Positions 1 through 64,000 of a stretch of DNA of 64,000 bases are shown one piece after another. Source of the DNA: Bradyrhizobium manausense (GTDB taxonomy: Bacteria > Pseudomonadota > Alphaproteobacteria > Rhizobiales > Xanthobacteraceae); NCBI RefSeq assembly GCF_018131105.1, contig NZ_JAFCJI010000001.1, forward strand, positions 186,001-250,000, read 5' to 3'. Under the pieces are notes generated by a model. That model was not told the DNA's origin. It saw only the letters and a list, made by a program, of their open reading frames with translations, and ran no database searches. The first letter of the stretch is position 1; every line of letters starts with the position of its first letter. Made by a program: the position numbers and the translations under genes.

Positions 1-128
1 CCGCGCGCGTCGAGACGCCGCGGGTCGAGAGCAGCCAGATCGAGCCGGTGAAGTCGGTAGTCAGGTCCGAACCCAAATCCGAATCGAAGAACGAAGGTCC
101 GCTCGAGCTGCGTCGCTCGACCGAGTGA
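1..128 (+). CDS. C-terminal end of an unidentified protein (partial)
   Basis: An open frame (first full codon at base 3) enters from the left edge and stops with TGA at 126-128. The visible 41 residues are very rich in Glu, Lys, Arg, Ser and Pro, like a disordered charged tail. No family can be named from this tail. It is followed by about 165 bases before the next gene. Confidence 0.5.
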   Translation, partial: ARVETPRVESSQIEPVKSVVRSEPKSESKNEGPLELRRSTE

Positions 129-293
129 TTTCGGGCGCAAGGCTGGGCGCGTAATTTACCCGCCTTTGACGAATGCATCGGACGCGAAGCCGCACTGCCG
201 TATTCATACGGCGTGCGGTTTTTATGCCTTGGTAGCGACTGGCGCCCCAGCCTTGGGTACGGCCGGGGGGCGGCCCTATGCAAGGGTTCAAAA

Positions 294-560
294 ATGTCGC
301 TGTATTTCTTCCGCATCAGCACTGGCCGTTATTCCGGCGCTGCCGATCAGCCGTACGAATTCGAGGATCGCGCCGCCGCGTGGACCGAGATGACCGAGGT
401 CTGCGCCAATCTGCTCGGCAGCATCGCGCGCAACCTGAAGCCGAATGCGAATTGGAGCATGGAGCTGCTCGACGACGACAAGAAGCCGGTCTTTCGCATC
501 AGTCTTGTCGGAGAGACCCTGTGTTGCGCCGACTCAAGCGCAGATGCGGACGAGTGTTGA
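294..560 (+). CDS. DUF6894 family small protein
   Basis: This 88-residue protein starts MSLYFFRIS, has an RYSGA-type segment, an EFEDRAAAWTEM segment and a VFRISL strand near the end. That is the pattern of the small DUF6894 proteins that occur in many copies in Bradyrhizobium genomes; their function is unknown. I chose the ATG at 294 because the family begins with M-x-x-YFFR. An in-frame start at 213 would add 27 residues of non-family sequence. The tail is Cys/Asp rich (ends DADEC). It appears monocistronic. Confidence 0.7.
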   Translation: MSLYFFRISTGRYSGAADQPYEFEDRAAAWTEMTEVCANLLGSIARNLKPNANWSMELLDDDKKPVFRISLVGETLCCADSSADADEC

Positions 561-669
561 GGAAGGCGGCCCCGCGGCCTGACCGCGCCATTCCCCAGAA
601 CGACATCAGCATGTAACCGCCGCGCGGCAGCTGCGCCAGCATATTGCGGCGCCGCAACGAATGCGGCGC

Positions 670-681
670 AAGGTTAACCTT
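670..681. promoter_or_regulatory. 12-bp perfect palindrome upstream of a chemoreceptor gene
   Basis: AAGGTTAACCTT is a perfect inverted repeat about 90 bases before the chemoreceptor start at 772. A second perfect palindrome, TTGCGGCGCCGCAA, lies at 644-657. The TTAACC core resembles a CtrA half-site, but only one is present. A regulator site is inference. Confidence 0.25.
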
Positions 682-771
682 CCGGAAAAGCGACGCAGGC
701 ATGATCCCGCAATATTTCGGGGCGTTGAATCGCCCCTCTGTATTGCGTCTTGAACGTTTTGGAGCACATGC

Positions 772-2742
772 ATGAGCGGCCTTCCTATCCGCCTGACCCA
801 CAAGGTGATGGCGATCGGGCTCTTCGGTCTCGTCGGCTTGGTGGCCTTCGGCGCAATCTATGAAATCGGCAGCCTCTCCCAGGACGCCTCCCGTGAGGTG
901 GCCAACCGCGCCCGCGCGATCGCCGACCTCAACAAGCAGCTCTCGATCGAGATGCTGGAAGCCCGCCGCAACGAGAAGAATTTTCAGCAGCGCCACAACG
1001 AGAGTTACGCCAAGGCGCATGCCGAGTTGATCGGGCCGATCAATCGCGATTTCGATGAGATCGAACGGCTGATGGCGGGCGGCGGTATGGTCGCCCTGTC
1101 CGACAAGACCAGGCAGGCCCAGGAGAGCTTTAGGCGTTACACCGCGGATTTCAACGCGCTGGTTGCTGCTGAAAAGAAGCTCGGGCTGAATGAGACGCTC
1201 GGCCTCTCCGACTCGCTCCGCACTGCTGTGCATGACATCGAAGCGAAGCTGAAGGAGGTCGACGATCCCAGGTCGACGAGCTGGATGCTGATGATGCGCC
1301 GGTACGAAATGAACTTCATGCTGCAGCGCGATCCCAAATACATAGTCGAGGTGAAGAAGGCGGCCGAAGAATTCGCCAACGCGATCGAGGTCGTCGCAGT
1401 CCCGACGGCGGTGATGAACGACATTACGGCCAAGCTCCAGAAATACCAGTCCGAGTTCGCCGCCTGGGCCGAGACCGCACAACAAAGTTCCGCGCTCGAC
1501 GCCGCCATGATGAAGACGTTTCGCGAGCTTGAGCCTGTGATGGTCGACGTGCGGACCACCGTCGATGCCATGTACAGGCGGGCCGACGCCGCCGAAGCTG
1601 CGACCCGCGAAGCCGTCCGGTTCTGGATGATGATGGCCTTCGGCATAACCGTCGTCGTTCTCGCCGCGGTCGGCTTTCTGCTCGGACGCTCGATCTCCAA
1701 GGCGCTGTCCGGCATGGTCGATGCCATGACGCGGCTTGCGCGCGGCGAGCTCTCGATTGCCGTTCCTGGCATAGGACGCAAGGACGAGATCGGCGAGATG
1801 GCGGCCGCGGTCGAGGTGTTCCGGACCAACATGACGGAGGCCGACAGGCTTCGGGCCGAGCAGGCGGAGGCCGACACGCGACGTCGTGCCCAACGCAAAT
1901 CGGACATGAAACGGCTCGCAGATGATTTCGAAGGCGCAGTCGGCGAGATCATCGAGACCGTCTCGTCGGCGGCAACCGAACTCGAAGCCTCGTCCAACAC
2001 GCTGACGCACGCGGCCGAGCGCTCCAAGGGGCTCGCCACTTCCGTTGCGTCGGCTTCGGGGGAAGCCTCCGCCAACGTGCAGTCGGTGTCGTCAGCGAGC
2101 GAGGAGATGACGTCGTCGATCTCCGAGATCAGTCGTCAGGTGCAGGAATCGGCGCGCGTTGCCGATATCGCGGTCGAGCAGGCGCAGCGCACCAACGCGC
2201 GCGTCGGCGAGTTGACCAAGGCTGCCGGACGCATCGGCGACGTCGTTGATCTCATCAACACCATCGCCGGCCAGACCAATCTCCTTGCGCTCAACGCCAC
2301 GATCGAAGCCGCGCGCGCCGGTGAGGCGGGCAGGGGCTTTGCCGTGGTCGCGAGTGAGGTGAAGGCGCTGGCCGAGCAGACCGCGAAGGCAACCGGCGAG
2401 ATCAGCCAGCACATCGGCGCGATCCAGACCGCGACGCAGGACTCCGTCGGCGCGATCAAGGAGATCGGCGACACCATCGCACGGATGTCGGAGATTTCCT
2501 CGACCATTGCCGCCGCAGTCGAGGAGCAGGGCGCCGCCACCCAGGAAATCTCGCGTAACATCCAGCATGCCGCGCAGGGCACCTCGGACGTGTCGGCCAA
2601 TATCGGCGAAGTCCAGCGCGGTGCGGGCGAGACCGGAGCCGCCTCGGCGCAGGTGCATTCGGCCGCGCAGTCGCTGTCGCAGGAGAGCAACCGTCTGAAG
2701 AGCGAGGTCGCGCGTTTCCTGGATTCGGTGCGCGCCGCCTGA
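772..2742 (+). CDS. Methyl-accepting chemotaxis protein
   Basis: This 656-residue transmembrane chemoreceptor passes ligand information to CheA/CheW and the flagellar motor. An N-terminal membrane helix (about residues 10-30) is followed by a long, mostly helical periplasmic sensor (about 35-280). A second membrane helix lies near 285-307, then a HAMP domain ([17 protein letters not shown]) and a C-terminal signalling hairpin. The highly conserved tip reads [20 protein letters not shown], followed by the [14 protein letters not shown] helix. The ATG at 772 has GGAG 8 bases upstream. The sensor type is not identified from motifs. It is followed by a paralogue of the same orientation, sharing the tip almost exactly. 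Confidence 0.93.
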
Positions 2743-3027
2743 GCCGGTCAGCCGCTCCAAAGGGAAGCCAAATGCGGCGGTGCCCTGGTGCGGCGCCGCG
2801 CGATATCAGTCGCGCTGCAATAGATGGTTGCGGAACCGACAACACCGGCGACAGCGAATTCAGTAGTTCCACGTAGGTTCCTGTTAACGCCTGTTTGCAA
2901 CTATGGGCGCAATCTTACGGGATAAGAACCAGCCAGCATCGTTGGAATGATTTCCGCCCCATCGTCGATTGTGACGGTCGCGGCGCGGATGATTTTGTGC
3001 GTTTAGGTATCATCGGGATTTGTCGTA

Positions 3028-4716
3028 ATGTCGAAATTGTCGATCGTCTTCAAGCTTCTGACCGTGTTGTCGGTCCTTGTGCTCTCGCTCGCCGGTGTTG
3101 GCGTGGTGGCGATCGGCACCATGCAAAGCATCAACTCCCACACGGTCGAGATAGCAGAGAGCTGGCTGCCGAGTGTGCGTGCGCTGGGCTCGCTTCGGGC
3201 CGACATCAATGAACTTCGCGTCGCGCTGCGCCTGCACCTGATGCAGGAGACGCCCGAGGGCAAGCAGGCCGCCGAGAAGCGCCTCGCCTCGCTGCAGGCC
3301 CGCATCGAACAGACCCGCAAGGTCTACGAGCCGTTGATCACCTCGGCGGAGGAGCGTGCGCTCCATGAACAATGGGCCAAGGCTTGGGCCGAATATCTGA
3401 ACGGCGTGCAGGACGTGATGGCGCTGTCGCGCAAGAGTCCCGGCAAGTTCCCGGCCGACGCCAACGAACTGTTGCAGACCAAGGTCGCGAAGATGGCTCA
3501 GGCGGCAGATCCCCTGCTCCTGAAGGGCATCGAGATGAACAATCGGGGCGCGGAGCTGGAGACGAAACAGGCTGCCGACAGCTACGCCATGATCTTCCGT
3601 GTGCTGGTCGGCATCATCGTGCTCTCGGTCGTGATCGCGATCGGTGCGGCCTACTATCTCGTGCGCGACGTGTCGCGTGGTATTGCCTCGATCATCAAGC
3701 CGATGCAATCGCTCGGCGAAGGCGATCTCTCGGCCGAGGTGCCCCATCGTGGCGAGCGGACCGAGATCGGCTCGATGGCGGATGCGCTCCAGATCTTCAA
3801 GGAGGCGCTGATCGCGAAGAGGGCGGCTGATGAAGCGGCTGCACGCGACGCCGAAGCCAAGATCGAACGCGGTCGTCGCGTCGATGCCATCACCAGCAAG
3901 TTCGAAGCCATGATCGGCGAAGTCGTCGGCACCGTCTCGTCGGCCTCGACCGAGCTCGAGGCGTCCGCGTCGACGCTGACCAGCACCGCGCAGCGCGGAC
4001 AGGAGCTGGCCACTGTCGTTGCTGCGGCCTCCGAAGAAGCCTCGACCAACGTGCAGGCGGTGGCCTCCGCCTCGGAAGAGTTGTCGTCCTCGATCACCGA
4101 GATCAGCCGCCGCGTGCAGGATTCGGCGCGGATGGCGGCGGAAGCCGTCGAGCAGGCCACGCGCACCAATGAGCGCGTCAACGCGCTGTCGCAGGCGGCC
4201 TCGCGCATCGGCGATGTCGTCGAGCTGATCAACACCATTGCCGGCCAGACCAATCTGCTCGCGCTGAACGCGACCATCGAGGCTGCGCGCGCGGGCGAGG
4301 CCGGCCGCGGCTTCGCGGTCGTCGCATCCGAGGTCAAGGCGCTGGCCGAGCAGACCGCGAAGGCGACTGGCGAGATCGGGGCGCAGGTCTCGGGCATCCA
4401 GGCCGCGACACAGGAATCCGTCAGCGCCATCCAGGAGATCGGCGGCACCATCGAGCGGCTGTCGGAGGTGTCCGCAGCGATTGCGGCCGCCGTCGAGGAG
4501 CAGGGCGCAGCGACGCAGGAAATCTCGCGCAACGTACAGCAGGCGTCGATCGGTACGCAGGAAGTCTCGTCCAACATCACCGACGTGCAGCGCGGTGCGG
4601 TCGAGACCGGCGAGGCCTCGACCGAGGTGCTGTCGGCGGCGAAGTCGCTGGCGACCGACAGCACCCGCCTCAAGGTCGAGGTTGCGCAGTTCCTTGAATC
4701 GGTCCGCGCGGCCTGA
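3028..4716 (+). CDS. Methyl-accepting chemotaxis protein
   Basis: This 562-residue chemoreceptor is a paralogue of the gene before it. A membrane helix lies at about residues 8-28, then a shorter (about 160-residue) helical periplasmic domain that fits a four-helix-bundle sensor. A second membrane helix lies near 190-212, then a HAMP domain (IIKPMQSLGEGDLSAEV) and the cytoplasmic hairpin with the tip [20 protein letters not shown]. The two receptors differ mainly in their sensors, so they probably detect different signals through the same CheA/CheW system. The 285-base gap between them (2743-3027) holds no gene I can support. The stop lies 3 bases from that of the convergent DUF2339 gene. Confidence 0.92.
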   Translation: MSKLSIVFKLLTVLSVLVLSLAGVGVVAIGTMQSINSHTVEIAESWLPSVRALGSLRADINELRVALRLHLMQETPEGKQAAEKRLASLQARIEQTRKVYEPLITSAEERALHEQWAKAWAEYLNGVQDVMALSRKSPGKFPADANELLQTKVAKMAQAADPLLLKGIEMNNRGAELETKQAADSYAMIFRVLVGIIVLSVVIAIGAAYYLVRDVSRGIASIIKPMQSLGEGDLSAEVPHRGERTEIGSMADALQIFKEALIAKRAADEAAARDAEAKIERGRRVDAITSKFEAMIGEVVGTVSSASTELEASASTLTSTAQRGQELATVVAAASEEASTNVQAVASASEELSSSITEISRRVQDSARMAAEAVEQATRTNERVNALSQAASRIGDVVELINTIAGQTNLLALNATIEAARAGEAGRGFAVVASEVKALAEQTAKATGEIGAQVSGIQAATQESVSAIQEIGGTIERLSEVSAAIAAAVEEQGAATQEISRNVQQASIGTQEVSSNITDVQRGAVETGEASTEVLSAAKSLATDSTRLKVEVAQFLESVRAA

Positions 4717-4719
4717 TTC

Positions 4720-7437
4720 TCAACCGCTCGTCTGCGGAGCCGGCGGCGGCGCGATCTGCCGCCGGAACAGGATACGCTGGTAGAGCCAGCCGATCGCGAC
4801 CAGCACGATGCCGAGGCACATGAACGACAGTGCGCGGTAGACGCCTGTCAGCGTCGACATGTCGATCACGAAGGCCTTCAGGATCGTCAGCGCGATGACG
4901 GCGGCAGACGCCAGCCGCGCCCGTTCGGAGTTGACGGCTATACCGATGCCGAGCAGGACGACGCCGAAGGCAAGCCAGCCGATCGAATAGGTGTATTGCT
5001 CGGCGCCCGTGGTCTCGCCGCTGGTGAGGAACGGGCCGTGGTAGAAGCGGCGGATCTCCAGCGTCAGATACGACAGCGCAAACACCAGCGCGGCGCCCGC
5101 AATCGTATTCGCATAGACCTTGCCGCGCGCACCGACGACGGCATAGGCGAGCAGCAGCATCAGCACGGCCGGCAGCGCGTAGCCGAGCAGCAGCAGGTTG
5201 AAGAACGCGCCGCCGACATCGATACGCCAGATCAGCGGGTTCTCCAGGAACAGCAGGCCGAACACGCTGATGCAGCCGGCGATTGCGGTCAGCACGATTG
5301 CACCGACATTGTGCACGATGGAGTGGCTGCGCAGCCGCAACCGCTCCAGCCCGATCGTCATCGCCAATGACACGCAGACCTGCAAGGCGGCCTCGAGCAG
5401 TGACGGCGGGGAAATCATGTCGCCACCGGTTGCGAGGTGGCGGACCTCCATGAAGGCGAGCAGCGCAGTAAACAGGATCGCGGCCGCCTCCACCATGCGC
5501 AGCGGCGGGTCGTCGCCCCTGCGACGAAGGAACAGGGTCGCTGCCCAGAAGGAGACGGCCGGCAGACCATAACCCCACAACAGCCAATTGAAGATCGGCG
5601 TGGTGCCGACCGCATCGCCGACGATGCGCGGGTCATAGCCCACGCGCGCGGTGACGATGCCGGCGAAGATCGCGGCGAGCCAGCGCAGGAATGGGATCGG
5701 CCGCTGCATCGCAATCCAGGCGGTGCCAAGCGACATCAGCGCCAGCGCAATGGTGAGCCAACCCTTTTCCAGCGCAAATGTCAGCGCCAGCGCCAGCGCG
5801 CCGAGCGTGCCGGTTGCAAACAGGGCCGTCGAGATCGCAAGGCCCGGCCGGCTTTCGCGGCGGGTCAGAGTTTCGGTCGCGGCACCAAAGGCGGTGGCCA
5901 GCAGCACCGCGAGGATAGCAAACGGGATCGAGCGATCGAGATGGGCGATGCGCGCGTAGAGCGCGACCAGGATAGCGATCGGCGTGATGACACCCGCCGC
6001 CGACCACACCACGGGAATAATCGCCGAATTCGAGCGCCCTTGCGCGAAGAAGCCGGCGAGACCGAAGCCGGCAGCGAAGATCGCCGCCATCAGCAGATGC
6101 AGCGTCACCGCGCTGTCGATGGCGGTCGGCGTGATGCCGGGCATCGGGCCACCGGGCAGCACCAGCATATCGGGATTGGCGCGCACGGCCCATTCGGCGA
6201 ACACGATGAACACGGTTGCGGCAGCCGCACCCAGCGCGCCGACGGCAGCCTCCGCGCGCCAGGCGACGAACAGCGTCGCCGCAACGAGCACGGTGAAGGC
6301 GATCAGCGAGAGATCGGCATGCGCGCTCGACAGCACGATCAGCATCGCACCGAACAGATAAGCGCCGAGCGAACTCGACGAGACCGGCTCGATCTGCCCG
6401 TCCTCGATATCAGGGCCGAACATGAAGCCGCAGACCACGAGCAGCGCGGCGAGCACAAAGCCTGCGATCGCATGGAAGGCGTGCGGCGCGACCTGCAATT
6501 CGCCGGTGTCGAGACCCGGAAAGATCCAGAGCACGGCGAAGAAGATCGTCGTCACGGCCAGCCAGCGCCACAGCCGGATCCGCGCGAGGCCAAAGCTCGC
6601 CGCCGTGACGATCGCAAGATAGACGTACAGCGCCCAATAGTCCGGCTTGCCGCTGGAGACGAGCACCGGCGTCGCGAAGGCGCCGACCACGCCGAGGCCC
6701 GCAAGCGCCGGCCCATGCAGCAGCGCTGCCGCGAGTGTCCCCATTGCGACGATGCCGAGCAGCACAAAGGCCGTGGCAGGTACCAGGAAGTCATAGAGCG
6801 CGTAGGCCGCGTACACCGTCGCGAACGCGACGGCCGTACCGGCAGCGGTGAGGATCGCGGGGATGTTGGCGATCGGCAAGGCCTGGATCGTGGAGATGCT
6901 CTCCCTGCGCCGCGACCATTCGCCGGCGCCCAGCAGCGCGGCTGCAAACAGGCCGCCGAGGAACACGCGCACGCCGGGGCCGACAAGACCGGCCTCGATC
7001 GAATAGCGAACCATGAAGAAGCCGCCGAGCGCGAGCGCCAGCCCACCGATCCACACCACCCAGCGGGTGCCGAGCCGTTCCTCGAAACCGGGAGCAGGCG
7101 CCGGCAGCGACGGCGGCGCATCGACTGAAGCGGTTGCTTCGAGCGGGGGCGGCGAAGCCTCTTCGGTGACGAGCGGAGGCGGTGCGGCCTCGACTTCCGG
7201 CGCGAGCGGGGGCGGCTCTGCTGCACTGGTCGCGGGCGTGCTTGCCGGCTCCTGCACAGGCAGCGGTGGCGGCGCTTGCACCTGCCGTTGCGCGTTCAGC
7301 ATCGCTTCGAGCGAGCTCAGTCGTCGGCGCAGCTCGGTCGCCTGGTTGGAGGCCTTGATCGCGATCAGGAAGGCGACGATCGCAAGGATCACCGCAAGGT
7401 CGTTGAACCAGTCGTCGAACATGAAGCCTCCAGGCAA
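4720..7437 (-). CDS. DUF2339 family polytopic membrane protein
   Basis: This 905-residue protein has one N-terminal membrane helix, a short helical stretch (to about residue 50) and a low-complexity Pro/Ala/Glu-rich linker (about 50-110). After that it is almost wholly hydrophobic, with more than twenty predicted membrane spans. This architecture matches the DUF2339 family of large bacterial inner-membrane proteins. Their function is unestablished. GFEERLGTRWVVWIGGLALALGG-like sequence at the first conserved span is typical of the family. The gene is convergent with the chemoreceptor gene and stands alone on its strand. Confidence 0.85.
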   Translation of the reverse strand: MPGGFMFDDWFNDLAVILAIVAFLIAIKASNQATELRRRLSSLEAMLNAQRQVQAPPPLPVQEPASTPATSAAEPPPLAPEVEAAPPPLVTEEASPPPLEATASVDAPPSLPAPAPGFEERLGTRWVVWIGGLALALGGFFMVRYSIEAGLVGPGVRVFLGGLFAAALLGAGEWSRRRESISTIQALPIANIPAILTAAGTAVAFATVYAAYALYDFLVPATAFVLLGIVAMGTLAAALLHGPALAGLGVVGAFATPVLVSSGKPDYWALYVYLAIVTAASFGLARIRLWRWLAVTTIFFAVLWIFPGLDTGELQVAPHAFHAIAGFVLAALLVVCGFMFGPDIEDGQIEPVSSSSLGAYLFGAMLIVLSSAHADLSLIAFTVLVAATLFVAWRAEAAVGALGAAAATVFIVFAEWAVRANPDMLVLPGGPMPGITPTAIDSAVTLHLLMAAIFAAGFGLAGFFAQGRSNSAIIPVVWSAAGVITPIAILVALYARIAHLDRSIPFAILAVLLATAFGAATETLTRRESRPGLAISTALFATGTLGALALALTFALEKGWLTIALALMSLGTAWIAMQRPIPFLRWLAAIFAGIVTARVGYDPRIVGDAVGTTPIFNWLLWGYGLPAVSFWAATLFLRRRGDDPPLRMVEAAAILFTALLAFMEVRHLATGGDMISPPSLLEAALQVCVSLAMTIGLERLRLRSHSIVHNVGAIVLTAIAGCISVFGLLFLENPLIWRIDVGGAFFNLLLLGYALPAVLMLLLAYAVVGARGKVYANTIAGAALVFALSYLTLEIRRFYHGPFLTSGETTGAEQYTYSIGWLAFGVVLLGIGIAVNSERARLASAAVIALTILKAFVIDMSTLTGVYRALSFMCLGIVLVAIGWLYQRILFRRQIAPPPAPQTSG

Positions 7438-7473
7438 CCGGCGCGCGGGGGCCGATCACGCAAGTCCCTTGAT

Positions 7474-8436
7474 CTAGCGCCGGGAGCGAACGCGCAAGCC
7501 CGGGGCGGGCCGCTCCTGGAGCACGTCGCGGCGGAAGCGATAGAGCGCCGCCGGTCTCCCGCCCGTCTGTGTCGACATCACGCCGGTCGGTTCGACCAAG
7601 GCTTCGGTTTCGACCAGGCGGCGGAAATTCTGCTTGTGCAGATGACGGCCGGAGATCGCCTCCACCGTGTACTGCAACTCAGTGAGTGTGAACTCGGGGG
7701 GCAAAAGTTCAAACACCACAGGACGATACTTCAGTTTCGCGCGCAGCCGGGCGATCGCGGTGGCCAGGATCCGGCGATGATCGAACCGCATGGAGGTGCC
7801 GAGCGCGGGCAGCGCCTTGCGCGCCAGTGCCGCAGGCCGGCCGTCGCGCCGGGCCTCCTCGACGAGGCCGGCCTCGTACAGCAGCTCGTAGCGGTCGAGC
7901 ACGCGTTCCTCGTCCCAGGCCGCGCCGTCGAGGCCGAAATAGAACCGGACGCGGTCTTTTCGCGGCAATGCGCGTGTCGTCTCCGGCGGCTCCTGCTCGG
8001 CCCATGCGGTCAGTGCCGGGATGATGTCGCGCGCGATGATCGCGGGCGGCGCCTCGCGCCGGTCTTCCCAGGGAAAGAAACGATACCAGGGCTCGAAGCT
8101 CGCCGCATTTGCCGCACCCTCGGCGGCGCGCGTCAGCGCGAGATAACCGATCGACACCATATGCGCGCCGGTGTCGGCGGCCTCCGCATGACGCCCGCGA
8201 TCGCCGAACGTGTAGAGCTGCTCGACATAGCCGAGCCGCAGCCCAGCCTGTTCCTCGACCCAGGCGCGCAGGCCAATCTCGAAGGTGCGATGGCTCGGCG
8301 CATCGAACGGGCCGAACGGCAGGCCAGCCAGGGCGTCGGCGCCGCGCGCGGTGAGCACCAGCGGCTCGTGATCCTCGATCGCGACGATCGCAGCAGTCAG
8401 GCCGATCTCGATCGGCGTCAGCAGCTTGTCGCTCAT
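7474..8436 (-). CDS. NUDIX-domain NAD-type transcriptional regulator
   Basis: This 320-residue protein has an N-terminal NUDIX-like domain that lacks the full catalytic Nudix box. The Nudix region reads HRTFEIGLRAWVEEQAGLRLG, where REx2EE is replaced. A C-terminal winged-helix part follows (PPEFTLTELQYTVEAISG, then KQNFRRLVE). It matches the alphaproteobacterial proteins annotated as NAD regulators and is related to NrtR, in which a dead NUDIX domain senses ADP-ribose-type ligands. Regulation of NAD metabolism is inferred from the family; no NAD genes lie nearby. It starts 16 bases after the phosphatase gene, so they may be cotranscribed. Confidence 0.75.
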   Translation of the reverse strand: MSDKLLTPIEIGLTAAIVAIEDHEPLVLTARGADALAGLPFGPFDAPSHRTFEIGLRAWVEEQAGLRLGYVEQLYTFGDRGRHAEAADTGAHMVSIGYLALTRAAEGAANAASFEPWYRFFPWEDRREAPPAIIARDIIPALTAWAEQEPPETTRALPRKDRVRFYFGLDGAAWDEERVLDRYELLYEAGLVEEARRDGRPAALARKALPALGTSMRFDHRRILATAIARLRAKLKYRPVVFELLPPEFTLTELQYTVEAISGRHLHKQNFRRLVETEALVEPTGVMSTQTGGRPAALYRFRRDVLQERPAPGLRVRSRR

Positions 8437-8452
8437 CCCACGATCGCTGATG

Positions 8453-8959
8453 TCATTCGAGCTCGATCACGAAGGGGCGGCCCTCGACCAGCATTTCGCC
8501 GGGGCCCATCTCGTCGAGCGCACGCAGCATGCGGCCGTTGCGCGCCAGCGCGCGGTCGGCAAGGTCGACAATGCGCCGGTTCGGCGAGGCGATCGGAGAG
8601 GCCGCACGGATCTTCTTCGCGATCTCGACCTCGTCGCGATCAGGATTGAGCGCGCAGACGGCGGCGAATGCGCTCGCCGTGGAGCGGCTGATGCCGGCAT
8701 AGCAATGCACCACCAGCGGCGCGCTGCGATCCCAGCCGCGGACGAAATTCAGCACCCGGTCGATATGGGCTTGGGAGGGCGCGACAAAACCGTCCATCTC
8801 CTCGGTGATGTCGTCCATCGACACCTTGAGATGATTGGCCGGCAGCACCGAGACCGGTCGCGCCACCTGCTCGACATTGGCCATCACGGTCAGCACATGG
8901 CTGGCCTTGGTGCGGCGGACGGTTTCGGGGAGGGCGGCGAGTGAACAGACGTGAATCAT
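8453..8959 (-). CDS. Protein tyrosine/dual-specificity phosphatase family protein
   Basis: This protein of about 168 residues carries the cysteine-phosphatase signature HCYAGISRS (HCx5RS) in the centre and a helical C-terminal half. It probably hydrolyses a phosphoester through a Cys-phosphate intermediate; the substrate is unknown. I chose the ATG at 8959 (MIHVCSL), where the family begins, over an upstream in-frame ATG at 8980. An interspersed repeat element lies directly upstream (8992-9086). Confidence 0.82.
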   Translation of the reverse strand: MIHVCSLAALPETVRRTKASHVLTVMANVEQVARPVSVLPANHLKVSMDDITEEMDGFVAPSQAHIDRVLNFVRGWDRSAPLVVHCYAGISRSTASAFAAVCALNPDRDEVEIAKKIRAASPIASPNRRIVDLADRALARNGRMLRALDEMGPGEMLVEGRPFVIELE

Positions 8960-8991
8960 GGCGGACCTTTTTGCCGGCAATTATAACCGCG

Positions 8992-9086
8992 GCCGTAGGG
9001 TGGGCAAAGCGAAGCGTCCCACCACTTTTGTCGCAAGCGCGAAGGGACGGTGGGCCCGGCGCAGTGCGCCTTTGCCTGCTCCTACG
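8992..9086. repeat. Interspersed palindromic repeat element (GCCGTAGGG family), copy 1
   Basis: The element begins GCCGTAGGGTGGGCAAAGCG and ends with an imperfect reverse complement of that sequence (CCTTTGCCTGCTCCTACG). The inside is GC-rich and can fold. The same family appears inverted at 18143-18232. The right end runs over the stop codon (9082-9084) of the HD hydrolase, so the element abuts or supplies the gene's end. Confidence 0.65.
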
Positions 9087-9696
9087 CAAACACGGCGCCG
9101 AACCGCTCCAGGAACTGCTTCTCGGCCCGTGCCGCCGTCCAGGGCGTCAAATAGTCGCGGCGGACACTGTCGGAGAGGCCCGGGTCCTTGCCGAACAGCC
9201 GCTTCGCCTCGCTCTCGCTGAAACCTGCGAGCTCGGTCGCCTCCAGATAGGCCGCGCCGCGATCGGCGGCCTTGATCGCCAGTGTGATTTCCTCCGGCAG
9301 CACCGGCGGCAGGCCGAAGCGGATGTGGATGGCGCCGAGCAGGCGCTTCTCCACGGCCTTGTAATTTCCGGCGAGCACCGCCTTGAACGGCGAGATCATG
9401 TCGCCGATCACATATTCAGGCGCATCGTGCAGCAGCGCGGCAAGCCGCATGCGGTCGTCGGAGCGCGGCATCTCGTGCCGCAGCACGGTCTCCACCAGCA
9501 ACGTATGCTGTGCGACCGAGAAAATGTGTGCGCCAACGGTCTGCCCGTTCCAGCGCGCGACGCGCGCCAGCCCATGTGCGATGTCGGCGATCTCGACGTC
9601 GAGCGGCGAGGGATCGAGCAGATCGAGCCGCCGGCCCGACAGCATGCGCTGCCAGGCGCGGGATTCCGTTGTACGCGCGGTCTTCTTGGCCGTCAT
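9082..9696 (-). CDS. HD-domain hydrolase (YfbR-like)
   Basis: This 204-residue cytoplasmic protein has metal-binding HD-domain motifs. The first His lies in AHIFSVAQHTLLV, the HD pair in LAALLHDAPEYVIGD, and the downstream Asp in KAADRGAAYLEA. These match the HD hydrolase family that includes YfbR-type 5'-nucleotidases; the substrate here is unproven. I chose the ATG at 9696 because it overlaps the tag stop by four bases (ATGA), typical of translational coupling. A longer frame upstream is only the tag gene read out of frame. Confidence 0.82.
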   Translation of the reverse strand: MTAKKTARTTESRAWQRMLSGRRLDLLDPSPLDVEIADIAHGLARVARWNGQTVGAHIFSVAQHTLLVETVLRHEMPRSDDRMRLAALLHDAPEYVIGDMISPFKAVLAGNYKAVEKRLLGAIHIRFGLPPVLPEEITLAIKAADRGAAYLEATELAGFSESEAKRLFGKDPGLSDSVRRDYLTPWTAARAEKQFLERFGAVFA

Positions 9697-10319
9697 TTGG
9701 CCTTGAGACGCGGCTTGCGCTGCGCCTTGCCGCAGGTTGCGTGGCAGTGGCAGTCGACGAGATGATCGTTGACCATGCCGGTCGCTTCCATGAAAGCGTA
9801 GACGATGGTCGGACCGACGAATTTGAAGCCGCGCGAAGACAGCTCCTTGGAAATTTGCGTCGACAGCGGCGTCGAAGCCGGCACGCTCGCCGTGGTCTTG
9901 AAATTGTTGACCTTGGGCCGGCCGTCCATGAAGTCCCACAGCAGCTTCGAGAAGCCCGGCCCCTTCTCCATGATATCGAGGTAGGACTTTGCGCTGAGGA
10001 TCGCGCCGTCGATCTTGGCGCGGTTGCGCACGATGCCGACATCGTTCATCAGCGCGTGCACCTTCTTGTCCGTGTAGCGCGCGATCTTCTCCGGCCGGAA
10101 ATCGTCGAACGCTTTGCGGAAATTGTCGCGCTTGCGCAAAATCGTGATCCAGGACAGGCCGGCCTGAAAGCCGTCGAGGATCAGCTTTTCGTAGAGCGCG
10201 CGGTCGTCGTATTCAGGCACGCCCCATTCGGTGTCGTGATAGGTGACATAGAGCGAATCTTCGCCCGGCCAGGGGCAACGGGTTTTTCCGTCGGGATGCA
10301 GGCGGGGAGCACGGCTCAT
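9693..10319 (-). CDS. tag: DNA-3-methyladenine glycosylase I
   Basis: This 208-residue base-excision repair enzyme releases 3-methyladenine from alkylated DNA. It starts with the family pattern RCPWPGEDSLYVTYHDTEWGVP and continues with YEKLILDGFQAGLSWITIL and FVGPTIVYAFMEATGMVNDH. The zinc-snap residues near the N-terminal Cys and the C-terminal HCHATCG segment are present. The family is usually about 190-200 residues long. The gene overlaps both neighbours by four bases (ygfZ upstream, HD hydrolase downstream), forming a tight three-gene operon. Confidence 0.93.
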   Translation of the reverse strand: MSRAPRLHPDGKTRCPWPGEDSLYVTYHDTEWGVPEYDDRALYEKLILDGFQAGLSWITILRKRDNFRKAFDDFRPEKIARYTDKKVHALMNDVGIVRNRAKIDGAILSAKSYLDIMEKGPGFSKLLWDFMDGRPKVNNFKTTASVPASTPLSTQISKELSSRGFKFVGPTIVYAFMEATGMVNDHLVDCHCHATCGKAQRKPRLKAK

Positions 10320-11197
10320 GCGATGGGCTGCTTTGCGGGAATGCGGACAATTTCGGGTTCTGCCAGCTTTAACGCGAGTCCGCCAGCGGTGAGCTGCTGG
10401 CCGGCATCGAGCGCGTCGGCAACGCGGTCGATACGCACCAGCGCGATGCCCCTGCCTTTCGCCGATGAGCCCATGGTGCCGACGGACTTGTCGCCGGCCA
10501 TGACGCTGACGCCGGCCTCGGGCGAGGAGTCCTCGAGCAGCACCTTCACACTGCGGGTGCGCGCGGTGCCGCGATGCTGCATGCGCGAGACGACCTCCTG
10601 GCCGACATAGCAGCCCTTGTCGAAATCGACGCCGGCGAGGCGGTCCATATTGGTCTCGTGCGGAAACGCATCGCTGTACATGAAATCAAGCCCGCCGCGC
10701 GGCACGCCGAGCGCGATGCGGTGCGCCTCGTAGTCGGCGGCATCCACCAACTTGGCGCCGATCAGGTCGGACAGTTTTTGCTTGAGATCTTCGGGGATCA
10801 GGATGCGCGTGCCGAGCTCGTCATTGCGCGGATCGACAAAGGCGAGGTCGGGCTGCGCCGCAGGCTGGCCGTCCCACGCCGCGAGCACGCCGAGATCGTC
10901 GGAGAGGTTGTCCACCGTCACCTTGGCACGCAGCTTGTAGAATTTCAACTTGGTGGCAAGCCCATCGGCCAGCGCTTTCGGGCAGTCGATCAGGAACCCG
11001 CCGCCATGGCCGGCGGGCGCTTCCGTGATCAGGAAATCCACGATGATCTTGCCCTGCGGCGTCAGCAGCGCACCGAATCGCCCCAGGCCCGGCTTGAGCC
11101 TGTCGACATCGGTGGTGATGAGGCCGTTGAGGAAGTTGCGCGCATCCTCGCCCGCGACTTTGATCACGCCCCGGTCAGGAAGAAACGCTGATTTCAT
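10316..11197 (-). CDS. ygfZ: Folate-binding YgfZ/GcvT-like protein
   Basis: This 293-residue protein belongs to the YgfZ family, which binds tetrahydrofolate and supports iron-sulfur cluster protein maintenance. The diagnostic motif KGCYVGQE (K-G-C-[YF]-x-G-Q-E) is present, preceded by an RIALGVPRGG segment. I chose the ATG at 11197 (MKSAFLPDRG) over one 15 codons upstream because family members begin with this 'L-x-DRGV' strand. The gene leads the ygfZ-tag-HD hydrolase operon and is divergent from pyrC across a 101-base gap. Confidence 0.88.
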   Translation of the reverse strand: MKSAFLPDRGVIKVAGEDARNFLNGLITTDVDRLKPGLGRFGALLTPQGKIIVDFLITEAPAGHGGGFLIDCPKALADGLATKLKFYKLRAKVTVDNLSDDLGVLAAWDGQPAAQPDLAFVDPRNDELGTRILIPEDLKQKLSDLIGAKLVDAADYEAHRIALGVPRGGLDFMYSDAFPHETNMDRLAGVDFDKGCYVGQEVVSRMQHRGTARTRSVKVLLEDSSPEAGVSVMAGDKSVGTMGSSAKGRGIALVRIDRVADALDAGQQLTAGGLALKLAEPEIVRIPAKQPIA

Positions 11198-11298
11198 GCG
11201 AAAATCTCTTGCGACATGGTGCTCCGGAACGTAAGCCCGCAAGGCATAAACGACAAGACCTCGAGCCCTGCGCTTGGGGATGAGAGAGGCCTCCAGCC

Positions 11299-12633
11299 AT
11301 GACCCAGCGTTTCGATGTGATCCTCAAGGGCGGCACCGTCGTCAACCAGGATGGCGAGGTCGTTCGCGACATCGGCATCGCCAACGGCCGCATCACCGAA
11401 CTGGGGCCGCTGTCGCAAGGCTCCGCCGCCGAGGTGATCGACTGCAAGGGTCTCCACATCCTGCCCGGCGTGATGGACACGCAGGTGCATTTCCGCGAGC
11501 CCGGGCTGGAGCACAAGGAAGATCTCGAGACCGGCTCGCGCAGCGCCGTGATGGGCGGCGTCACTGCCGTGTTCGAGATGCCGAACACATCGCCGCTCAC
11601 GGTGACCGAAGCCACCTTCACCGACAAGGTGAAGCGCGCCCATCACCGCATGCATTGCGATTTCGCCTTCTTCATCGGCGGCACCCGCGAGAACGTGCAG
11701 GACCTTCCGGTGCTGGAGCGCGCACCGGGCTGCGCCGGTGTGAAGGTGTTCATCGGCTCCTCGACCGGCGCGTTGCTGGTGGAGGACGACGAGAGCCTGC
11801 GTCGCATTTTTCAGGTCATCCAGCGCCGCGCCGCGTTCCATGCCGAAGACGAGTATCGTCTCAACGACCGCAAGTCGCTGCGCATCGAGGGCGATGCGCG
11901 CTCGCATCCGGTCTGGCGCGACGAGACCGCGGCGCTGATGGCGACGCAGCGCCTGGTCAAGCTCGCGCACGAGACCGGCAAGCGCATCCACGTGCTGCAC
12001 ATCTCGACCAAGGAAGAAATCGAATATTTGCGCGACCACAAGGACGTCGCCTCCTGCGAGGCGACCCCGCATCATCTCACGCTGGTTGCGCCCGAATGCT
12101 ACGAGCGGCTCGGCACGCTGGCGCAGATGAACCCGCCGGTGCGCGGCGCCGATCATCGCGCAGGAATCTGGCGCGGCATCGAGCAGGGCATCATCGACGT
12201 GCTCGGCTCGGACCATGCGCCGCACACGCTGGAAGAAAAGCAGAAGACCTATCCTGCCTCTCCCTCCGGCATGACCGGCGTGCAGACGCTGGTGCCGCTG
12301 ATGCTCGATCACGTCAATGCCGGCAGGTTGTCGCTGGCAAGGTTCGTTGATCTCACCAGCGCCGGCCCGGCACGCCTCTACAACATGTCCTGCAAGGGCC
12401 GCATCGCAGCCGGCTACGATGCCGACTTCACGGTGGTCGACTTGAAGCGCAGCGAAACCATCACCAACAAATGGGTGGCGTCCAAGGCCGGCTGGACGCC
12501 GTATGACGGCCTTCGTGTCACGGGCTGGCCCGTCGGCACCTTCGTCCGCGGCCGCCGCGTGATGTGGCAGGGCGAACTGGTAACACCGTCGCAGGGCGAG
12601 CCGGTGCGGTTTCTGGAGACGCTGAGGCAGTAG
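11299..12633 (+). CDS. pyrC: Dihydroorotase (class I-like)
   Basis: This 444-residue amidohydrolase is predicted to interconvert N-carbamoyl-aspartate and dihydroorotate in pyrimidine synthesis. The barrel motifs are present: a VKVF carboxylysine segment, HVLHIST, ATPHHLTL and GSDHAPHT. The first motif is DTQVHFREPG, so the first His of the usual HxH metal pair is Gln. The same variant occurs in some other dihydroorotase groups, so it need not mean loss of activity. It is not beside pyrB. Another amidohydrolase activity is possible. Confidence 0.82.
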   Translation: MTQRFDVILKGGTVVNQDGEVVRDIGIANGRITELGPLSQGSAAEVIDCKGLHILPGVMDTQVHFREPGLEHKEDLETGSRSAVMGGVTAVFEMPNTSPLTVTEATFTDKVKRAHHRMHCDFAFFIGGTRENVQDLPVLERAPGCAGVKVFIGSSTGALLVEDDESLRRIFQVIQRRAAFHAEDEYRLNDRKSLRIEGDARSHPVWRDETAALMATQRLVKLAHETGKRIHVLHISTKEEIEYLRDHKDVASCEATPHHLTLVAPECYERLGTLAQMNPPVRGADHRAGIWRGIEQGIIDVLGSDHAPHTLEEKQKTYPASPSGMTGVQTLVPLMLDHVNAGRLSLARFVDLTSAGPARLYNMSCKGRIAAGYDADFTVVDLKRSETITNKWVASKAGWTPYDGLRVTGWPVGTFVRGRRVMWQGELVTPSQGEPVRFLETLRQ

Positions 12634-12675
12634 GGCGCGCTTCGCAGTTAGACGGCACGAACGTGCCACACACTG

Positions 12676-12815
12676 TGTCGTCCCGGCGAAGGCCGGGACC
12701 CATACCGCGTGATCTTTCCGTGATCGACGGTCGCAGTACCGGCAAATCGTTTAACTGCTAATCTTCGCCAAACGTCTCCCTGTGGTTATGGGTCCCGGCT
12801 TTCGCCGGGACGACA
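12676..12815. repeat. Inverted pair of a 29-bp interspersed repeat
   Basis: A 29-base unit at 12676-12704 (core TCCCGGCGAAGGCCGGGA, itself palindromic) is repeated in inverted orientation at 12787-12815 with a single mismatch. About 80 bases without a supported gene separate them. The unit is of the kind seen many times between genes in Bradyrhizobium chromosomes. Confidence 0.8.
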
Positions 12816-12840
12816 TCGGGGAGGGATGGGAGTGCACTCA

Positions 12841-13734
12841 ATGGCCCAACCCCTCATCACCACCGAACAGCTCGCCGCCATCCTCGGCGATCCCAATCTC
12901 CGCCTCTACGACTGCACGACCTACAACGAGCCGGTGCCACCCGGCAGCGACGTACCCTATCGCGCCGTGCCCGGCGACAAGACCTTTGCGGCCGGCCACA
13001 TCCCGGGTGCCGATTTCCTCGACCTGCAAGGCGAATTCTCGGACACTTCCGCACAACAATTTTTCATGATGCCAGGCGTCGCACAACTCGAGGTCGCCTT
13101 CGGCCGCCACGGTCTCGACGCAACCAAGACCATCGTGCTCTACAGCATCGGCACCATAATGTGGTCGACGCGGTTCTGGTGGATGCTGCGCTCGCTCGGC
13201 GTCGACGCGCGGGTGCTCGACGGCGGCTTCGACAAATGGAAGGGCGAGGGGCGGCCGGTCGAGACCGGCGCGCCGAAGGGCTATCCGGCGACGACCTTCA
13301 GGGCCGCGCCGCGCGCGGGCTTCTTCGTCGACAAGACCTTTGTGAAGGCGCGCATCGGCGATCCCTCGACCGTCACCGTCAACGCGCTCGGGCCTCAATT
13401 TCATAGAGGGCTCGAGCCCAGCCGTTACGGCCGGCCGGGCCGCGTGCCCGGCAGCGTCAACGTATCGGCTGCAACCCTTACCAACCCCGACAAGACGCTG
13501 ACCACGCTTGCGGACGCCGAAGCGAAATTCGCCGCGGCAGGGGTGACACGCGACAAGAACGTGATCCTCTATTGCGGCGGCGGTATCTCGGCGACGATCG
13601 ACCTGCTGATGCTGGCGCAACTCGGCTATGACAAGCTGACGCTGTATGATGCCTCCATGGGCGAGTGGGCGAGGGACCCGGCGCTGCCGATCGAGACGGA
13701 TGAGGCGGAGAATCCTGCCTTTCAGAGGACATAA
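12841..13734 (+). CDS. sseA: Sulfurtransferase (3-mercaptopyruvate/thiosulfate type)
   Basis: This 297-residue protein has two rhodanese domains. The N-terminal, non-catalytic domain contains LYDCTTY and HIPGADFLDL. The C-terminal domain carries the active loop YCGGGISAT with the persulfide cysteine. It transfers sulfur from a donor such as mercaptopyruvate or thiosulfate to an acceptor. I chose the ATG at 12841 (MAQPLITT), five codons inside the longest frame, because homologues begin near here. The assignment between the two donor types is uncertain; CG[GS]G-type loops occur in both. Confidence 0.83.
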   Translation: MAQPLITTEQLAAILGDPNLRLYDCTTYNEPVPPGSDVPYRAVPGDKTFAAGHIPGADFLDLQGEFSDTSAQQFFMMPGVAQLEVAFGRHGLDATKTIVLYSIGTIMWSTRFWWMLRSLGVDARVLDGGFDKWKGEGRPVETGAPKGYPATTFRAAPRAGFFVDKTFVKARIGDPSTVTVNALGPQFHRGLEPSRYGRPGRVPGSVNVSAATLTNPDKTLTTLADAEAKFAAAGVTRDKNVILYCGGGISATIDLLMLAQLGYDKLTLYDASMGEWARDPALPIETDEAENPAFQRT

Positions 13735-13742
13735 GAAAAGTT

Positions 13743-13772
13743 GGGAACCTTTTCTGCCGGCCTGCATCCAAT
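13743..13772 (+). promoter_or_regulatory. Candidate ECF-sigma promoter of the sigma gene
   Basis: GGGAAC at 13743-13748 is followed after exactly 16 bases by CATCCAAT at 13765-13772. The identical arrangement lies upstream of the DUF4142 gene (14515-14544). GGAAC is a classic ECF -35 element and the spacing fits. The shared -10-like octamer suggests autoregulation by the sigma factor encoded next to it; this is inference. Confidence 0.6.
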
Positions 13773-13793
13773 GTCTGGAACCAACGGAGACAG

Positions 13794-14507
13794 GTGACCG
13801 CCATGCAACGGACCGCAGCCGGCCTGTCCGCCGGCGCAAAGACCCCGGAAATCCGGGCATCGGAAGCCGAGTTGATCGACCGTGCGCGGAGCCGGGACGA
13901 AGCCGCGCTTCGCGAGATCATGCAGGCCAACAACCGCCGGCTCTACCGCCTCGCGCGCGGCATTTTGCGCAGCGACAGTGAAGCCGAGGACGTAGTGCAG
14001 GAAACCTACGTCCGCGCCTTTACTCATCTCGACGGCTTTCGCGGCGAGTCCGGTCTGTCGACCTGGCTGTCGCGGATTGCCATCAACGAGGCGCTCGGCC
14101 GGGCGCGAAGTGCCAGGCCGCATGTCGAGCTCGGCGCGGTTCCGGAAGAGGCGCTCGAGGCGCAGATCATCAAGTTTCCCGTTTCTCCCGCAGGCGATCC
14201 GGAAAGGACCATGGCCCAACGTGAAATCCAGCGCGTCGTCGAACGCGCCATCGACGAGTTGCCGGATGTGTTTCGCATGGTCTTCGTCGCACGCGTCATG
14301 GAGGGCATGAACATCGAGGAGACCGCTGATCTCCTCGGCGTGAAGCCGGAGACAGTGAAGACGCGGCTGCACCGCGCGCGTAACATGCTGCGCGAAAATG
14401 TGGAGAAGGAGATCGGTCCGGTGATGATGGATGCGTTTCCGTTCGCCGGCTGGCGCTGCGAGCGACTGACGGAGGCGGTGCTGAAGCGCCTCGGAATCGA
14501 AAGATAA
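13794..14507 (+). CDS. ECF-family RNA polymerase sigma factor
   Basis: This protein of about 235 residues has sigma region 2 (NNRRLYRLARGILRSDSEAEDVVQETYVRAF, about residues 45-75, with the conserved DVVQETY) and region 4 (IEETADLLGVKPETVKTRLHRAR, about 175-200). Either the GTG at 13794 or the ATG at 13803 may be the start; GGAGA at 13786 suits the latter. No anti-sigma gene lies beside it. Two candidate promoters of identical design precede this gene and the following DUF4142 gene, so it probably controls both. The signal is unknown; an envelope or redox stress is suggested by the exported products downstream. Confidence 0.9.
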   Translation: MTAMQRTAAGLSAGAKTPEIRASEAELIDRARSRDEAALREIMQANNRRLYRLARGILRSDSEAEDVVQETYVRAFTHLDGFRGESGLSTWLSRIAINEALGRARSARPHVELGAVPEEALEAQIIKFPVSPAGDPERTMAQREIQRVVERAIDELPDVFRMVFVARVMEGMNIEETADLLGVKPETVKTRLHRARNMLRENVEKEIGPVMMDAFPFAGWRCERLTEAVLKRLGIER

Positions 14508-14514
14508 ATTATTC

Positions 14515-14544
14515 GGGAACGTTTGCGCGAAACGCCCATCCAAT
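14515..14544 (+). promoter_or_regulatory. Candidate ECF-sigma promoter of the DUF4142-cupredoxin genes
   Basis: GGGAAC at 14515-14520, a 16-base spacer and CATCCAAT at 14537-14544 reproduce the element at 13743-13772 exactly in both blocks and spacing, while the spacer differs. It lies just after the sigma stop codon and 51 bases before the DUF4142 start. Confidence 0.6.
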
Positions 14545-14595
14545 TCCTGTGAAGCAACGCCGGCAAAACATCCGGCAGCACAGGAGTGTCAAACC

Positions 14596-15129
14596 ATGTT
14601 CGTTCGTTGGAGCGCGGCGATCGCCGCTGCCATTCTGTTGTCCAGCCCCGTGCTGCTGCAAGGCGCGCGCGCTGCCGACAAGCTTACCGATCCGCAGATC
14701 GCCCACATCGCCTACACCGCCGGCGTGATCGACATCAACGCGGCCAAGCAGGCACAGAAGAAGGCCAAGAACAAGGACGTCAAGGCGTTCGCCGATGACA
14801 TGCTGCGCGACCACGAGGCGGTCAACAAGCAGGCTCTCGCGCTGGTCAAGAAGCTCAACGTCACGCCTGAAGACAACGACACGAGCAAGGCGCTGTCGAA
14901 GCAGGCGAGCGACAAGCTGGCCGAGCTCGACAAGCTCAACGGCGCGGCGTTCGACAAGGCCTATGTCGCCAACGAGGTCGCCTATCACAAGACGGTCAAC
15001 GGCGCGCTGGAGACCCAGCTCATCCCGTCCGCCAGCAATGCGGAGCTGAAGAGCCTGTTGCAGACCGGGCTGAAAATCTTTCAGGGACATCAGCAACACG
15101 CCGAACACGTCGCGGCCGAGCTGAAGTAA
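14596..15129 (+). CDS. DUF4142 domain exported protein
   Basis: This 177-residue protein has a Sec signal peptide (about residues 1-26, cut after GARA) and an all-helical DUF4142 domain. The domain contains IAHIAYTAGVIDINAAKQA, FADDMLRDHEAVNKQA, YVANEVAYHKTVNG and a final HQQHAEHVA. The His/Glu/Asp placement resembles ferritin-like helical bundles, but no metal site is proven. The ATG at 14596 has CAGGAG 9 bases upstream. It is probably cotranscribed with the cupredoxin gene 10 bases downstream. Confidence 0.85.
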   Translation: MFVRWSAAIAAAILLSSPVLLQGARAADKLTDPQIAHIAYTAGVIDINAAKQAQKKAKNKDVKAFADDMLRDHEAVNKQALALVKKLNVTPEDNDTSKALSKQASDKLAELDKLNGAAFDKAYVANEVAYHKTVNGALETQLIPSASNAELKSLLQTGLKIFQGHQQHAEHVAAELK

Positions 15130-15139
15130 GGAGCGTGTG

Positions 15140-15454
15140 ATGAGGTTGGGACGGCTGTCTTCGATCGCCCTTGTCTTCGCAACGATAGCCGTCCCGGCGC
15201 ACGCCGCGACCATTGAGATCACGATGGAGAACCTCGTGATCTCGCCGGCTGAGGTGTCGGCGAAGGTCGGCGACACCATTACGTGGGTCAACAAGGACGT
15301 CCTCGCCCACACGGCCACCGCGAAGAATGGCGATTTCGACGTGACGCTGCCGCCGAAGAAATCGGCGACATCAGTTCTGAAGAAGGCGGGAACGGTCGAC
15401 TATTACTGCCGCTATCATCCCAACATGAAAGCGACGCTCAAGATCGAGCCTTGA
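15140..15454 (+). CDS. Cupredoxin (amicyanin/plastocyanin-like copper protein)
   Basis: This 104-residue precursor has a signal peptide ending near AHAA (about residue 23) and a compact cupredoxin fold. Predicted type-1 copper ligands are His57 (LAHTAT), Cys90, His93 and Met96 (YYCRYHPNM). It likely carries electrons in the periplasm. The ATG at 15140 lies 6 bases after AAGGAG and is preferred over the adjacent GTG at 15137. It shares the ECF-controlled operon with the DUF4142 gene and ends at a strong terminator. Confidence 0.88.
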   Translation: MRLGRLSSIALVFATIAVPAHAATIEITMENLVISPAEVSAKVGDTITWVNKDVLAHTATAKNGDFDVTLPPKKSATSVLKKAGTVDYYCRYHPNMKATLKIEP

Positions 15455-15455
15455 T

Positions 15456-15480
15456 GGCCCCCATGTGGCGGGGGCCTTTT
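15456..15480 (+). terminator. Rho-independent terminator after the cupredoxin gene
   Basis: GGCCCCC (15456-15462), a 7-base loop and GGGGGCC (15470-15476) form a perfect 7-bp GC stem, followed by TTTT. It begins within two bases of the cupredoxin stop. Confidence 0.85.
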
Positions 15481-15488
15481 CGAAAGGC

Positions 15489-15755
15489 TTACTGCCTTGC
15501 GAGCATGACTGAGAATTCGCCGTTGCGGATGCGGGCGGGAAAACCCTCGACGAATTTCGCCACCGCGTCCTCGCCATAAGTGCCGACGAGCTCGGCGAGT
15601 GCCGCAAACAGGCTCGCCTGCGCCAGGCAGTCACCGTCGACGCCATCATGGCGCGCTTCGGCCCAAGCCTCGTTCAGATAGCTCAAGGCGGCCTGTTTCT
15701 GCTCGTGATCGGGCAGTGGCGCGCGGGCGGGGGCGTAGGAAATCGGCTGGCTCAT
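15489..15755 (-). CDS. Small conserved hypothetical protein
   Basis: This 88-residue protein starts MSQPISYAPARAPLPDHEQ and is acidic and mostly helical (ALSYLNEAWAEARHDGVDGDCLAQASLFAALAEL in pieces). It has no signal peptide or membrane segment. I recognise no functional family. The ATG at 15755 is taken over a start three codons upstream. It is convergent with the cupredoxin gene. Confidence 0.6.
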   Translation of the reverse strand: MSQPISYAPARAPLPDHEQKQAALSYLNEAWAEARHDGVDGDCLAQASLFAALAELVGTYGEDAVAKFVEGFPARIRNGEFSVMLARQ

Positions 15756-15892
15756 GAAACTCAATCAGGGCTGGGGCGCGATCCACGGCGATGCGCTGTG
15801 CAAGAGGTGTAGCACGCGCATTAACGACCGCTAGGCCACATCTTTAAGAACGGTTAACGGCTGTGAACAAAGTCGATGACAGAGTTCCGCTG

Positions 15893-15939
15893 CTCGTCAT
15901 TCCGGAGCGCGACGAAGTCGCGAGCCCGGAATGACGGAG
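15893..15939. repeat. Interspersed palindromic repeat (CGTCATTCCGG family)
   Basis: CTCGTCATTCCGG at the left end is matched by CCGGAATGACGGAG at the right end, with GCGCGAC/GTCGCG arms inside. The whole 47 bases can fold as a hairpin. It sits between two minus-strand genes, just after the TIGR02301 gene's stop, and could act as a transcript-end structure. Confidence 0.7.
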
Positions 15940-15944
15940 CAAGT

Positions 15945-16322
15945 TCAGTTTGCGTAACGCGCCGTCAGATCCCGCGAAATCTTCGAGCCTTCCTCGATGT
16001 AGCGGCGGATCGCCACCGTCGCGGCCGGCGTGCAGCTCCGGTAGGTCTGCTGGAAGCCGTTATAGCCGCGGTTGAAGCCCGCGATCATGCGGGTGCGGCG
16101 CTCGCCGGAGGGCGTCTCGGCATCGATCAGCGCCTGCATCTCGGTGCGCCATTTATTGCCCTCGTTGGCACCGCAGATGCCGCGCAGATAGTGCAGGCCG
16201 CCGAGGATCTCGGCCAGTCGCTGCAAATCGGCGTCGAACGGCGCCGCGACGTCCTGGGCCCGGGCGGGCGCAGAAGCGCAGGCAACGATCAGGGCAAAAA
16301 TGGCCAGAAATCGCGTCGACAT
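15945..16322 (-). CDS. TIGR02301 family exported protein
   Basis: This 125-residue protein has an N-terminal signal peptide cut near ARA-QD. The domain contains LAEILGGLHYLRGICG, RTRMIAGFNRGYNGFQQTYRSC and the ending RYIEEGSKISRDLTARY. These match the TIGR02301 family of alphaproteobacterial periplasmic proteins, whose role is unknown. Two cysteines (in GICG and RSC) could form a disulfide in the periplasm. Confidence 0.85.
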   Translation of the reverse strand: MSTRFLAIFALIVACASAPARAQDVAAPFDADLQRLAEILGGLHYLRGICGANEGNKWRTEMQALIDAETPSGERRTRMIAGFNRGYNGFQQTYRSCTPAATVAIRRYIEEGSKISRDLTARYAN

Positions 16323-16368
16323 CGGCGGGCTGTATGCCCCCTCAGGGCTGATGACGCAAGGCGGGCGG

Positions 16369-16803
16369 TCAGGGGCCGATCAGCCGGTGGGCCGACTGGA
16401 TGATCTCCTCCAGCCCCCCGGTCATTTTGAGGTCGCCGAGGCTGCCCAGGGCGTCCGGCGCGATCCAGCGGTAATCGTCGAGTTCGTCGTTCAGGGCCGG
16501 TTCCCGGGCCATCCAGCGGGCGGCAAAGGACATGATCAGGTAATGGCCGGCGCCGGGCGCGGCGGGCAGCACTTCACGCCAGCCGGCAAGGCTGGCGATT
16601 TCGATCTCGAGCCCGGTCTCCTCGTCGACCTCGCGCTTGAGTGCCTGATGCAGCGATTCGCCGAATTCGACCCGGCCGCCCGGCAGCGAGTAGAAGCCCT
16701 TGGCGGGCGAGCGGGCACGGCGGGTCAGCAGCACCTTGCCATCGCGGAAAATCGCGGCACTGACCGCGATCTGGGGATGGGTGGGCTGGACGACGGACGC
16801 CAC
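16369..16803 (-). CDS. NUDIX hydrolase
   Basis: This 144-residue protein contains a complete Nudix box: GGRVEFGESLHQALKREVDEETGLEI fits G-x5-E-x7-REUxEExGU. It is expected to hydrolyse a nucleoside diphosphate linked to another moiety, with Mg2+. The N-terminal strand HPQIAVSAAIFRDGKVLLTRR resembles ADP-ribose or mutT-like subfamilies; the substrate cannot be fixed. The start lies 3 bases after the stop of the upstream hypothetical gene, so the two are probably one operon. Confidence 0.88.
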   Translation of the reverse strand: MASVVQPTHPQIAVSAAIFRDGKVLLTRRARSPAKGFYSLPGGRVEFGESLHQALKREVDEETGLEIEIASLAGWREVLPAAPGAGHYLIMSFAARWMAREPALNDELDDYRWIAPDALGSLGDLKMTGGLEEIIQSAHRLIGP

Positions 16804-16806
16804 GGC

Positions 16807-17307
16807 TCAGTTCGCCATAATGGTGTCGACGTCGGCTTCCGCGCCGCCATTGATGATGCCACCGCAGGCCGCGATCAGCGGCTTGACCCAGAGGGTGGCC
16901 TGCTCTGCCAGCCTGACGCGGGTCGTGTCCTTCTCGACCTCCCGCATGGCCGAACCGACGGCGGTCAGGATCGAGGTCATGGTGTCGGTGATGTGGTCGA
17001 ACTGGGTTCGCACTTTGGGCTCGGCCTTCTCGTAGGCTTCGATGGCCAGATCCCGCGCCTTGAAGTTCGAGGCCGTAAAATGCTCGGCATAGGACAGCGG
17101 CGACCAGGTCAGAAAATCCTCGGCGCATTCCGGCATGTCCGGGACCATCTCAAGGAGCATCACGGCTTCATTGAAATGGTTGAGATAGTCAGTGGCAAGG
17201 CCGGTCCGCGGGTTGATGTTGGCCACGCGCAGTCGTTCGGCCCAGGCTTGCGCCTCGGAGGCCGTCTGTGCATGCGTCCGCGCGGATTGCGAGGCCATTG
17301 AGCTCAT
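16807..17307 (-). CDS. Conserved hypothetical protein
   Basis: This 166-residue, mainly helical protein contains a segment with NHFNEAVMLLEMVPDMPECAEDF and ends with IINGGAEADVDTIMAN. There is no signal peptide, and no motif lets me assign a function. It may start at 17307 or at the ATG three codons on (17298). It is followed by the NUDIX gene with a 3-base gap, suggesting cotranscription. Confidence 0.65.
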   Translation of the reverse strand: MSSMASQSARTHAQTASEAQAWAERLRVANINPRTGLATDYLNHFNEAVMLLEMVPDMPECAEDFLTWSPLSYAEHFTASNFKARDLAIEAYEKAEPKVRTQFDHITDTMTSILTAVGSAMREVEKDTTRVRLAEQATLWVKPLIAACGGIINGGAEADVDTIMAN

Positions 17308-17370
17308 CCGCCGCAGTGTTAACGTTCGGGGTTAAAAGGACCTGAACGGACCCTATAGAGACGCCTTAAG

Positions 17371-18135
17371 ATGTGTGGACGCTTCGTCATAACTTCTGCC
17401 CCCGCGGCTTTGCGGCAACTGTTCGGCTATATCGAGCAGCCGAATTTCCCGCCCCGGTACAATGTCGCCCCGACACAACCGATTCCGGTCGTGCTGGTCG
17501 AGAATGGCGCGCGCCATTTTCGTCTGATGCGCTGGGGCTTGTTGCCGAGCTGGGTCAAGGACCCCAAGGGCTTTACGCTGCTGATCAACGCTCGCTCCGA
17601 GACCGTGCTGGAGAAACCCGCGTTTAAAAAGGCGATTCGCCGGCGGCGTGGGTTGATTCCGACCGATGGCTATTATGAATGGAAGTCCATCGACGGCCGC
17701 AAGCAGCCATTCTTCATCCATCACGCCGATGGTGCGCCGCTCGGCTTCGCCGCAGTGTTCGAAACCTGGATTGGACCGAATGGCGAGGAGGTCGATACGG
17801 TCGCAATCGTCACTGCGGCTGCGGGCGAGGATCTCGCCACGCTGCATGATCGCGTGCCCGTCACCATCAGCCCGCGCGATTTCGAGCGCTGGCTCGATTG
17901 CCGCGGTGACGGGATCGATGCGATCCTGCCGCTGATGACGGCGCCGCGCGTCGGCGAATTCGCGTGGCATCCGGTGTCGACCCGCGTCAACCGTGTCACC
18001 AATGACGACGAGCAATTGCTGTTGCCGATCAGCGCGGAAGAGATGGAAGCGGAGGTCGAGGCTACGAAGCCTCGGAAGGCGGTGAGGAAAGTTGCCGCTG
18101 CGTCATCAGATGACGGGCAGGGATCGTTGTTCTAG
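17371..18135 (+). CDS. SOS response-associated peptidase (YedK/HMCES family)
   Basis: This 254-residue protein starts MCGRFVIT. After Met removal, Cys2 forms a thiazolidine crosslink with abasic sites in single-stranded DNA. Other family motifs are RYNVAPTQ, RWGLLPSWVKD, INARSETV and a GYYEWK segment with the catalytic Glu. Its likely role is shielding abasic sites from strand breakage. A basic/acidic tail after residue 215 is variable in the family. The gene stands alone and is divergent from the hypothetical-NUDIX pair. Confidence 0.92.
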   Translation: MCGRFVITSAPAALRQLFGYIEQPNFPPRYNVAPTQPIPVVLVENGARHFRLMRWGLLPSWVKDPKGFTLLINARSETVLEKPAFKKAIRRRRGLIPTDGYYEWKSIDGRKQPFFIHHADGAPLGFAAVFETWIGPNGEEVDTVAIVTAAAGEDLATLHDRVPVTISPRDFERWLDCRGDGIDAILPLMTAPRVGEFAWHPVSTRVNRVTNDDEQLLLPISAEEMEAEVEATKPRKAVRKVAAASSDDGQGSLF

Positions 18136-18142
18136 CCCAGGC

Positions 18143-18232
18143 GCCGTAGGGAGGAAGGCGCAGCGCGCCATGCCCGGCATAGGTGAAACGATGCGCGATG
18201 GTCGGAACGCTTCGCCTTGCCCACCCTACGGC
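18143..18232. repeat. Interspersed palindromic repeat element (GCCGTAGGG family), copy 2
   Basis: GCCGTAGGG at 18143-18151 and CCCTACGGC at 18224-18232 are perfect inverted termini of a 90-base, foldable element. The right half (CGCTTCGCCTTGCCCACCCTACGG) is the inverted form of the start of the copy at 8992. It fills the gap between two convergent genes. Confidence 0.7.
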
Positions 18233-18241
18233 AGTGGTGAT

Positions 18242-19435
18242 TCAAACAATCTGCCTTGCCCTTAGTGCCGCAATCTCGGCCGTGTCGAACCCGAGCTCGC
18301 CCAACACCGCATCCGTATCGGCACCAAGCTCCGGAGCCATCCGGTCAAGCCGGCCACCGCCATGTGCAAGCCTGAAGCCGCTGCCGGCGAAGCGCAGGCG
18401 GCCATAGGGCGTGTCGAGCTCCTGGATCGCGCCGCGCGCCTTGATCTGCGGATGGTCGATGACCTCCTCGACCTTCCAGATGCTGGCGCAGGGCGCGCCG
18501 GCGTCCTCGAGGATTTTCTCCCACTCGCGCGCCGGCCTTGCCGCAAGCGCTTCCTCGATAATGGCGCGCAGGGCGGGTTCGTTCTCGTTGCGGCAAAACC
18601 AGTCGGCGAAGCGCGGATCGGCGAGCGTGTCCTCGCGGCCGAGCGCAGTCATCAGCGCGCGATATTGCTTCTCATTGTTGACGGCGAGCAGGATGTGGCC
18701 GTCGCCGCATCTGAACAAATTCGCGGTGGTCCTGCGGCTCACGGCCTGATTGCCCGAGAGTTGCTGCCGATGGCCGGCGACGGACCAGTCCGCGATTTGC
18801 CCGGAGAGAAACGCCATCGTCGCCTCCAGCATGGAGACGTCGACGAGCTGCCCCTTGCCGGTGCGGTCGCGCTGGTAGAGCGCGCTCGACACGCCGAACG
18901 CGGCCGTCGCACCCGAGAGCACGTCGCACACCGCAAAGCCCGCGCGTGTCGGCCCCGTCTCGGGATGTCCGGTGATCGCCATGATGCCGGACAGCGCCTG
19001 CATCTTGCCGTCATAGCCGGGCCGCAAACGATCAGGCCCGGTCTGGCCGAAGCCCGACACCGCGCAATAGATCAGCTTTGGGTTGATCGCCGACAGCGCC
19101 TCATAGCCGATGCCAAGCTTGTCCATCACGCCGGGGCGGAAGTTTTCCATCACGATATCGACTTGGCTCGCGAGCTTCTTCACGATCTCGATCGCGTCAG
19201 GTTTCTGCAGATCGAGCGTCAGGCTGCGCTTGTTGCCGTTGATGGCCTGAAACGCGGGCGCAAGCCCACGCTCAGCCCATTCGCGGCTGAGCGGCGTACG
19301 GCGCATGTCCTCGCCCTCGCGCCGCTCGACCTTGATGACGTCGGCGCCCAGCAGCGCGAGCTGGTAGCTCGCATAGGGTCCGGCCAGCACTTGCGTGAAG
19401 TCCAGGATCTTCACGCCCTCGAACGGTCGCGTCAC
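18242..19435 (-). CDS. CaiB/BaiF family CoA transferase
   Basis: This 397-residue class III CoA transferase moves CoA between organic acids through an aspartyl-CoA intermediate. It has the family start PFEGVKILDFTQVLAGPYA, the KVERREGED segment, the VMENFRPGVMDKLG motif and the GYDGKMQALSG region; the catalytic Asp is expected there. The length is typical. The substrate is unknown. It directly follows a GrdB-like gene (stop to start 36 bases), so the two may form a pathway together. Confidence 0.9.
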   Translation of the reverse strand: MTRPFEGVKILDFTQVLAGPYASYQLALLGADVIKVERREGEDMRRTPLSREWAERGLAPAFQAINGNKRSLTLDLQKPDAIEIVKKLASQVDIVMENFRPGVMDKLGIGYEALSAINPKLIYCAVSGFGQTGPDRLRPGYDGKMQALSGIMAITGHPETGPTRAGFAVCDVLSGATAAFGVSSALYQRDRTGKGQLVDVSMLEATMAFLSGQIADWSVAGHRQQLSGNQAVSRRTTANLFRCGDGHILLAVNNEKQYRALMTALGREDTLADPRFADWFCRNENEPALRAIIEEALAARPAREWEKILEDAGAPCASIWKVEEVIDHPQIKARGAIQELDTPYGRLRFAGSGFRLAHGGGRLDRMAPELGADTDAVLGELGFDTAEIAALRARQIV

Positions 19436-19471
19436 GTCGCTCTCCCCATTTGCTTCGTTTGTCGGAGGACG

Positions 19472-20401
19472 TCAGGCGGCGCGATTACCGCGCGCGATCT
19501 CCTTCTGCTTGTCGAATTCGGCGCGGCGACGGGCGAGCTCTTCCGGCGAGAGCTGCGCGACATTGTTGTAGTCAAGCTTCCAGGACGCATCCTCGCTCCA
19601 GCGCAGCGGCGACTGCATGGTCGTCTGCGGCCCGCTTGCGCTCTCAAGCAACTCGAGCGCCAGCTCCAGCGTCTGGGCCTGCGACGCGACGTCATGCGGC
19701 TTGCCGGCAGAATTGCCGAGCGGGAAATCCGAGAACAAGAACCGAGGCACGGCGGCGTGCTCTATGATGTCCTTGGCGCAGCCCATCACCACGGTCGGAA
19801 TGCCGTTGGCCTCGAGATGCCGCGCCACCAGCGCGGTGGTCTGGTGGCAGACCGGACAATTCGGCACCAGCACGGCGACGTCGACCTTGTCGGCAAGGCA
19901 GCGTGCCAGAATCTCCGGCGCATCGGTGTCGAGCGTGACGCGATGGCTGCGGTTGGTCGGCGCGCCGAAGAAGCGCGGCGCGACCTCGCCGATGCGCCCC
20001 GAAGCGCGCGCCTTCAAGAGCTGCGGCAGCGGAAACCAGGTCCCGTTGTCGGTCGCCGTCGTGTGCTTGCGGTCGTAGCCGATGTGGGAGATGCGCAGAT
20101 CATGCTGCTGCGATGTGTCGCCGTCGTAGACCTGATAGAATTTTGCGCTGCCATTATACACCGCGCCCGGCCCCTGGTCGCCCTTGTCGGGATCATATGG
20201 CGCGGCCGTGGTGATGATCGTGACGCGCGACTGCGAAAGCGGCTTCTTCAGCGGCTGGAACGGTGCCTCGGTGTAATGGGCCCAGCGATACGCCGTGGTG
20301 TAGCCGATCGCGGCGTAATAATCCCGCGTGCGCTGCATGTAGGGGATGGGGGAATCATAGTCGGGCGCAAAGCCGAATTCGTCGTCGCGCGGGGCGGACA
20401 T
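19472..20401 (-). CDS. GrdB-like (glycine/sarcosine/betaine reductase B family) protein
   Basis: This 309-residue protein has the N-terminal YDSPIPYMQRTRDYY pattern and the LKKPLSQSRVTIITTAAPY segment. A later VDVAVLVPNCPVCHQTTALVARHLE region corresponds to the redox-active part of the GrdB/PrdB family. Where the classical reductases use selenocysteine, this protein has a CPVC dithiol. It is cytoplasmic, without cofactor motifs I can name. Its activity in an aerobic proteobacterium is unestablished. The neighbouring CoA transferase suggests a carboxylic-acid substrate. Confidence 0.7.
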   Translation of the reverse strand: MSAPRDDEFGFAPDYDSPIPYMQRTRDYYAAIGYTTAYRWAHYTEAPFQPLKKPLSQSRVTIITTAAPYDPDKGDQGPGAVYNGSAKFYQVYDGDTSQQHDLRISHIGYDRKHTTATDNGTWFPLPQLLKARASGRIGEVAPRFFGAPTNRSHRVTLDTDAPEILARCLADKVDVAVLVPNCPVCHQTTALVARHLEANGIPTVVMGCAKDIIEHAAVPRFLFSDFPLGNSAGKPHDVASQAQTLELALELLESASGPQTTMQSPLRWSEDASWKLDYNNVAQLSPEELARRRAEFDKQKEIARGNRAA

Positions 20402-20503
20402 GGGCGCGTCTCCTGGTTCTTGTTGAGGCCAGACTAGAGATAGTCGGACGTTTGCTCAACAGGCGCCACGGCTGCGCAGGTCAGAATTGCCGCCCCGGCG
20501 GGG

Positions 20504-21085
20504 CTACCTGAAAATATGCAGCGCCGCATATTGCAGCAGCATGATCGCCTTGGCGTCGATGATGCGGCCGTCGGCGATCATCGCCAGCGCCTCGTCGATA
20601 CCGAGCTCCAGCACCTCGATGTCCTCGCCCTCATGTTCAAGGCCGCCGCCGGCGCTGACGCGCATCGAAGGCTCGTACTCGGCGACGAAGAAATGCAGCT
20701 TCTCGGTGATGGCGCCGGGGCTCATGAAGGCCTCGAACACCTTTTCCACGTGGTGCAGGCGATAGCCGGTCTCTTCCTCGGCCTCGGCGCGGATGCGCGC
20801 CTCGGGTTCGGCGTCGTCCAGCACCCCGGCGGCCGCTTCGATCAGCAGGTCGTCATAGCCGCGGATGAAGGCCGGCAGGCGGAACTGGCGCACCAGGATC
20901 ACGCTGCGCCCCGCGCGATTGTACGGCAGCACGGCGGCGGCGTTGTCGCGCTCGTAGGTCTCGCGCGTCTGCGTCTGCCACTCGCCATTGCCGCGCCGGT
21001 ACTCGAACGTGGTGCTCTTCAGCGTGGTCCAGCCGTTCGAGAGCACGCGGACGTCCTTGATGCGGACGCGATCGGAGATGGTCAT
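20504..21085 (-). CDS. nudK: GDP-mannose pyrophosphatase-like NUDIX hydrolase
   Basis: This 193-residue NUDIX protein is close to NudK in order and wording of motifs. It has VILVRQFRLPAF, then the Nudix box EAAAGVLDDAEPEARIRAEAEEETG, then MSPGAITEKLHFFVAEY, GGGLEHEGEDIEVLEL and a final ID(A/G)K-type helix. NudK hydrolyses GDP-mannose to GMP and mannose-1-phosphate. I took the ATG at 21085 (MTISDRV), where NudK begins; the longer frame reads through a repeat element upstream. Confidence 0.82.
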   Translation of the reverse strand: MTISDRVRIKDVRVLSNGWTTLKSTTFEYRRGNGEWQTQTRETYERDNAAAVLPYNRAGRSVILVRQFRLPAFIRGYDDLLIEAAAGVLDDAEPEARIRAEAEEETGYRLHHVEKVFEAFMSPGAITEKLHFFVAEYEPSMRVSAGGGLEHEGEDIEVLELGIDEALAMIADGRIIDAKAIMLLQYAALHIFR

Positions 21086-21108
21086 TGCTGTCTTCCGGGT
21101 GAGAGCTG

Positions 21109-21157
21109 GAGCATGATCCGGAAAAGTGTGAAGCGGTTTTCCGAAAAGATCATCCTC
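21109..21157. repeat. Interspersed palindromic repeat (GAGCATGATCCGGAAAAG family), copy 1
   Basis: The left arm GAGCATGATCCGGAAAAGTG is matched by a right arm containing TTTTCCGAAAAGATCATCCTC, so the 49-base unit folds. The same family occurs inverted at 23056-23103. It lies in the 77 bases between the GNAT and nudK genes. Confidence 0.8.
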
Positions 21158-21162
21158 AAAAA

Positions 21163-21600
21163 TTAAGATGCCTGCTCGCGGCCGTCCAGCCACTTCTGGA
21201 ACATCACCGAGGTCGATTCCTCGAAGCCGAGCGACTGGTAGAACGCATTGGCCTGCGCATTTTCGCGGCGGACCAGCAGTTGAAGTTTTGCGATACCGGC
21301 CGCGCGCAGCCAGTCTTCGGCCGCCGCCATGACGGCCCGGCCGTAGCCGCGCTTGCGGCCATCGGGATCGACCGCGACGTAATAGACCCAGCCGCGATGG
21401 CCGTCATGGCCGACCATGACGGTGGCGACGATCGAGCCGCCGTCGCGGCCGATCAGCACGGTGGAATTATCCCGCCGCCGCGCCAGCGCGATGTCGGCAT
21501 GCGGATCGTTCCAGGGCCGTGTCAGGCCGCAGCGCTGCCACAACGCCACCACCGGCTCGACATCGGCATCTCCAATCGCGTCAATCGCAACAGCGCTCAC
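21163..21600 (-). CDS. GNAT family N-acetyltransferase
   Basis: This 145-residue GNAT domain has the acetyl-CoA binding motif A (VYYVAVDPDGRKRGYGRAVMAAAE, with RKRGYG) and motif B (LQLLVRRENAQANAFYQSLGFEE). It resembles YpeA-type acetyltransferases. The acceptor is unknown. The start overlaps the stop of the upstream oxidoreductase by four bases (ATGA), indicating coupling. Confidence 0.87.
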   Translation of the reverse strand: MSAVAIDAIGDADVEPVVALWQRCGLTRPWNDPHADIALARRRDNSTVLIGRDGGSIVATVMVGHDGHRGWVYYVAVDPDGRKRGYGRAVMAAAEDWLRAAGIAKLQLLVRRENAQANAFYQSLGFEESTSVMFQKWLDGREQAS

Positions 21601-23024
21601 AGCACCTTCCCCGGATTCATGATGCCGTGGGGATCGAGCATCGCCTTGATGGCGCGCATCAGCTCGATCGCGGTCTTGTCTTTCACATCCGGCAGCTCGT
21701 CGCGCTTGAGCACACCGATGCCGTGCTCGGCCGAGATCGAACCGCCCATGCGCAGCACGATCTCGAACACGACGGCGTTCATCTCGTGCCAGCGCGCCAG
21801 ATAATCCGCGGTGTCGGCGCCGATGGGCTGGCTGACATTGTAATGCAGATTGCCGTCGCCGAGATGGCCGAACGGCACCGGCCGCGCGCCGGGGATCAGC
21901 TTCACCACGGCGGCATTGGCCTCCTCGATGAATTCTGGCACGGCGGCGATCGGCACGGAGATGTCGTGCTTGATCGAACCGCCCTCGGGCTTCTGCGCCG
22001 CAGACATTTCTTCGCGCAGCTTCCAGAAATTGTTGCGCTGGGTGAGGTTGGCCGCGATCACGGCGTCGTCGACGATCTCCTCTTCCATGGCGCGGCCAAG
22101 GATCGTCTCCAGTGGCGTACGGGCATCGTCGCCGGGGGATGACAATTCCATCAGCACGTACCAGGGATGCTTCTCGGCAAGCGGATCCCGCACATCGATC
22201 CCATGGCGGACCGAGAAGTCCACCGCCATTTCCGAGAGCAGCTCGAAGCTCGTCAGCGCATTCGCGGCTTCGCCCTGCGCGATCGTCAGCAGCTTGAGCG
22301 CCGCGGCCGGCGACTTCAGCCCGACATAGGCGGTCTCGATCGCCCGCGGCTTCGGAAACAGTTTGAGCGTCGCCGCGGTGATGATGCCGAGCGTGCCTTC
22401 GGCGCCGATGAAGAGATTGTGCAGATTGTAGCCGGTATTGTCCTTCTTCAGCTTCGACAGCACGTTGAGTACGCGCCCGTCGGCGAGCACGACCTCGAGC
22501 CCCAGCGCCATCTCGCGCGCGACGCCATAGGCGAGCGCCCCTGTGCCGCCGGCATTGGTCGAGAGATTGCCGCCGATGGTGCAGCTGCCTTCCGCACCTA
22601 ACGACAGCGGAAACAGCCGGTCGGCGTCGGAAGCCTTCTGCTGCGCGATCTGCAGCACCACGCCGGCCTCGACCGTCATGGTGTTGGAGGCGGTGTCGAT
22701 CTCGCGGATCTTGTCCAGGCGTCGCAGCGACACCACGACTTCGCCATTGTGCGGCGTCTGCCCGCCGACGAGCCCGGTGTTGCCGCCCTGCGGCACCAGC
22801 GCGATTTTGTGCTCGGAGGCGAGCTTGCAGATCGCGGAGACTTCCGCCGTCGAGCCCGGGCGCAGCACCAGCGGCGAGCGGCCGTGGAACAGATTGCGCT
22901 CCTCGGTGACGTAAGCCTCGATGTCGGCCGCATCGGTGATCGCCTGCTTGTTGCCGACGATCTTGCGGAACTGGTCGATCAGTTCGGGCGCAAGCGGCGG
23001 GACGGCGGATTGATTGATGTTCAT
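21597..23024 (-). CDS. FAD-binding oxidoreductase (GlcD/D-lactate dehydrogenase family)
   Basis: This 475-residue flavoprotein has an N-terminal PCMH-type FAD domain (VLRPGSTAEVSAICKLAS, VPQGGNTGLVGGQTP, GGNLSTNAGG) and a C-terminal oxidase domain ending in SAEHGIGVLKRDEL and MLDPHGIMNPGKVL. It is expected to oxidise a D-2-hydroxy acid such as D-lactate, D-2-hydroxyglutarate or glycolate. The exact substrate cannot be told from these motifs. The gene overlaps the GNAT gene by four bases. Confidence 0.9.
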   Translation of the reverse strand: MNINQSAVPPLAPELIDQFRKIVGNKQAITDAADIEAYVTEERNLFHGRSPLVLRPGSTAEVSAICKLASEHKIALVPQGGNTGLVGGQTPHNGEVVVSLRRLDKIREIDTASNTMTVEAGVVLQIAQQKASDADRLFPLSLGAEGSCTIGGNLSTNAGGTGALAYGVAREMALGLEVVLADGRVLNVLSKLKKDNTGYNLHNLFIGAEGTLGIITAATLKLFPKPRAIETAYVGLKSPAAALKLLTIAQGEAANALTSFELLSEMAVDFSVRHGIDVRDPLAEKHPWYVLMELSSPGDDARTPLETILGRAMEEEIVDDAVIAANLTQRNNFWKLREEMSAAQKPEGGSIKHDISVPIAAVPEFIEEANAAVVKLIPGARPVPFGHLGDGNLHYNVSQPIGADTADYLARWHEMNAVVFEIVLRMGGSISAEHGIGVLKRDELPDVKDKTAIELMRAIKAMLDPHGIMNPGKVL

Positions 23025-23055
23025 TATCTCGTCTCTACTTCGCTCTTATGTCTTG

Positions 23056-23103
23056 CGCGTGATCTTATCGGAAAACCGCCGCACACTTTTCCGGATCATG
23101 CGC
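23056..23103. repeat. Interspersed palindromic repeat (GAGCATGATCCGGAAAAG family), copy 2
   Basis: This is the inverted counterpart of the element at 21109-21157: CGGAAAACCGCC followed by CACACTTTTCCGGATCATGCGC. It fills the gap between the tsaC-like gene and the oxidoreductase gene and reaches the tsaC-like stop codon. Confidence 0.8.
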
Positions 23104-24107
23104 TATCGTGCAACCGCGGCCCGGCGCAGCCGGTCATTGATCGCTTCGCCCAAGCCTTCTTCGGGGATCGTCATCACGGCGATCGCCTTCGGTGCTTTCG
23201 CATCGAGGCTGCGAAGATAGCCGAACAGATTGGCGGCAGCTTCATCGAGATCAGCCGCGGGCGACAAATTCATGACGGCGCCGGCGTCCTGGCCGGGCAG
23301 GCGATCGGGGCCGAACGCCAGCAGCGCTTCGCCGGGCGCAACGTCCCGCGCGTGCAGCCGCACGGGCGCGCGTGGCGCGTAATGCGAGGCCATCATGCCC
23401 GGCGCCAGCGGCTGGCTGTCGTCGCTCTCGGCCTCAACGGGCGGCCGCGCCAAGGGCGTGCCCAGCACCGTTTCGATCCGTTCGCGCGAAAGGCCGCCCG
23501 GCCGAAGCAGCATCGGCGCCTCGAAACAGCCGACGATGGTCGATTCGACGCCGACCGTAACAGGCCCGCCGTCAACGATCAGATCGATCCGCCCGGCAAG
23601 ATCGCTCTCGACATGAGCGGCCCGCGTCGGCGAGACATGGCCGGAGAGGTTTGCGGATGGCGCCACCACAGCCCCGCCAAAGGCGCGCAAAATCGCCTCC
23701 GCGACGGGGTGGGCAGGAATGCGGATCGCGACGGTGTCGAGGCCGGCCGTGGCGAGATCCGCCACCGGGCAATCGTCCGCTTTCGGCACCACCAGCGTCA
23801 GCGGCCCGGGCCAGAACGCTTCGGCGAGCTTCAGGGCGCGCGCATCGAACCGCCCGATCCGCCGTGCGGCGGCGAGGTCGGGAACATGCGCGATCAGCGG
23901 ATTGAAGGCCGGCCGGCCCTTGGCGTTGTAGATGTGGGCGACCGCTGTGGCATTGGCGGCATCCGCCCCGAGCCCGTAGACCGTCTCGGTCGGAAACGCG
24001 ACCAGGCCACCGGCTGCCAAAGTCCGGGCGGCGGCCTCGGCGGCGGCTCGGCCTGCCGGTAAAATCGACGTTTCAAGACCCGTTTTCACAGGGACAAAAT
24101 TCCTCAT
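23103..24107 (-). CDS. tsaC: Threonylcarbamoyl-AMP synthase (Sua5/YrdC)
   Basis: This 334-residue protein makes threonylcarbamoyl-AMP for the t6A37 modification of ANN-decoding tRNAs. The YrdC domain (about residues 15-200) has GGLVAFPTETVYGLGADA, KGRPAFNPL, PGPLTLVV, SANLSG and a GVESTIV segment. A C-terminal Sua5 domain (about 220-334) makes it the long form. I chose the ATG at 24107. The frame stays open upstream to 24647, but that part is the antisense of a tRNA gene and an integrase remnant, so it is not part of this protein. Confidence 0.9.
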   Translation of the reverse strand: MRNFVPVKTGLETSILPAGRAAAEAAARTLAAGGLVAFPTETVYGLGADAANATAVAHIYNAKGRPAFNPLIAHVPDLAAARRIGRFDARALKLAEAFWPGPLTLVVPKADDCPVADLATAGLDTVAIRIPAHPVAEAILRAFGGAVVAPSANLSGHVSPTRAAHVESDLAGRIDLIVDGGPVTVGVESTIVGCFEAPMLLRPGGLSRERIETVLGTPLARPPVEAESDDSQPLAPGMMASHYAPRAPVRLHARDVAPGEALLAFGPDRLPGQDAGAVMNLSPAADLDEAAANLFGYLRSLDAKAPKAIAVMTIPEEGLGEAINDRLRRAAVAR

Positions 24108-24157
24108 CTCGGCCGCTTGCAGTGCGCCAAACCCGACGCTATAAGCCGGCCTCTTGT

Positions 24158-24234
24158 CGGAGTGTGGCTCAGCCCGGTAGAGCACTGCGTTCGGGACGCA
24201 GGGGTCGCAGGTTCGAATCCTGCCACTCCGACCA
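24158..24234 (+). tRNA. tRNA-Pro (anticodon CGG)
   Basis: This 77-base gene has acceptor arms CGGAGTG (24158-24164) and CACTCCG followed by discriminator A and an encoded CCA. The anticodon arm is CTGCG-TTCGGGA-CGCAG with anticodon CGG. The T-arm contains GGTTCGAATCC. The gene lies immediately next to an integrase remnant, so it was probably an attachment site. Confidence 0.95.
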
Positions 24235-24239
24235 GATTT

Positions 24240-24647
24240 CATTAGGTTTTTCCTTCTGATCGCTGGTCTTTCCCGAGTCAACCATCGTTTCAACCACCGA
24301 AACATATCGGCGCTTTCGGCCGATGGCTGTGGCGGCCCCCGGAGAAAATCGGGGTGGTGATGGCCGTAGGTGTTGTGCAGGACCTCGGGGACATACCCCA
24401 GGAACACTGCCGCCTCCCAGAGTGGCACGCCGCGTTGCACGAGCCATGTCGGAGCCGTCTGGCGCGGGGTGTGGGATGTCAACTTCCCAGGCAGGCCGGC
24501 AAGCCCCACGGCCGTGTTGAGGCCCTTTTTTATCGAGGCACGGCGCGTGCCATCATGGAGACATTGCTGCAGCAGAACCCTGATCTTTGTGGCGTGATCG
24601 ACGCCTGGGATGGACAGAGCGTCGGCACTTTTCCAACGGTATCGCAC
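24240..24647 (-). pseudogene. Tyrosine recombinase (phage-type integrase), C-terminal remnant
   Basis: About 135 codons match the C-terminal third of phage-type integrases. HTPRQTAPTWLVQRGVPLWEA (His and Arg of HxxR) is followed by AAVFLGYVPEVLHNTYGHHHPDFLR, which has the tyrosine nucleophile. The N-terminal core-binding part and the first catalytic Arg are missing, and the usual HTLRHT is changed to HTPRQT. The frame has no proper stop and runs on through the antisense of tRNA-Pro. It marks an old insertion at the tRNA 3' end. Bases 24648-24735 show nothing else I can support. Confidence 0.75.
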
Positions 24648-24735
24648 CCATAGCCGAGTTCCAGCGCGGCACGCGGACCGTCAGCTTTTGACCCTGAAGT
24701 AAGCACTTCCACAGGGAACCATACCGACGCTAAGC

Positions 24736-25434
24736 TTACCGATCGATGCCGGGAATGGCATCGAGTGTGTCTTGTATGCGCACTCTAAGCTCGGAAATGC
24801 TCTCTACGATGCAGCTCGCGCCTGTCGCCCTCAATTGCTCGACTTGATGATACCCCCAGCCAACACCAATCGAACGGACGCCGGCGGCACGGGCCATTAT
24901 CATGTCGAAGCTGGTATCACCGACGAAAATTGCGTCCTCTGCCTGCACGCCGGTCGCTTGAAGTGCTTGATGCAGCATGGCGGGATGTGGCTTCGAAGGG
25001 GCAGTATCGGCGGCTTGAATCGTCGAAAAGTAATGTGTCCAACATAGCGCGTCCAGCGCGGGACCAATCGTGTCCGAACGATGTCCGGTTGCGATCCCGA
25101 GAGCGAGACCCGGCCGGGAATGCAGTTCACCGAGAAGCTCCGACACTCCGGCGAAGGGGCTTTCGGCAAACGCGGGATCGGCGCGAAGTTGCGGAAGCAG
25201 CAGATCGTAGGCCCTGACCATTTCCGCTATTGGAGCGGCTGAACCCACCAGTTGCGCCAGGATTGCCGCGAGCGATTTGCCAACAAGCGCGAGGCTATCG
25301 GCCGGATCGGGAATCGGTAGTCGAAACCGGGGAAATACCAGGCGGTGGCTCTCCAGGATCAGCGACCGGCTGTCGACAAGAGTGCCGTCGAAGTCAAAGA
25401 TAATCAACTTCACATCGCTCACCGATGCAGACAC
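24736..25434 (-). CDS. HAD-superfamily phosphatase (Gph-like)
   Basis: This 232-residue HAD-IA hydrolase has motif I DFDGTLVD (nucleophile Asp), motif II in IATGH, motif III Lys in SKPHP and motif IV GDTSFDM. It resembles phosphoglycolate or pyrophosphate phosphatases (Gph/PpaX), but the context suggests another substrate. Its start overlaps the membrane-protein gene by 16 bases, and that gene follows the GTP cyclohydrolase gene, so all three are probably cotranscribed. It may dephosphorylate the cyclohydrolase-derived intermediate; this is inference. Confidence 0.85.
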   Translation of the reverse strand: MSASVSDVKLIIFDFDGTLVDSRSLILESHRLVFPRFRLPIPDPADSLALVGKSLAAILAQLVGSAAPIAEMVRAYDLLLPQLRADPAFAESPFAGVSELLGELHSRPGLALGIATGHRSDTIGPALDALCWTHYFSTIQAADTAPSKPHPAMLHQALQATGVQAEDAIFVGDTSFDMIMARAAGVRSIGVGWGYHQVEQLRATGASCIVESISELRVRIQDTLDAIPGIDR

Positions 25435-26897
25435 GAATAGATGCGGACCAATTCACGGGCATGCTCCGGAACAGCAAGCTTTGCGTCTCTGGTCCGCGTC
25501 GCCGTTTCGCAGGATAGCCAAAAATAGTTTCCCTGGGGATCGATAACCAGCCTCTCGGGAGAAAAGTTGGAAAGTATCACCGACAGATATGGAACGGTCG
25601 AGAACCACGCCAAAGGCGCCAGGGTCGGAGGGAGCCGCTGCGACGACACGAATTGCGGATTGCCGAGCGCGGGATCGGACTCGTTGCTCGCCGCGAGCGA
25701 CGTAACTGCTGCGCGATAGTCGGACCACCGCGAGAGGAATTTACCGGTCTCCACGAGGTGGATTGCAAGCACGATGACGAACATCGAGGCGACGGCGCAT
25801 GAAAGCTGATGCGACGGGGACACCAGAGTACGTTGCAACCAAGCCAGTCGTCCATCGGTGAGCCCCTCGCTGGTCAAGGCAGCGATTGCGGCCAGTCCGC
25901 CCAACAGCGGAGTGACAATCACCAGCACGGTTCTTAGATAGTAGCGGCTGCTGGCATGGATGGATTTGTCACAACAAAGATAGTACCCGACGACGAGCAC
26001 GAGCATGAACGCCAAGGCGACAATGCAGGCATGGCGCAGTCCTGCCAGCGACAGCGTTGTCCCGAGGACGGCATAAGCCGCGACCGCGCCCATCAGCAAG
26101 ATAACCACTTCGACCTTGAAGAGTTCGGGGTCGAAGAAATGCAACGCGGCCCGGACAAATGCGTCTGCATAGTAAGCATCAGGTGGAAAGAAGACCTTTG
26201 CCACCACTGCGGCCGCCAGAATGAGGATCAGGCTGACAGCCCCCCTCAAAAATGGCGCGCTGCGAAAGCCACGCAATGCGAGCGTGAACAGAAGTCCCAG
26301 CAGCAATACGAAGGCACCTTCGTGCGAGAAGGCCAGTAATAGCCAGGACACGAAGACAGACGCGCCTCCTGCGACGGTTCGTCGCGCATAGTGGCTGAGC
26401 GCGAGAGCGGGCCAGAAGATGGTGTGCGCGAGCCACATCTCCGTCGGAAAGCCGAAGACGAGCGGGCAAAGCAGTGCCGTGGAGCCGCACGCGTAGACGA
26501 AAATGACGCGACCTCGTGACTGGTCCGCGGCGTAGGTCAACCATAGTCCGAGCAATGGGAGAGCGTTGAACAGGAATCCATAGGCAGTAATCCCAATCCA
26601 CGGGCTCGCGGTCATTCTGACGAGCGTCTCTGCAGGCAACAGGGTGAGCAGATAGACCGACGTGCGGCCGGAAATATTATGCCAATGGTAGGCCCACACA
26701 TCCCTTACGGCCACCGCATAGGAGAACATCGCCCCATCGCCGTAGAGCTCGAGCTGATTCAAAGGGGCGAGCACGGCAAATGCGAGCGACCACCCCAGGC
26801 CGCCCACGACGACGAGGCGCGGCAGGACATTGTCGCTAAGGATTTGAGATCGGCTGCGCATCTCGGCGGCGCCCGTCAAAGGGCCGAGGCGGCGCAC
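25419..26897 (-). CDS. Polytopic membrane protein of unknown function
   Basis: This protein of about 480-492 residues has roughly ten hydrophobic spans between residues 25 and 375, then a soluble C-terminal part of about 110 residues. An early extracytoplasmic loop contains LYGDGAMFSYAVAVRDVWAYHWHNISGR, which has the acidic residue after the first span seen in GT-C type lipid-linked glycosyltransferases. That is suggestive, not proof. The start is GTG 26897 or ATG 26861. It lies between the GTP cyclohydrolase and HAD genes and overlaps the latter. Confidence 0.75.
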   Translation of the reverse strand: MRRLGPLTGAAEMRSRSQILSDNVLPRLVVVGGLGWSLAFAVLAPLNQLELYGDGAMFSYAVAVRDVWAYHWHNISGRTSVYLLTLLPAETLVRMTASPWIGITAYGFLFNALPLLGLWLTYAADQSRGRVIFVYACGSTALLCPLVFGFPTEMWLAHTIFWPALALSHYARRTVAGGASVFVSWLLLAFSHEGAFVLLLGLLFTLALRGFRSAPFLRGAVSLILILAAAVVAKVFFPPDAYYADAFVRAALHFFDPELFKVEVVILLMGAVAAYAVLGTTLSLAGLRHACIVALAFMLVLVVGYYLCCDKSIHASSRYYLRTVLVIVTPLLGGLAAIAALTSEGLTDGRLAWLQRTLVSPSHQLSCAVASMFVIVLAIHLVETGKFLSRWSDYRAAVTSLAASNESDPALGNPQFVSSQRLPPTLAPLAWFSTVPYLSVILSNFSPERLVIDPQGNYFWLSCETATRTRDAKLAVPEHARELVRIYSCLHR

Positions 26898-26918
26898 GAC
26901 CAGGTACGCATGGTCATG

Positions 26919-28043
26919 CTATGCATCATTCACGGTCGGAATTGCCAAGCCATTCAGCTGGTGCCCCGAGCGCCTTGCCTTCGTCGTGAGATAGCGCAAA
27001 TTGTGGGAATTGACCGGAGCCTCGAGTGGAATGCGGCCGCAGACTTCGACTCCTGCATTCGACAAGCCGTCGAGCTTCGAGGGATTGTTGGTCAGCAAAA
27101 CGATCCGCGTACAGTCGAGAGCGTGTAACATAGCCGCCGCGACATCATAGCTACGCTCATCGTCCTCGAAGCCCAGCATCGTGTTTGCGTCGTGCGTGTC
27201 AAAGCCTTGGTCCTGCAATCGGTATGCACGCATCTTGTTCGCAAGACCGATGCCGCGGCCCTCCTGAGCCAGATACAGGATGATCCCGCCGCCGAGACCT
27301 TCCAGGCGATTGAGCGCCAGTTGCAACTGATCGCCACAGTCGCATCGTCGCGAACCGAAGACATCTCCGGTCAGGCATGCGGAATGAAGCCGCACTGGAA
27401 CGGGCGCTGAGAGATCCAGTTTTCCGACAATTACGGCGACCTGGTCGGCGCCAAGGGCGTCCCGAAAGACAACGAAGCGCGCGGAAACACCTGATGATAG
27501 GGGGATGGACGCGTCGCTCGCGATCATCAAGGCGTGCGCTGAGGACCCCGCAAAATCGTCGACGGCCGCGACATCGACGCCAACGACTGACTGCATGACG
27601 TCGTCCTTGCCCGGCTGCATGCGAGCCGCAAGTACTGCCGGCAAGTTACGGCTCAGCTTCATCAGCCTGATGGCGGCTGCGGCGACACAACCGGCCGGTC
27701 GCGCCTCCCAGGAAGCATGTCGCCGTGCGTCAGTTGCGAGCGCCACGATACGTTCGGCGCTCGTACCCGAGGGAATGGCAAGCGCCATGGGTGTCGATGT
27801 GTCGATCCCCATCGCCCGCGAACGCTGGGGCGGAAGAAGCATGCACGGGATACCCGGACTGCACAGCGAGCGGAATTCATTGAACCTTCGATCATTCAGG
27901 CCGTCGACCGGAAGCACAACCCAGTCTCCATCGCCGTCCTGAAGGCGGACGGGACGCCGCGCCTGCAACTCGCTCAGCGCACGACTGACGCCACGATGCA
28001 TCGCACTACCGAGGAGGGTGGAATGTTCTGATAGCGCGCTCAT
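26919..28043 (-). CDS. GTP cyclohydrolase II with decayed RibB-like N-terminal half
   Basis: This 374-residue protein's C-terminal half (about 170-365) is a complete GTP cyclohydrolase II. It has zinc cysteines 223, 234 and 236 (ACLTGDVFGSRRCDCGDQ), EGRGIGL, Tyr274, DERSYD with Arg297, and TNNPSK. It should open GTP to the diaminopyrimidine of early riboflavin synthesis. The N-terminal half aligns in outline with RibB, but the acidic catalytic loop (normally DDEDRENE) is QDGDGDWVV and other active-site residues are gone, so RibB activity is unlikely. The other genes of riboflavin synthesis are absent here. It is divergent from the RibD-reductase gene. Confidence 0.85.
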   Translation of the reverse strand: MSALSEHSTLLGSAMHRGVSRALSELQARRPVRLQDGDGDWVVLPVDGLNDRRFNEFRSLCSPGIPCMLLPPQRSRAMGIDTSTPMALAIPSGTSAERIVALATDARRHASWEARPAGCVAAAAIRLMKLSRNLPAVLAARMQPGKDDVMQSVVGVDVAAVDDFAGSSAHALMIASDASIPLSSGVSARFVVFRDALGADQVAVIVGKLDLSAPVPVRLHSACLTGDVFGSRRCDCGDQLQLALNRLEGLGGGIILYLAQEGRGIGLANKMRAYRLQDQGFDTHDANTMLGFEDDERSYDVAAAMLHALDCTRIVLLTNNPSKLDGLSNAGVEVCGRIPLEAPVNSHNLRYLTTKARRSGHQLNGLAIPTVNDA

Positions 28044-28185
28044 CCGGGGGACCTTCTTTGGCTGGGCCCGTTACGTACAACACCTAAAGTCCTCGACCAT
28101 TCCAAAACAAATCAGATGGATTTTCCGGGACATCTGGCCAATAGTAGCATCGATAACGCTCCATCTTCGGAAATTTGTTTTGGCC

Positions 28186-28995
28186 GTGCTATTCACCAAA
28201 CCCTCAACGCGCAAGTTTGCCTCTCCCGATGCGTGGGAAGCCTTCGTGGAGCTGTTTCGCAGCGAACGACCCCGTGCGTCTCAGGCCTGGGACGATGTGT
28301 TTGGTCCGCTGTGGAGCGGAGACATCGACGATCTGGTGATCGTCGGGCAAGTCGGACAATCGCTCGATGGCCATGTGGCGACGGCGACGGGTCATTCCAA
28401 ATATGTCAACTGCCCCGCCGGCATCGATCACTTGCATCGGTTGCGCGCACTGGTGGATATCGTTGTTGTCGGAGTCGGGACCGCATTGGCTGACAACCCG
28501 CAATTGACGGTCAGGCAAGTCTTTGGTCCGCAGCCAGCCCGCGCCGTGATCGATCCAAAGGGACGGCTCGGAAAGGATGCCCGGCTGTTTGCCGACGATG
28601 GCGTTCGACGCCTGCTGATTACAGCCGAGGGTTCCAATACGATTGCGCCCGCGGGCGTCGAGATCGTTGCTCTACCCTCGGAAAACGGAAACATCGCACC
28701 GTCTGCCATCGCGGCTTACCTGAGGCGAGCGGGAATGCGGCGGATACTGATCGAGGGCGGCGCCGATACGGTCTCGCGCTTTCTCGCCGCTCGTTGCCTT
28801 GACCGGTTGCATGTGACGGTCGCCCCACTGATGTTGGGCGCAGGAGGACCTGGTATCGCACTGCCGCCGCTCGAGCGTGCCGATCAGGCGCACCGGATGC
28901 CGACGCGCATTCATAAGATCGGCGATGACGTGCTGTTCGATTGTGACTTGTCGGCTCAGCGCTTTGTGATCGGCGAGGCGAAGAAGTCAACGTGA
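28186..28995 (+). CDS. RibD-type reductase domain protein (no deaminase domain)
   Basis: This protein of about 269 residues has the RibD C-terminal/DHFR-like reductase fold. Motifs are VIVGQVGQSLDGHVAT near the N-terminus, VDIVVVGVGTALADNPQLTVR, IEGGADTVSRFL and the ending VTVAPLMLGAGGPG. It probably uses NADPH to reduce a ribosylaminopyrimidine to its ribityl form. It lacks the deaminase domain of bifunctional RibD. The start is uncertain: the frame is open from 28018, and GTG 28186 is the most reasonable start before the conserved part. Its 3' end overlaps the convergent methyltransferase gene by 40 bases. Confidence 0.82.
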   Translation: MLFTKPSTRKFASPDAWEAFVELFRSERPRASQAWDDVFGPLWSGDIDDLVIVGQVGQSLDGHVATATGHSKYVNCPAGIDHLHRLRALVDIVVVGVGTALADNPQLTVRQVFGPQPARAVIDPKGRLGKDARLFADDGVRRLLITAEGSNTIAPAGVEIVALPSENGNIAPSAIAAYLRRAGMRRILIEGGADTVSRFLAARCLDRLHVTVAPLMLGAGGPGIALPPLERADQAHRMPTRIHKIGDDVLFDCDLSAQRFVIGEAKKST

Positions 28996-29765
28996 CCGAC
29001 CCGCATCGTTGAGATGCCGTCGCTTAGGGCGTTCTTTCGATCATTGAGCCAGTGGTCCAGGTCGGCGCGTGATAGCGCCCGAATTTCACTTGCGGCCGCG
29101 GCCCAGCCGTCGAGCAATTCGGCCTGCATGTTCTGATCGCCGGGCCCGATTGCCCAGTCCGAAATGCCTGAGGTTACCGAGTACCCGATTTCTTCAAACC
29201 TTGAGATCGCGACCGCAGCACCCGACGGGCCCAGTGCGGGCCCGAATCCCTTGTCGGTCTGCTGGTGTGCGTTGACGGCCGAGACGACCGCCGCATCGAG
29301 TGGATGGGATGGCGATAGCGTGATGCGCCCGTCATAGCTCAGCGCCGCGTAAACCGGCAATGCGTTCGCTCTTGTGCAATGGACCAGCCGGGCCAGCCAC
29401 TCATCGGATACGAGGTCGAGCAGAGCCGAGGTCGTGACGAGATCGATCCTGCCGTTTAGCACTCCCTCGAATCCTGTGGTGAGATCCAGTTCGATCGGAT
29501 TCAGGTCGATGCGCCCAGGTGACGATCCGCTCCCGGCAGTCGCCAGCAGAAGCGGGTCATTGTCCACCAGGTCCCAACGTTGCTGTGCCGGCAAGCGCCC
29601 CGCGAGCGCGCGCAATGTCGCCCCCGTGCCGCAAGCAAGATCAACGATCCCGAGAGAAGGATGCGAACGGAACCTCGCGGACACGGCATCGAGTACGATC
29701 GGGTTTCTCGCTCGCACGTCGTGCGGCTCTCGCAGGCTCAGCCACTCTATTGAAAAGCCGCTCAT
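28956..29765 (-). CDS. Class I SAM-dependent methyltransferase
   Basis: This 269-residue protein has a Rossmann methyltransferase fold: motif I VDLACGTGATLRAL, the acidic end of strand 2 WDLVDNDPLLL, and a motif IV-like LVTTSALLDLVS. The acceptor is unknown. The ATG at 29765 overlaps the stop of the glycosyltransferase gene by four bases. Homology fades before that Met, so the longer frame (to 29840) is not used. It is the last gene of a four-gene operon (dehydrogenase, PTPS-like, glycosyltransferase, methyltransferase). Confidence 0.83.
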   Translation of the reverse strand: MSGFSIEWLSLREPHDVRARNPIVLDAVSARFRSHPSLGIVDLACGTGATLRALAGRLPAQQRWDLVDNDPLLLATAGSGSSPGRIDLNPIELDLTTGFEGVLNGRIDLVTTSALLDLVSDEWLARLVHCTRANALPVYAALSYDGRITLSPSHPLDAAVVSAVNAHQQTDKGFGPALGPSGAAVAISRFEEIGYSVTSGISDWAIGPGDQNMQAELLDGWAAAASEIRALSRADLDHWLNDRKNALSDGISTMRVGHVDFFASPITKR

Positions 29766-30814
29766 GCGAAGCGTTCGAGTACGCGTGCGAAGGCGGCACC
29801 GGAGCTGCGCCAGGACGGTAGCGTCTTCGCCGCGGCCCATGCAGTCGACGACATCCGGTCTCGTAGTTCCGGATCGGTCATGACGGCTCTTAGTGCACCG
29901 GCCAGGGCGATTTTGTCGTCGGCTGTCACAAGCAAGCCCGCGCCGTCGGGAACTGTCCGCGATATCGCTCCCGCAGTCGTCCCGACAATGGGAAGCCCTC
30001 GCGACAATGCCTCCGCATAAGCCATGCCATATCCTTCGAACCGGGACGCAAGCACGAATACATCGGCCGTATGATACAACTCTTCAAGTCGTTCGGGCTG
30101 TACGGCACCGACCATCGCTATTCGATCGCTCAATCCGAGGCTGTCGATACAGCTGCGCACATGAGCGGTCTCGACTGAGTCCCTGGTCAGGTCGCCGACG
30201 ATCGTGAGCCGCCACGGAAGGTCCGTCAGCGTGCCGAAGGCGGCAGTCAGCATGCCGAAGCCTTTGCGGGGCACAACCGCTCCGACGGACAGCAAATGAA
30301 GGGCGTCGCTTTGACTCCCGCGCGCCCGCGACACGGGATCGTTGCCCGGGTTGATCACCGTGACTCTCGCCGACGGAACGCCATAGTCGGATAAGACGAG
30401 CTGTGAAGTCGTCGTGCTGGTCACGACGACTTCACGCATGTGAGCGAGCGCCGCCCGCTCGCTCTGGCGAAGTGAGCTTATCTGTTCGCTGGACAGACCC
30501 CATTCCAGCGCGAGGGGATGATGCACCAGCCCGAGCAGGGGATTTCGCTTGGCCAGTCTTGCTGCGACGTCAGGCAAGACACCGAGAGCGAGTCCGTCGA
30601 GCACAAGAGGGACACCGGCAGGCACCTCGAGCAACCGAGACTCCGCCCGGTCGCGGGCCGCACCGTCGGCGAAGGGAAATCCCGCCCCCAGATCCAGGTA
30701 TTCGGCGCTCCAGCCGAGTTCGCGAAGTTCGGAGATGATCCGACGGTCATACGCGAAGCCGCCCGTGGGCGTATCGAGGCTGCCTGGGGCGGCAAGGACG
30801 ACACGTCTCACCAC
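29762..30814 (-). CDS. Family 4 glycosyltransferase
   Basis: This 350-residue GT-B enzyme has an N-terminal acceptor domain with [13 protein letters not shown]. Its C-terminal donor domain has [21 protein letters not shown], and the GT4 signature [27 protein letters not shown] containing the E-x7-E motif. It has no signal peptide or membrane helix. It transfers a sugar from a nucleotide donor; donor and acceptor are unknown. The start overlaps the PTPS-like gene by seven bases. In this context the acceptor may be a small pyrimidine or pterin molecule, which is inference. Confidence 0.88.
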
Positions 30815-31209
30815 AAGGGAGCCTCGTATTGCGCGCGTGCGACGTGCGACTCCGAGATCGTGATACGAAGTCCTTTCAGCTCGCGGCCCGGACGACCAAG
30901 CGCGCCATCGCGAGCCGGCTTTGCGAGCGCGTCATGGATATGCTTGGACAAGAATTCTGTCGTTGTGTTTATCCCTCTGAACTCCGGTACCTCGTCGAGA
31001 TTCCGGTAGTTGAGCGGAGTAAGCACCGCCTTCAACGCATCATGTGCCCGACCGATATCGATCACGATGCCATTGGCATCGAGTGCCTCGGACATGAACG
31101 CCGCATCGACCACGAACGTTGCGCCATGCAACCGCTGCGCGGGCCCAAAGACCTCACCGTGGAAGGAATGGGCGATCATGATGTGATCGCGGACTTCAAC
31201 TGTAAACAC
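30808..31209 (-). CDS. 6-pyruvoyl-tetrahydropterin synthase/QueD-family protein with altered active site
   Basis: This 133-residue protein aligns with PTPS/QueD: an N-terminal strand with AHSF (His14), a [11 protein letters not shown] segment, [37 protein letters not shown] and the final [12 protein letters not shown]. In QueD the second segment reads CxxxHGH. Here the catalytic Cys is Ala24 and the third zinc His is Ala30, while His28 remains. So the normal dihydroneopterin-triphosphate reaction is doubtful, and a changed role is likely. It sits inside a tightly packed operon (9-base gap upstream, 7-base overlap downstream). Confidence 0.8.
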
Positions 31210-31218
31210 TGACGCACC

Positions 31219-32208
31219 TCATTGATAGGCGATGGGCTGACAAAGTACCCCGCTTCGAGCGGCCAGGACCTCAGGCAGCAATTTCGGCAGATCCTTGAAG
31301 GGAATCGGCGGGGCAAGCAATTCATCGAGGCGCGGATCGACCAACAATGCGGCGGCCGCTGCCAGGCGGCGCCCATAAGTCCAACGCGGACGGTGGGACG
31401 CTGCCACTTGGCCCACCTGACTGGACACCAATCGAAGCCGGCGGCTGTGAAACGGCCCTCCCAGCAGGGTTGTGACCGGAGTGTCGCCATACCAGCTCAT
31501 CTCAAGTACCGTCGCCTCATCTCCAGCCAATTCGAGCGCTGTGCGTAGACCGTCAGGAGAGCCGCTCGCGTGAACGACGAGGTCGCAATCGCGGGGAGCG
31601 CTTCCAGGCTCTCTGAAGTGAACCCCGAGCTTTGTGGCCAATTCCTCGCGATCCGGATTTATATCGACCAGCGTAACATCCGTGCCGGGAATCCGGCCGC
31701 AGAGGTAGGCAACCAATGATCCCACGACACCGGCCCCGACGACCGCGATGCGGTCGGCGGGGCCTGGTGCCGCATCCCAAACTCCGTTGAGAGCGGTCTC
31801 CATATTGGCAGTCAGCACCGCACGTTTCGGCGGCACATCCTCGGGCAGCACAAGAACTGCCGTCGACCGCACGTTGAAGAGGGTCTGATGAGGGAAGAGC
31901 GCAAAGACGTTCTTGCCTTGCAAACGTCCTTCGGCGTGCTCGACTTGCCCGACGGCGGAATAGCCATACTTGACTGGAAAAGGAAACCGGCCCGTCATGA
32001 ACGGAGCCCGCATTCTTTCGAATTCGGACGCAGGAATCCGTCCTCCAAATACAAGCGACTCTGTCCCACGGCTGACGGCGCTATAGAGCGTCCTGACCCG
32101 AACCTCGTCGGCTTCCGGCGCGGCTATTGGCTCCTGGCGAAGCTCGATCCGTCCGGATTCGCAGTACCAGAGAGCGGATGCAACATCGACGGATGGGTCA
32201 ACAGCCAT
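31219..32208 (-). CDS. MDR-superfamily (zinc-type alcohol dehydrogenase-like) oxidoreductase
   Basis: This 329-residue protein has a GroES-like N-terminal domain (VRVRTLYSAVSRGTES, YGYSAVGQVEHAEG) and a Rossmann domain (IAVVGAGVVGSLVAYL, then VDINPDR, a NAD(P) site). The cysteine and His-Glu ligands of the catalytic zinc are absent (SRGTES in place of C-x-TD), so it probably works without zinc, like quinone-type or BchC-like members. It is the first gene of the operon leading to the PTPS-like, glycosyltransferase and methyltransferase genes. The 140-base gap to the divergent OpgH-like gene should hold its promoter. Confidence 0.83.
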   Translation of the reverse strand: MAVDPSVDVASALWYCESGRIELRQEPIAAPEADEVRVRTLYSAVSRGTESLVFGGRIPASEFERMRAPFMTGRFPFPVKYGYSAVGQVEHAEGRLQGKNVFALFPHQTLFNVRSTAVLVLPEDVPPKRAVLTANMETALNGVWDAAPGPADRIAVVGAGVVGSLVAYLCGRIPGTDVTLVDINPDREELATKLGVHFREPGSAPRDCDLVVHASGSPDGLRTALELAGDEATVLEMSWYGDTPVTTLLGGPFHSRRLRLVSSQVGQVAASHRPRWTYGRRLAAAAALLVDPRLDELLAPPIPFKDLPKLLPEVLAARSGVLCQPIAYQ

Positions 32209-32348
32209 TTTTGCGGTCTCATGGTGGAATTCCTGCCCTCACGGCGTGTTATAGACGAGTGCCCGGGCTGGTCCAAGCGAGCGGTGCCGCAGCGGGAAAC
32301 TCGCGACGAAAAGCCGCTTGCTGCAAGGGCACTCTTGAAGCTGACCAG

Positions 32349-34106
32349 ATGATGATTTTTGCGAGGCGAGTTGCGTTCGCCATCCTGTGTTTGGGCACGA
32401 TGGCATGGACGCTTTGGTTGGCCGTGCTTGCATTGATGCCGGGCGGATTTGGACTGCTTGACGCGGCGGCTCTCGGCCTGTTCGCGATCATTCTGCCCTG
32501 GATGGTGGTCGGATTTTGGAATGCAGTCATCGGGTTCGTCATTCTGCGATTCTCCAGCGATCCGGTCGCAGCGGTTCTGCCGATCGCCGGAGCTGTACGA
32601 GGCGACGAGCCTGTCGTGGCGGCGACCGCCATCCTCATGTGCGTACGCAACGAGCAGCCTGCTCGCATCATCAGAAATATCGAGCCGGTGCTGGAAGGGC
32701 TCCATGCGTCCGGCTTTGGCGCTCGCTTTCATCTCTACATCCTCAGCGATACCGATGATTCCGAGACGGCAGTTCTGGAAGAGCACCGCTTTTCGGAATT
32801 GGTGACCGCCTGGCGCGGCCGGATGGCGATCACTTATCGCCGGCGCGCGTCGAATACCGGCTTCAAGGCCGGAAATATCCGGGAGTTTTGCGAGCAGTGG
32901 GGAGCGCGCCACGAATTGGCAGTCACGCTCGATGCGGACAGCTACATGCCGTCCGATGCAATTCTTCGGCTCGTTCGCATCATGCAGCTCGATGCCAGAA
33001 TCGGAATCCTCCAGGGCCTGATTGTCGGCCTGCCGTCGACGAGCCTGTTTGCACGTGTCTTCCAGTTCGGAATGCGGCTTGGAATGCGTTCCTACACGAT
33101 TGGAAGTGCCTGGTGGCAGTCCGACTGCGGCCCCTATTGGGGACACAATGCAGTGTTGCGGCTCGAGCCGTTTATCAGACATTGCCACCTTCCGCCGCTA
33201 ACGACGGCAAGCGGGGAGGAGGTCCACATTCTCAGCCACGATCAGATCGAGGCTGTCATGATGCGTGCTGCCGGCTACCATGTGAGAGTGCTTCCGCGAG
33301 AAGACCTTGGTTGGGAAGAGAACCCGCCAACCCTGCTGGAATTCATGCAGCGCGACCTGCGTTGGTGCCAGGGAAACATGCAATACTGGCGCTTTCTGCT
33401 GCGTCCCGGACTCAATCTCGTCAGTCGATATCAACTGGCCTTGGCCATTCTGATGTTCATCGGCTCGCCGGCCTGGATCGGGTTGCTTGCACTGACGACC
33501 GGCATGCTCGTGCTATGCGATACCCCCGCGAACATTGTTCGACCGGACGCGGGAGAGGCATTGCTGGTCTGGTTGCTCGTGATGTGGTTCTCGCCCAAGA
33601 TCGCACGTGCCCTCGATGTGCTGTTTTCATCACGCGAGCGTCAGGCGTTCGGGGGCGCAAGCCGGTTCATTCTGAATTTCGCGATCGAGACTGTTTTCTC
33701 GATTCTCCTGTCCCCCATTCTCTGGATCAGCCATACGATCTTTCTGGCAGGTCAACTGTTGAACCGCGAAATCCGGTGGTCGGGCCAGATTCGTGACGAT
33801 CACGTCGTGCCGTGGAAGCTGGCTTGGCTCCGGCTGTGGCCGCAGACTCTGGTAGGCTGCCTCTCGCTAGGGCTCGTATTGATGACTCAGTCGTGGGCAT
33901 TCCCTTACATGCTCCTGCTTGCTGCCGGTCCGGCTGTGGCGGTGCCGCTTGCTGTCCTCACGGCGCAGCCTGTTTTGGGAGAACTGTCTGCCCGCTTGGG
34001 CATCGCTCGCCTTCCGGAAGAAACGGCGACGCCGGAAGATCTGCTGGATCTGGCACTGCCGGCGATCGAGTCGGCAAACCGACAGCCGTTGGCGACATCG
34101 AGCTAG
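32349..34106 (+). CDS. OpgH/MdoH-like membrane glucosyltransferase
   Basis: This 585-residue processive GT2 enzyme has two N-terminal membrane helices (about 5-65), a cytoplasmic GT domain and four or five C-terminal helices. Motifs match OpgH: LSDTDDSETA, RRASNTGFKAGNI, TLDADSYM, GHNAVLR, EEVHILSHDQIEAVMMRAAGY and QRDLRWCQGN (Q-x2-RW). OpgH makes the linear beta-1,2-glucan backbone of osmoregulated periplasmic glucans. E. coli OpgH is about 850 residues, so this protein lacks most of the N-terminal cytoplasmic extension. No opgG lies beside it. I chose ATG 32349; the longer frame upstream is non-homologous. Confidence 0.85.
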   Translation: MMIFARRVAFAILCLGTMAWTLWLAVLALMPGGFGLLDAAALGLFAIILPWMVVGFWNAVIGFVILRFSSDPVAAVLPIAGAVRGDEPVVAATAILMCVRNEQPARIIRNIEPVLEGLHASGFGARFHLYILSDTDDSETAVLEEHRFSELVTAWRGRMAITYRRRASNTGFKAGNIREFCEQWGARHELAVTLDADSYMPSDAILRLVRIMQLDARIGILQGLIVGLPSTSLFARVFQFGMRLGMRSYTIGSAWWQSDCGPYWGHNAVLRLEPFIRHCHLPPLTTASGEEVHILSHDQIEAVMMRAAGYHVRVLPREDLGWEENPPTLLEFMQRDLRWCQGNMQYWRFLLRPGLNLVSRYQLALAILMFIGSPAWIGLLALTTGMLVLCDTPANIVRPDAGEALLVWLLVMWFSPKIARALDVLFSSRERQAFGGASRFILNFAIETVFSILLSPILWISHTIFLAGQLLNREIRWSGQIRDDHVVPWKLAWLRLWPQTLVGCLSLGLVLMTQSWAFPYMLLLAAGPAVAVPLAVLTAQPVLGELSARLGIARLPEETATPEDLLDLALPAIESANRQPLATSS

Positions 34107-34111
34107 TCGTC

Positions 34112-34855
34112 GTGTTCACCTTCCTCAGAACTGCACGGGCTACAGCGAGATCTCTCCGGATCTACTATGGCGACCGCAGACGTGCGGAGGCGATGGATCG
34201 CCTGTATGGCAACTTCGTTCGACCTGGCGATCTGGTCTTCGATGTCGGCGCCCATGTCGGCGACCGCGTGGCCTCGTTTTGCCGTCTGGGTGCCCGCGTC
34301 GTGGCGGTCGAGCCGCAACAACCCATGCTGAAAACGCTGCGATTGCTGTATGGCCGCCGGCTATCGGTGGCTATCGAGCCAGTGGCCGTGGGGGCAGCCG
34401 CGAGCAAGAGCCGGATGCTCATCAATCCAGAGAACCCCACGGTGTCGACGTTATCTCCCGCGTTCGTTGCTGCCGCGCAGGGAGCACCCGGCTGGGAAGC
34501 CCAGTCCTGGAGTGAGAATGCCATCGTCGAGATCACCACGTTGGATGCACTCGTGGCGAAGCACGGCGGTCCCGCGTTCATCAAGATCGATGTGGAGGGC
34601 CTCGAGGCCGAAGCACTGGCCGGGCTGTCCAGCGCGGTGCCAGCGCTCTCATTCGAGTTCACCACAATTCAGCGGGATGTCGCCCTTCTGTGCATCGAAC
34701 GATGCGCTGCAATGGGCTTTACGCGCTTCAACGCAGCGCTTGGCGAAAGCCAGGAACTTGTCGGCGATTGGAGGACTGCCAACGAGATCACCCATTGGCT
34801 CAACCAGCTACCGCAGTCCGCCAATTCCGGAGACATTTACGCCGTCCTGCACTGA
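34112..34855 (+). CDS. FkbM family methyltransferase
   Basis: This 247-residue SAM-dependent O-methyltransferase has motif I LVFDVGAHVGDRVASFCRLGA, VVAVEPQQPM (acidic strand end) and the FkbM signature FIKIDVEGLEAEALAG. FkbM proteins often methylate sugars or polyketides. The GTG at 34112 lies five bases after the stop of the OpgH-like gene, so they are probably cotranscribed, and the glycan may be its substrate. The upstream in-frame extension overlaps the OpgH-like gene and is not homologous. Confidence 0.85.
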   Translation: MFTFLRTARATARSLRIYYGDRRRAEAMDRLYGNFVRPGDLVFDVGAHVGDRVASFCRLGARVVAVEPQQPMLKTLRLLYGRRLSVAIEPVAVGAAASKSRMLINPENPTVSTLSPAFVAAAQGAPGWEAQSWSENAIVEITTLDALVAKHGGPAFIKIDVEGLEAEALAGLSSAVPALSFEFTTIQRDVALLCIERCAAMGFTRFNAALGESQELVGDWRTANEITHWLNQLPQSANSGDIYAVLH

Positions 34856-34865
34856 CCATGGCATC

Positions 34866-35390
34866 CTATTGCTTCAGCTGCGCCCCGCTGCTCCAGCTCT
34901 TGTAATCGGCCTCCGAAGTCCCCGGGAGTTTCTTGACGAACGCCACAATCGACCAGATCTCGTCGTCGGACGCGCCAGCTTGAGCGAAGCTCGGCATTCC
35001 CGTCATGTTGATGCCGTTCTTGACCACCCAGAACAACTCGGCTGGCGACAATTCGCCGGCGACGTCCTTGAGGTCCGGTGGATCCGGGTGAAGTCCTTCC
35101 GAGTATTTGAGCCATTTGACGCCCGGCGCGCCGTGGCAATTTGCGCATCCGTAGGACGCATAAGTCATTGCGCCTTTGCGAACCATTGCGTCATCGCCGA
35201 ACGAGGCGGGGGGCTTGTCGTTGGCGTGACGCTCGATGGACGCCGCTCTCACGCGCGTCAATGCCCACGTCACGGCAGCGGGGTCGTCGCTCGTGCCCGC
35301 CACAGAGTAGAAGCCGCCGAAGAAAAAGGCCGCACACCCTAAGCCAACAATGATTGCGAGTGCCCCAATCGCCGCGAGGAAGAAGCGCAT
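34866..35390 (-). CDS. Membrane-anchored c-type cytochrome
   Basis: This 174-residue protein has one N-terminal membrane helix (about 5-28), then a periplasmic cytochrome c domain. The haem site is Cys82-x-x-Cys85-His86 (CANCH) and the axial Met is likely Met132 (MTGMPSF). The family is a monohaem class I cytochrome as found with small periplasmic dehydrogenases. I chose ATG 35390 (MRFFLAAI); the longer frame begins with TTG at 35456. No dehydrogenase partner is adjacent. It is convergent with the FkbM gene and divergent from the sulfatase-like transferase gene. Confidence 0.87.
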   Translation of the reverse strand: MRFFLAAIGALAIIVGLGCAAFFFGGFYSVAGTSDDPAAVTWALTRVRAASIERHANDKPPASFGDDAMVRKGAMTYASYGCANCHGAPGVKWLKYSEGLHPDPPDLKDVAGELSPAELFWVVKNGINMTGMPSFAQAGASDDEIWSIVAFVKKLPGTSEADYKSWSSGAQLKQ

Positions 35391-35513
35391 AGAACTCTCC
35401 GAGAGATCAACGTGCCCAGACATCGAATTATCGCCCAGAACTGGAATAATTACCAATGCGAAAGGTTGCAGATCTTACGGTACATGAGAGACGGCTGACG
35501 CCGGCTGGAGGGG

Positions 35514-37247
35514 ATGTACATGGCTGGGGAACCGGCTCTTCAGGCCGGACAAGGCGCTTCGGCTGCTGCTTCGAAGCGGGGCACGTCATTGGCCGCGCTC
35601 AAGGAACGCGCCGACTTCTGGCTCGCAGCGCTGTTGCACCTGGCGGCGCTCGCTTTGTCGATCGCCACCGAGGTCAATCCGCTCGGCCTTTTTGTTTGTC
35701 TGCTCACCTGGATCGTCCTGAATAGCGTCTGGTTGACCGTTGTCCGGCGGCCGATAGTAGCAGCGCTTGTATCTCTCGAGATGTTTGTTGTTCTCATCCT
35801 GCTGTCGAAGTTCAAGTTCGACAAGCTGTGGATGACGCTCGATTTCATCGATGTGTTGATCGTGGACCGCGACACGACGACATTCCTGTTGGCGACCTTT
35901 CCGGCCCTGCGCTGGTGGATCGTGCTGGGTGCAGCAGCTACGGCGATCGCCATAGTGGTCGCGTGGCGATTGGATCGGGCGCGTGTCGGCCTTCTCGCGA
36001 GTCTCCTGGGGCTCGCCGTATCCGCAACTGGGCTGGTGGTTACTGGCATTCTCTGTCCAACCGGGCTTGACGAGGACTTTGAGGGCAAGAGCTATGTCTC
36101 AAAGTTCGCACGCACCGGCATCGAGGCAGTGCAGGAACTCTCCTCGCAAGGATTCATCCAGGCGGCAAACGCCGTCGAGGGGGGCGATGCTCCTGTGAGC
36201 ACGCCCTGTCGTCCATCCCGCAAGCTTCCCCATATCCTTCTGGTGCATGACGAATCCAGCTTCGAGATCACGTCCGCTCCCGGAATCAAGGTGCCCGCAG
36301 GTTACGATCGGCATTTCAAGTCGTTCGACGGAAAGGCGCGCAAACTTCTGGTGGAGGGCGTCGGTGGCCCCAGTTGGTTTGCCGAATTCAACGTGCTGAC
36401 GGGTCTCTCGGTCCGGTCGTTCGGTCGATTTGCGACTTCGGTCACGCGAATTGCTTCGGGTCACGTCTTTCGTGGACTTGCGCACACCTTGCGGGATTGC
36501 GGCTATCAGACCTTCAGCCTGTACCCGTTCTACGGCTCCTTCCTTGGATCTCGCGCCTTTCAAACAAGCGTCGGTATCGATCATTACCTTGACATGCGAG
36601 ACCTGGGCACAACCAACTTTGAAGCTGACAGCTTCTACTTCCAAAAGGCCATCGACCTGATCGATCGCGAAGGAGGGGCTCGACCACTCTTTCTGTATGT
36701 CTATACGGTCGCCAACCATTTTCCATGGAATGAGCGGCTACGCCGTGAGCTGACACCGGATTGGCGCGATTTGGGAAATGCGCCGGAGGTCGACGAATAC
36801 ATTCGACGACAGGGCATGTCAGCGAGCGACTATCAGGAATTCCTGGCGAAGCTGAAGAGATCGTTCCCGACTGAGCAATTCCTCATCGTCCGATATGGAG
36901 ATCATCAGCCGCAGTTCGGGGCGCGCCTGCTGGACCCTGGTCTTTCCAAAGACGAAATCGCACGGCGAGCGCGCCAATTGGATCCCCGTTACCTGACGAC
37001 GTACTACGCGATCGATGCGTTGAACTTTACGCCGCGTGACATCTCATCCGCGCTGGATACGGTGGATGCGCCGTATCTGCCTCTGATTATCCTTGAAGCC
37101 GCGGGAGTTCCGCTGGACGCGACCTTCTCGATGCAAAGGCAAATATTGCAGGACTGCGGAGGCCTCTTTTATCGGTGTCAGCAAAGCATCCCGTCTCGTC
37201 GGCTAAATCGGCAATTGATGGATCTCGGTCTGATCAAAGGCTTCTAG
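35514..37247 (+). CDS. Sulfatase-fold membrane transferase (LtaS/OpgB-like phosphoglycerol transferase)
   Basis: This 577-residue protein has four or five N-terminal membrane spans (about 35-195) and a large extracytoplasmic alkaline-phosphatase/sulfatase-fold domain. Motifs are LLVHDESSFEITSAPG (metal-binding Glu), GGPSWFAEFNVLTGLS (nucleophile region; Ser here), PFYGSFLGSR, VANHFPWN and RYGDHQPQFG. The architecture is that of enzymes moving phosphoglycerol or phosphoethanolamine to envelope glycans. With an OpgH-like gene nearby, an OpgB-like role (decorating periplasmic glucans) is my best inference. A plain hydrolase cannot be excluded. Confidence 0.82.
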   Translation: MYMAGEPALQAGQGASAAASKRGTSLAALKERADFWLAALLHLAALALSIATEVNPLGLFVCLLTWIVLNSVWLTVVRRPIVAALVSLEMFVVLILLSKFKFDKLWMTLDFIDVLIVDRDTTTFLLATFPALRWWIVLGAAATAIAIVVAWRLDRARVGLLASLLGLAVSATGLVVTGILCPTGLDEDFEGKSYVSKFARTGIEAVQELSSQGFIQAANAVEGGDAPVSTPCRPSRKLPHILLVHDESSFEITSAPGIKVPAGYDRHFKSFDGKARKLLVEGVGGPSWFAEFNVLTGLSVRSFGRFATSVTRIASGHVFRGLAHTLRDCGYQTFSLYPFYGSFLGSRAFQTSVGIDHYLDMRDLGTTNFEADSFYFQKAIDLIDREGGARPLFLYVYTVANHFPWNERLRRELTPDWRDLGNAPEVDEYIRRQGMSASDYQEFLAKLKRSFPTEQFLIVRYGDHQPQFGARLLDPGLSKDEIARRARQLDPRYLTTYYAIDALNFTPRDISSALDTVDAPYLPLIILEAAGVPLDATFSMQRQILQDCGGLFYRCQQSIPSRRLNRQLMDLGLIKGF

Positions 37248-37305
37248 ATGACGGAATGGGATTCGTACTGCGTGGCCAGGTGAGAATATCGAACGCCGTG
37301 CCGAA

Positions 37306-38832
37306 CTAGCTTTCTGCATCTGCGGGAAACAACGTGAAGCGGAAAACGCTCCAGGATGCCGGCAGGACCGTCAGTTGCCATGCTCCATCGCGGACGACTG
37401 CATCGGAGCCTGGTGCGGGCTTTATCCGTTCTGGATCGTCTGCGGTATTGGCCGCATCCAGATTCTCCGACGTCATGACGTGACTTTCGAGCAATTCGCC
37501 AAGCTTGATTCCGCGCAGGTCCAGCGTCAGATCGACCGGTTGATCGAAGTTCCGGTTGACGCAAAAGAGTGACAGGCTCTTTCCATCCTCGGCGAGAACG
37601 GCAGCGCTGACGATGTCGGGAAATTGCTCGCCGTTGCCGGACGCGAAGGTGCCGCAGGTCACGCGCAGGTCGAGAACTGATCCCCGGGCCCAATCCGATG
37701 CGTGCTTGAACGGGTAGAAGATCGTTTGCCGCCAGGCGCGCCCTCCCGTCTCGGTCATGATCAGCCCTATGACGTTGACGAGTTGGGCCACGCATGCAGC
37801 CTTGACCCGGTCGCAGCGGTTGATGAGCGTCAGAAGGGCGGCGCCGAAGACGAGAGCGTCCTCCATGGTGAACAGCTCTTCGAGAATGGCCGGTGCCTCG
37901 GGCCAGCCGGGTTTGGTGCGGGTTGCGCGATCGCGGGTGCGATACCAGACATTCCATTCATCGAAGGACAGCATGATCCGCTTGGACGATCGCCGTCGGG
38001 CTGCGACCCCATCTGCGACAGCGACGATCTCGTCGATATAGCGCCCGACCATATCGGCTTCGGCCATGAAATCTCGCGACCTGTCACCGTACTTCGAAAA
38101 ATAGCCGTGGAGCGAAATGTACTCGACCACGTCGAAAGTCTCTTCCAGAACGACGCGTTCCCATTCGGCGAAGGTCGCCATGCTGCGGCTGGATGAGCCA
38201 CATGCCACCAACTCGATATCGGGTTGAAGCCAGCGCATGAGCTTGGCGGACTCGCGCGCCAGTGTGCCGTATTCGACGGCGGTCTTGGCGCCGATCTGCC
38301 ATGGGGCGTCCATTTCGTTGCCCAGGCACCAAAGCTTGACGGCGTGAGGGGATGGATGGCCGTGCCGATGTCGCAGGTCACTCAGCGCAGTGCCGCCTTC
38401 CACGTTGCAATATTCAAGCAGCTCTCTCGCTTCGTCAGCGCCCCTTGTGCCGAGATTTACGGCCATCATCGGTTCGAGTCTGGCCTTGGCGCACCAGCGC
38501 ATGAACTCGTTTGTCCCGAACGCATTGGTTTCGGTGCTGAACCAGGCCAGTTCGCGCCGCCGTGGTCGCTGATCGGTCGGCCCAACGCCATCCTCCCAAT
38601 TATAGCCTGATACAAAATTCCCGCCGGGATACCTGACGACAGTGACCCCAAGTTCGCGTACCAGCTCCATGACGTCCTGTCGGAACCCTTCAGCGTCGGC
38701 GGTCGGATGTCCCGGCTCGAATATGCCGCCATAGACGCATCGTCCGAGATGCTCGACGAAACTGCCGAACAGACGAGGGTCCGTCGTGCCGATGACAAAG
38801 GCGGGATCGAGGACAATGGTAGCTTTGGCCAT
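37306..38832 (-). CDS. abfA: GH51 alpha-L-arabinofuranosidase
   Basis: This 508-residue cytoplasmic glycoside hydrolase of clan GH-A is predicted to remove terminal alpha-L-arabinofuranosyl groups from oligosaccharides. The start motif is DPRLFGSFVEHLGRCVYGGIFEPG, then VRYPGGNFVSGYNWEDGVGP. The acid/base is Glu173 (CLGNEMD) and the nucleophile Glu292 (SFDEWNVWY). The C-terminal beta-sandwich (about 370-508) is complete. There is no signal peptide, so it acts on imported sugars. It follows the two permease genes (29-base gap), completing a binding-protein, permease, permease, hydrolase operon. Confidence 0.93.
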   Translation of the reverse strand: MAKATIVLDPAFVIGTTDPRLFGSFVEHLGRCVYGGIFEPGHPTADAEGFRQDVMELVRELGVTVVRYPGGNFVSGYNWEDGVGPTDQRPRRRELAWFSTETNAFGTNEFMRWCAKARLEPMMAVNLGTRGADEARELLEYCNVEGGTALSDLRHRHGHPSPHAVKLWCLGNEMDAPWQIGAKTAVEYGTLARESAKLMRWLQPDIELVACGSSSRSMATFAEWERVVLEETFDVVEYISLHGYFSKYGDRSRDFMAEADMVGRYIDEIVAVADGVAARRRSSKRIMLSFDEWNVWYRTRDRATRTKPGWPEAPAILEELFTMEDALVFGAALLTLINRCDRVKAACVAQLVNVIGLIMTETGGRAWRQTIFYPFKHASDWARGSVLDLRVTCGTFASGNGEQFPDIVSAAVLAEDGKSLSLFCVNRNFDQPVDLTLDLRGIKLGELLESHVMTSENLDAANTADDPERIKPAPGSDAVVRDGAWQLTVLPASWSVFRFTLFPADAES

Positions 38833-38861
38833 GGAGTTCCTGCTGAAATTAAAGCGACGCG

Positions 38862-39701
38862 TCAGCCTTTAACGGCTCCGATTGTGAGCCCGCGCACGAG
38901 ATGGCGCTGAACGAAGATCATGATCAGAACGATCGGCATCATGATGCCGATAGCACCGGCGGCAGAAATCGACCAGTCGCTCACATCCTCGCCGCCAAAG
39001 GATGCGATGGCGACAGGGAGGGTCTTGGTTCGAATGCCCGTCAACACGAGAGCGAAGAGAAACTCGTTGTATGACAGGAGCAGACTGAACAGTGCCGCGA
39101 CGGTCAGGCCGGGGCGCGCCAGCGGCAAGATGACGATCCGGAACGTCTGCCACGGACTGCATCCGTCGATGGCTGCCGCCTCGTCGAGCTCACGGGGAAT
39201 GTCCAGGAAGAAGCTGTACATGAGCCAGATCGTGAAGGGCTGGTTGATCGCGACCAGCGCCATGATCAGAAGGGGGTAAGTGTCGATCATGTTCAGGAAG
39301 CTGCCCATCACGAAAAACGGGATGGCCAGCAGCATGTGAGGAAACATGCGGATCGTGAACAGGGCGAAAAGGATAGGCGAAGCGCGGCGCTGTGGCATGC
39401 GCGATAGCGCGTAGGCTGCGAGACTGCCGATCGGGACCGAAATCAGGACTGTTCCAGCCGAAACGATCAGGCTGTTGATGAGATAGTGGACGAATCCGCG
39501 TTCGAGCCAGACCTGCCGATGATACTCGAACGTCGGTTCGAAAATGATCGTGGGAGGGACCGTGAACGCGTCGGCCGGGTTCTTGAATGACGTCAGGGCA
39601 GCCCAGATCAGCGGGACAAGATTCAAGAGGGTGAACACCGCCAGCCCGATGAAGAGCAGCGTCTGGTTGCGCACCTGGCTCATGCGGTCCGTGTTCATCA
39701 A
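38862..39701 (-). CDS. Sugar ABC transporter permease (MalG type)
   Basis: This 279-residue inner-membrane protein has six hydrophobic spans and the permease EAA loop, ELDEAAAIDGCSPWQTFRIVILPLARPG, which contacts the ATPase. It ends HLVRGLTIGAVKG, as typical for this family. It partners with the MalF-type permease, whose stop overlaps this start by four bases. The substrate is probably an arabino-oligosaccharide, from the neighbouring GH51 gene. Confidence 0.93.
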   Translation of the reverse strand: MMNTDRMSQVRNQTLLFIGLAVFTLLNLVPLIWAALTSFKNPADAFTVPPTIIFEPTFEYHRQVWLERGFVHYLINSLIVSAGTVLISVPIGSLAAYALSRMPQRRASPILFALFTIRMFPHMLLAIPFFVMGSFLNMIDTYPLLIMALVAINQPFTIWLMYSFFLDIPRELDEAAAIDGCSPWQTFRIVILPLARPGLTVAALFSLLLSYNEFLFALVLTGIRTKTLPVAIASFGGEDVSDWSISAAGAIGIMMPIVLIMIFVQRHLVRGLTIGAVKG

Positions 39702-40564
39702 TTTCGTCCGTAACCGCGTTGCAGGACGCTGCTGAACGTCGCGATGATCGCGGCGACGATGACGAGCGTAATGATCCCGAGAGCCGATGCCTTTCCCACC
39801 TGCAGCAGCTGGAAGCCGAGCTGGTAGGTGTACATCGTGATCGTCTCCGTTGCCGTGCCGGGGCCGCCGCCGGTGAGGACGTAGATGGTGTCAAAGAAGC
39901 GGAAGACGTCCATGAGCCTGACGGACACTGTGAACACGATGACCGGTACGAGCGATGGAAGAACGACATGGCGGATAATGCGCCAACTGCCGGCCCCATC
40001 GATCTTGGCCGCCTCTATTTGCGCCTGGTCGAGCGTCTGCAGGGCAGCGTAGAGCACCAGCATGACGAAGGGCGTGAAGATCCAGGCGTCGGCGAGCACG
40101 ACGCAGACTCGCGCCCACATAGGATTTCCGAGCCAGTCGGGCGGATTGATGTTGAAGGTCGCCAGCGTTGCGTCGATGAGACCCCAGTTGGATGTCAGAA
40201 TCCACTTCAGGAACAGCGTCGCCACCACAGGTGTGATGATGTGCGGCAGGAAGAGGAGGATCATGAATACGCGCGTGCTGAAGGTCAGCCGATAGAGCGC
40301 GAGCGCGAGAGCAAAGCCGAGCCCGAATTCGACGGCGACCGATCCGAAGGCGATGCCGATCGTGGTCCATAGCGACTGCCAGAAACGCGCTTCACTCAGC
40401 AATTGCGCGTAGTTCGCCAGACCAACGAATCGCATTCCCGGAGAGCCGAGATGGTAATCGAACGTGCTGAGATAGACCGCGTATCCGAGCGGCCACAGAA
40501 GAACGACTGCCATCAGTCCAAAGCTCGGGACCAAAAACAGCCATATGCCGCGCTGCGGACGCAT
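39698..40564 (-). CDS. Sugar ABC transporter permease (MalF type)
   Basis: This 288-residue inner-membrane protein has six spans, an N-terminal WLFLVPSFGLMAVVLLWPLGY helix and the EAA loop QAQIEAAKIDGAGSWRIIRHVVLPSL. It is coupled by a four-base overlap to the MalG-type gene. No ATP-binding gene is present in this operon. Confidence 0.93.
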   Translation of the reverse strand: MRPQRGIWLFLVPSFGLMAVVLLWPLGYAVYLSTFDYHLGSPGMRFVGLANYAQLLSEARFWQSLWTTIGIAFGSVAVEFGLGFALALALYRLTFSTRVFMILLFLPHIITPVVATLFLKWILTSNWGLIDATLATFNINPPDWLGNPMWARVCVVLADAWIFTPFVMLVLYAALQTLDQAQIEAAKIDGAGSWRIIRHVVLPSLVPVIVFTVSVRLMDVFRFFDTIYVLTGGGPGTATETITMYTYQLGFQLLQVGKASALGIITLVIVAAIIATFSSVLQRGYGRN

Positions 40565-40634
40565 GGCGTCAAATCTCTCGGGAGGGAAGCGGGATCAAGG
40601 TGGCGGGCATCGCAGCCCGCCGGAGAGCAGGTGG

Positions 40635-41882
40635 TTACTTGTAGTAGCCGCGGGTTTGCAGCAACTCGGTCGTCTCTTGCGCAGCCTGATCCAAGGCGGC
40701 CTTGACTTCCTTCTCGTTGGTCACCGCCTGCAGGATGTATCGTGTGACGATTGCCCCCACATCGAGGAAGTCGGGCATTGACGGAAACGGCTTTCCGACC
40801 TCCAGAGAGGCTCGGGCACCGGGATACCATCGATACTTCTTGGCAAGCCCGGGATCTCCGAGAACGGAAAGGCGGGGCGGCATTGCGAATTCCGCACCCC
40901 TTTGCATGCTCTCCTGACTGGCTGCCGTCGCAACCATCTTGAAGATGGCATCCTTGTCCTTGGACGAGTATTTCGAGATGGCAAAGCCGTCATTGGCGAT
41001 ACGTTGGCCGCCGCCCGGTGGCGCGATCCAGTTTATCTTGCCGACAAAGCGTGATTTCTTCTCGTCGTCCATTGACGCCGCGCGTGTGAACCATTGCAGT
41101 CCCATTGCAGCGAGGCCCTGCTGCAGATTGATGGTCGATTCGTCGTTGGCTGCGGAAGTGAAGCCGCGAGGCGCGAATGCGGTCATCTGCTTCATCGTGC
41201 TGATGGCGTTCACGCCGGCTGGCTGATTGAAGATTGGTTTCCAGCTCTTGTCGAACCAGCCTTCCCCTAGGGCGTTCAGGTACCAGTGCGCCTCGTTCAG
41301 GCAGCCGTCGACCGGCTTCAATGTCATGACCGTTCCGGAGACGCGCCCCTGATGGAGCTTCTTGGCGGCTTCCATGTAATCTTGCATGGTCTTTGGAAGA
41401 GCCACGCCATTATCCTTGAACAGGTCCTCACGGTAAAAGAACATCTCCGTGTTGGTCAGGATCGGCATCGAATAGATATGGCCGTTGTAACTGATCGACT
41501 CGATGACCGATTTCGGAAAGTCATCGAGCTTGAATTCATCCTTGTACTTTGCCCAGAGGTCGTCTAGCGGCTCCAGCCAACCGCTCGCCGCGAATTTCTG
41601 CATCGTCGTGTCGTTGAGATAGGCGACATCGATTGCGTCGGAGCGGGACGACATCGTAATCGATGCCAGCTCGACCTCCTTGTCGATCGGCATGAGTTCG
41701 ACCGAGACCTGCCCTTCTGGGAGGGCCTTCTTCATCTGGTCAGTGTAGTATTCCAGGGCTGGCTGACGGTGGCTGATGACCCGGATCGGTCCTGCCGCTT
41801 TCGCAGGTGTGATGCAGGGCGCGAGGGTCGCTACGGCGGCCGCTCCCACAAATGATCTGCGGGTGATCGAGTTCCGGCTCAT
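40635..41882 (-). CDS. Sugar ABC transporter solute-binding protein
   Basis: This 415-residue periplasmic binding protein of the extracellular solute-binding family 1 type starts MSRNSITRRSFVGAAAV. The twin-arginine and hydrophobic stretch suggest Tat export, with cleavage after AKA near residue 29. It should capture the sugar for the two permeases downstream; arabinose-containing oligosaccharides are suggested by the GH51 gene. It leads the operon, with GGGAGAA before the start. In the 230-base gap upstream, TTTTC-TT-GAAAA (41920-41931) is a small inverted repeat that could be an operator. Confidence 0.9.
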   Translation of the reverse strand: MSRNSITRRSFVGAAAVATLAPCITPAKAAGPIRVISHRQPALEYYTDQMKKALPEGQVSVELMPIDKEVELASITMSSRSDAIDVAYLNDTTMQKFAASGWLEPLDDLWAKYKDEFKLDDFPKSVIESISYNGHIYSMPILTNTEMFFYREDLFKDNGVALPKTMQDYMEAAKKLHQGRVSGTVMTLKPVDGCLNEAHWYLNALGEGWFDKSWKPIFNQPAGVNAISTMKQMTAFAPRGFTSAANDESTINLQQGLAAMGLQWFTRAASMDDEKKSRFVGKINWIAPPGGGQRIANDGFAISKYSSKDKDAIFKMVATAASQESMQRGAEFAMPPRLSVLGDPGLAKKYRWYPGARASLEVGKPFPSMPDFLDVGAIVTRYILQAVTNEKEVKAALDQAAQETTELLQTRGYYK

Positions 41883-42113
41883 GTGGTGTTCTCCCTGTGA
41901 GGCTGCACTGAGTCCGTTATTTTCTTGAAAACGTACGGCAGCGGCAGCAGCGAGTCAAAAGAGATCGGGCGCTAGCTCGGAATGCCAAATCCGCCCCTCC
42001 GCGCGTGGCTCGGGTCCGCCGACGTCCCGAAACGCTGCAGGCCGCTGGAGCCCCAGCATGAAACCCGTCATCTCCCTAAACCATCCGATGAGGAGATCGC
42101 GGCCTGATCCGGT

Positions 42114-42701
42114 CTAGCCGGTCGCGCGCGGGAGCATGCCCTTTGCGGTGATCTCCGCGGAAAGCTCCTCGATCGTCTTGCGCTGCTCCATGGCTGATCT
42201 TCGGATCAGCGCAAAGGCGGCCGGCTCGGCCAGCGCGTGCGAATGCATCACCTGGAGAACGGCGGCCAGAACGACGCGGCGGGACCGCAGACGTTGCTCG
42301 AGCTTGCGCACCTGTTGTTTCAATTCAATGGTGCGTTCGTTGCGCTCGAACGCCATGACGAGCGCCGCGTAGATGCCAGCCGAACGCAGCGGTTTGATCA
42401 GGAACGAGGCCGGGTCGAGCTCGAACACCAGCTTCAGGCGGCTCGGCGTCTCGGTGCCGAGCAGGGCGATGACCGGGCAGCGCGCCAGGAACGCGCGTTG
42501 CACCGGGTGCAGCAAGGGCAGGAACTCGTCGTCGATCAGCGCCAGGTCCGGCGTAAGATCGACCGGTTCGCCTGGCGTCCACGCGATGCCTTCGATGCCG
42601 AGACGTTCGAACTGACGCCGCACGATGGTCGCGTCGCGTTCATCCTTGATGGCGACGAGCGCCTTGCGTCCGCGCAGCGAAAATGAAGACGGTCTGCTCA
42701 T
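42114..42701 (-). CDS. ANTAR-domain RNA-binding antiterminator (AmiR-like)
   Basis: This 195-residue protein has a receiver-like N-terminal domain that lacks the phosphorylation set (about 10-115). A coiled-coil follows (ERNERTIELKQQVRKLEQRLRSRR, about 118-141), then a C-terminal ANTAR three-helix domain (VLAAVLQVMHSHALAEPAAFALIRRSAMEQRKTIEELSAEI in pieces). This is the plan of AmiR, which binds a leader RNA to prevent termination. It overlaps the AmiC-like gene by four bases. The likely target is the leader of the divergent amidase operon. Confidence 0.85.
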   Translation of the reverse strand: MSRPSSFSLRGRKALVAIKDERDATIVRRQFERLGIEGIAWTPGEPVDLTPDLALIDDEFLPLLHPVQRAFLARCPVIALLGTETPSRLKLVFELDPASFLIKPLRSAGIYAALVMAFERNERTIELKQQVRKLEQRLRSRRVVLAAVLQVMHSHALAEPAAFALIRRSAMEQRKTIEELSAEITAKGMLPRATG

Positions 42702-43873
42702 TTGACAACCCGCAGATGCGGCGCGTTCGGCGATACGCTGCCCGCCGAGGTTTCCCTCGAAGGGCTGGCGGCAACGTCGAGCTGCGTCAAGTAAGGATCA
42801 GGCTTAACAGGCGCGTCGGCTTCCCAGAAGATATCAAACTGTCCCTGCGGATTGGATACGGCAAGCCGCGGTGTAAGGACGCAATGGTTGTTGCCGCCGT
42901 CGATCCAGACTGGTCCTTGCGGCGAATTGTATCGATAGCCGGCTGCGGCGCGTCGCACCTCGGCGATGTCGGACGTGCCCGCGCGTTGCAATGCACGCGC
43001 CAGCAAGTAGACCGCGACATAAGCGGACTGCCCATCGACGGAGGGGCTGCCGTCGCCGCCATAGCGCGCCTTCCAGCGCGCCACAAAGGAGCGGTTCTCG
43101 GCCAGATGTATGCTTTCGAAGTAAGCCGACGACGTGATGCAGCCGGCCGATGCCGGTCCGACGATCGCGAGTTCCGGCTCGCAGATGCTGCAACTCAACA
43201 TCGGGATGTCCAGCCCTGCAGCCTTGGTGCCGGCGTGGAAGGCGCGGATGAAATCGTAACTGGAGCTTCCGACCAGCGTGTTGAACACGATCGGCGGCTT
43301 CTTGCGGACGATCTCGTCGACGATGTGTCCGACGGCGCTTTCGCCGAGTTCGAGCAGCCGTTCGGCGATGATGTGGCCATCTGCTGCGCTCACCAATTCC
43401 CGCGTGACGCGGTTGGTTTCCCACGTCCAGACGTAGTTGGAGCCGACGCAGAATATTTCCCGCGACAGATTGTCGAGGACATAACGGATGAGCGGCAGGA
43501 CATTGTGATTGGGCGATGCGCCGACATAGATGACGTTGTCCGAGCACTCGAAGCCTTCGTAGCGGGCGGGATACCAGAGCAGTCGATCGGTGCGCTCCAC
43601 GATCGGCAGCACTTGTTTGCGCGATGCTGACGTGTAGCAGCCGATGATGTGCTCGACGCCCACGTTGCGGATGAGGTCGTCACAGACGGTGTGATATTCG
43701 GACACGATGCCGCGGGGGTCGCGGACGTGAGCAGTGATCGAAAATTCGAACTCGGCCTGGTTGTTGATCTCGTCGACCGCCATCATGGCGCTCTTGAGAA
43801 TTTCCCGGCCCATGGCTTGATAAGGCCCGGACTGAGAACAGATAATGCCAACGGGAACAGACGGTTTTGTCAT
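42698..43873 (-). CDS. Amide sensor protein (AmiC-like, periplasmic-binding fold)
   Basis: This 391-residue protein has the type I periplasmic binding fold of urea/amide binders: GIICSQSGPYQAMGREIL, IIGCYTSASRKQVLPIVER, LWYPARYEGFE and YVGASPNHNVLPL. It has no signal peptide when started at ATG 43873 (MTKPSVP), so it is cytoplasmic, as AmiC is. AmiC binds amides and releases the antiterminator AmiR. The neighbouring ANTAR gene, coupled by a four-base overlap, makes the pair clear. The C-terminal 30 residues are variable. Confidence 0.85.
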   Translation of the reverse strand: MTKPSVPVGIICSQSGPYQAMGREILKSAMMAVDEINNQAEFEFSITAHVRDPRGIVSEYHTVCDDLIRNVGVEHIIGCYTSASRKQVLPIVERTDRLLWYPARYEGFECSDNVIYVGASPNHNVLPLIRYVLDNLSREIFCVGSNYVWTWETNRVTRELVSAADGHIIAERLLELGESAVGHIVDEIVRKKPPIVFNTLVGSSSYDFIRAFHAGTKAAGLDIPMLSCSICEPELAIVGPASAGCITSSAYFESIHLAENRSFVARWKARYGGDGSPSVDGQSAYVAVYLLARALQRAGTSDIAEVRRAAAGYRYNSPQGPVWIDGGNNHCVLTPRLAVSNPQGQFDIFWEADAPVKPDPYLTQLDVAASPSRETSAGSVSPNAPHLRVVK

Positions 43874-44131
43874 CGACGACTTTCGGCAGCACAACACTGA
43901 GATGAAATCATCATCGCCAATGATAGCGCAAGTGGCTTGCCGATTTGCTGCGCAGCACTCTCGAAATTTAGGCAGACAGCATCGTTGACAACGGGATAGG
44001 CAGTTACTTAGACTTTTCTCCTACGGGGACTCCTATCGAACCTCGCGTGCGTCGATCTGGCCGATGACGTCCAGCTCTTTGTACTAAGTGCTTCGTTCGA
44101 TTTCGGACCCTAAGCGACAGATCATAGCCGC

Positions 44132-44143
44132 GGCATTTGAGCC
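44132..44143 (+). promoter_or_regulatory. Candidate ANTAR-type hexaloop hairpin overlapping the terminator
   Basis: GGC-ATTTGA-GCC forms a small hairpin with a six-base loop beginning with A. Its 3' arm shares bases 44142-44143 with the terminator's 5' arm, so the two folds would exclude each other. The stem is short and loop position 4 is T, where ANTAR targets normally have G, so this is a weak candidate. Confidence 0.25.
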
Positions 44144-44181
44144 ATTCGTCACCTCATTCGGGAGGGACGGGTGGCTTTTTT
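44142..44181 (+). terminator. Intrinsic terminator in the amidase leader (attenuator)
   Basis: CCATTCGTC (44142-44150) pairs with GACGGGTGG (44166-44174), including two G-U pairs. An inner CCTC/GAGG helix closes the hexaloop ATTCGG, and C plus TTTTTT follow. It lies about 100 bases before the amidase start and on the same strand, in a 408-base leader without any gene. That position suits attenuation relieved by the AmiR-like protein. Confidence 0.75.
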
Positions 44182-44281
44182 CGTTTGCCGCCAGAGACAA
44201 GCTTGCGATGCGTCCGCGTCGCCAGATCGGTGACGCATGCGCGGGGACGAGTGTGTCGCATCGCGCGGGAGGATAAGAACG

Positions 44282-45682
44282 ATGGTGGCAACAGATCTTC
44301 ATTATCTCGGACTCGTCGATGTCGGACGGAAGATCCAGGCCAAGGAGCTGTCGCCGGTCGAAGCGACCAAGGCGATGCTCGGGCGGATCGAGAAGCTCGA
44401 CGGCAAACTCAAGAGCTTTGCTTGCGTGATGGCCGACTCGGCGCTCGCGGAAGCGGCGGCGGCTGAGAAGGAGATCGCGTCCGGCAAGATCAGGGGCCCG
44501 CTGCACGGCGTGCCGGTGGCGGTGAAGGATCTCTGCTGGGCCAAGGGCGCGCCTGCCGCGCACGGCATGACGATCCATCGCGATTTCCGCCCGGCCGAAG
44601 ACGCCACGGTGGTCGCACGGCTGAAGGATGCCGGCGCGGTCATCCTCGGCAAGCTGCAGCAGACCGAAGGCGCCTACGCCGATCATCATCCGAAGATCGA
44701 TCCGCCGAAGAATCCGTGGAACGCGGATCTCTGGCCCGGCGCATCCTCCAGCGGCTCGGGCGTCGCGACCGCCGCTGGCCTCTGCTTCGGCTCGCTCGGC
44801 ACCGACACGGGCGGATCAATCCGGTTTCCGTCCGCGGCCAACGGAGTCACCGGGCTCAAACCGACCTGGGGACGCGTGAGCCGTTACGGCGCATTCGAAC
44901 TTGCTGCGACGCTGGACCACATCGGCCCGATGGCGCGAAGCGCGGTCGATTGCGGCGCCATCCTCGGTGTGATCGCGGGGCAGGATCCCAAGGACACGAC
45001 ATCGGTTCCGTTGACCGTGCCCAATTATCTCGCGGGCCTGACCGGCGATCTGCGTGGCGTCACGGTCGGCGTCGACCGGCGCTGGACCAGTGAAGGCACT
45101 GACGGTGATGCGGCGAGGGTGCTGAGCGAGGGATTGCGTGTTGCGGCGGATCTCGGCGCGAAGATCAAGGAAGTCAATTTCCCCGATCCCAAGGCGGTCA
45201 TCGACGACTGGTTTCCGCTCTGCGGCATCGAGGTCGCTGTCGCGCATGAGGAGACTTATCCGGCACGCAAGGACGAATATGGTCCTGCGCTCGCGGGCCT
45301 GCTCGACCTCGGCCGGCAGCAATCCGGCATGGACTATCAGAAGATCGTGCTCCGGCGCGAAGCGTTTCGCGGAGCAGTGCGTGTGCTGCTCGAGTCGGTC
45401 GATCTCCTCGCGGTTCCTGCGCAGGCCTTTGCAGCGCCGACCCTCGCCAAGATGGCGGCGCTCGGCGAGGACGCCTCGCTGATCGCAGGCCTGCTTCGCT
45501 TCACGTGCCCGTTCGACATGACGGGAAGTCCGACCGTGACGTTGCCGGGTGGCTTCGCGGCGAATGGCGGTCCGGTCGGCTTCCAGTTCGTCGGCCGTCA
45601 TTTCGACGAAGCCGGCCTCGTGCGCGCGGGCGATGCGTTCCAGCGCGTCACCGACTGGCACAAGCGTCATCCCGGGATCTGA
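44282..45682 (+). CDS. Amidase (amidase-signature family)
   Basis: This 466-residue enzyme hydrolyses amides to carboxylate and ammonia by a Ser-cisSer-Lys triad. Lys82 lies in GVPVAVKDLCW. The cis-Ser is in GASSSGSGVAT (about 156-157) and the nucleophile is Ser179 in GTDTGGSIRFPS. The length is typical. I chose ATG 44282 with GGGAGGA upstream. It is the first gene of the amide operon and closely resembles the amidase at 52352. The physiological amide is unknown; a short aliphatic amide is suggested by the neighbours. Confidence 0.92.
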   Translation: MVATDLHYLGLVDVGRKIQAKELSPVEATKAMLGRIEKLDGKLKSFACVMADSALAEAAAAEKEIASGKIRGPLHGVPVAVKDLCWAKGAPAAHGMTIHRDFRPAEDATVVARLKDAGAVILGKLQQTEGAYADHHPKIDPPKNPWNADLWPGASSSGSGVATAAGLCFGSLGTDTGGSIRFPSAANGVTGLKPTWGRVSRYGAFELAATLDHIGPMARSAVDCGAILGVIAGQDPKDTTSVPLTVPNYLAGLTGDLRGVTVGVDRRWTSEGTDGDAARVLSEGLRVAADLGAKIKEVNFPDPKAVIDDWFPLCGIEVAVAHEETYPARKDEYGPALAGLLDLGRQQSGMDYQKIVLRREAFRGAVRVLLESVDLLAVPAQAFAAPTLAKMAALGEDASLIAGLLRFTCPFDMTGSPTVTLPGGFAANGGPVGFQFVGRHFDEAGLVRAGDAFQRVTDWHKRHPGI

Positions 45683-45699
45683 GTTGAGGAGCTGTTCAT

Positions 45700-46698
45700 A
45701 TGTCAGCAGAAGACTGGTTGAAGACATCCATCATGGCCAAGCGCGCGGTCTCCAAAGGGGCGACCGGCACGACCCATAGTCTGACGATCGAACAGCAGGG
45801 CGGCTTCCATTACGTCTACGGTCCCTATGCCAAGCCGACCCTATCGATCGACCCCGGCGGGGTGGTCGTGGTCGAGACAGAAGACGCCTTCGGCGGCGTG
45901 CTCACCAAGGAGAGCGACAGCCCCACCGCCAAATTGAATTTTCCCTTTCTCAATCCGCAATGCGGGCCGATCGCGGTGAAGGGCGCCAAGAAAGGCGATT
46001 GCCTTGCGGTCTACATACGCGACGTCGAAACCCGTGGCGAGCAGCCGGCCGGCACGACCTGCATCATTCCGGAGTTCGGCGGGCTAGTCGGAACAAGCTC
46101 GACGGCGCTTCTCAACCCGCCGCTGCGGGAGCGCGTGAAGAAGCTGCATGTCGACAGGAACGGTATCCGCTGGAACGACAAGCTCACGCTGCCCTACGAA
46201 CCGTTCATCGGCACCATCGGTGTCTCGCCGGAGATCGAGGCGATCTCCTCACTGCAGCCGGACTATCACGGCGGCAACATGGATCTGCCCGACGTCGCGC
46301 CCGGCGCGATCATCTATTTCCCGGTGCATACCGATGGCGGGATGCTCTACGTCGGTGACTGCCACGCAACGCAAGGCGACGGCGAGCTTTCCGGCGTAGC
46401 GCTGGAGCAGCGCGCGACCGTCACACTGCAGGTCGACCTGATCAAGAACTGGAGCTTCGCCTGGCCCCGGCTCGAGACCAAGGACTTCATCATGACGATC
46501 GGTAGCGCGCGTCCGCTCGAGGACGCTGCCCGCATCGCCTATCGCGAACTCGTGCGGTGGATGGCGGCCGATTACGGCTTCGACGAGATCGACGCCTACA
46601 TGCTGCTCAGCCAGGCCGGCCGCATGCGTCTCGGCAACATGGTCGACCCCAAATACACGATGGGAGCATCGATCCTGAAGAACTACCTCAAGCCATGA
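45700..46698 (+). CDS. Acetamidase/formamidase family protein
   Basis: This 332-residue protein belongs to the FmdA/AmdA-type family, unrelated to amidase-signature enzymes. Motifs include VETEDAFGGVL, NPQCGPIAV, GGNMDLPDVAPGAIIYFPVHTDGGMLYVGDCHATQGDGELSG (in pieces) and the ending SQAGRMRLGNMVDPKYTMGA. The GDCHATQGDGE metal-binding motif is intact. It likely hydrolyses formamide or acetamide. It begins 17 bases after the first amidase gene, in one operon. Confidence 0.9.
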   Translation: MSAEDWLKTSIMAKRAVSKGATGTTHSLTIEQQGGFHYVYGPYAKPTLSIDPGGVVVVETEDAFGGVLTKESDSPTAKLNFPFLNPQCGPIAVKGAKKGDCLAVYIRDVETRGEQPAGTTCIIPEFGGLVGTSSTALLNPPLRERVKKLHVDRNGIRWNDKLTLPYEPFIGTIGVSPEIEAISSLQPDYHGGNMDLPDVAPGAIIYFPVHTDGGMLYVGDCHATQGDGELSGVALEQRATVTLQVDLIKNWSFAWPRLETKDFIMTIGSARPLEDAARIAYRELVRWMAADYGFDEIDAYMLLSQAGRMRLGNMVDPKYTMGASILKNYLKP

Positions 46699-46732
46699 CA
46701 TCCAGCCGTTTTCAATAACAAGGAACATCACC

Positions 46733-47974
46733 ATGAATTCGAGACGAAAGTTAGGAATGGTTTTGCTCGGCGCCATGCTCGGTACGGCGGCGGCGGTGAG
46801 CGTTGCACGGGCCGCGGAGCCTCAGTTGAAGGTGGGGCTGCTCGAGGACGTGTCCGGCGACCTCGCCTTCATGGGCATGCCGAAGCTGCACGGCTCGCAG
46901 CTGGCCGTCGAGGAGATCAACAAGAGTGGCGGCATTCTGGGGCGGCAGATCGAGTTGATCCATCTCGATCCGCAGGGCGATAATGCCCGTTACCAGGAGT
47001 TCGGCCGGCGTCTGCTCAATCGCGACAAGGTGGATGTGCTGATCGGCGGCATCACCTCGGCCTCGCGCGAGGCGCTGCGCCCGATCGTCGACCGCACCTC
47101 GACGCCGTACTTCTACACCAACCAGTACGAGGGCGGCGTCTGCGACGCCAGCATGATCAGCATGGGCGCGGTGCCCGAACAGCAGTTCTCGACGCTGATT
47201 CCCTGGATGGTCGAAAAGTTCGGCAAGAAGGTCTATGTCATCGCCGCCGATTACAATTTCGGCCAGATCTCGGCGGAGTGGAATCGCAAGATCATGAAGG
47301 ATCTCGGCGGCGAGGTCGTCGGCGAGGAGTTCATCCCGCTCGGTGTGTCGCAGTTCGCGCAGACCATCCAGAACATCCAGAAGGCGAAGCCGGACTGGTT
47401 GCTGACGATCAACGTCGGTGCCGCCCAGGATTCGTTCTTCGAGCAGGCGGCCGCCGCCAACCTCAACCTGCCGATGGGCTCGTCGATCAAGATCATGCTC
47501 GGTTTCGAGCACAAGCGGTTCAAGCCGCCGGCGCTCAACAACATGCACGCGACCGCCAACTGGTTCGAGGAAATCGATACGCCGGAAGCGAATGACTTCA
47601 AGAAGCGCTGGCACGCAAAGTTCCCGGATGAGCTCTATATCAATGACATGGGCTACAATGCCTATAACGCGCTCTACATGTACAAGGCGCTGGTCGAGAA
47701 GGCGAAGTCGACCAAGCTCGAGGACATGCGCAAGGTGATCGCGACCGGCGATGCCTGCATCGACGCTCCCGAAGGCAAGGTCTGCATCGACCCGAAGAGC
47801 CAGCACACGTCGCACCGCATGCGCCTGATCTCGGTCGGACCCAAGCACGAGGTGACTGTGGAGAAGGACTACGGGGTGATCCAGCCATACTGGCTCGGCC
47901 AGATCGGCTGCGACCTCACCAAGAAGAACGACAAGGATCAGTACACGCCGAGTCATCTCCCTAACAAGTCATGA
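46733..47974 (+). CDS. Urea/amide-type ABC transporter substrate-binding protein
   Basis: This 413-residue precursor has a Sec signal peptide ending near ARA-AE (about residue 28). It has the branched-chain/urea type binding fold: VGLLEDVSGDLAFMGMPKLHG, VEEINKSGGILGRQIELI, IGGITSASREALRPIVDR and FYTNQYEGG. It resembles FmdD/UrtA-type binders of small amides, in line with the amidase genes on both sides. It delivers the ligand to the two permeases downstream. Confidence 0.9.
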   Translation: MNSRRKLGMVLLGAMLGTAAAVSVARAAEPQLKVGLLEDVSGDLAFMGMPKLHGSQLAVEEINKSGGILGRQIELIHLDPQGDNARYQEFGRRLLNRDKVDVLIGGITSASREALRPIVDRTSTPYFYTNQYEGGVCDASMISMGAVPEQQFSTLIPWMVEKFGKKVYVIAADYNFGQISAEWNRKIMKDLGGEVVGEEFIPLGVSQFAQTIQNIQKAKPDWLLTINVGAAQDSFFEQAAAANLNLPMGSSIKIMLGFEHKRFKPPALNNMHATANWFEEIDTPEANDFKKRWHAKFPDELYINDMGYNAYNALYMYKALVEKAKSTKLEDMRKVIATGDACIDAPEGKVCIDPKSQHTSHRMRLISVGPKHEVTVEKDYGVIQPYWLGQIGCDLTKKNDKDQYTPSHLPNKS

Positions 47975-48029
47975 CGTCTGGCGGGTACGGATCTTGCTCG
48001 TCTTTGATGTCACGATCTTGAACAAGGCC

Positions 48030-48051
48030 GGCGCCGCAACGATGCGGCGTC
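48030..48051 (+). other. Intercistronic stem-loop after the binding-protein gene
   Basis: GGCGCCGCA and TGCGGCGTC form a 9-bp stem with one G-U pair around the loop ACGA, with no T-run after it. It lies between the binding-protein and permease genes, where such hairpins commonly stabilise the upstream message so that more binding protein than permease is made. Confidence 0.55.
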
Positions 48052-48072
48052 GGGATCGGCAAGGGGATCAAG

Positions 48073-48939
48073 ATGTCGGCTGAAGTCTTCTCGGTATTCT
48101 ATCAGTTCGCCGACGTGTTTGCGTTCCTCATTCTCTCGGCCGCAGGCCTCGCCATCGTGTTCGGCATGATGGGCGTCATCAACATGGCGCATGGTGAGTT
48201 CATCATGTGCGGCGCCTATGTCACGGTCGGCCTGGTGAACCTGGGCGTGCCGCTCGCGATTGCCCAGATCGTGGCTGCTGTGACAGCGGGACTCATTGGT
48301 GTCGTCGTCGAGTTCCTGGTCGTGCGACGCTTCTACAAGCGGCCGCTGGATTCACTGCTCGCGACCTGGGGCCTGAGCCTCATCGTGACGCAGTCGATGC
48401 TCCTGATCGTCGGCTCCGCTGTGCGAGGCATCGGGACACCGGAGGGAAGCTTTGCAATCGGCGGCTATACGTTCTCGACCTATCGCCTGGTGCTGTTCGG
48501 TTGCGCGGTGGCCGTGCTGGCCGGCCTCTACATCATCTTCATGAAGACACGGTTCGGCGTGATCGCCCGCGCGACCATGCAGAACGCCGCGATGGCGAAG
48601 GCGCTCGGCGCGCGCACCGGCCGCATCTATGCCATCAGCTTCGGGATCGGCACCGGCCTCGCCGGTCTCTGCGGGGCGCTGTACGCGCCGACCATGACGC
48701 TGATTCCGACCATGGGAGCGACCTTCGTGGTCGAGAGCTTCGTGACCGTCGTGATCGGAGGAGCGAACGTGCTGCTTGGAACGGCGCCGGCTGCGGTGTT
48801 CCTGGCGATGATCCGAATGGCGCTGAATGCGAGCTACGGCCAGATTATCGGGCAGATCGGCATGCTGGTGGCCGTCATCCTGATCATCCGCGTCCTGCCC
48901 GAAGGGCTCTCCAGCGTGCTGGTTCGGCGTGGGCGCTAA
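48073..48939 (+). CDS. Branched-chain amino acid/urea-type ABC permease (LivH type)
   Basis: This 288-residue membrane protein has eight or so spans and the family motifs LAIVFGMMGVINMAHGEFIMCGAY, MQNAAMAKALGARTGRIY and FVVESFVTVVIGGANVLLGT. It forms the membrane pore with the next gene product. It starts 98 bases after the binding-protein gene, separated by a stem-loop. Confidence 0.92.
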   Translation: MSAEVFSVFYQFADVFAFLILSAAGLAIVFGMMGVINMAHGEFIMCGAYVTVGLVNLGVPLAIAQIVAAVTAGLIGVVVEFLVVRRFYKRPLDSLLATWGLSLIVTQSMLLIVGSAVRGIGTPEGSFAIGGYTFSTYRLVLFGCAVAVLAGLYIIFMKTRFGVIARATMQNAAMAKALGARTGRIYAISFGIGTGLAGLCGALYAPTMTLIPTMGATFVVESFVTVVIGGANVLLGTAPAAVFLAMIRMALNASYGQIIGQIGMLVAVILIIRVLPEGLSSVLVRRGR

Positions 48940-48948
48940 GGGGAATCC

Positions 48949-50022
48949 GTGATGTTCAAGCTGCTGGAAGGCCCACAGACGCTCGGACGCGGCAAGATAT
49001 TCTGGTCGTGCTTCCTGATCGTGCTGGTAGGGGCGCTGACCTATCCATTGTTCGCGGACTCTTACGACGTCGGCAATTTCGCCTATTTCCTGATCTGGAT
49101 CTTCATGGCGCTCGGCCTCTGCCTGATGTGGGGCTATGGCGGCATGCTGTCGTTCGGCCAGACCTTGTTCTTCGGCATTGCCGGTTACGGCTATGGCGTG
49201 CTCGCGATCAACATGGGCGGTGGCACGGCAACGATCGCGGCGCTCGTGCTGTCCGTCGTTTTCGCGATGATCGCGGCGGCCATCCTCGGCTATTTCATGA
49301 TCTGGGGCGGCATCAACGGCATCTTCTTCGGCATCGTGACGCTGTCCGCGACGTTGGTTCTGGCCTTCTTCCTCGGCCAGACGGCCGGACCGGAATGGCA
49401 TATCGGCCCGGCACGGCTGAACGGTTTCAACGGCATGAAGGGTATGGACCCGTTGACCGTGGGCGACTTCTATATCGAGGGGTCAGCGCTCTACTACGTC
49501 ATGGTCGCGCTGATCGTGATCGTCTATCTGGCGCTGCGCATGCTGGTGAATTCGGGCATCGGCAACGTCATCGTGGCGACGCGCGAGAATCCGCAGCGGG
49601 CGGAGATGCTGGGCTATGATGTCCGAAAATATCAGTTGCTGACCTTCGTGATCGGCAGCGGCCTCGCTGGCTTGAGCGGCGCGCTGTACACGTCCTGGGG
49701 GCAGTTCATCACGCCGTCCAGCGTCGGCTTGCCGGCGGCTGCGATGCCGATCGTATGGGTGGCCTTCTCCGGCCGCAGCGATCTGACCGCGACGCTGGTC
49801 GGGTCGTTCCTGCTGCTGTTCGGCTTCCAGACCATTACGGTCTATAGCCAGCAGGCCGCGCTGGTGCTGATGGGCGGGCTGCTGCTCGCCACGGTGATGC
49901 TGGCACCGCAGGGCTTTGTGCTCGGCATCGGCAAGTTCGTCGCGGACCGATGGCACGGACGACGCCGGAATAACGTTGCCATCATGGCGGAAGCCGGCCG
50001 CCTGCAGTCGGAAAAGTCCTGA
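48949..50022 (+). CDS. Branched-chain amino acid/urea-type ABC permease (LivM type)
   Basis: This 357-residue membrane protein has about nine spans, with LMWGYGGMLSFGQTLFFGIAGYGYG near the N-terminus and the permease loop VATRENPQRAEMLGYDVRKYQLL. It starts at GTG 48949 or ATG 48952 after AAGGGGAA, nine bases after the LivH-type gene. It belongs to the amide transporter. Confidence 0.92.
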   Translation: MMFKLLEGPQTLGRGKIFWSCFLIVLVGALTYPLFADSYDVGNFAYFLIWIFMALGLCLMWGYGGMLSFGQTLFFGIAGYGYGVLAINMGGGTATIAALVLSVVFAMIAAAILGYFMIWGGINGIFFGIVTLSATLVLAFFLGQTAGPEWHIGPARLNGFNGMKGMDPLTVGDFYIEGSALYYVMVALIVIVYLALRMLVNSGIGNVIVATRENPQRAEMLGYDVRKYQLLTFVIGSGLAGLSGALYTSWGQFITPSSVGLPAAAMPIVWVAFSGRSDLTATLVGSFLLLFGFQTITVYSQQAALVLMGGLLLATVMLAPQGFVLGIGKFVADRWHGRRRNNVAIMAEAGRLQSEKS

Positions 50023-50024
50023 TC

Positions 50025-50744
50025 ATGGCGCTGGTCGAAGTCAAAGGCGTCTCCAAGCGGTTCGGTGGATTGACCGCCGTCTCCGGTGTCGACCTTACGG
50101 TCAACGCCGGCGAGGTTCATTGCCTGATCGGGCCAAATGGCGCCGGCAAGAGCACGCTGTTCAAGCTGATCGTGGGTCTCTATCCCCCGACCGAGGGCAG
50201 CATCCTGTTCGGCACTGTCGATATCACCAAGGAGCGTCCCTACGCGCGCGTGCAGCGAGGCATGAGCATCAAGATGCAGGCGCCGAGCGTGTTCAAGGAG
50301 CTCCCGGTCCGGCAGAACATCCAGACGGCGCTGCAGGATCGCGTGTCGGGCGCGGAACGCGTCGCCGAGGAAGATCGCCTGCTGACGCTGCTCAATCTCG
50401 CGGCGGAGAGCGGCAAGCTCGCGGGCGCGCTGTCGCACGGCCAGCAGCAATGGCTCGAGATCGGGATGGCGCTGGCGTTGAAGCCGCAACTCCTGCTGCT
50501 GGACGAACCGACGGCCGGAATGTCGCCTGAGGAAACCTTCAAGACCGGCGAACTGATCAAGTCGTTCAATGCCGATGGTATGACGGTGCTGGTCGTCGAG
50601 CACGACATGGCTTTCGTCCGTCAGGTCGCCCAGCGCGTCACGGTGCTGCATCTCGGCAAGATCTTCGCGCGCGGCGATCTCGGAAGCATCCTGCAGGACG
50701 AGAAGGTCGCGGAAATCTATCTCGGTAAAACCCATGCTCACTAA
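50025..50744 (+). CDS. ABC transporter ATP-binding protein (LivG/UrtD type)
   Basis: This 239-residue ATPase has Walker A GPNGAGKS, a Q-loop near IKMQAPSVFKEL, the signature LSHGQQQWLEI, Walker B LLLLDEPTAGM and the switch VVEHD. LSHGQQQ in place of LSGGQ is the form found in the urea transporter subgroup (UrtD). It starts two bases after the LivM-type gene. It energises uptake with the next ATPase. Confidence 0.93.
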   Translation: MALVEVKGVSKRFGGLTAVSGVDLTVNAGEVHCLIGPNGAGKSTLFKLIVGLYPPTEGSILFGTVDITKERPYARVQRGMSIKMQAPSVFKELPVRQNIQTALQDRVSGAERVAEEDRLLTLLNLAAESGKLAGALSHGQQQWLEIGMALALKPQLLLLDEPTAGMSPEETFKTGELIKSFNADGMTVLVVEHDMAFVRQVAQRVTVLHLGKIFARGDLGSILQDEKVAEIYLGKTHAH

Positions 50745-51459
50745 ACCCAATCCCGCCGGTCGGATTCTGGACGTCTCGGAATTGTGGGCCGGATATGGCG
50801 CGACGCCGATCCTGCAGGGTGTCACCATGTCGGTCTCGCGCGGCGAGATCGTCGGCGTGATCGGCCGCAACGGCGTCGGCAAGTCGACCCTGATGCGCTG
50901 CCTGATCGGCCTGCTGCAGACATGGCGCGGCACAATCAGCTTCATGGAGCAGGACGTCACGAAGCTCGAGGCCGATGCGCGGGCGAGGGCGGGATTCGGC
51001 TACATCCCGCAAGGGCGTGACGTGTTTCCGCAGATGACCGTTGAAGAGAACCTTCAGGTCGGGGAGCTGATCGGCGGTCCCGGCGGCAAGAAGCTGCCGG
51101 AGCTCGTCTATGAGTATTTCCCGCGGCTGAAGGAACGCCGCCGGCAGGCGGCAGGCACCATGTCGGGCGGCGAGCAGCAACAGCTTGCCATCGGCCGCGC
51201 GCTGGTCGGCAATCCATCCCTGATGATTCTGGACGAGCCGTCCGAAGGCATCCAGCCCTCGATCGTCCAACACATCTGCGAGGCGCTGAGATCGTTCCGC
51301 AACGAGCTCGGAACCACGATCATCTTCGTCGAGCAGAACCTCGATACGATCCTGGCGATCGCCGAGCGCTGTTACATCATGGAGAAGGGCAAGATCACGC
51401 AGTCGCTGGCGGGCGACGAAGTCAACGAGGACAATGTTCGCGAGCAGCTCCTGCTCTGA
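50734..51459 (+). CDS. ABC transporter ATP-binding protein (LivF/UrtE type)
   Basis: This 241-residue ATPase has Walker A GRNGVGKST, FGYIPQGRDVFPQMTVEENL (Q-loop), the signature MSGGEQQQLAIGRAL, Walker B SLMILDEPSEGIQP and the switch IFVEQN. These are typical of LivF/UrtE. Its start overlaps the LivG-type gene by 11 bases. The subunit set (binder, two permeases, two ATPases) is complete. Confidence 0.93.
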   Translation: MLTKPNPAGRILDVSELWAGYGATPILQGVTMSVSRGEIVGVIGRNGVGKSTLMRCLIGLLQTWRGTISFMEQDVTKLEADARARAGFGYIPQGRDVFPQMTVEENLQVGELIGGPGGKKLPELVYEYFPRLKERRRQAAGTMSGGEQQQLAIGRALVGNPSLMILDEPSEGIQPSIVQHICEALRSFRNELGTTIIFVEQNLDTILAIAERCYIMEKGKITQSLAGDEVNEDNVREQLLL

Positions 51460-51497
51460 GCGGTCGCTCGCGTTTTCAAGTCGTCAAAAGGGAGGGA

Positions 51498-52265
51498 ATG
51501 GACATGGATCTGGGACTCAAGGGAGCAAAGGTTCTCGTCACGGGTAGCACCAAGGGCATCGGCAGGGCAATCGCCGACACTTTCGCGGCGGAAGGCGCCA
51601 ATGTCGGCATCTGTGCGCGCAACCAGGCCGACGTCGACAGCGCTGTCGCCGCGATCAAGATGAAAGGCGTCGCTGCGTTCGGCAGTTCGGTCGACGTCTC
51701 CAATGGCCCGGCACTCAAGGCCTGGGTCGAGGACATGGCCTCGAAGCTCGGTGGTATCGACATTGTCGTCGCCAATGTCAGCGCGTTGTCGATCGGACAG
51801 GATGAGGAGAGTTGGGAGAAGGAGTTCTCCACCGACATGATGGGCACGGTCCGGCTGGTCAATGCGGCGATGCCGTATCTGGAGAAGAGCAGGGCCGCCG
51901 CAATCGTCACCATCTCCAGCGTGTCGGGTCGCGAGGTCGATTTCGCCAGCGGTCCCTACGGCACGTTCAAGGCGGCGATCATCCACTACACGCAAGGACT
52001 CGCCTTCCAGCTTGCCGGCAAGGGCATCCGCGCCAACTCCGTGTCGCCGGGCAACACTTATTTCGAGGGCGGTGTCTGGAACCAGATCAAGGACGGCAAT
52101 CCCGAGCTGTACAAGACCGCGCTGGCGCTGAATCCGACCGGCCGCATGGGCACACCGCAGGAGATGGCGAACGGCGCGGTGTTCCTCGCCAGCAAGGCGG
52201 CGAGCTTTATCACCGGGACCAATCTCGTGGTCGATGGTGCGCTCACCCGCGGGGTGCAATTCTAG
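51498..52265 (+). CDS. Short-chain dehydrogenase/reductase (SDR)
   Basis: This 255-residue NAD(P)-dependent oxidoreductase has the cofactor loop VTGSTKGIGRAIADTFAAEG (TGxxxGIG), the NVSA segment (N-x-S-A in place of NNAG), catalytic Ser in TISSVSG and YGTFKAA (YxxxK), and a C-terminal VDGALTRGVQF end. It lies between the transporter and the second amidase on the same strand, so it is probably in the operon. Its role there is unknown; it might process an aldehyde or hydroxy product of the amide. Confidence 0.9.
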   Translation: MDMDLGLKGAKVLVTGSTKGIGRAIADTFAAEGANVGICARNQADVDSAVAAIKMKGVAAFGSSVDVSNGPALKAWVEDMASKLGGIDIVVANVSALSIGQDEESWEKEFSTDMMGTVRLVNAAMPYLEKSRAAAIVTISSVSGREVDFASGPYGTFKAAIIHYTQGLAFQLAGKGIRANSVSPGNTYFEGGVWNQIKDGNPELYKTALALNPTGRMGTPQEMANGAVFLASKAASFITGTNLVVDGALTRGVQF

Positions 52266-52351
52266 GGGCATCCCGAGTCGCGTTTTCACAAGGCCCGGCC
52301 GTCCATGGCGCCGGTGGGCGAAGCCGTTTCCGACAACAGCAGGGCTTTCAG

Positions 52352-53755
52352 ATGTCAGCCGATCCAATTCACTACAAGTCGATCACCGAGCTATCCGAGC
52401 TGTTCCGCCGGGGCGAACTGCTGCCCTCGAAAGTGACCGAGGCCATGCTGAGCCGGATAGCGAAGCTCGACGGAAAATTTCATGGTTACGCACTCGTCCT
52501 CGCCGAGCGCGCCATGGCGCAGGCGAAGCGCTGCGACGCCGAGCTTGCAAAAGGCATCTGGCGCGGGCCGCTGCACGGGGTGCCGATCGGACTGAAGGAT
52601 CTCTGTTACACCACCTTCGCGCCGACGGCCGGCGGCACCACGATCCACGCCAAGTTCGTCCCGTCCTTCAACGCGACGATCGTGGACCGGCTCGAGCAAG
52701 CTGGTGCCGTCACGCTCGGGAAGCTGAAGATGACCGAGGGCGCCTACACCAGCCATCATCCGGACGACCAGGCGCCACTCAATCCCTGGGGCGTCGACTA
52801 CTGGGTCGGATCATCGTCAAGCGGATCGGGCGTGGCGACCTCGGCGGGGCTCTGCTTCGGCTCGATCGGCAGCGATACCGGCGGCTCGATCCGGTTTCCA
52901 TCGGCAACTTGCGGGCTGACAGGGATCAAGCCGACCTGGGGACGTGTCAGCCGGCACGGCGTCTTTCCGCTGGCGGATTCGCTCGACCATGTCGGGCCGA
53001 TGTGCCGGAGCGCGGCCGATGCGGCCGCCATGCTCGGCGTCATCGCGGGCGCCGATGTGAATGATCCGACGGCTCTGCGGGCGCCGGTGCCGAATTATCT
53101 GGCCAGGATTGGCGACGGTATCCGGGGCCTGCGGATCGGCGTCGACCGCAGCTACACCCAAAACGGAATCGATCCGCAGGTGGTCGCGGCGTTGCTCGAA
53201 GCCGAATGCACCCTTGCGGCGCTCGGAGCCGATATCCGCGAGGTCAAGTTCCCGGCCTACGAGGTGCTCGTCAGCATGTGGATTCCGATGTGCTCGATCG
53301 AGACCGCGGAGGCGCATCTTGAGACCTATCCGTCGCGGAAGTCGGAATACGGCCCGGATCTGGCGCAACTGATCGAGCAGGGCAGGTCGGTGAGCGGCGT
53401 CGACACCGCGCAGATCCACCATGAGCGGCTGAAGTTCTGCGGTCGCCTCGCCGCGCTGTTCGACGACATCGACCTGCTTCTTATCCCTACCATGCCCGTG
53501 CCGATCCCGACGCTCACCAAAATGGGCGAATACGGCGCTGATCCAAATGTGCTGCTCAGCATTCTGCGCTTCACCGCGGTGTTCGACTTCTCGGGCAGTC
53601 CGACCATCACGCTGCCGAACGGCGTCGCGTCTGACGGCTTGCCGCTCAGCATGCAACTCGTGGGGCCGCATCTGTCCGAGGATACGCTTGCTCGCGCCGG
53701 CTACGCCTTCCAATCAGTGACGGATTGGCACACGCGGCGTGCCCCCATTGAATAA
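52352..53755 (+). CDS. Amidase (amidase-signature family), second copy
   Basis: This 467-residue paralogue of the amidase at 44282 shares motif order and much sequence: GPLHGVPIGLKDLCY (Lys), GSSSSGSGVATSAGLCFGS (cis-Ser) and GSDTGGSIRFPS (nucleophile Ser). It starts with MSADPIHYKS at 52352. A much longer open frame begins at 51812, but that part is the SDR gene read in another frame. It is the last gene of the amide operon, 86 bases after the SDR. Two similar amidases may differ in substrate. Confidence 0.9.
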   Translation: MSADPIHYKSITELSELFRRGELLPSKVTEAMLSRIAKLDGKFHGYALVLAERAMAQAKRCDAELAKGIWRGPLHGVPIGLKDLCYTTFAPTAGGTTIHAKFVPSFNATIVDRLEQAGAVTLGKLKMTEGAYTSHHPDDQAPLNPWGVDYWVGSSSSGSGVATSAGLCFGSIGSDTGGSIRFPSATCGLTGIKPTWGRVSRHGVFPLADSLDHVGPMCRSAADAAAMLGVIAGADVNDPTALRAPVPNYLARIGDGIRGLRIGVDRSYTQNGIDPQVVAALLEAECTLAALGADIREVKFPAYEVLVSMWIPMCSIETAEAHLETYPSRKSEYGPDLAQLIEQGRSVSGVDTAQIHHERLKFCGRLAALFDDIDLLLIPTMPVPIPTLTKMGEYGADPNVLLSILRFTAVFDFSGSPTITLPNGVASDGLPLSMQLVGPHLSEDTLARAGYAFQSVTDWHTRRAPIE

Positions 53756-53827
53756 GCGATTCCTGGAAAGATGTTGAAGCTCTCGCTTAGTGCCCCCCTC
53801 GCTCGCAGTACCGGCAGTTGCTTGACG

Positions 53828-53875
53828 GATAAGGAAAGCCGACGAACGGAGTCAATTGACCAACCGATAAGGAAA
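53828..53875. repeat. Direct repeat of GATAAGGAAA with a palindrome between
   Basis: GATAAGGAAA occurs at 53828-53837 and again at 53866-53875, each shortly after TTGAC. Between them GTCAATTGAC (53851-53860) is a perfect palindrome. It may be a regulatory site or a short duplication scar; no gene start on the right side explains it. Confidence 0.4.
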
Positions 53876-53922
53876 ATGCGGAAACCTTTTCAGTCTTGCG
53901 AAAAGCTTATCAGCTTCGCAGT

Positions 53923-54192
53923 TTACTCGGGCTCCTCTGCGGCGAACACGGCGCTTCCTAGATCCGGACCAGCTACTACAGGACCATGGTTTGCGAGCAG
54001 AACCGTACTCACCGCTCCCTTCAACGCACGGATCATGACGCCCTTGGCGTGGGATCTCCGGGCTCCACATAGGGCAAGCGTTTCACGCGGCGTCGCCGTG
54101 CAATCTGGCGATAAATGGAATGACGGCTTCGCGACGATTTTAGTACTGAGTTTCGTCGCTGATGCTCGCTTGAACAATGAAACATGCGTCAT
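53923..54192 (-). pseudogene. Class II aldolase/decarboxylase (OtnC-like) remnant
   Basis: An 89-codon frame ends with VLLANHGPVVAGPDLGSAVFAAEEPE, the conserved C-terminal stretch of class II aldolase/adducin-family enzymes such as 3-oxo-tetronate 4-phosphate decarboxylase (about 210 residues). The stop follows directly where the family continues, the zinc-His segments are not recognisable upstream, and the rest is missing. It is probably a decayed fragment. The remaining bases of the 470-base gap (53756-54225) hold only the repeat listed above. Confidence 0.5.
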
Positions 54193-54225
54193 GATGACTC
54201 TGTTGCTAGTCCTGTCCGCTCCATC

Positions 54226-55200
54226 CTATGCCGGATCCCGCAGCGGCTCGGTGCGCACGACGCGAAAGCCGATATTGCTCGACGACGAATCGGGCGTGTT
54301 GGAGCTCCGCGCCGCGACGCGGTAGCGATTGCAATAGGACTCGTGGCAGAGGAAGGATCCACCACGCATGGATCGGTTGGCAGCTAGTTCGCTGTTCAAG
54401 GGGTCTCGTGCCAGCGTGAGGCGGTGATAGTTCGGTGAGAAATAATCCTCGCACCATTCCCAGACATTTCCGGCGACATTGTGCAGGCCAAATCCGTTTG
54501 GCGCGAACGTGTGAACGGGAGCCGTACCGAAATAGCCATCATCCACGGTGTTGCGGTCGGGAAAGTTGCCCTGCCAGATATTGCAGCGATGCTCGCCGCC
54601 GGGCTGCAGCTCGTTGCCCCAGGGATAGGTGGCCTGGTCCAATCCGCCGCGCGCGGCCATCTCCCATTCCGCTTCGGTAGGAAGGCGAGTGCCGGACCAT
54701 TGGCTGTAAGCCTGTGCGTCGTTCCAGGAGACGTGGACGACGGGATGATCGAGCCTTGCGAGAATGCTGCTCGCCGGTCCCTCCGGCTGCGCCCAATAGG
54801 CATGCCGCACGGGTATCCACCACGGCGTTTCCCGGGCGCGCGCCGTATGCGCACTGCGCATCTCGTCGGGCAGCAAGCCTTCGAAGACAAAGCTCCAGCC
54901 GTAGCGTTCGGCTTCCGTCGTGTAGCCTGTGGCACGGACGAAATCGCCGAACTGCAGATTGCTCACGGCATGACATGCGATCGCAAACGGTGACAACGTA
55001 ACCGGCCGCACCGGGCCTTCGCCATCTTCAACAAAGCCCCTGTCGGGAGATCCCATGTGAAAGGTGCCGCCGATCGGCGAGCTCCAGCGGCGCGGGATCG
55101 GGGTTTGACTGAGAGGGATCGCTGCTTGCGCACCGCTGTCCGTCGCCGGCTCTTTGCCGACGACGCCTTGGGGGCAGCAATGCGAACGATCCCCAGTCAT
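54226..55200 (-). CDS. Formylglycine-generating enzyme (sulfatase-modifying factor)
   Basis: This 324-residue FGE-sulfatase domain protein converts the active-site Cys of sulfatases into C-alpha-formylglycine. Motifs are GGTFHMGS, PVVHVSWNDAQAYSQWSG, RLPTEAEWEMAARGG, YPWGNEL and NVWEWCEDYF. RGGSFLCHESYCNRYR carries the redox pair Cys285/Cys290 that marks active FGEs. It lacks a signal peptide, so it acts in the cytoplasm. It starts three bases after the stop of the sulfatase gene, its evident target. Confidence 0.92.
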   Translation of the reverse strand: MTGDRSHCCPQGVVGKEPATDSGAQAAIPLSQTPIPRRWSSPIGGTFHMGSPDRGFVEDGEGPVRPVTLSPFAIACHAVSNLQFGDFVRATGYTTEAERYGWSFVFEGLLPDEMRSAHTARARETPWWIPVRHAYWAQPEGPASSILARLDHPVVHVSWNDAQAYSQWSGTRLPTEAEWEMAARGGLDQATYPWGNELQPGGEHRCNIWQGNFPDRNTVDDGYFGTAPVHTFAPNGFGLHNVAGNVWEWCEDYFSPNYHRLTLARDPLNSELAANRSMRGGSFLCHESYCNRYRVAARSSNTPDSSSSNIGFRVVRTEPLRDPA

Positions 55201-55203
55201 GTC

Positions 55204-56847
55204 CTATTTCTGCTTCTCTTCCTCCCAGAAGGCGGTGCCGCCTTCAGCCTTCATCAGCTCGAGAATCTTTTCGCGCGGAATCACGCCGCAACGGTCGGCC
55301 CATTGCTGATACTCCGCCGTCATCTCGCGGACGCGATCCGGGTGCTGCGCGGCCAGATCGTTCATCTCGGTGCGGTCGGTCTCCATGTCGTAGAGCTCCC
55401 ACGGCCCCGGATATTTCCGCACCAGTTTCCACTTGCCGACGCGCACGGCCGCATTGCCCTCGTGCTCCCAGAACAGCGGACCGCGGCCGCCATAAGCCGA
55501 TGCGAAAGACGGCACGAGGCTCTCGCCCTCGCAGGGCAGGATGGCGTTGCCGTTATATTCCTTCGGATAGGTCGCGCCGGTGACGTCGAGAATGGTCGCC
55601 ATCACGTCGGTGAGTTGGCTCGGATTGTGCCGCAAGCCGCCCTTCTCGGAGATGCCGCGCGGCCAGTGCACGATGAATGGTGTCGCGATGCCGCCTTCGT
55701 GGATCCAGTGCTTGTAGAGCCGGAATGGTGTGTTGGAGAGATTGGCCCAGGCCGTGCCGTAGCTCTGGTAGGTATCCTCGGCGCCGGGCATCAGGGTTGG
55801 ATCGTTGCCGAAGCGCACCGGCTTGCCATCGCGGGTCTTGGCTTGCGCGATCATGAGTTGATCGACCAGCTCCTTTGCCGTGACGCCTTCCGGAATGTCC
55901 TCAGCGCACGCGCCGTTGTCGGACAGGAAGATGATCAGCGTGTTGTCCGTCTGGCCGGTTTCTTCGAGCGCCTTCAGGATACGGCCGATGCCCTGGTCCA
56001 TGCGGTCGATCTGGGCCGCGTAGACCTCCATACAGCGCAGCGTCCATTCGCGCTGTTCTGCGTCGGTCCACGGCGGTTGGGTGGGATCGCGATCGGTCAG
56101 GCGCCAGTTCGGATGGATGATGCCGTCGTCGACGAGCCGCTTGAGGCGCTCCTCGCGCAGTTTGTCCCAGCCCGCATCGAAGCGGCCCTTGTATTTGGCG
56201 ATATCTTCATCATGGGCATGAAGCGGCCAGTGCGGCGCCGTGTAGGCGACATACTGGAAGAAGGGCGCGTCGGGCTTTTCCGCCTTGTGCTGGCGGATGA
56301 AGGCGGCCGCCTGGTCGCTGATCGCGTCCGTGTAGAAGAACGAGGGGTCCTTGACGGCCTCGTGCTCGATATTGTCGTTGCCGCGCGTGAGCGTGTTCGG
56401 ATGATAGAAGCTGCCGGCACCGATAATGGTGCCGTAGAAGTGGTCGAAGCCGCGCTGCATCGGCCAGGCGTCCGTCGGCGAGGTCAGGCTGCTGGCGATA
56501 TGCCATTTGCCGCTGAGATAGGACGTGTAGTTCTTGCTCTTCAGCGCCTCGGCAATCGTCACGCAGCTCTTGTTCAGATTGCCGGCATAGCCCTCCGGCC
56601 CGTTGCTATAGGTGAGAATACCGATGCCGGTCTGGTGCGGATGCAGGCCGGTCAGGAGCGATGCGCGCGAGGGACTGCAGCGCGCTGTATTGTAGAATTG
56701 CGAATAGCGCAGGCCGTTGGCCGCGAGCAGATCGAGGTTTGGCGTCTGAATCTCGCCACCGTAACAGCCGATGTCCGAAAAGCCCATGTCGTCGTTGAGG
56801 ATGAGCAGGATGTTGGGCCTGTCGGGGGTTTTTGCGCCATTCGGCAT
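55204..56847 (-). CDS. Type I arylsulfatase-family sulfatase
   Basis: This 547-residue sulfatase hydrolyses a sulfate ester with formylglycine as nucleophile precursor. The N-terminal metal site is PNILLILNDDMGFSDIGCYGG. The FGly motif is Cys57-Ser-Pro-Ser-Arg (ARCSPSRASLLTG), and a second signature GKWHIA follows. Later metal ligands are in IIFLSDNGA, with HEGGIATPF. There is no signal peptide, so the substrate must be inside the cell. It is followed by its modifying enzyme and preceded by a GntR regulator and an ABC importer, all in one operon. Confidence 0.93.
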   Translation of the reverse strand: MPNGAKTPDRPNILLILNDDMGFSDIGCYGGEIQTPNLDLLAANGLRYSQFYNTARCSPSRASLLTGLHPHQTGIGILTYSNGPEGYAGNLNKSCVTIAEALKSKNYTSYLSGKWHIASSLTSPTDAWPMQRGFDHFYGTIIGAGSFYHPNTLTRGNDNIEHEAVKDPSFFYTDAISDQAAAFIRQHKAEKPDAPFFQYVAYTAPHWPLHAHDEDIAKYKGRFDAGWDKLREERLKRLVDDGIIHPNWRLTDRDPTQPPWTDAEQREWTLRCMEVYAAQIDRMDQGIGRILKALEETGQTDNTLIIFLSDNGACAEDIPEGVTAKELVDQLMIAQAKTRDGKPVRFGNDPTLMPGAEDTYQSYGTAWANLSNTPFRLYKHWIHEGGIATPFIVHWPRGISEKGGLRHNPSQLTDVMATILDVTGATYPKEYNGNAILPCEGESLVPSFASAYGGRGPLFWEHEGNAAVRVGKWKLVRKYPGPWELYDMETDRTEMNDLAAQHPDRVREMTAEYQQWADRCGVIPREKILELMKAEGGTAFWEEEKQK

Positions 56848-56879
56848 GTTTGTGTCCTCGTTATCGACGTGTGGTGGTG

Positions 56880-57653
56880 TTAGTGGCGGCGCGTCAGGCT
56901 GATGCTGAGGCGGAAGTATTTCGGCAGATAGACGGCGCGCAGCAGCTCCAGCGCCCGCCCGTCCTTGCCGAAAGTGACGCGCTCGATGGAGAGCAGCGGC
57001 GAACCGATCTTCACGCCCAGCAGCTTGGCGCTGCTCGCGTCGGCGAGATCGGCGCTGATGGTCTGCTGCGCGTCCTTGATGGCGAGGCCGAGCTCGTCCT
57101 CGAAGACGCGGTACATGATGATCGAGATGAGGTCGCGCTTCTCGAGCTCGAGGCCGATGTCCGGCGGGTAGAGGGCGTGCTCGATCGCAATTGGCGTATC
57201 GTCCGCGAGCCGGAGACGTCGAAGCTGCCAGACGGCGCGTTCGCGAAGCTGCTCGCGAGCGGCGGCGTCGTGCCGATTGGTCATGCCCTGTTGCAGTATC
57301 TTTGCACCGGCCTGGTAGCCAGCGTCGCGGATCGTTTCCGAAAAGCCCATGAGATGGCCGACCCAGTTTTCAGGCTGGTTCGAGCGCAGGAAGGTGCCGC
57401 GGCCGCGCGAGCGGTCGAACATGCCTTCGTTGACCAGGGGCGCGATGGCGTTGCGAATGGTGATGCGGCTGACGCCGAAATGACGGCCGAGTTCGGCTTC
57501 GGTCATCAGGCGGCCGGTCCCGTCGATCAGCTTGCCGTTGCGTACCTGGCTGCGAATGGATTCGCGGATCTGGATATGCAGGGGCGTCGAGCCCTCCGTA
57601 ACCACATCACTGCCGAGCGGAGCGGGTTTCTTCTTGCGCGTTTGAACAGCCAT
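56880..57653 (-). CDS. GntR-family transcriptional regulator (HutC/UTRA subfamily)
   Basis: This 257-residue regulator has an N-terminal winged helix (LHIQIRESIRSQVRNGKL, RLMTEAELGRHFGVSRITIRNAI) and a C-terminal UTRA ligand-binding domain (about 95-245) with LRRLRLADDTPIAIEHALYPPD and IERVTFGKDGRALELLRAVYLP. HutC-type regulators usually repress their own operon until a pathway ligand binds. It lies between the ATPase and sulfatase genes. Palindromes at 61920-61942 before the binding-protein gene are candidate sites. Confidence 0.92.
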   Translation of the reverse strand: MAVQTRKKKPAPLGSDVVTEGSTPLHIQIRESIRSQVRNGKLIDGTGRLMTEAELGRHFGVSRITIRNAIAPLVNEGMFDRSRGRGTFLRSNQPENWVGHLMGFSETIRDAGYQAGAKILQQGMTNRHDAAAREQLRERAVWQLRRLRLADDTPIAIEHALYPPDIGLELEKRDLISIIMYRVFEDELGLAIKDAQQTISADLADASSAKLLGVKIGSPLLSIERVTFGKDGRALELLRAVYLPKYFRLSISLTRRH

Positions 57654-57655
57654 GG

Positions 57656-58708
57656 TCAGAGCCGCATGCGTGTCGCTGGGTCGAACAAATGAACGTCCTG
57701 GGGACGGGCGGTGATCGAGATCGTGTCGCCTTCGCCGGGAATGTTGCCGTCGGCGACGCGCATGCGGATCATGGTGCCGGTGCAGTCGAGATCGAGCACG
57801 GCGGTATCGCCGAGGTCTTCGATCAGGTCGACGCGCGCACCAAGTCCGCCCTGCGTCATGCGCACGGCGCCGGGGCGAATTCCAACCACCACATCGCGCT
57901 CACCTGCGGTCGTGGTCGTCGTCTTCAGACGATGACCGGCGACGATCACGTCGCCGTCCACGTAACGGGCGGGAACGAGATTCATCGGGGGATTGCCGAT
58001 GAAGCCGGCGATGTCGATCGAGTTCGGTCGTGCGAACACCTCCGCGGGCGTCCCGACCTGCTGGATCTCGCCGGACATGAACACTGCCATGCGATCCGCG
58101 AGCGTCATCGCTTCTTCCTGGTCGTGCGTGACATAAACGGCAGTGACGCCCAGCGAGCGCTGCAGCTTCTTCAACTCGGCGCGTGTTTCCAGCCGCAGTT
58201 TGGCGTCGAGGTTCGATAGCGGCTCGTCGAGCAAAAACAGTCGCGCCTTGCGCACGATGGCGCGAGCCAGCGCGCAGCGCTGCTGCTGTCCGCCCGAAAG
58301 CTGGCCCGGCTTGCGGTCGAGCAGATGGTCGATCTTCACCTTGCGTGCCGCGTCCTTCACGGCGGGCGCGATCTCTGACTTCGGCAGCTTGGCCATCTCG
58401 AGTGGGAAAGCGATGTTTTCGGCCACCGTCATGTGCGGGTAGAGCGCATAGCTCTGGAACACCATGGCGATGTCGCGGTCGCGTGCGTCGGTCGAGGTGA
58501 CGTCCTTGTCGTCGATCAGCACGCGGCCGGCTGTCGGCGCGTCGAGGCCGGCGAGAATGCGCAGCGTCGTGCTCTTGCCCGAGCCGGAGGGACCGAGCAG
58601 GGCGAAGAATTCGCCCGGCCTGATGTCGAAATTGACGCCCCTGAGCGCGGCGAACTCGCCGTGCATCTTGACGATGTTGCGAAAACTGACCTGACCCTGG
58701 CCGCTCAT
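57656..58708 (-). CDS. Sugar-type ABC transporter ATP-binding protein (UgpC/MalK family)
   Basis: This 350-residue ATPase has Walker A GPSGSGKST, Q-loop VFQSYALYPHMTV, signature LSGGQQQRCALARAI, Walker B LFLLDEPLSNLD and switch VTHDQ. A C-terminal TOBE-type regulatory domain (about 235-350) includes VVGIRPGAV. The ATG at 58708 overlaps the permease stop by four bases; a longer frame upstream is a shadow of that gene. ATPases of this family can serve several importers. Confidence 0.94.
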   Translation of the reverse strand: MSGQGQVSFRNIVKMHGEFAALRGVNFDIRPGEFFALLGPSGSGKSTTLRILAGLDAPTAGRVLIDDKDVTSTDARDRDIAMVFQSYALYPHMTVAENIAFPLEMAKLPKSEIAPAVKDAARKVKIDHLLDRKPGQLSGGQQQRCALARAIVRKARLFLLDEPLSNLDAKLRLETRAELKKLQRSLGVTAVYVTHDQEEAMTLADRMAVFMSGEIQQVGTPAEVFARPNSIDIAGFIGNPPMNLVPARYVDGDVIVAGHRLKTTTTTAGERDVVVGIRPGAVRMTQGGLGARVDLIEDLGDTAVLDLDCTGTMIRMRVADGNIPGEGDTISITARPQDVHLFDPATRMRL

Positions 58709-59544
58709 CGGCGCCCTCCGCCTTTGACTGCACCGACCGTCAGGCCCTTCACGATATGCTTCTGCGCGACCACGCCGAGAACGACGACAGGCAGCATGGC
58801 AAGGACCGAGACCGCTGCGAGCTTGGCCCACAGCGTCTGTTCGACGGAGACGAAATTGAACATGGCGACCGTGACCGGCCGCACCGTGTTGCCGCTGAGC
58901 ACGACGGCGAACAGGAATTCGTTCCACGCATTGAGGAACACGAACACGACGGTGACAGCAATGCCGCCGCGAACCTGCGGAATGATGATCCGCCACAGCG
59001 TCTTCAGTCGGCTCGCACCGTCGAGGTAGGCGGCCTCCTCCATCTCGAAGGGAATGTCCTCGAAATAAGAGACCAGCAGCCAGATCGCGAAGGGCAGGGA
59101 GAACGACAGATAGATCAGGATGATGCCTTGATAGGTGTCGATCCAGCCGATATTCCGCAGCACCAGGAAGTAGGGAATGATGATGCCGACCGGCGGCAGC
59201 ATTTGGGTCGCCAGCACGTAGAAGCCCGCGAACCTCTTGCCGCGAAAGCGCAGGCGCGCCAGTGCGTAGGCCGCCGGCACCGCCATCAGCATCGTGACCA
59301 CGGTGGTGCCGACCGAGATGATGACGCTGGAGAGCAGGTTCGGCAGGATCGATCCCGAACCGAACAGCACGTCGCGATAAGCGTCGAGCGTTGGCGCGAA
59401 TACCAGCTTGGGCGGATAGGCCAGCACGTCGGAATCGGTCTTGAGCGAGTTCAGCACGCTCCAGATGATCGGAAACGCCCAAGCCAGCAGGAAGACGACG
59501 GAGATCGCGAGCAGAGCGAAGACGCGAAGGCGCTTTGCGGTCAT
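58705..59544 (-). CDS. ABC transporter permease (MalG type)
   Basis: This 279-residue membrane protein has six spans, the EAA loop EMEEAAYLDGASRLKTLWRIIIPQVRGG and the terminal HIVKGLTVGAVKG. I chose ATG 59544 (MTAKRLRVF), which overlaps the MalF-type gene by four bases. It works with the upstream permease and the following ATPase. Confidence 0.93.
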   Translation of the reverse strand: MTAKRLRVFALLAISVVFLLAWAFPIIWSVLNSLKTDSDVLAYPPKLVFAPTLDAYRDVLFGSGSILPNLLSSVIISVGTTVVTMLMAVPAAYALARLRFRGKRFAGFYVLATQMLPPVGIIIPYFLVLRNIGWIDTYQGIILIYLSFSLPFAIWLLVSYFEDIPFEMEEAAYLDGASRLKTLWRIIIPQVRGGIAVTVVFVFLNAWNEFLFAVVLSGNTVRPVTVAMFNFVSVEQTLWAKLAAVSVLAMLPVVVLGVVAQKHIVKGLTVGAVKGGGRR

Positions 59545-60476
59545 CTCGCCCTCCGCATCGCAAACAGGATGCCGGAGATGATGATGGTCACGATCAAGAG
59601 CGCGACCGCGAGCGCAGAACCGTAACCGATCGACAGCTCGGTGAAGGATTTCCGATAAGCATAGAGATTGAGGATCTCGGTCGCGGTGCCCGGACCGCCG
59701 GCGGTGACCGTGAAGATCGCCGCGAACGCGGTCAGCGCCACCATGGTCCGCATGATGATGACCATCACGATCGCGGGGCGCAGCAACGGCAGAGTGATGC
59801 GGCGGAAGCGTTGCCAGGCGGAGGCGCGGTCGAGCCGCGCGGCTTCGTAGATGTCTTCGGGCAAGGAGGCCAGGGACGCCAGCAACACCATGAACGCGAA
59901 CGGAGTCCACTGCCAGGTGTGGATCGCGATCACCGAGACCATCGCGAGCGTGGGATCGCCGAGCCAGTTCTTGCTGCCGAGCCCCGCATTGATCGCGAGG
60001 AAGTCGACGATGCCGAATTCCGGCGCCAGCATGAAGGTGCGCCAGATCATGCCGACCACGGCCGGCGACAGCACAACCGGCAGGATGGCGATGACCCGGA
60101 ACCAGCCCTGGCCGCGCTTCATGTCCATGACGAGCAAGGCGAGCGCCAGCCCAATGATGACCTGAAGCGCCACGGTCGACCCGGTATAGACGAGGCTCAC
60201 CAGCAGCGAGGTCCAGAAGCGCTCGTCGGAGAGCAGCACCTGGTAGTTCTCGAACCCGACGAAGCCGTTGGTGAACGGCATCGCCAGATCCGTCCGGAAC
60301 GCGCTGGTATAGATCAGAAACAGCAGCGGAAATGTCGTCGTGGCGAGCAGCGCAAGAAACGCCGGTGCAAGCAGCGCTGCTGCAAACCGGCGCTCGCGCT
60401 GCGCCAAGACACGGCCGAAATCGCTGCGAGGCGCCTCGCTCGCAATGTCGGCCGATGTCACCACTGTCGTCGCCAT
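59541..60476 (-). CDS. ABC transporter permease (MalF type)
   Basis: This 311-residue membrane protein has six main spans. An extended cytoplasmic N-terminus (about 40 residues) precedes the first span (AALLAPAFLALLATTTFPLLFLIY). The EAA loop is EDIYEAARLDRASAWQRFRRITLPLLRP. It starts three bases after the binding-protein stop. Confidence 0.93.
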   Translation of the reverse strand: MATTVVTSADIASEAPRSDFGRVLAQRERRFAAALLAPAFLALLATTTFPLLFLIYTSAFRTDLAMPFTNGFVGFENYQVLLSDERFWTSLLVSLVYTGSTVALQVIIGLALALLVMDMKRGQGWFRVIAILPVVLSPAVVGMIWRTFMLAPEFGIVDFLAINAGLGSKNWLGDPTLAMVSVIAIHTWQWTPFAFMVLLASLASLPEDIYEAARLDRASAWQRFRRITLPLLRPAIVMVIIMRTMVALTAFAAIFTVTAGGPGTATEILNLYAYRKSFTELSIGYGSALAVALLIVTIIISGILFAMRRAR

Positions 60477-60479
60477 GGC

Positions 60480-61874
60480 TTAGCCGCGCATCATCGGTTC
60501 GATGCGGCGCTGTGCGTCGTCCAGTGCGGCCTTGATCGTGGCCTGGCCGGAGAGGGCTGACTGGATCGCGGTCGCCATGGTATCGCCGATGGCAGGCCAT
60601 TGCGGCACGCGCGGACGCCAGTCGACATCGGTGTCGTCCTGGAGTGCGCCCATCGCAGCCTCGACGAAGTTTTCGCCAAAGCCGTTCATCAGCTTGATAT
60701 AGTCGGGATCCTTCCAGACCGAAGTGCGGTTGACGCCGGAGCGCTTGGTGGGACCGGCGAAACGATGCGCGGTGCGCGCCTGGGTCTCGGCGCTCGCAGC
60801 CCACTGGATGAACAGCCAGGTCGCTTTCCGCTTCTTCTCCGGCAGCGCGGAATTGATCGGGAAGCCCCAGTTCCAGATCGAGGTGGTGCGCTTGCCCGAG
60901 GGACCTTTCGGCCAGCGTGCATAGGCAACCTTGCCGATCACTTTCGACTTCTCGGGATTGTTGATCACCGAGGCCGACGAATGCGCGTCGATGTAGCTCG
61001 CGACGGTGCCTTGCGAGAAAGCGTCGGCGATATCGGGCCAATTCCAGTTGGCCGCCGCCGTCGGCGCATACTTCTTCATGATGTCGACGTACCAGGCGAG
61101 CGCCGCTTCGGCCTCGGGGCCGTTGACGGTGAGCTTGCCGCCCTTCATCCAGTCGCCGCCGAACTCGCGGAAGATCGACGGATAAATGTACATGTTCTGG
61201 CCGGCACCGGCGACGCCGCGCAGCGCTGCGCCCCAGACTCGATCGTTCGGCGTGTTCAGCGCCGCCGCGTTCGACATGTAGGCTTCGAGCGTGTCGGCCG
61301 GCTTGAGGCCCTTCGCGTCGTAGAGGTCCTTGCGATAGACCTGAATGGTGACCTCGCCGTCATAGGGCATGCCGTAGAGCTTGCCGTCGATGCCATTGGC
61401 GCTGCGCCAGGCCGGGATGATGTCGTCGAGCTTGAACCAGGCCTGATCCGTCAGCGACTTGTCGTTCAAATAGGTGTCAAGCGGTTCGACCCATTTGTTC
61501 GCGGCGTAGAGCGCGTAATACATGGGGTCCGCGGCGTGGGTCGCGTAGGTGCCGGTCTTCGAGGTCAGGTCGATGACGCTCTTCTGCCGGATCTGCGCAG
61601 GTGGAATTTTTTCGAACCGGACGTCGATGCCCGTGAGCGCCTTGAACTGCGGCGCCAGCGTGATCAGGTTTTCGAAATAGCTCGCCGGGATCACGGCGAC
61701 CGTGATGGTCTCGCCGGAAACCTGCTGCCAGTCGATTTGTGCGGATTTGTACGGCGCGAGGTCGGCGTCCTGTGCGGATGCGTGCCGCAGGATGCCAGGC
61801 CCAAACGTCGCCAGAGCCGCAGCCGCGGTTCCGGTTTTGAGTAGCGTTCGTCGCGTCGGCTTGAATGACGTCAT
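60480..61874 (-). CDS. ABC transporter solute-binding protein with Tat signal
   Basis: This 464-residue family 1 extracellular solute-binding protein starts MTSFKPTRRTLLKTGTAAAAL. The twin-arginine motif TRRTLLK and a hydrophobic stretch ending at ASA-QD (about residue 34) indicate Tat export. SD GGGAGGA lies eight bases before the ATG at 61874. The ligand is unknown; the sulfatase and formylglycine-generating enzyme in the same operon suggest a sulfated sugar or alcohol. It is the first gene of the operon. Confidence 0.9.
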   Translation of the reverse strand: MTSFKPTRRTLLKTGTAAAALATFGPGILRHASAQDADLAPYKSAQIDWQQVSGETITVAVIPASYFENLITLAPQFKALTGIDVRFEKIPPAQIRQKSVIDLTSKTGTYATHAADPMYYALYAANKWVEPLDTYLNDKSLTDQAWFKLDDIIPAWRSANGIDGKLYGMPYDGEVTIQVYRKDLYDAKGLKPADTLEAYMSNAAALNTPNDRVWGAALRGVAGAGQNMYIYPSIFREFGGDWMKGGKLTVNGPEAEAALAWYVDIMKKYAPTAAANWNWPDIADAFSQGTVASYIDAHSSASVINNPEKSKVIGKVAYARWPKGPSGKRTTSIWNWGFPINSALPEKKRKATWLFIQWAASAETQARTAHRFAGPTKRSGVNRTSVWKDPDYIKLMNGFGENFVEAAMGALQDDTDVDWRPRVPQWPAIGDTMATAIQSALSGQATIKAALDDAQRRIEPMMRG

Positions 61875-61919
61875 GCTGTCCTCCCGAAAATCCGGATTTT
61901 TTGCTTCCGGTTAGTTAGG

Positions 61920-61942
61920 ACATTTGCCCAAATGTTATAACA
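61920..61942. promoter_or_regulatory. Candidate operators (two abutting palindromes) before the sulfatase-importer operon
   Basis: ACATTTG-CC-CAAATGT (61920-61935) is a perfect inverted repeat. TGTTATAACA (61933-61942) is a second one overlapping its end. They lie 46-68 bases upstream of the binding-protein ATG, where promoter elements are expected. The GntR protein of the operon is the likeliest binder; this is inference. Confidence 0.5.
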
Positions 61943-62085
61943 AGTCAACCGCGACAAGATGGCCCGAGGCCGGGGCCGGTTCCACGCGGTGTTCGGACGC
62001 AAATCGCGCGCATGCGCGATCGCGTGCGAATAGGGATGATGTGCTGGCAACAGCCCGGGCGCGTTCGGATTTCTATCGGCGCTGG

Positions 62086-62889
62086 CTAGTTCCGTGCGCG
62101 CTGCACGGCCAAGGGGCGGACGGCATCCGACGTGTGAATGCGATCGGCATAACCAGCGCTGATCGGCGCGAAAGCCGCCGGCAACGGCCCGTCGGTGAAG
62201 AGATGGTGGCAGTCGTCGAGACGGCCGCCGCGCACCGTCGCGTTGCGGCCAAATTTCGTGGTGTCGGCGACGAGCACGGCGACGCGGGAATTGGCGACGA
62301 TAGCCTGGCGCGCCAACACCTCGCCGGCGTGAAAATCCAGGAGCGTGCCGTCCTGGTCGACACCGCCGACACCGAAGATGCCGTAGTCGGCGCGGAAGTC
62401 CGCGAAGAAACGCGCGGCCGGCTCGCCGACGATGTCACGGTCGAGCGGGCGGAGGGTGCCGCCGGCGATCGAGATCTCGACGTCCGGGTTTTGCGCGAAC
62501 GCCGCAGCGACGTTCAGATTGTTGGTGATCACGCGCAGGTCCTGGCGGTGCGACAGCGCCCGCGCGACATATTCCGGCGTCGTGCCGAGCCCGATCATCA
62601 ACGACGCGCCATCGGGAATGAATTTTGCGGTCGCGTGCGCAATACGCTGCTTGGCGTTGGCGTTGAGGCCTTGCCGGCTGCCGTATGCGAGGTTCTGGTT
62701 CTGCACCGGCAGGCTGACGCCGCCATGGATGCGCCGAAGCAGACCCTGATCGCAGAGCGCATTGACGAGACGGCGAATGGTTTGCTGCGTGACGTCGAAG
62801 CGCGTCGACAGGTGCTCGATCGAGGCGAAACCTTCCTCGCGCACAATCTCCAGAATGTGGGCCTGACGTTCGGTCGGGGTGTTGAGCAT
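62086..62889 (-). CDS. DeoR/GlpR-family transcriptional regulator
   Basis: This 267-residue regulator has an N-terminal DeoR-type helix-turn-helix (RQAHILEIVREEGFASIEHLSTRFDVTQQTIRRLVNAL in pieces) and a C-terminal sugar-phosphate sensor domain with DGASLMIGLGTTPEYVARAL, LRVITNNLNVA, GGTLRPLDRDIVG, and FGVGGVDQDGTLLDF. Family members repress catabolic genes for sugars or polyols and respond to phosphorylated sugars. It is divergent from the ABC ATPase gene at 63143. It also precedes the sulfatase-importer operon by 211 bases on the same strand. Confidence 0.92.
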   Translation of the reverse strand: MLNTPTERQAHILEIVREEGFASIEHLSTRFDVTQQTIRRLVNALCDQGLLRRIHGGVSLPVQNQNLAYGSRQGLNANAKQRIAHATAKFIPDGASLMIGLGTTPEYVARALSHRQDLRVITNNLNVAAAFAQNPDVEISIAGGTLRPLDRDIVGEPAARFFADFRADYGIFGVGGVDQDGTLLDFHAGEVLARQAIVANSRVAVLVADTTKFGRNATVRGGRLDDCHHLFTDGPLPAAFAPISAGYADRIHTSDAVRPLAVQRARN

Positions 62890-62944
62890 GGGCTCTCCGT
62901 GCCGACCAAAGTATCATTCGAACAGGGGAGGCGCAAATTCCTGT

Positions 62945-62977
62945 TTCATATGCTGTCATGTTATGTTCATATGAACA
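62945..62977. promoter_or_regulatory. Candidate DeoR-family operator in the divergent region
   Basis: TGTTCATATGAACA at 62964-62977 is a perfect 14-bp palindrome. Its core TTCATATG also occurs at 62945-62952, exactly 21 bases (two helical turns) from the copy at 62966-62973. The site is 55-88 bases upstream of the regulator start and in the 253-base gap shared with the ATPase gene. Confidence 0.55.
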
Positions 62978-63142
62978 CAATAATCGCTATGCCGATGAAT
63001 GTTGCGTGGCCATAGGGGAGGGACGGATGGTTCGGTCTGCGCGTCGTGACCGACCTTGTGCGGCTCCGCGTGAGCAACGCACGCCCTTGCGTGGCGGCAT
63101 CTGCGCTGTGCTTGGATCATCGCAATCGAGAGCGAACCGGCC

Positions 63143-64000
63143 ATGTCAGCGATCACGCTGAGCCGCATCTCGAAGTCCTGGGGCGTGATGCGCGCGGTCG
63201 ATGACGTCAGCCTGACGGCGGACGAAGGCTCGTTGCTGGTCCTGCTCGGGCCGTCCGGATGCGGCAAGTCCACCACGCTCCGCCTGATCGCTGGTCTCGA
63301 GGAAGCCGATGCCGGCACGATCAGCATCGGCGGCGTTGACGTCACGCGCCTCACTCCGGCGCAGCGGAAGATCTCGATGGTCTTCCAGTCATACGCGTTG
63401 TTTCCGCATTTGAGCGTGGCTGAGAACATCGTATTCGGTTTGCGCGTGCGCCGCGTTTCGCGCGCCGAGCGCGATGGGCGGCTCAAGCGCGTTGCCGACA
63501 TCGTCGGTCTTGGTCATCTCCTTGAACGCAAACCGTCGCAATTGTCCGGCGGTCAGCGCCAGCGCGTCGCATTGGGGCGAGCCATCATCGCGGAAGCTCG
63601 CGTCTGCCTGATGGACGAGCCGCTCTCGAATCTGGATGCCAAGCTTCGGCATGAGATGCGTACCGAGATCCGCGCGCTGCAGCAGCGCCTGGGCATGACG
63701 ATGGTCTATGTGACCCACGATCAGACCGAGGCCATGACGATGGCCGACCGCGTCGTGCTGATGCGGGACGGGCGCATCGAGCAGAACGGCTCGCCCGAAG
63801 AACTCTATAACCGCCCGGCCACGGCGTTCACGGCGCGCTTCATCGGCACGCCGCCCATGAATCTCGTGCGCCAGGGCAACCGTCTCATCGGCGTGCGGCC
63901 GGAGCATGTTCGCATCGCCGCCGACGGCGACCATGTCGCACGCGTCAAGGCCGTGGAGCATCTCGGCGCCGACAGCATCGTTCTCTGCGAGATCGACGGG
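63143..64000 (+). CDS. ABC transporter ATP-binding protein (UgpC/MalK family), partial
   Basis: At least 286 residues are visible; the gene runs off the right edge. It has Walker A GPSGCGKST, Q-loop VFQSYALFPHLSV, signature LSGGQRQRVALGRAI, Walker B VCLMDEPLSNLD, switch VTHDQ, and the start of a TOBE-type domain (IGVRPEHVRIA). It starts at ATG 63143. Together with the divergent DeoR regulator it probably opens an operon for uptake of a sugar, polyol or glycerol-phosphate compound. It might also energise the GH51-linked importer that lacks an ATPase. Confidence 0.93.
   Translation, partial: MSAITLSRISKSWGVMRAVDDVSLTADEGSLLVLLGPSGCGKSTTLRLIAGLEEADAGTISIGGVDVTRLTPAQRKISMVFQSYALFPHLSVAENIVFGLRVRRVSRAERDGRLKRVADIVGLGHLLERKPSQLSGGQRQRVALGRAIIAEARVCLMDEPLSNLDAKLRHEMRTEIRALQQRLGMTMVYVTHDQTEAMTMADRVVLMRDGRIEQNGSPEELYNRPATAFTARFIGTPPMNLVRQGNRLIGVRPEHVRIAADGDHVARVKAVEHLGADSIVLCEIDG

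Follow-up and report, generated by a model that had tools for sequence, protein, structure and literature searches.

Organization of the Locus

The window, a stretch of 64,000 nucleotides from Bradyrhizobium manausense, contains an AmiC-AmiR gene pair that is divergent from an operon for an amidase, an FmdA-like protein and a Urt-type transporter (Table 1). The two regulator genes overlap by four bases (42698-42701), and a leader of 408 bases (43874-44281), facing the operon, separates the AmiC start codon from that of the amidase. Both features belonged to the original prediction and are confirmed by the coordinates. The leader was also described there as free of genes, in agreement with the absence of a conserved small open reading frame from the nine leaders inspected, and no Rfam family matches it. 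A longer AmiC reading frame, starting from the GTG at 43897, was rejected; it is unsupported by the relatives, most of which conserve the ATG.

Table 1. Features of the AmiC/AmiR locus and its leader, in window coordinates.
Feature	Positions	Strand	Details or basis
AmiR-like gene	42114-42701	-	195 aa; receiver-like domain, coiled coil, ANTAR domain
AmiC-like cytoplasmic sensor gene	42698-43873	-	391 aa; ATG at 43873
Repeat-like box ATTTGCTGCGCA ... ATTTAGGCA	43943-43974		alignment of 48 leaders
Sigma70-type promoter TTGACA-18-TAGACT	43985-44014	+	10/12 matches
Helices enclosing P1	44025-44110	+	GGG/CCC; TCGAAC 44036-44041 with GTTCGA 44095-44100
P1 hairpin	44054-44077	+	hexaloop GATGAC 44063-44068; C.U mismatch below closing C-G
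P2 hairpin GGC[ATTTGA]GCC, putative antiterminator	44132-44143	+	RNAalifold; homology to amiE leaders
Intrinsic terminator	44141-44181	+	stem 44141-44175, then six T 44176-44181
RBS-like GGGAGG, before amidase	44267-44272	+	read from sequence
Amidase-signature family amidase, first operon gene	44282-45682	+	PF01425, 334 bits
Acetamidase/formamidase-family (FmdA/AmdA) protein	45700-46698	+	PF03069, 122 bits
UrtA-like substrate-binding protein	46733-47974	+	TIGR03669, 627 bits (cut-off 494.8)
UrtB, UrtC, UrtD, UrtE-like subunits	48073-48939, 48949-50022, 50025-50744, 50734-51459	+	TIGRFAM Urt models, below cut-offs
SDR oxidoreductase, possible last operon gene	51498-52265	+	PF13561

The switch was predicted to act on transport and two amidase families, beyond the short amidase operon of the known system. 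The gene content fits, with PF01425 and PF03069 members and five Urt-like genes following the leader, although control of a transporter would have a precedent in the amiE-amiC-amiR genes with ABC transporter genes that PMC13209695 reports on plasmids. The FmdA/AmdA-family protein scores far under the NCBIfam FmdA equivalog cut-off (77 vs 500). An SDR that is ~62% identical to the one following the transporter genes adjoins AmiR in the sister genus (L164:1508-2260 and L165:1723-2475). A second layout in the same family, with AmiC-AmiR-UrtABCDE-FmdA on one strand, is seen at L167 and L168:5588-13185. At L168 the AmiC start is preceded, at about 20 bases, by a strong terminator; the regulators would then have an attenuator of their own.

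A single scan across 84,980 genomes resulted in 53 loci. In 47 of these (Bradyrhizobiaceae), AmiR-AmiC and the amidase are again divergent, and the leaders measure 385-438 bases. Together with the window, these 47 loci gave the set of 48 leaders that was aligned. In this set, pairwise identity peaks at P1 (0.87), at P2 with the 5' arm of the terminator (0.92) and at the 3' arm of the terminator (0.90), and drops to 0.62 after the terminator; conservation is low both upstream of the promoter box and beyond the terminator.

Promoter and Terminator

The promoter is strongly conserved. TTGACA and the 18-bp spacer are present in all 48 leaders, and the -10 hexamer is TAGAAT or TAGACT in 45 of them. 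It sits upstream of the terminator in every leader, which makes a transcription start downstream of 44181 unlikely. Just upstream of the -35 hexamer, the repeat-like box is better conserved than its surroundings and reads GAAATTTGTGCA in most relatives; it is a possible activator site.

The terminator stem consists of 10 bp, starting from G44141 and pairing with 44166-44175, and an inner 4 bp. The segment 44142-44181 folds at -19.5 kcal/mol, compared with -8.9 +/- 2.1 kcal/mol in shuffled sequences (z -5.06; 0/200 as good). The strong hairpin with six T residues that had been noted at 44142-44181 is thus present, with the correction that its stem begins one base earlier. Its distance to the first amidase, predicted as about 100 bases, is exactly 100 bases from the last T to the ATG. 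A similar stem with an intact T run is found in 47 of the 48 orthologous leaders (-19.1 to -26.2 kcal/mol), and in the remaining one the stem is kept and the T run is broken. Over the alignment, 99.4% of the cells in the terminator stem are paired.

Hairpins P1 and P2

In the window, P1 reads GATCTGG-C-C[GATGAC]G-T-CCAGCTC, with the loop in brackets. Two-sided changes occur in three of its pairs among 47 leaders. The arms are GAATTTGG/CCGAATTC in Rhodopseudomonas and ATTTGCTTGG/CCGGGCAAAT at the sister-genus loci L164 and L165; these letters differ yet still pair, indicating that the stem is kept while the sequence changes. The inner C.U mismatch, the closing C-G and the G at loop position 4 (G4) are constant across Bradyrhizobium and Rhodopseudomonas. 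In 46/47 leaders, an alternative reading of the P1 loop is a tetraloop with a closing G-C pair. The helices that enclose P1, GGG/CCC and TCGAAC/GTTCGA, have 100% and 98.9% of their cells paired (RNAalifold, pair counts), and one of their pairs shows two-sided changes. Taking the antiterminator set as a whole, two-sided changes were counted in 17 cells, compared with 5.0 in shuffles (0/500). This covariation rests on few independent events because the leaders are closely related.

P2 is obtained by RNAalifold by itself once the 3' arm of the terminator is omitted, as in the nascent transcript. The GCC at 44141-44143 belongs both to the P2 stem and to the terminator base, and therefore the two folds exclude each other. 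The P2 stem is invariant (47/47 leaders), so it has no covariation to support it; its position, its conservation and its homology to amiE leaders argue for P2 as a putative antiterminator. The spacing between P1 and P2 is 54 bases, or about 21 after the enclosing helices, compared with about 10 in amiE leaders.

Hexaloops in the Window, the Sister Genus and amiE Leaders

According to PMC3369931 and PMC8934654, ANTAR targets carry an A at position 1 (A1) and a G at position 4 of their hexaloops, and these positions are required in the EutV and NasR systems. The two hexaloop hairpins that the original prediction expected of an ANTAR target are present as P1 and P2, the second overlapping the 5' arm of the terminator, but neither loop in the window follows the A1/G4 rule completely. 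P1 lacks A1 and P2 lacks G4. Among the 47 leaders, the P1 loop has G4 in all and A1 in none (G in 46, U in 1), and the P2 loop has A1 in all and G4 in two.

In the sister genus, the P1 loop is GATGAT at L164 and AATGCT at L165, and the P2 loop is ATGGAA. L165, which is the same homologous locus, therefore follows the A1/G4 rule fully (AATGCT, ATGGAA). Its P1 has a C.C mismatch, and over CCAATGCTGCC L165 and the amiE leader L145 have the same sequence. The loops of L164 and L165 link the leaders of the window type with amiE leaders.

The amiE leaders were found via the AmiE model NF009802 in a Pseudomonas-type genus; in one of these genomes (G486), amiE and amiR are on the same strand, about 4 kb apart. 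The P1 hairpin GCTGCC[AANGYT]GCCAGC is common to ten amiE leaders; its closing C-G stands above a C.C mismatch, and in most of the ten P1 is enclosed by GACATC/GATGTC. Their P2, GGC[AAYARR]GCC, stands at the foot of the terminator with its GCC in the terminator base, and its loop keeps A1 and lacks G4. A strict A1/G4 hexaloop scan of the amiE leaders gave irrelevant matches only: the mismatch under the closing pair hides the hairpins from it, and they were seen by alignment instead. At another locus, in a Pleomorphomonas MAG (L084:4340-4770), a terminator before AmiC has a P2-like GAGC[AATCGA]GCTT at its foot, a loop that again has A1 together with G5, ahead of a different gene set.

The AmiR-Like and AmiC-Like Proteins

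The AmiR-like protein matches the Pfam families ANTAR (39.4 bits, cut-off 27.3) and AmiR_N (30.8 bits, cut-off 27). Its closest solved relative, both by sequence and by fold (AlphaFold2 model, pLDDT 83), is AmiR of Pseudomonas aeruginosa (1qo0), and the next nearest fold is that of RNA-bound EutV. In EutV, five residues contact the RNA, with K149 contacting the G4 of P2 (PMC8934654). Three of these positions are kept in the AmiR-like protein (R142=R141, E160=E159 and M172=M171) and one is changed conservatively (Y164=F163), while Lys149 is replaced by Val148. The joint loss of K149 and of G4 in P2 is suggestive only, because the AmiR at L165 (L015) carries Ile at this position despite G4. We propose tentatively that in Bradyrhizobium and Rhodopseudomonas an ANTAR protein of the AmiR type and the one RNA that it targets have departed together from the A1/G4 code by co-evolution, with P1 becoming G1-A-Y-G4-A-C, P2 becoming A1-U-Y-N-G5-R and Lys149 being lost. 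The sister genus would then keep the ancestral code, and the change in specificity could be traced stepwise. This proposal is quite possible, though we lean slightly against it.

The receiver residues Asp57 and Lys103 are invariant in 23 relatives of the AmiR-like protein and are lost in the Pseudomonas-type AmiR. Their retention makes the sequence compatible with phosphorylation of AmiR. NasT of the same genome also keeps the receiver Asp, and NasT is controlled by dissociation of the complex with NasS (PMC3795266); the two AmiR residues are therefore no proof of phosphorylation.

The AmiC-like protein matches Pfam Peripla_BP_5 at 370 bits (in the longer form from the GTG) and AmiC 1pea at 202 bits, in an alignment that begins at residue 8. 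It has no N-terminal or signal-like extension before the ligand-binding domain. It also matches 8tg1, an extracellular ligand-binding receptor, at 248 bits, and urea-binding proteins at about 170-177 bits, among them the UrtA-type protein 8hic (177 bits). An amide as inducer, as originally predicted, is something that we infer rather than demonstrate; candidate ligands are short amides, formamide and urea.

Distribution of the Element

The covariance searches used model R2, which replaced an RNAalifold model without P1 (R1). In the genome of the window, R2 finds one strong site, this leader, with an E value of 1.4e-31; the next best has 2.5, and no further target stands above noise. Over 295 genomes of the family, sites at E <= 1e-8 are found in 12. 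Each of these belongs to the 13 genomes in which AmiR has an orthologue (threshold E <= 2e-48). In the thirteenth (G129, locus L165), the leader is recognisable by eye. The other 282 genomes, which have no AmiR orthologue, gave no site but one weak match, in G230 (E 0.008), which on inspection of the sequence looks like chance. The element thus appears to go with AmiR, as one target per genome, and not to belong to a NasT regulon. This co-occurrence arises in part because both are linked at one locus.

Proposed Mechanism and Alternative Explanations

The leader is very probably a transcription attenuator of the AmiC/AmiR type. Computed from the genomes are the terminator, the conserved promoter hexamers, the covariation in P1, the mutual exclusion of P2 and the terminator, the homology with amiE leaders, the single target per genome and the co-occurrence with AmiR. 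The original prediction that AmiR overrides the terminator is well supported by the upstream promoter, by P1 and the competing P2, by the plan shared with amiE leaders and by the AmiR co-occurrence. From the promoter at 43985-44014, transcription would start near 44021. By default it would stop in vivo at the terminator and leave a leader RNA some 160 bases long. When no ligand is present, the cytoplasmic AmiC would keep AmiR inactive, as the solved complex 1qo0 suggests. Binding of a small, presumably amide-like ligand by AmiC would release AmiR, and the ANTAR dimer of the freed AmiR could then bind P1 and P2. In this way, the P2 stem would take up the GCC that the terminator needs, resulting in readthrough into the genes for the amidase, the FmdA-like protein and the Urt-type transporter.

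A terminated RNA of 160 bases would be expected from the anatomy either way, also if the terminator were unregulated and ended either some unrelated transcript or a small RNA made on its own from the promoter at 43985, with the promoter of the operon downstream of 44181. This is very improbable. Identity past the terminator is low (0.62), and the overlap between P2 and the base of the terminator is just that of amiE leaders. Between 44015 and 46954, the promoter scan also shows no sigma70-like site on the forward strand, although a weak promoter may lie in 44182-44281. Attenuation by a leader peptide or a ligand-binding riboswitch, acting without AmiR, would account for a leader that is structured and conserved, but is extremely improbable, as there is no conserved upstream open reading frame in the nine leaders and no match in Rfam, and what is conserved amounts to two small hairpins, of the kind targeted by ANTAR proteins, next to a gene for such a protein.

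It is also very improbable that the terminator is overridden by the NasT-like protein (G000:C1:2106205-2106363) in a nitrate-responsive leader. This protein is the product of the only other ANTAR gene in the genome and has a canonical ANTAR sequence, and in Bradyrhizobium diazoefficiens NasT regulates several leaders (PMC6759348). In the nasT mutant of that species, blr2922-2926 and blr2921 are up 19-32-fold (PMC6759348). The former have the order SBP-permease-permease-ATPase-ATPase, like the operon, and blr2921 is hypothetical; their identity with the operon is a lead only, because bll2918 of B. diazoefficiens is annotated as glycerate dehydrogenase. However, a rise in a nasT mutant has the wrong sign for direct antitermination by NasT, and the element is found only in genomes with an AmiR orthologue, adjoining AmiR and once per genome.

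Relation to Known Systems and Significance

The closest known system is the amidase operon amiE-B-C-R-S of P. aeruginosa, in which an AmiC-like sensor and an AmiR-like ANTAR protein are likewise neighbours. Both systems have the same order of promoter, P1, P2 and terminator, a P2 GGC/GCC stem shared with the terminator base and, in P1, a mismatch under the closing C-G. In contrast to P. aeruginosa, the regulators in the window are divergent and lie outside the attenuated operon, and the amidase-signature protein, FmdA and the Urt transporter take the place of AmiE and AmiS. The loops also differ (P1 GAUGAC instead of AANGYU, P2 AUUUGA instead of AAYARR), the distance between P1 and P2 is longer, and the receiver residues Asp57 and Lys103 are kept. 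The eut leaders of Enterococcus faecalis, which carry the dual hexaloop ANTAR motif and are controlled by EutV, resemble the window in the ANTAR fold, the two hexaloop hairpins and the P2 embedded in the terminator, but differ in activation by a histidine kinase, in A1/G4 in both loops and in the presence of Lys149. In B. diazoefficiens, of the same genus, NasS/NasT combines a solute-binding sensor with a receiver-ANTAR protein and leader antitermination at nos, nap and nirA; it differs in sensing nitrate, in being a separate ANTAR protein and in having no association with the leader of the window. The plasmid amiE-amiC-amiR-ABC transporter operons described in PMC13209695 also combine AmiC/AmiR with an amidase and a transporter, but with an AmiE amidase, another transporter and all genes in one operon. 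The less usual features of the window are its drifted loops and the divergent position of the regulators, away from the operon that is attenuated.

No earlier description of this leader was found in a literature search that covered little of the subscription journals. The supplementary tables of PMC3369931 list ANTAR targets in 1902 genomes, and the leader may already be a prediction among them. By sequence comparison, the architecture is that of amiE control, the layout and the cargo differ, and the loops depart from the published code.

The findings widen the range of AmiC/AmiR attenuation by a large group of bacteria, plant-associated and photosynthetic. The element can be used as a search model. 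The natural leaders form a series, from canonical loops in L165 through mixed loops in L164 to the drifted loops of Bradyrhizobium, with which one can test what hexaloop positions ANTAR proteins read. In these bacteria, the switch would control whether short amides, or nitrogen sources resembling urea, are taken up and broken down.
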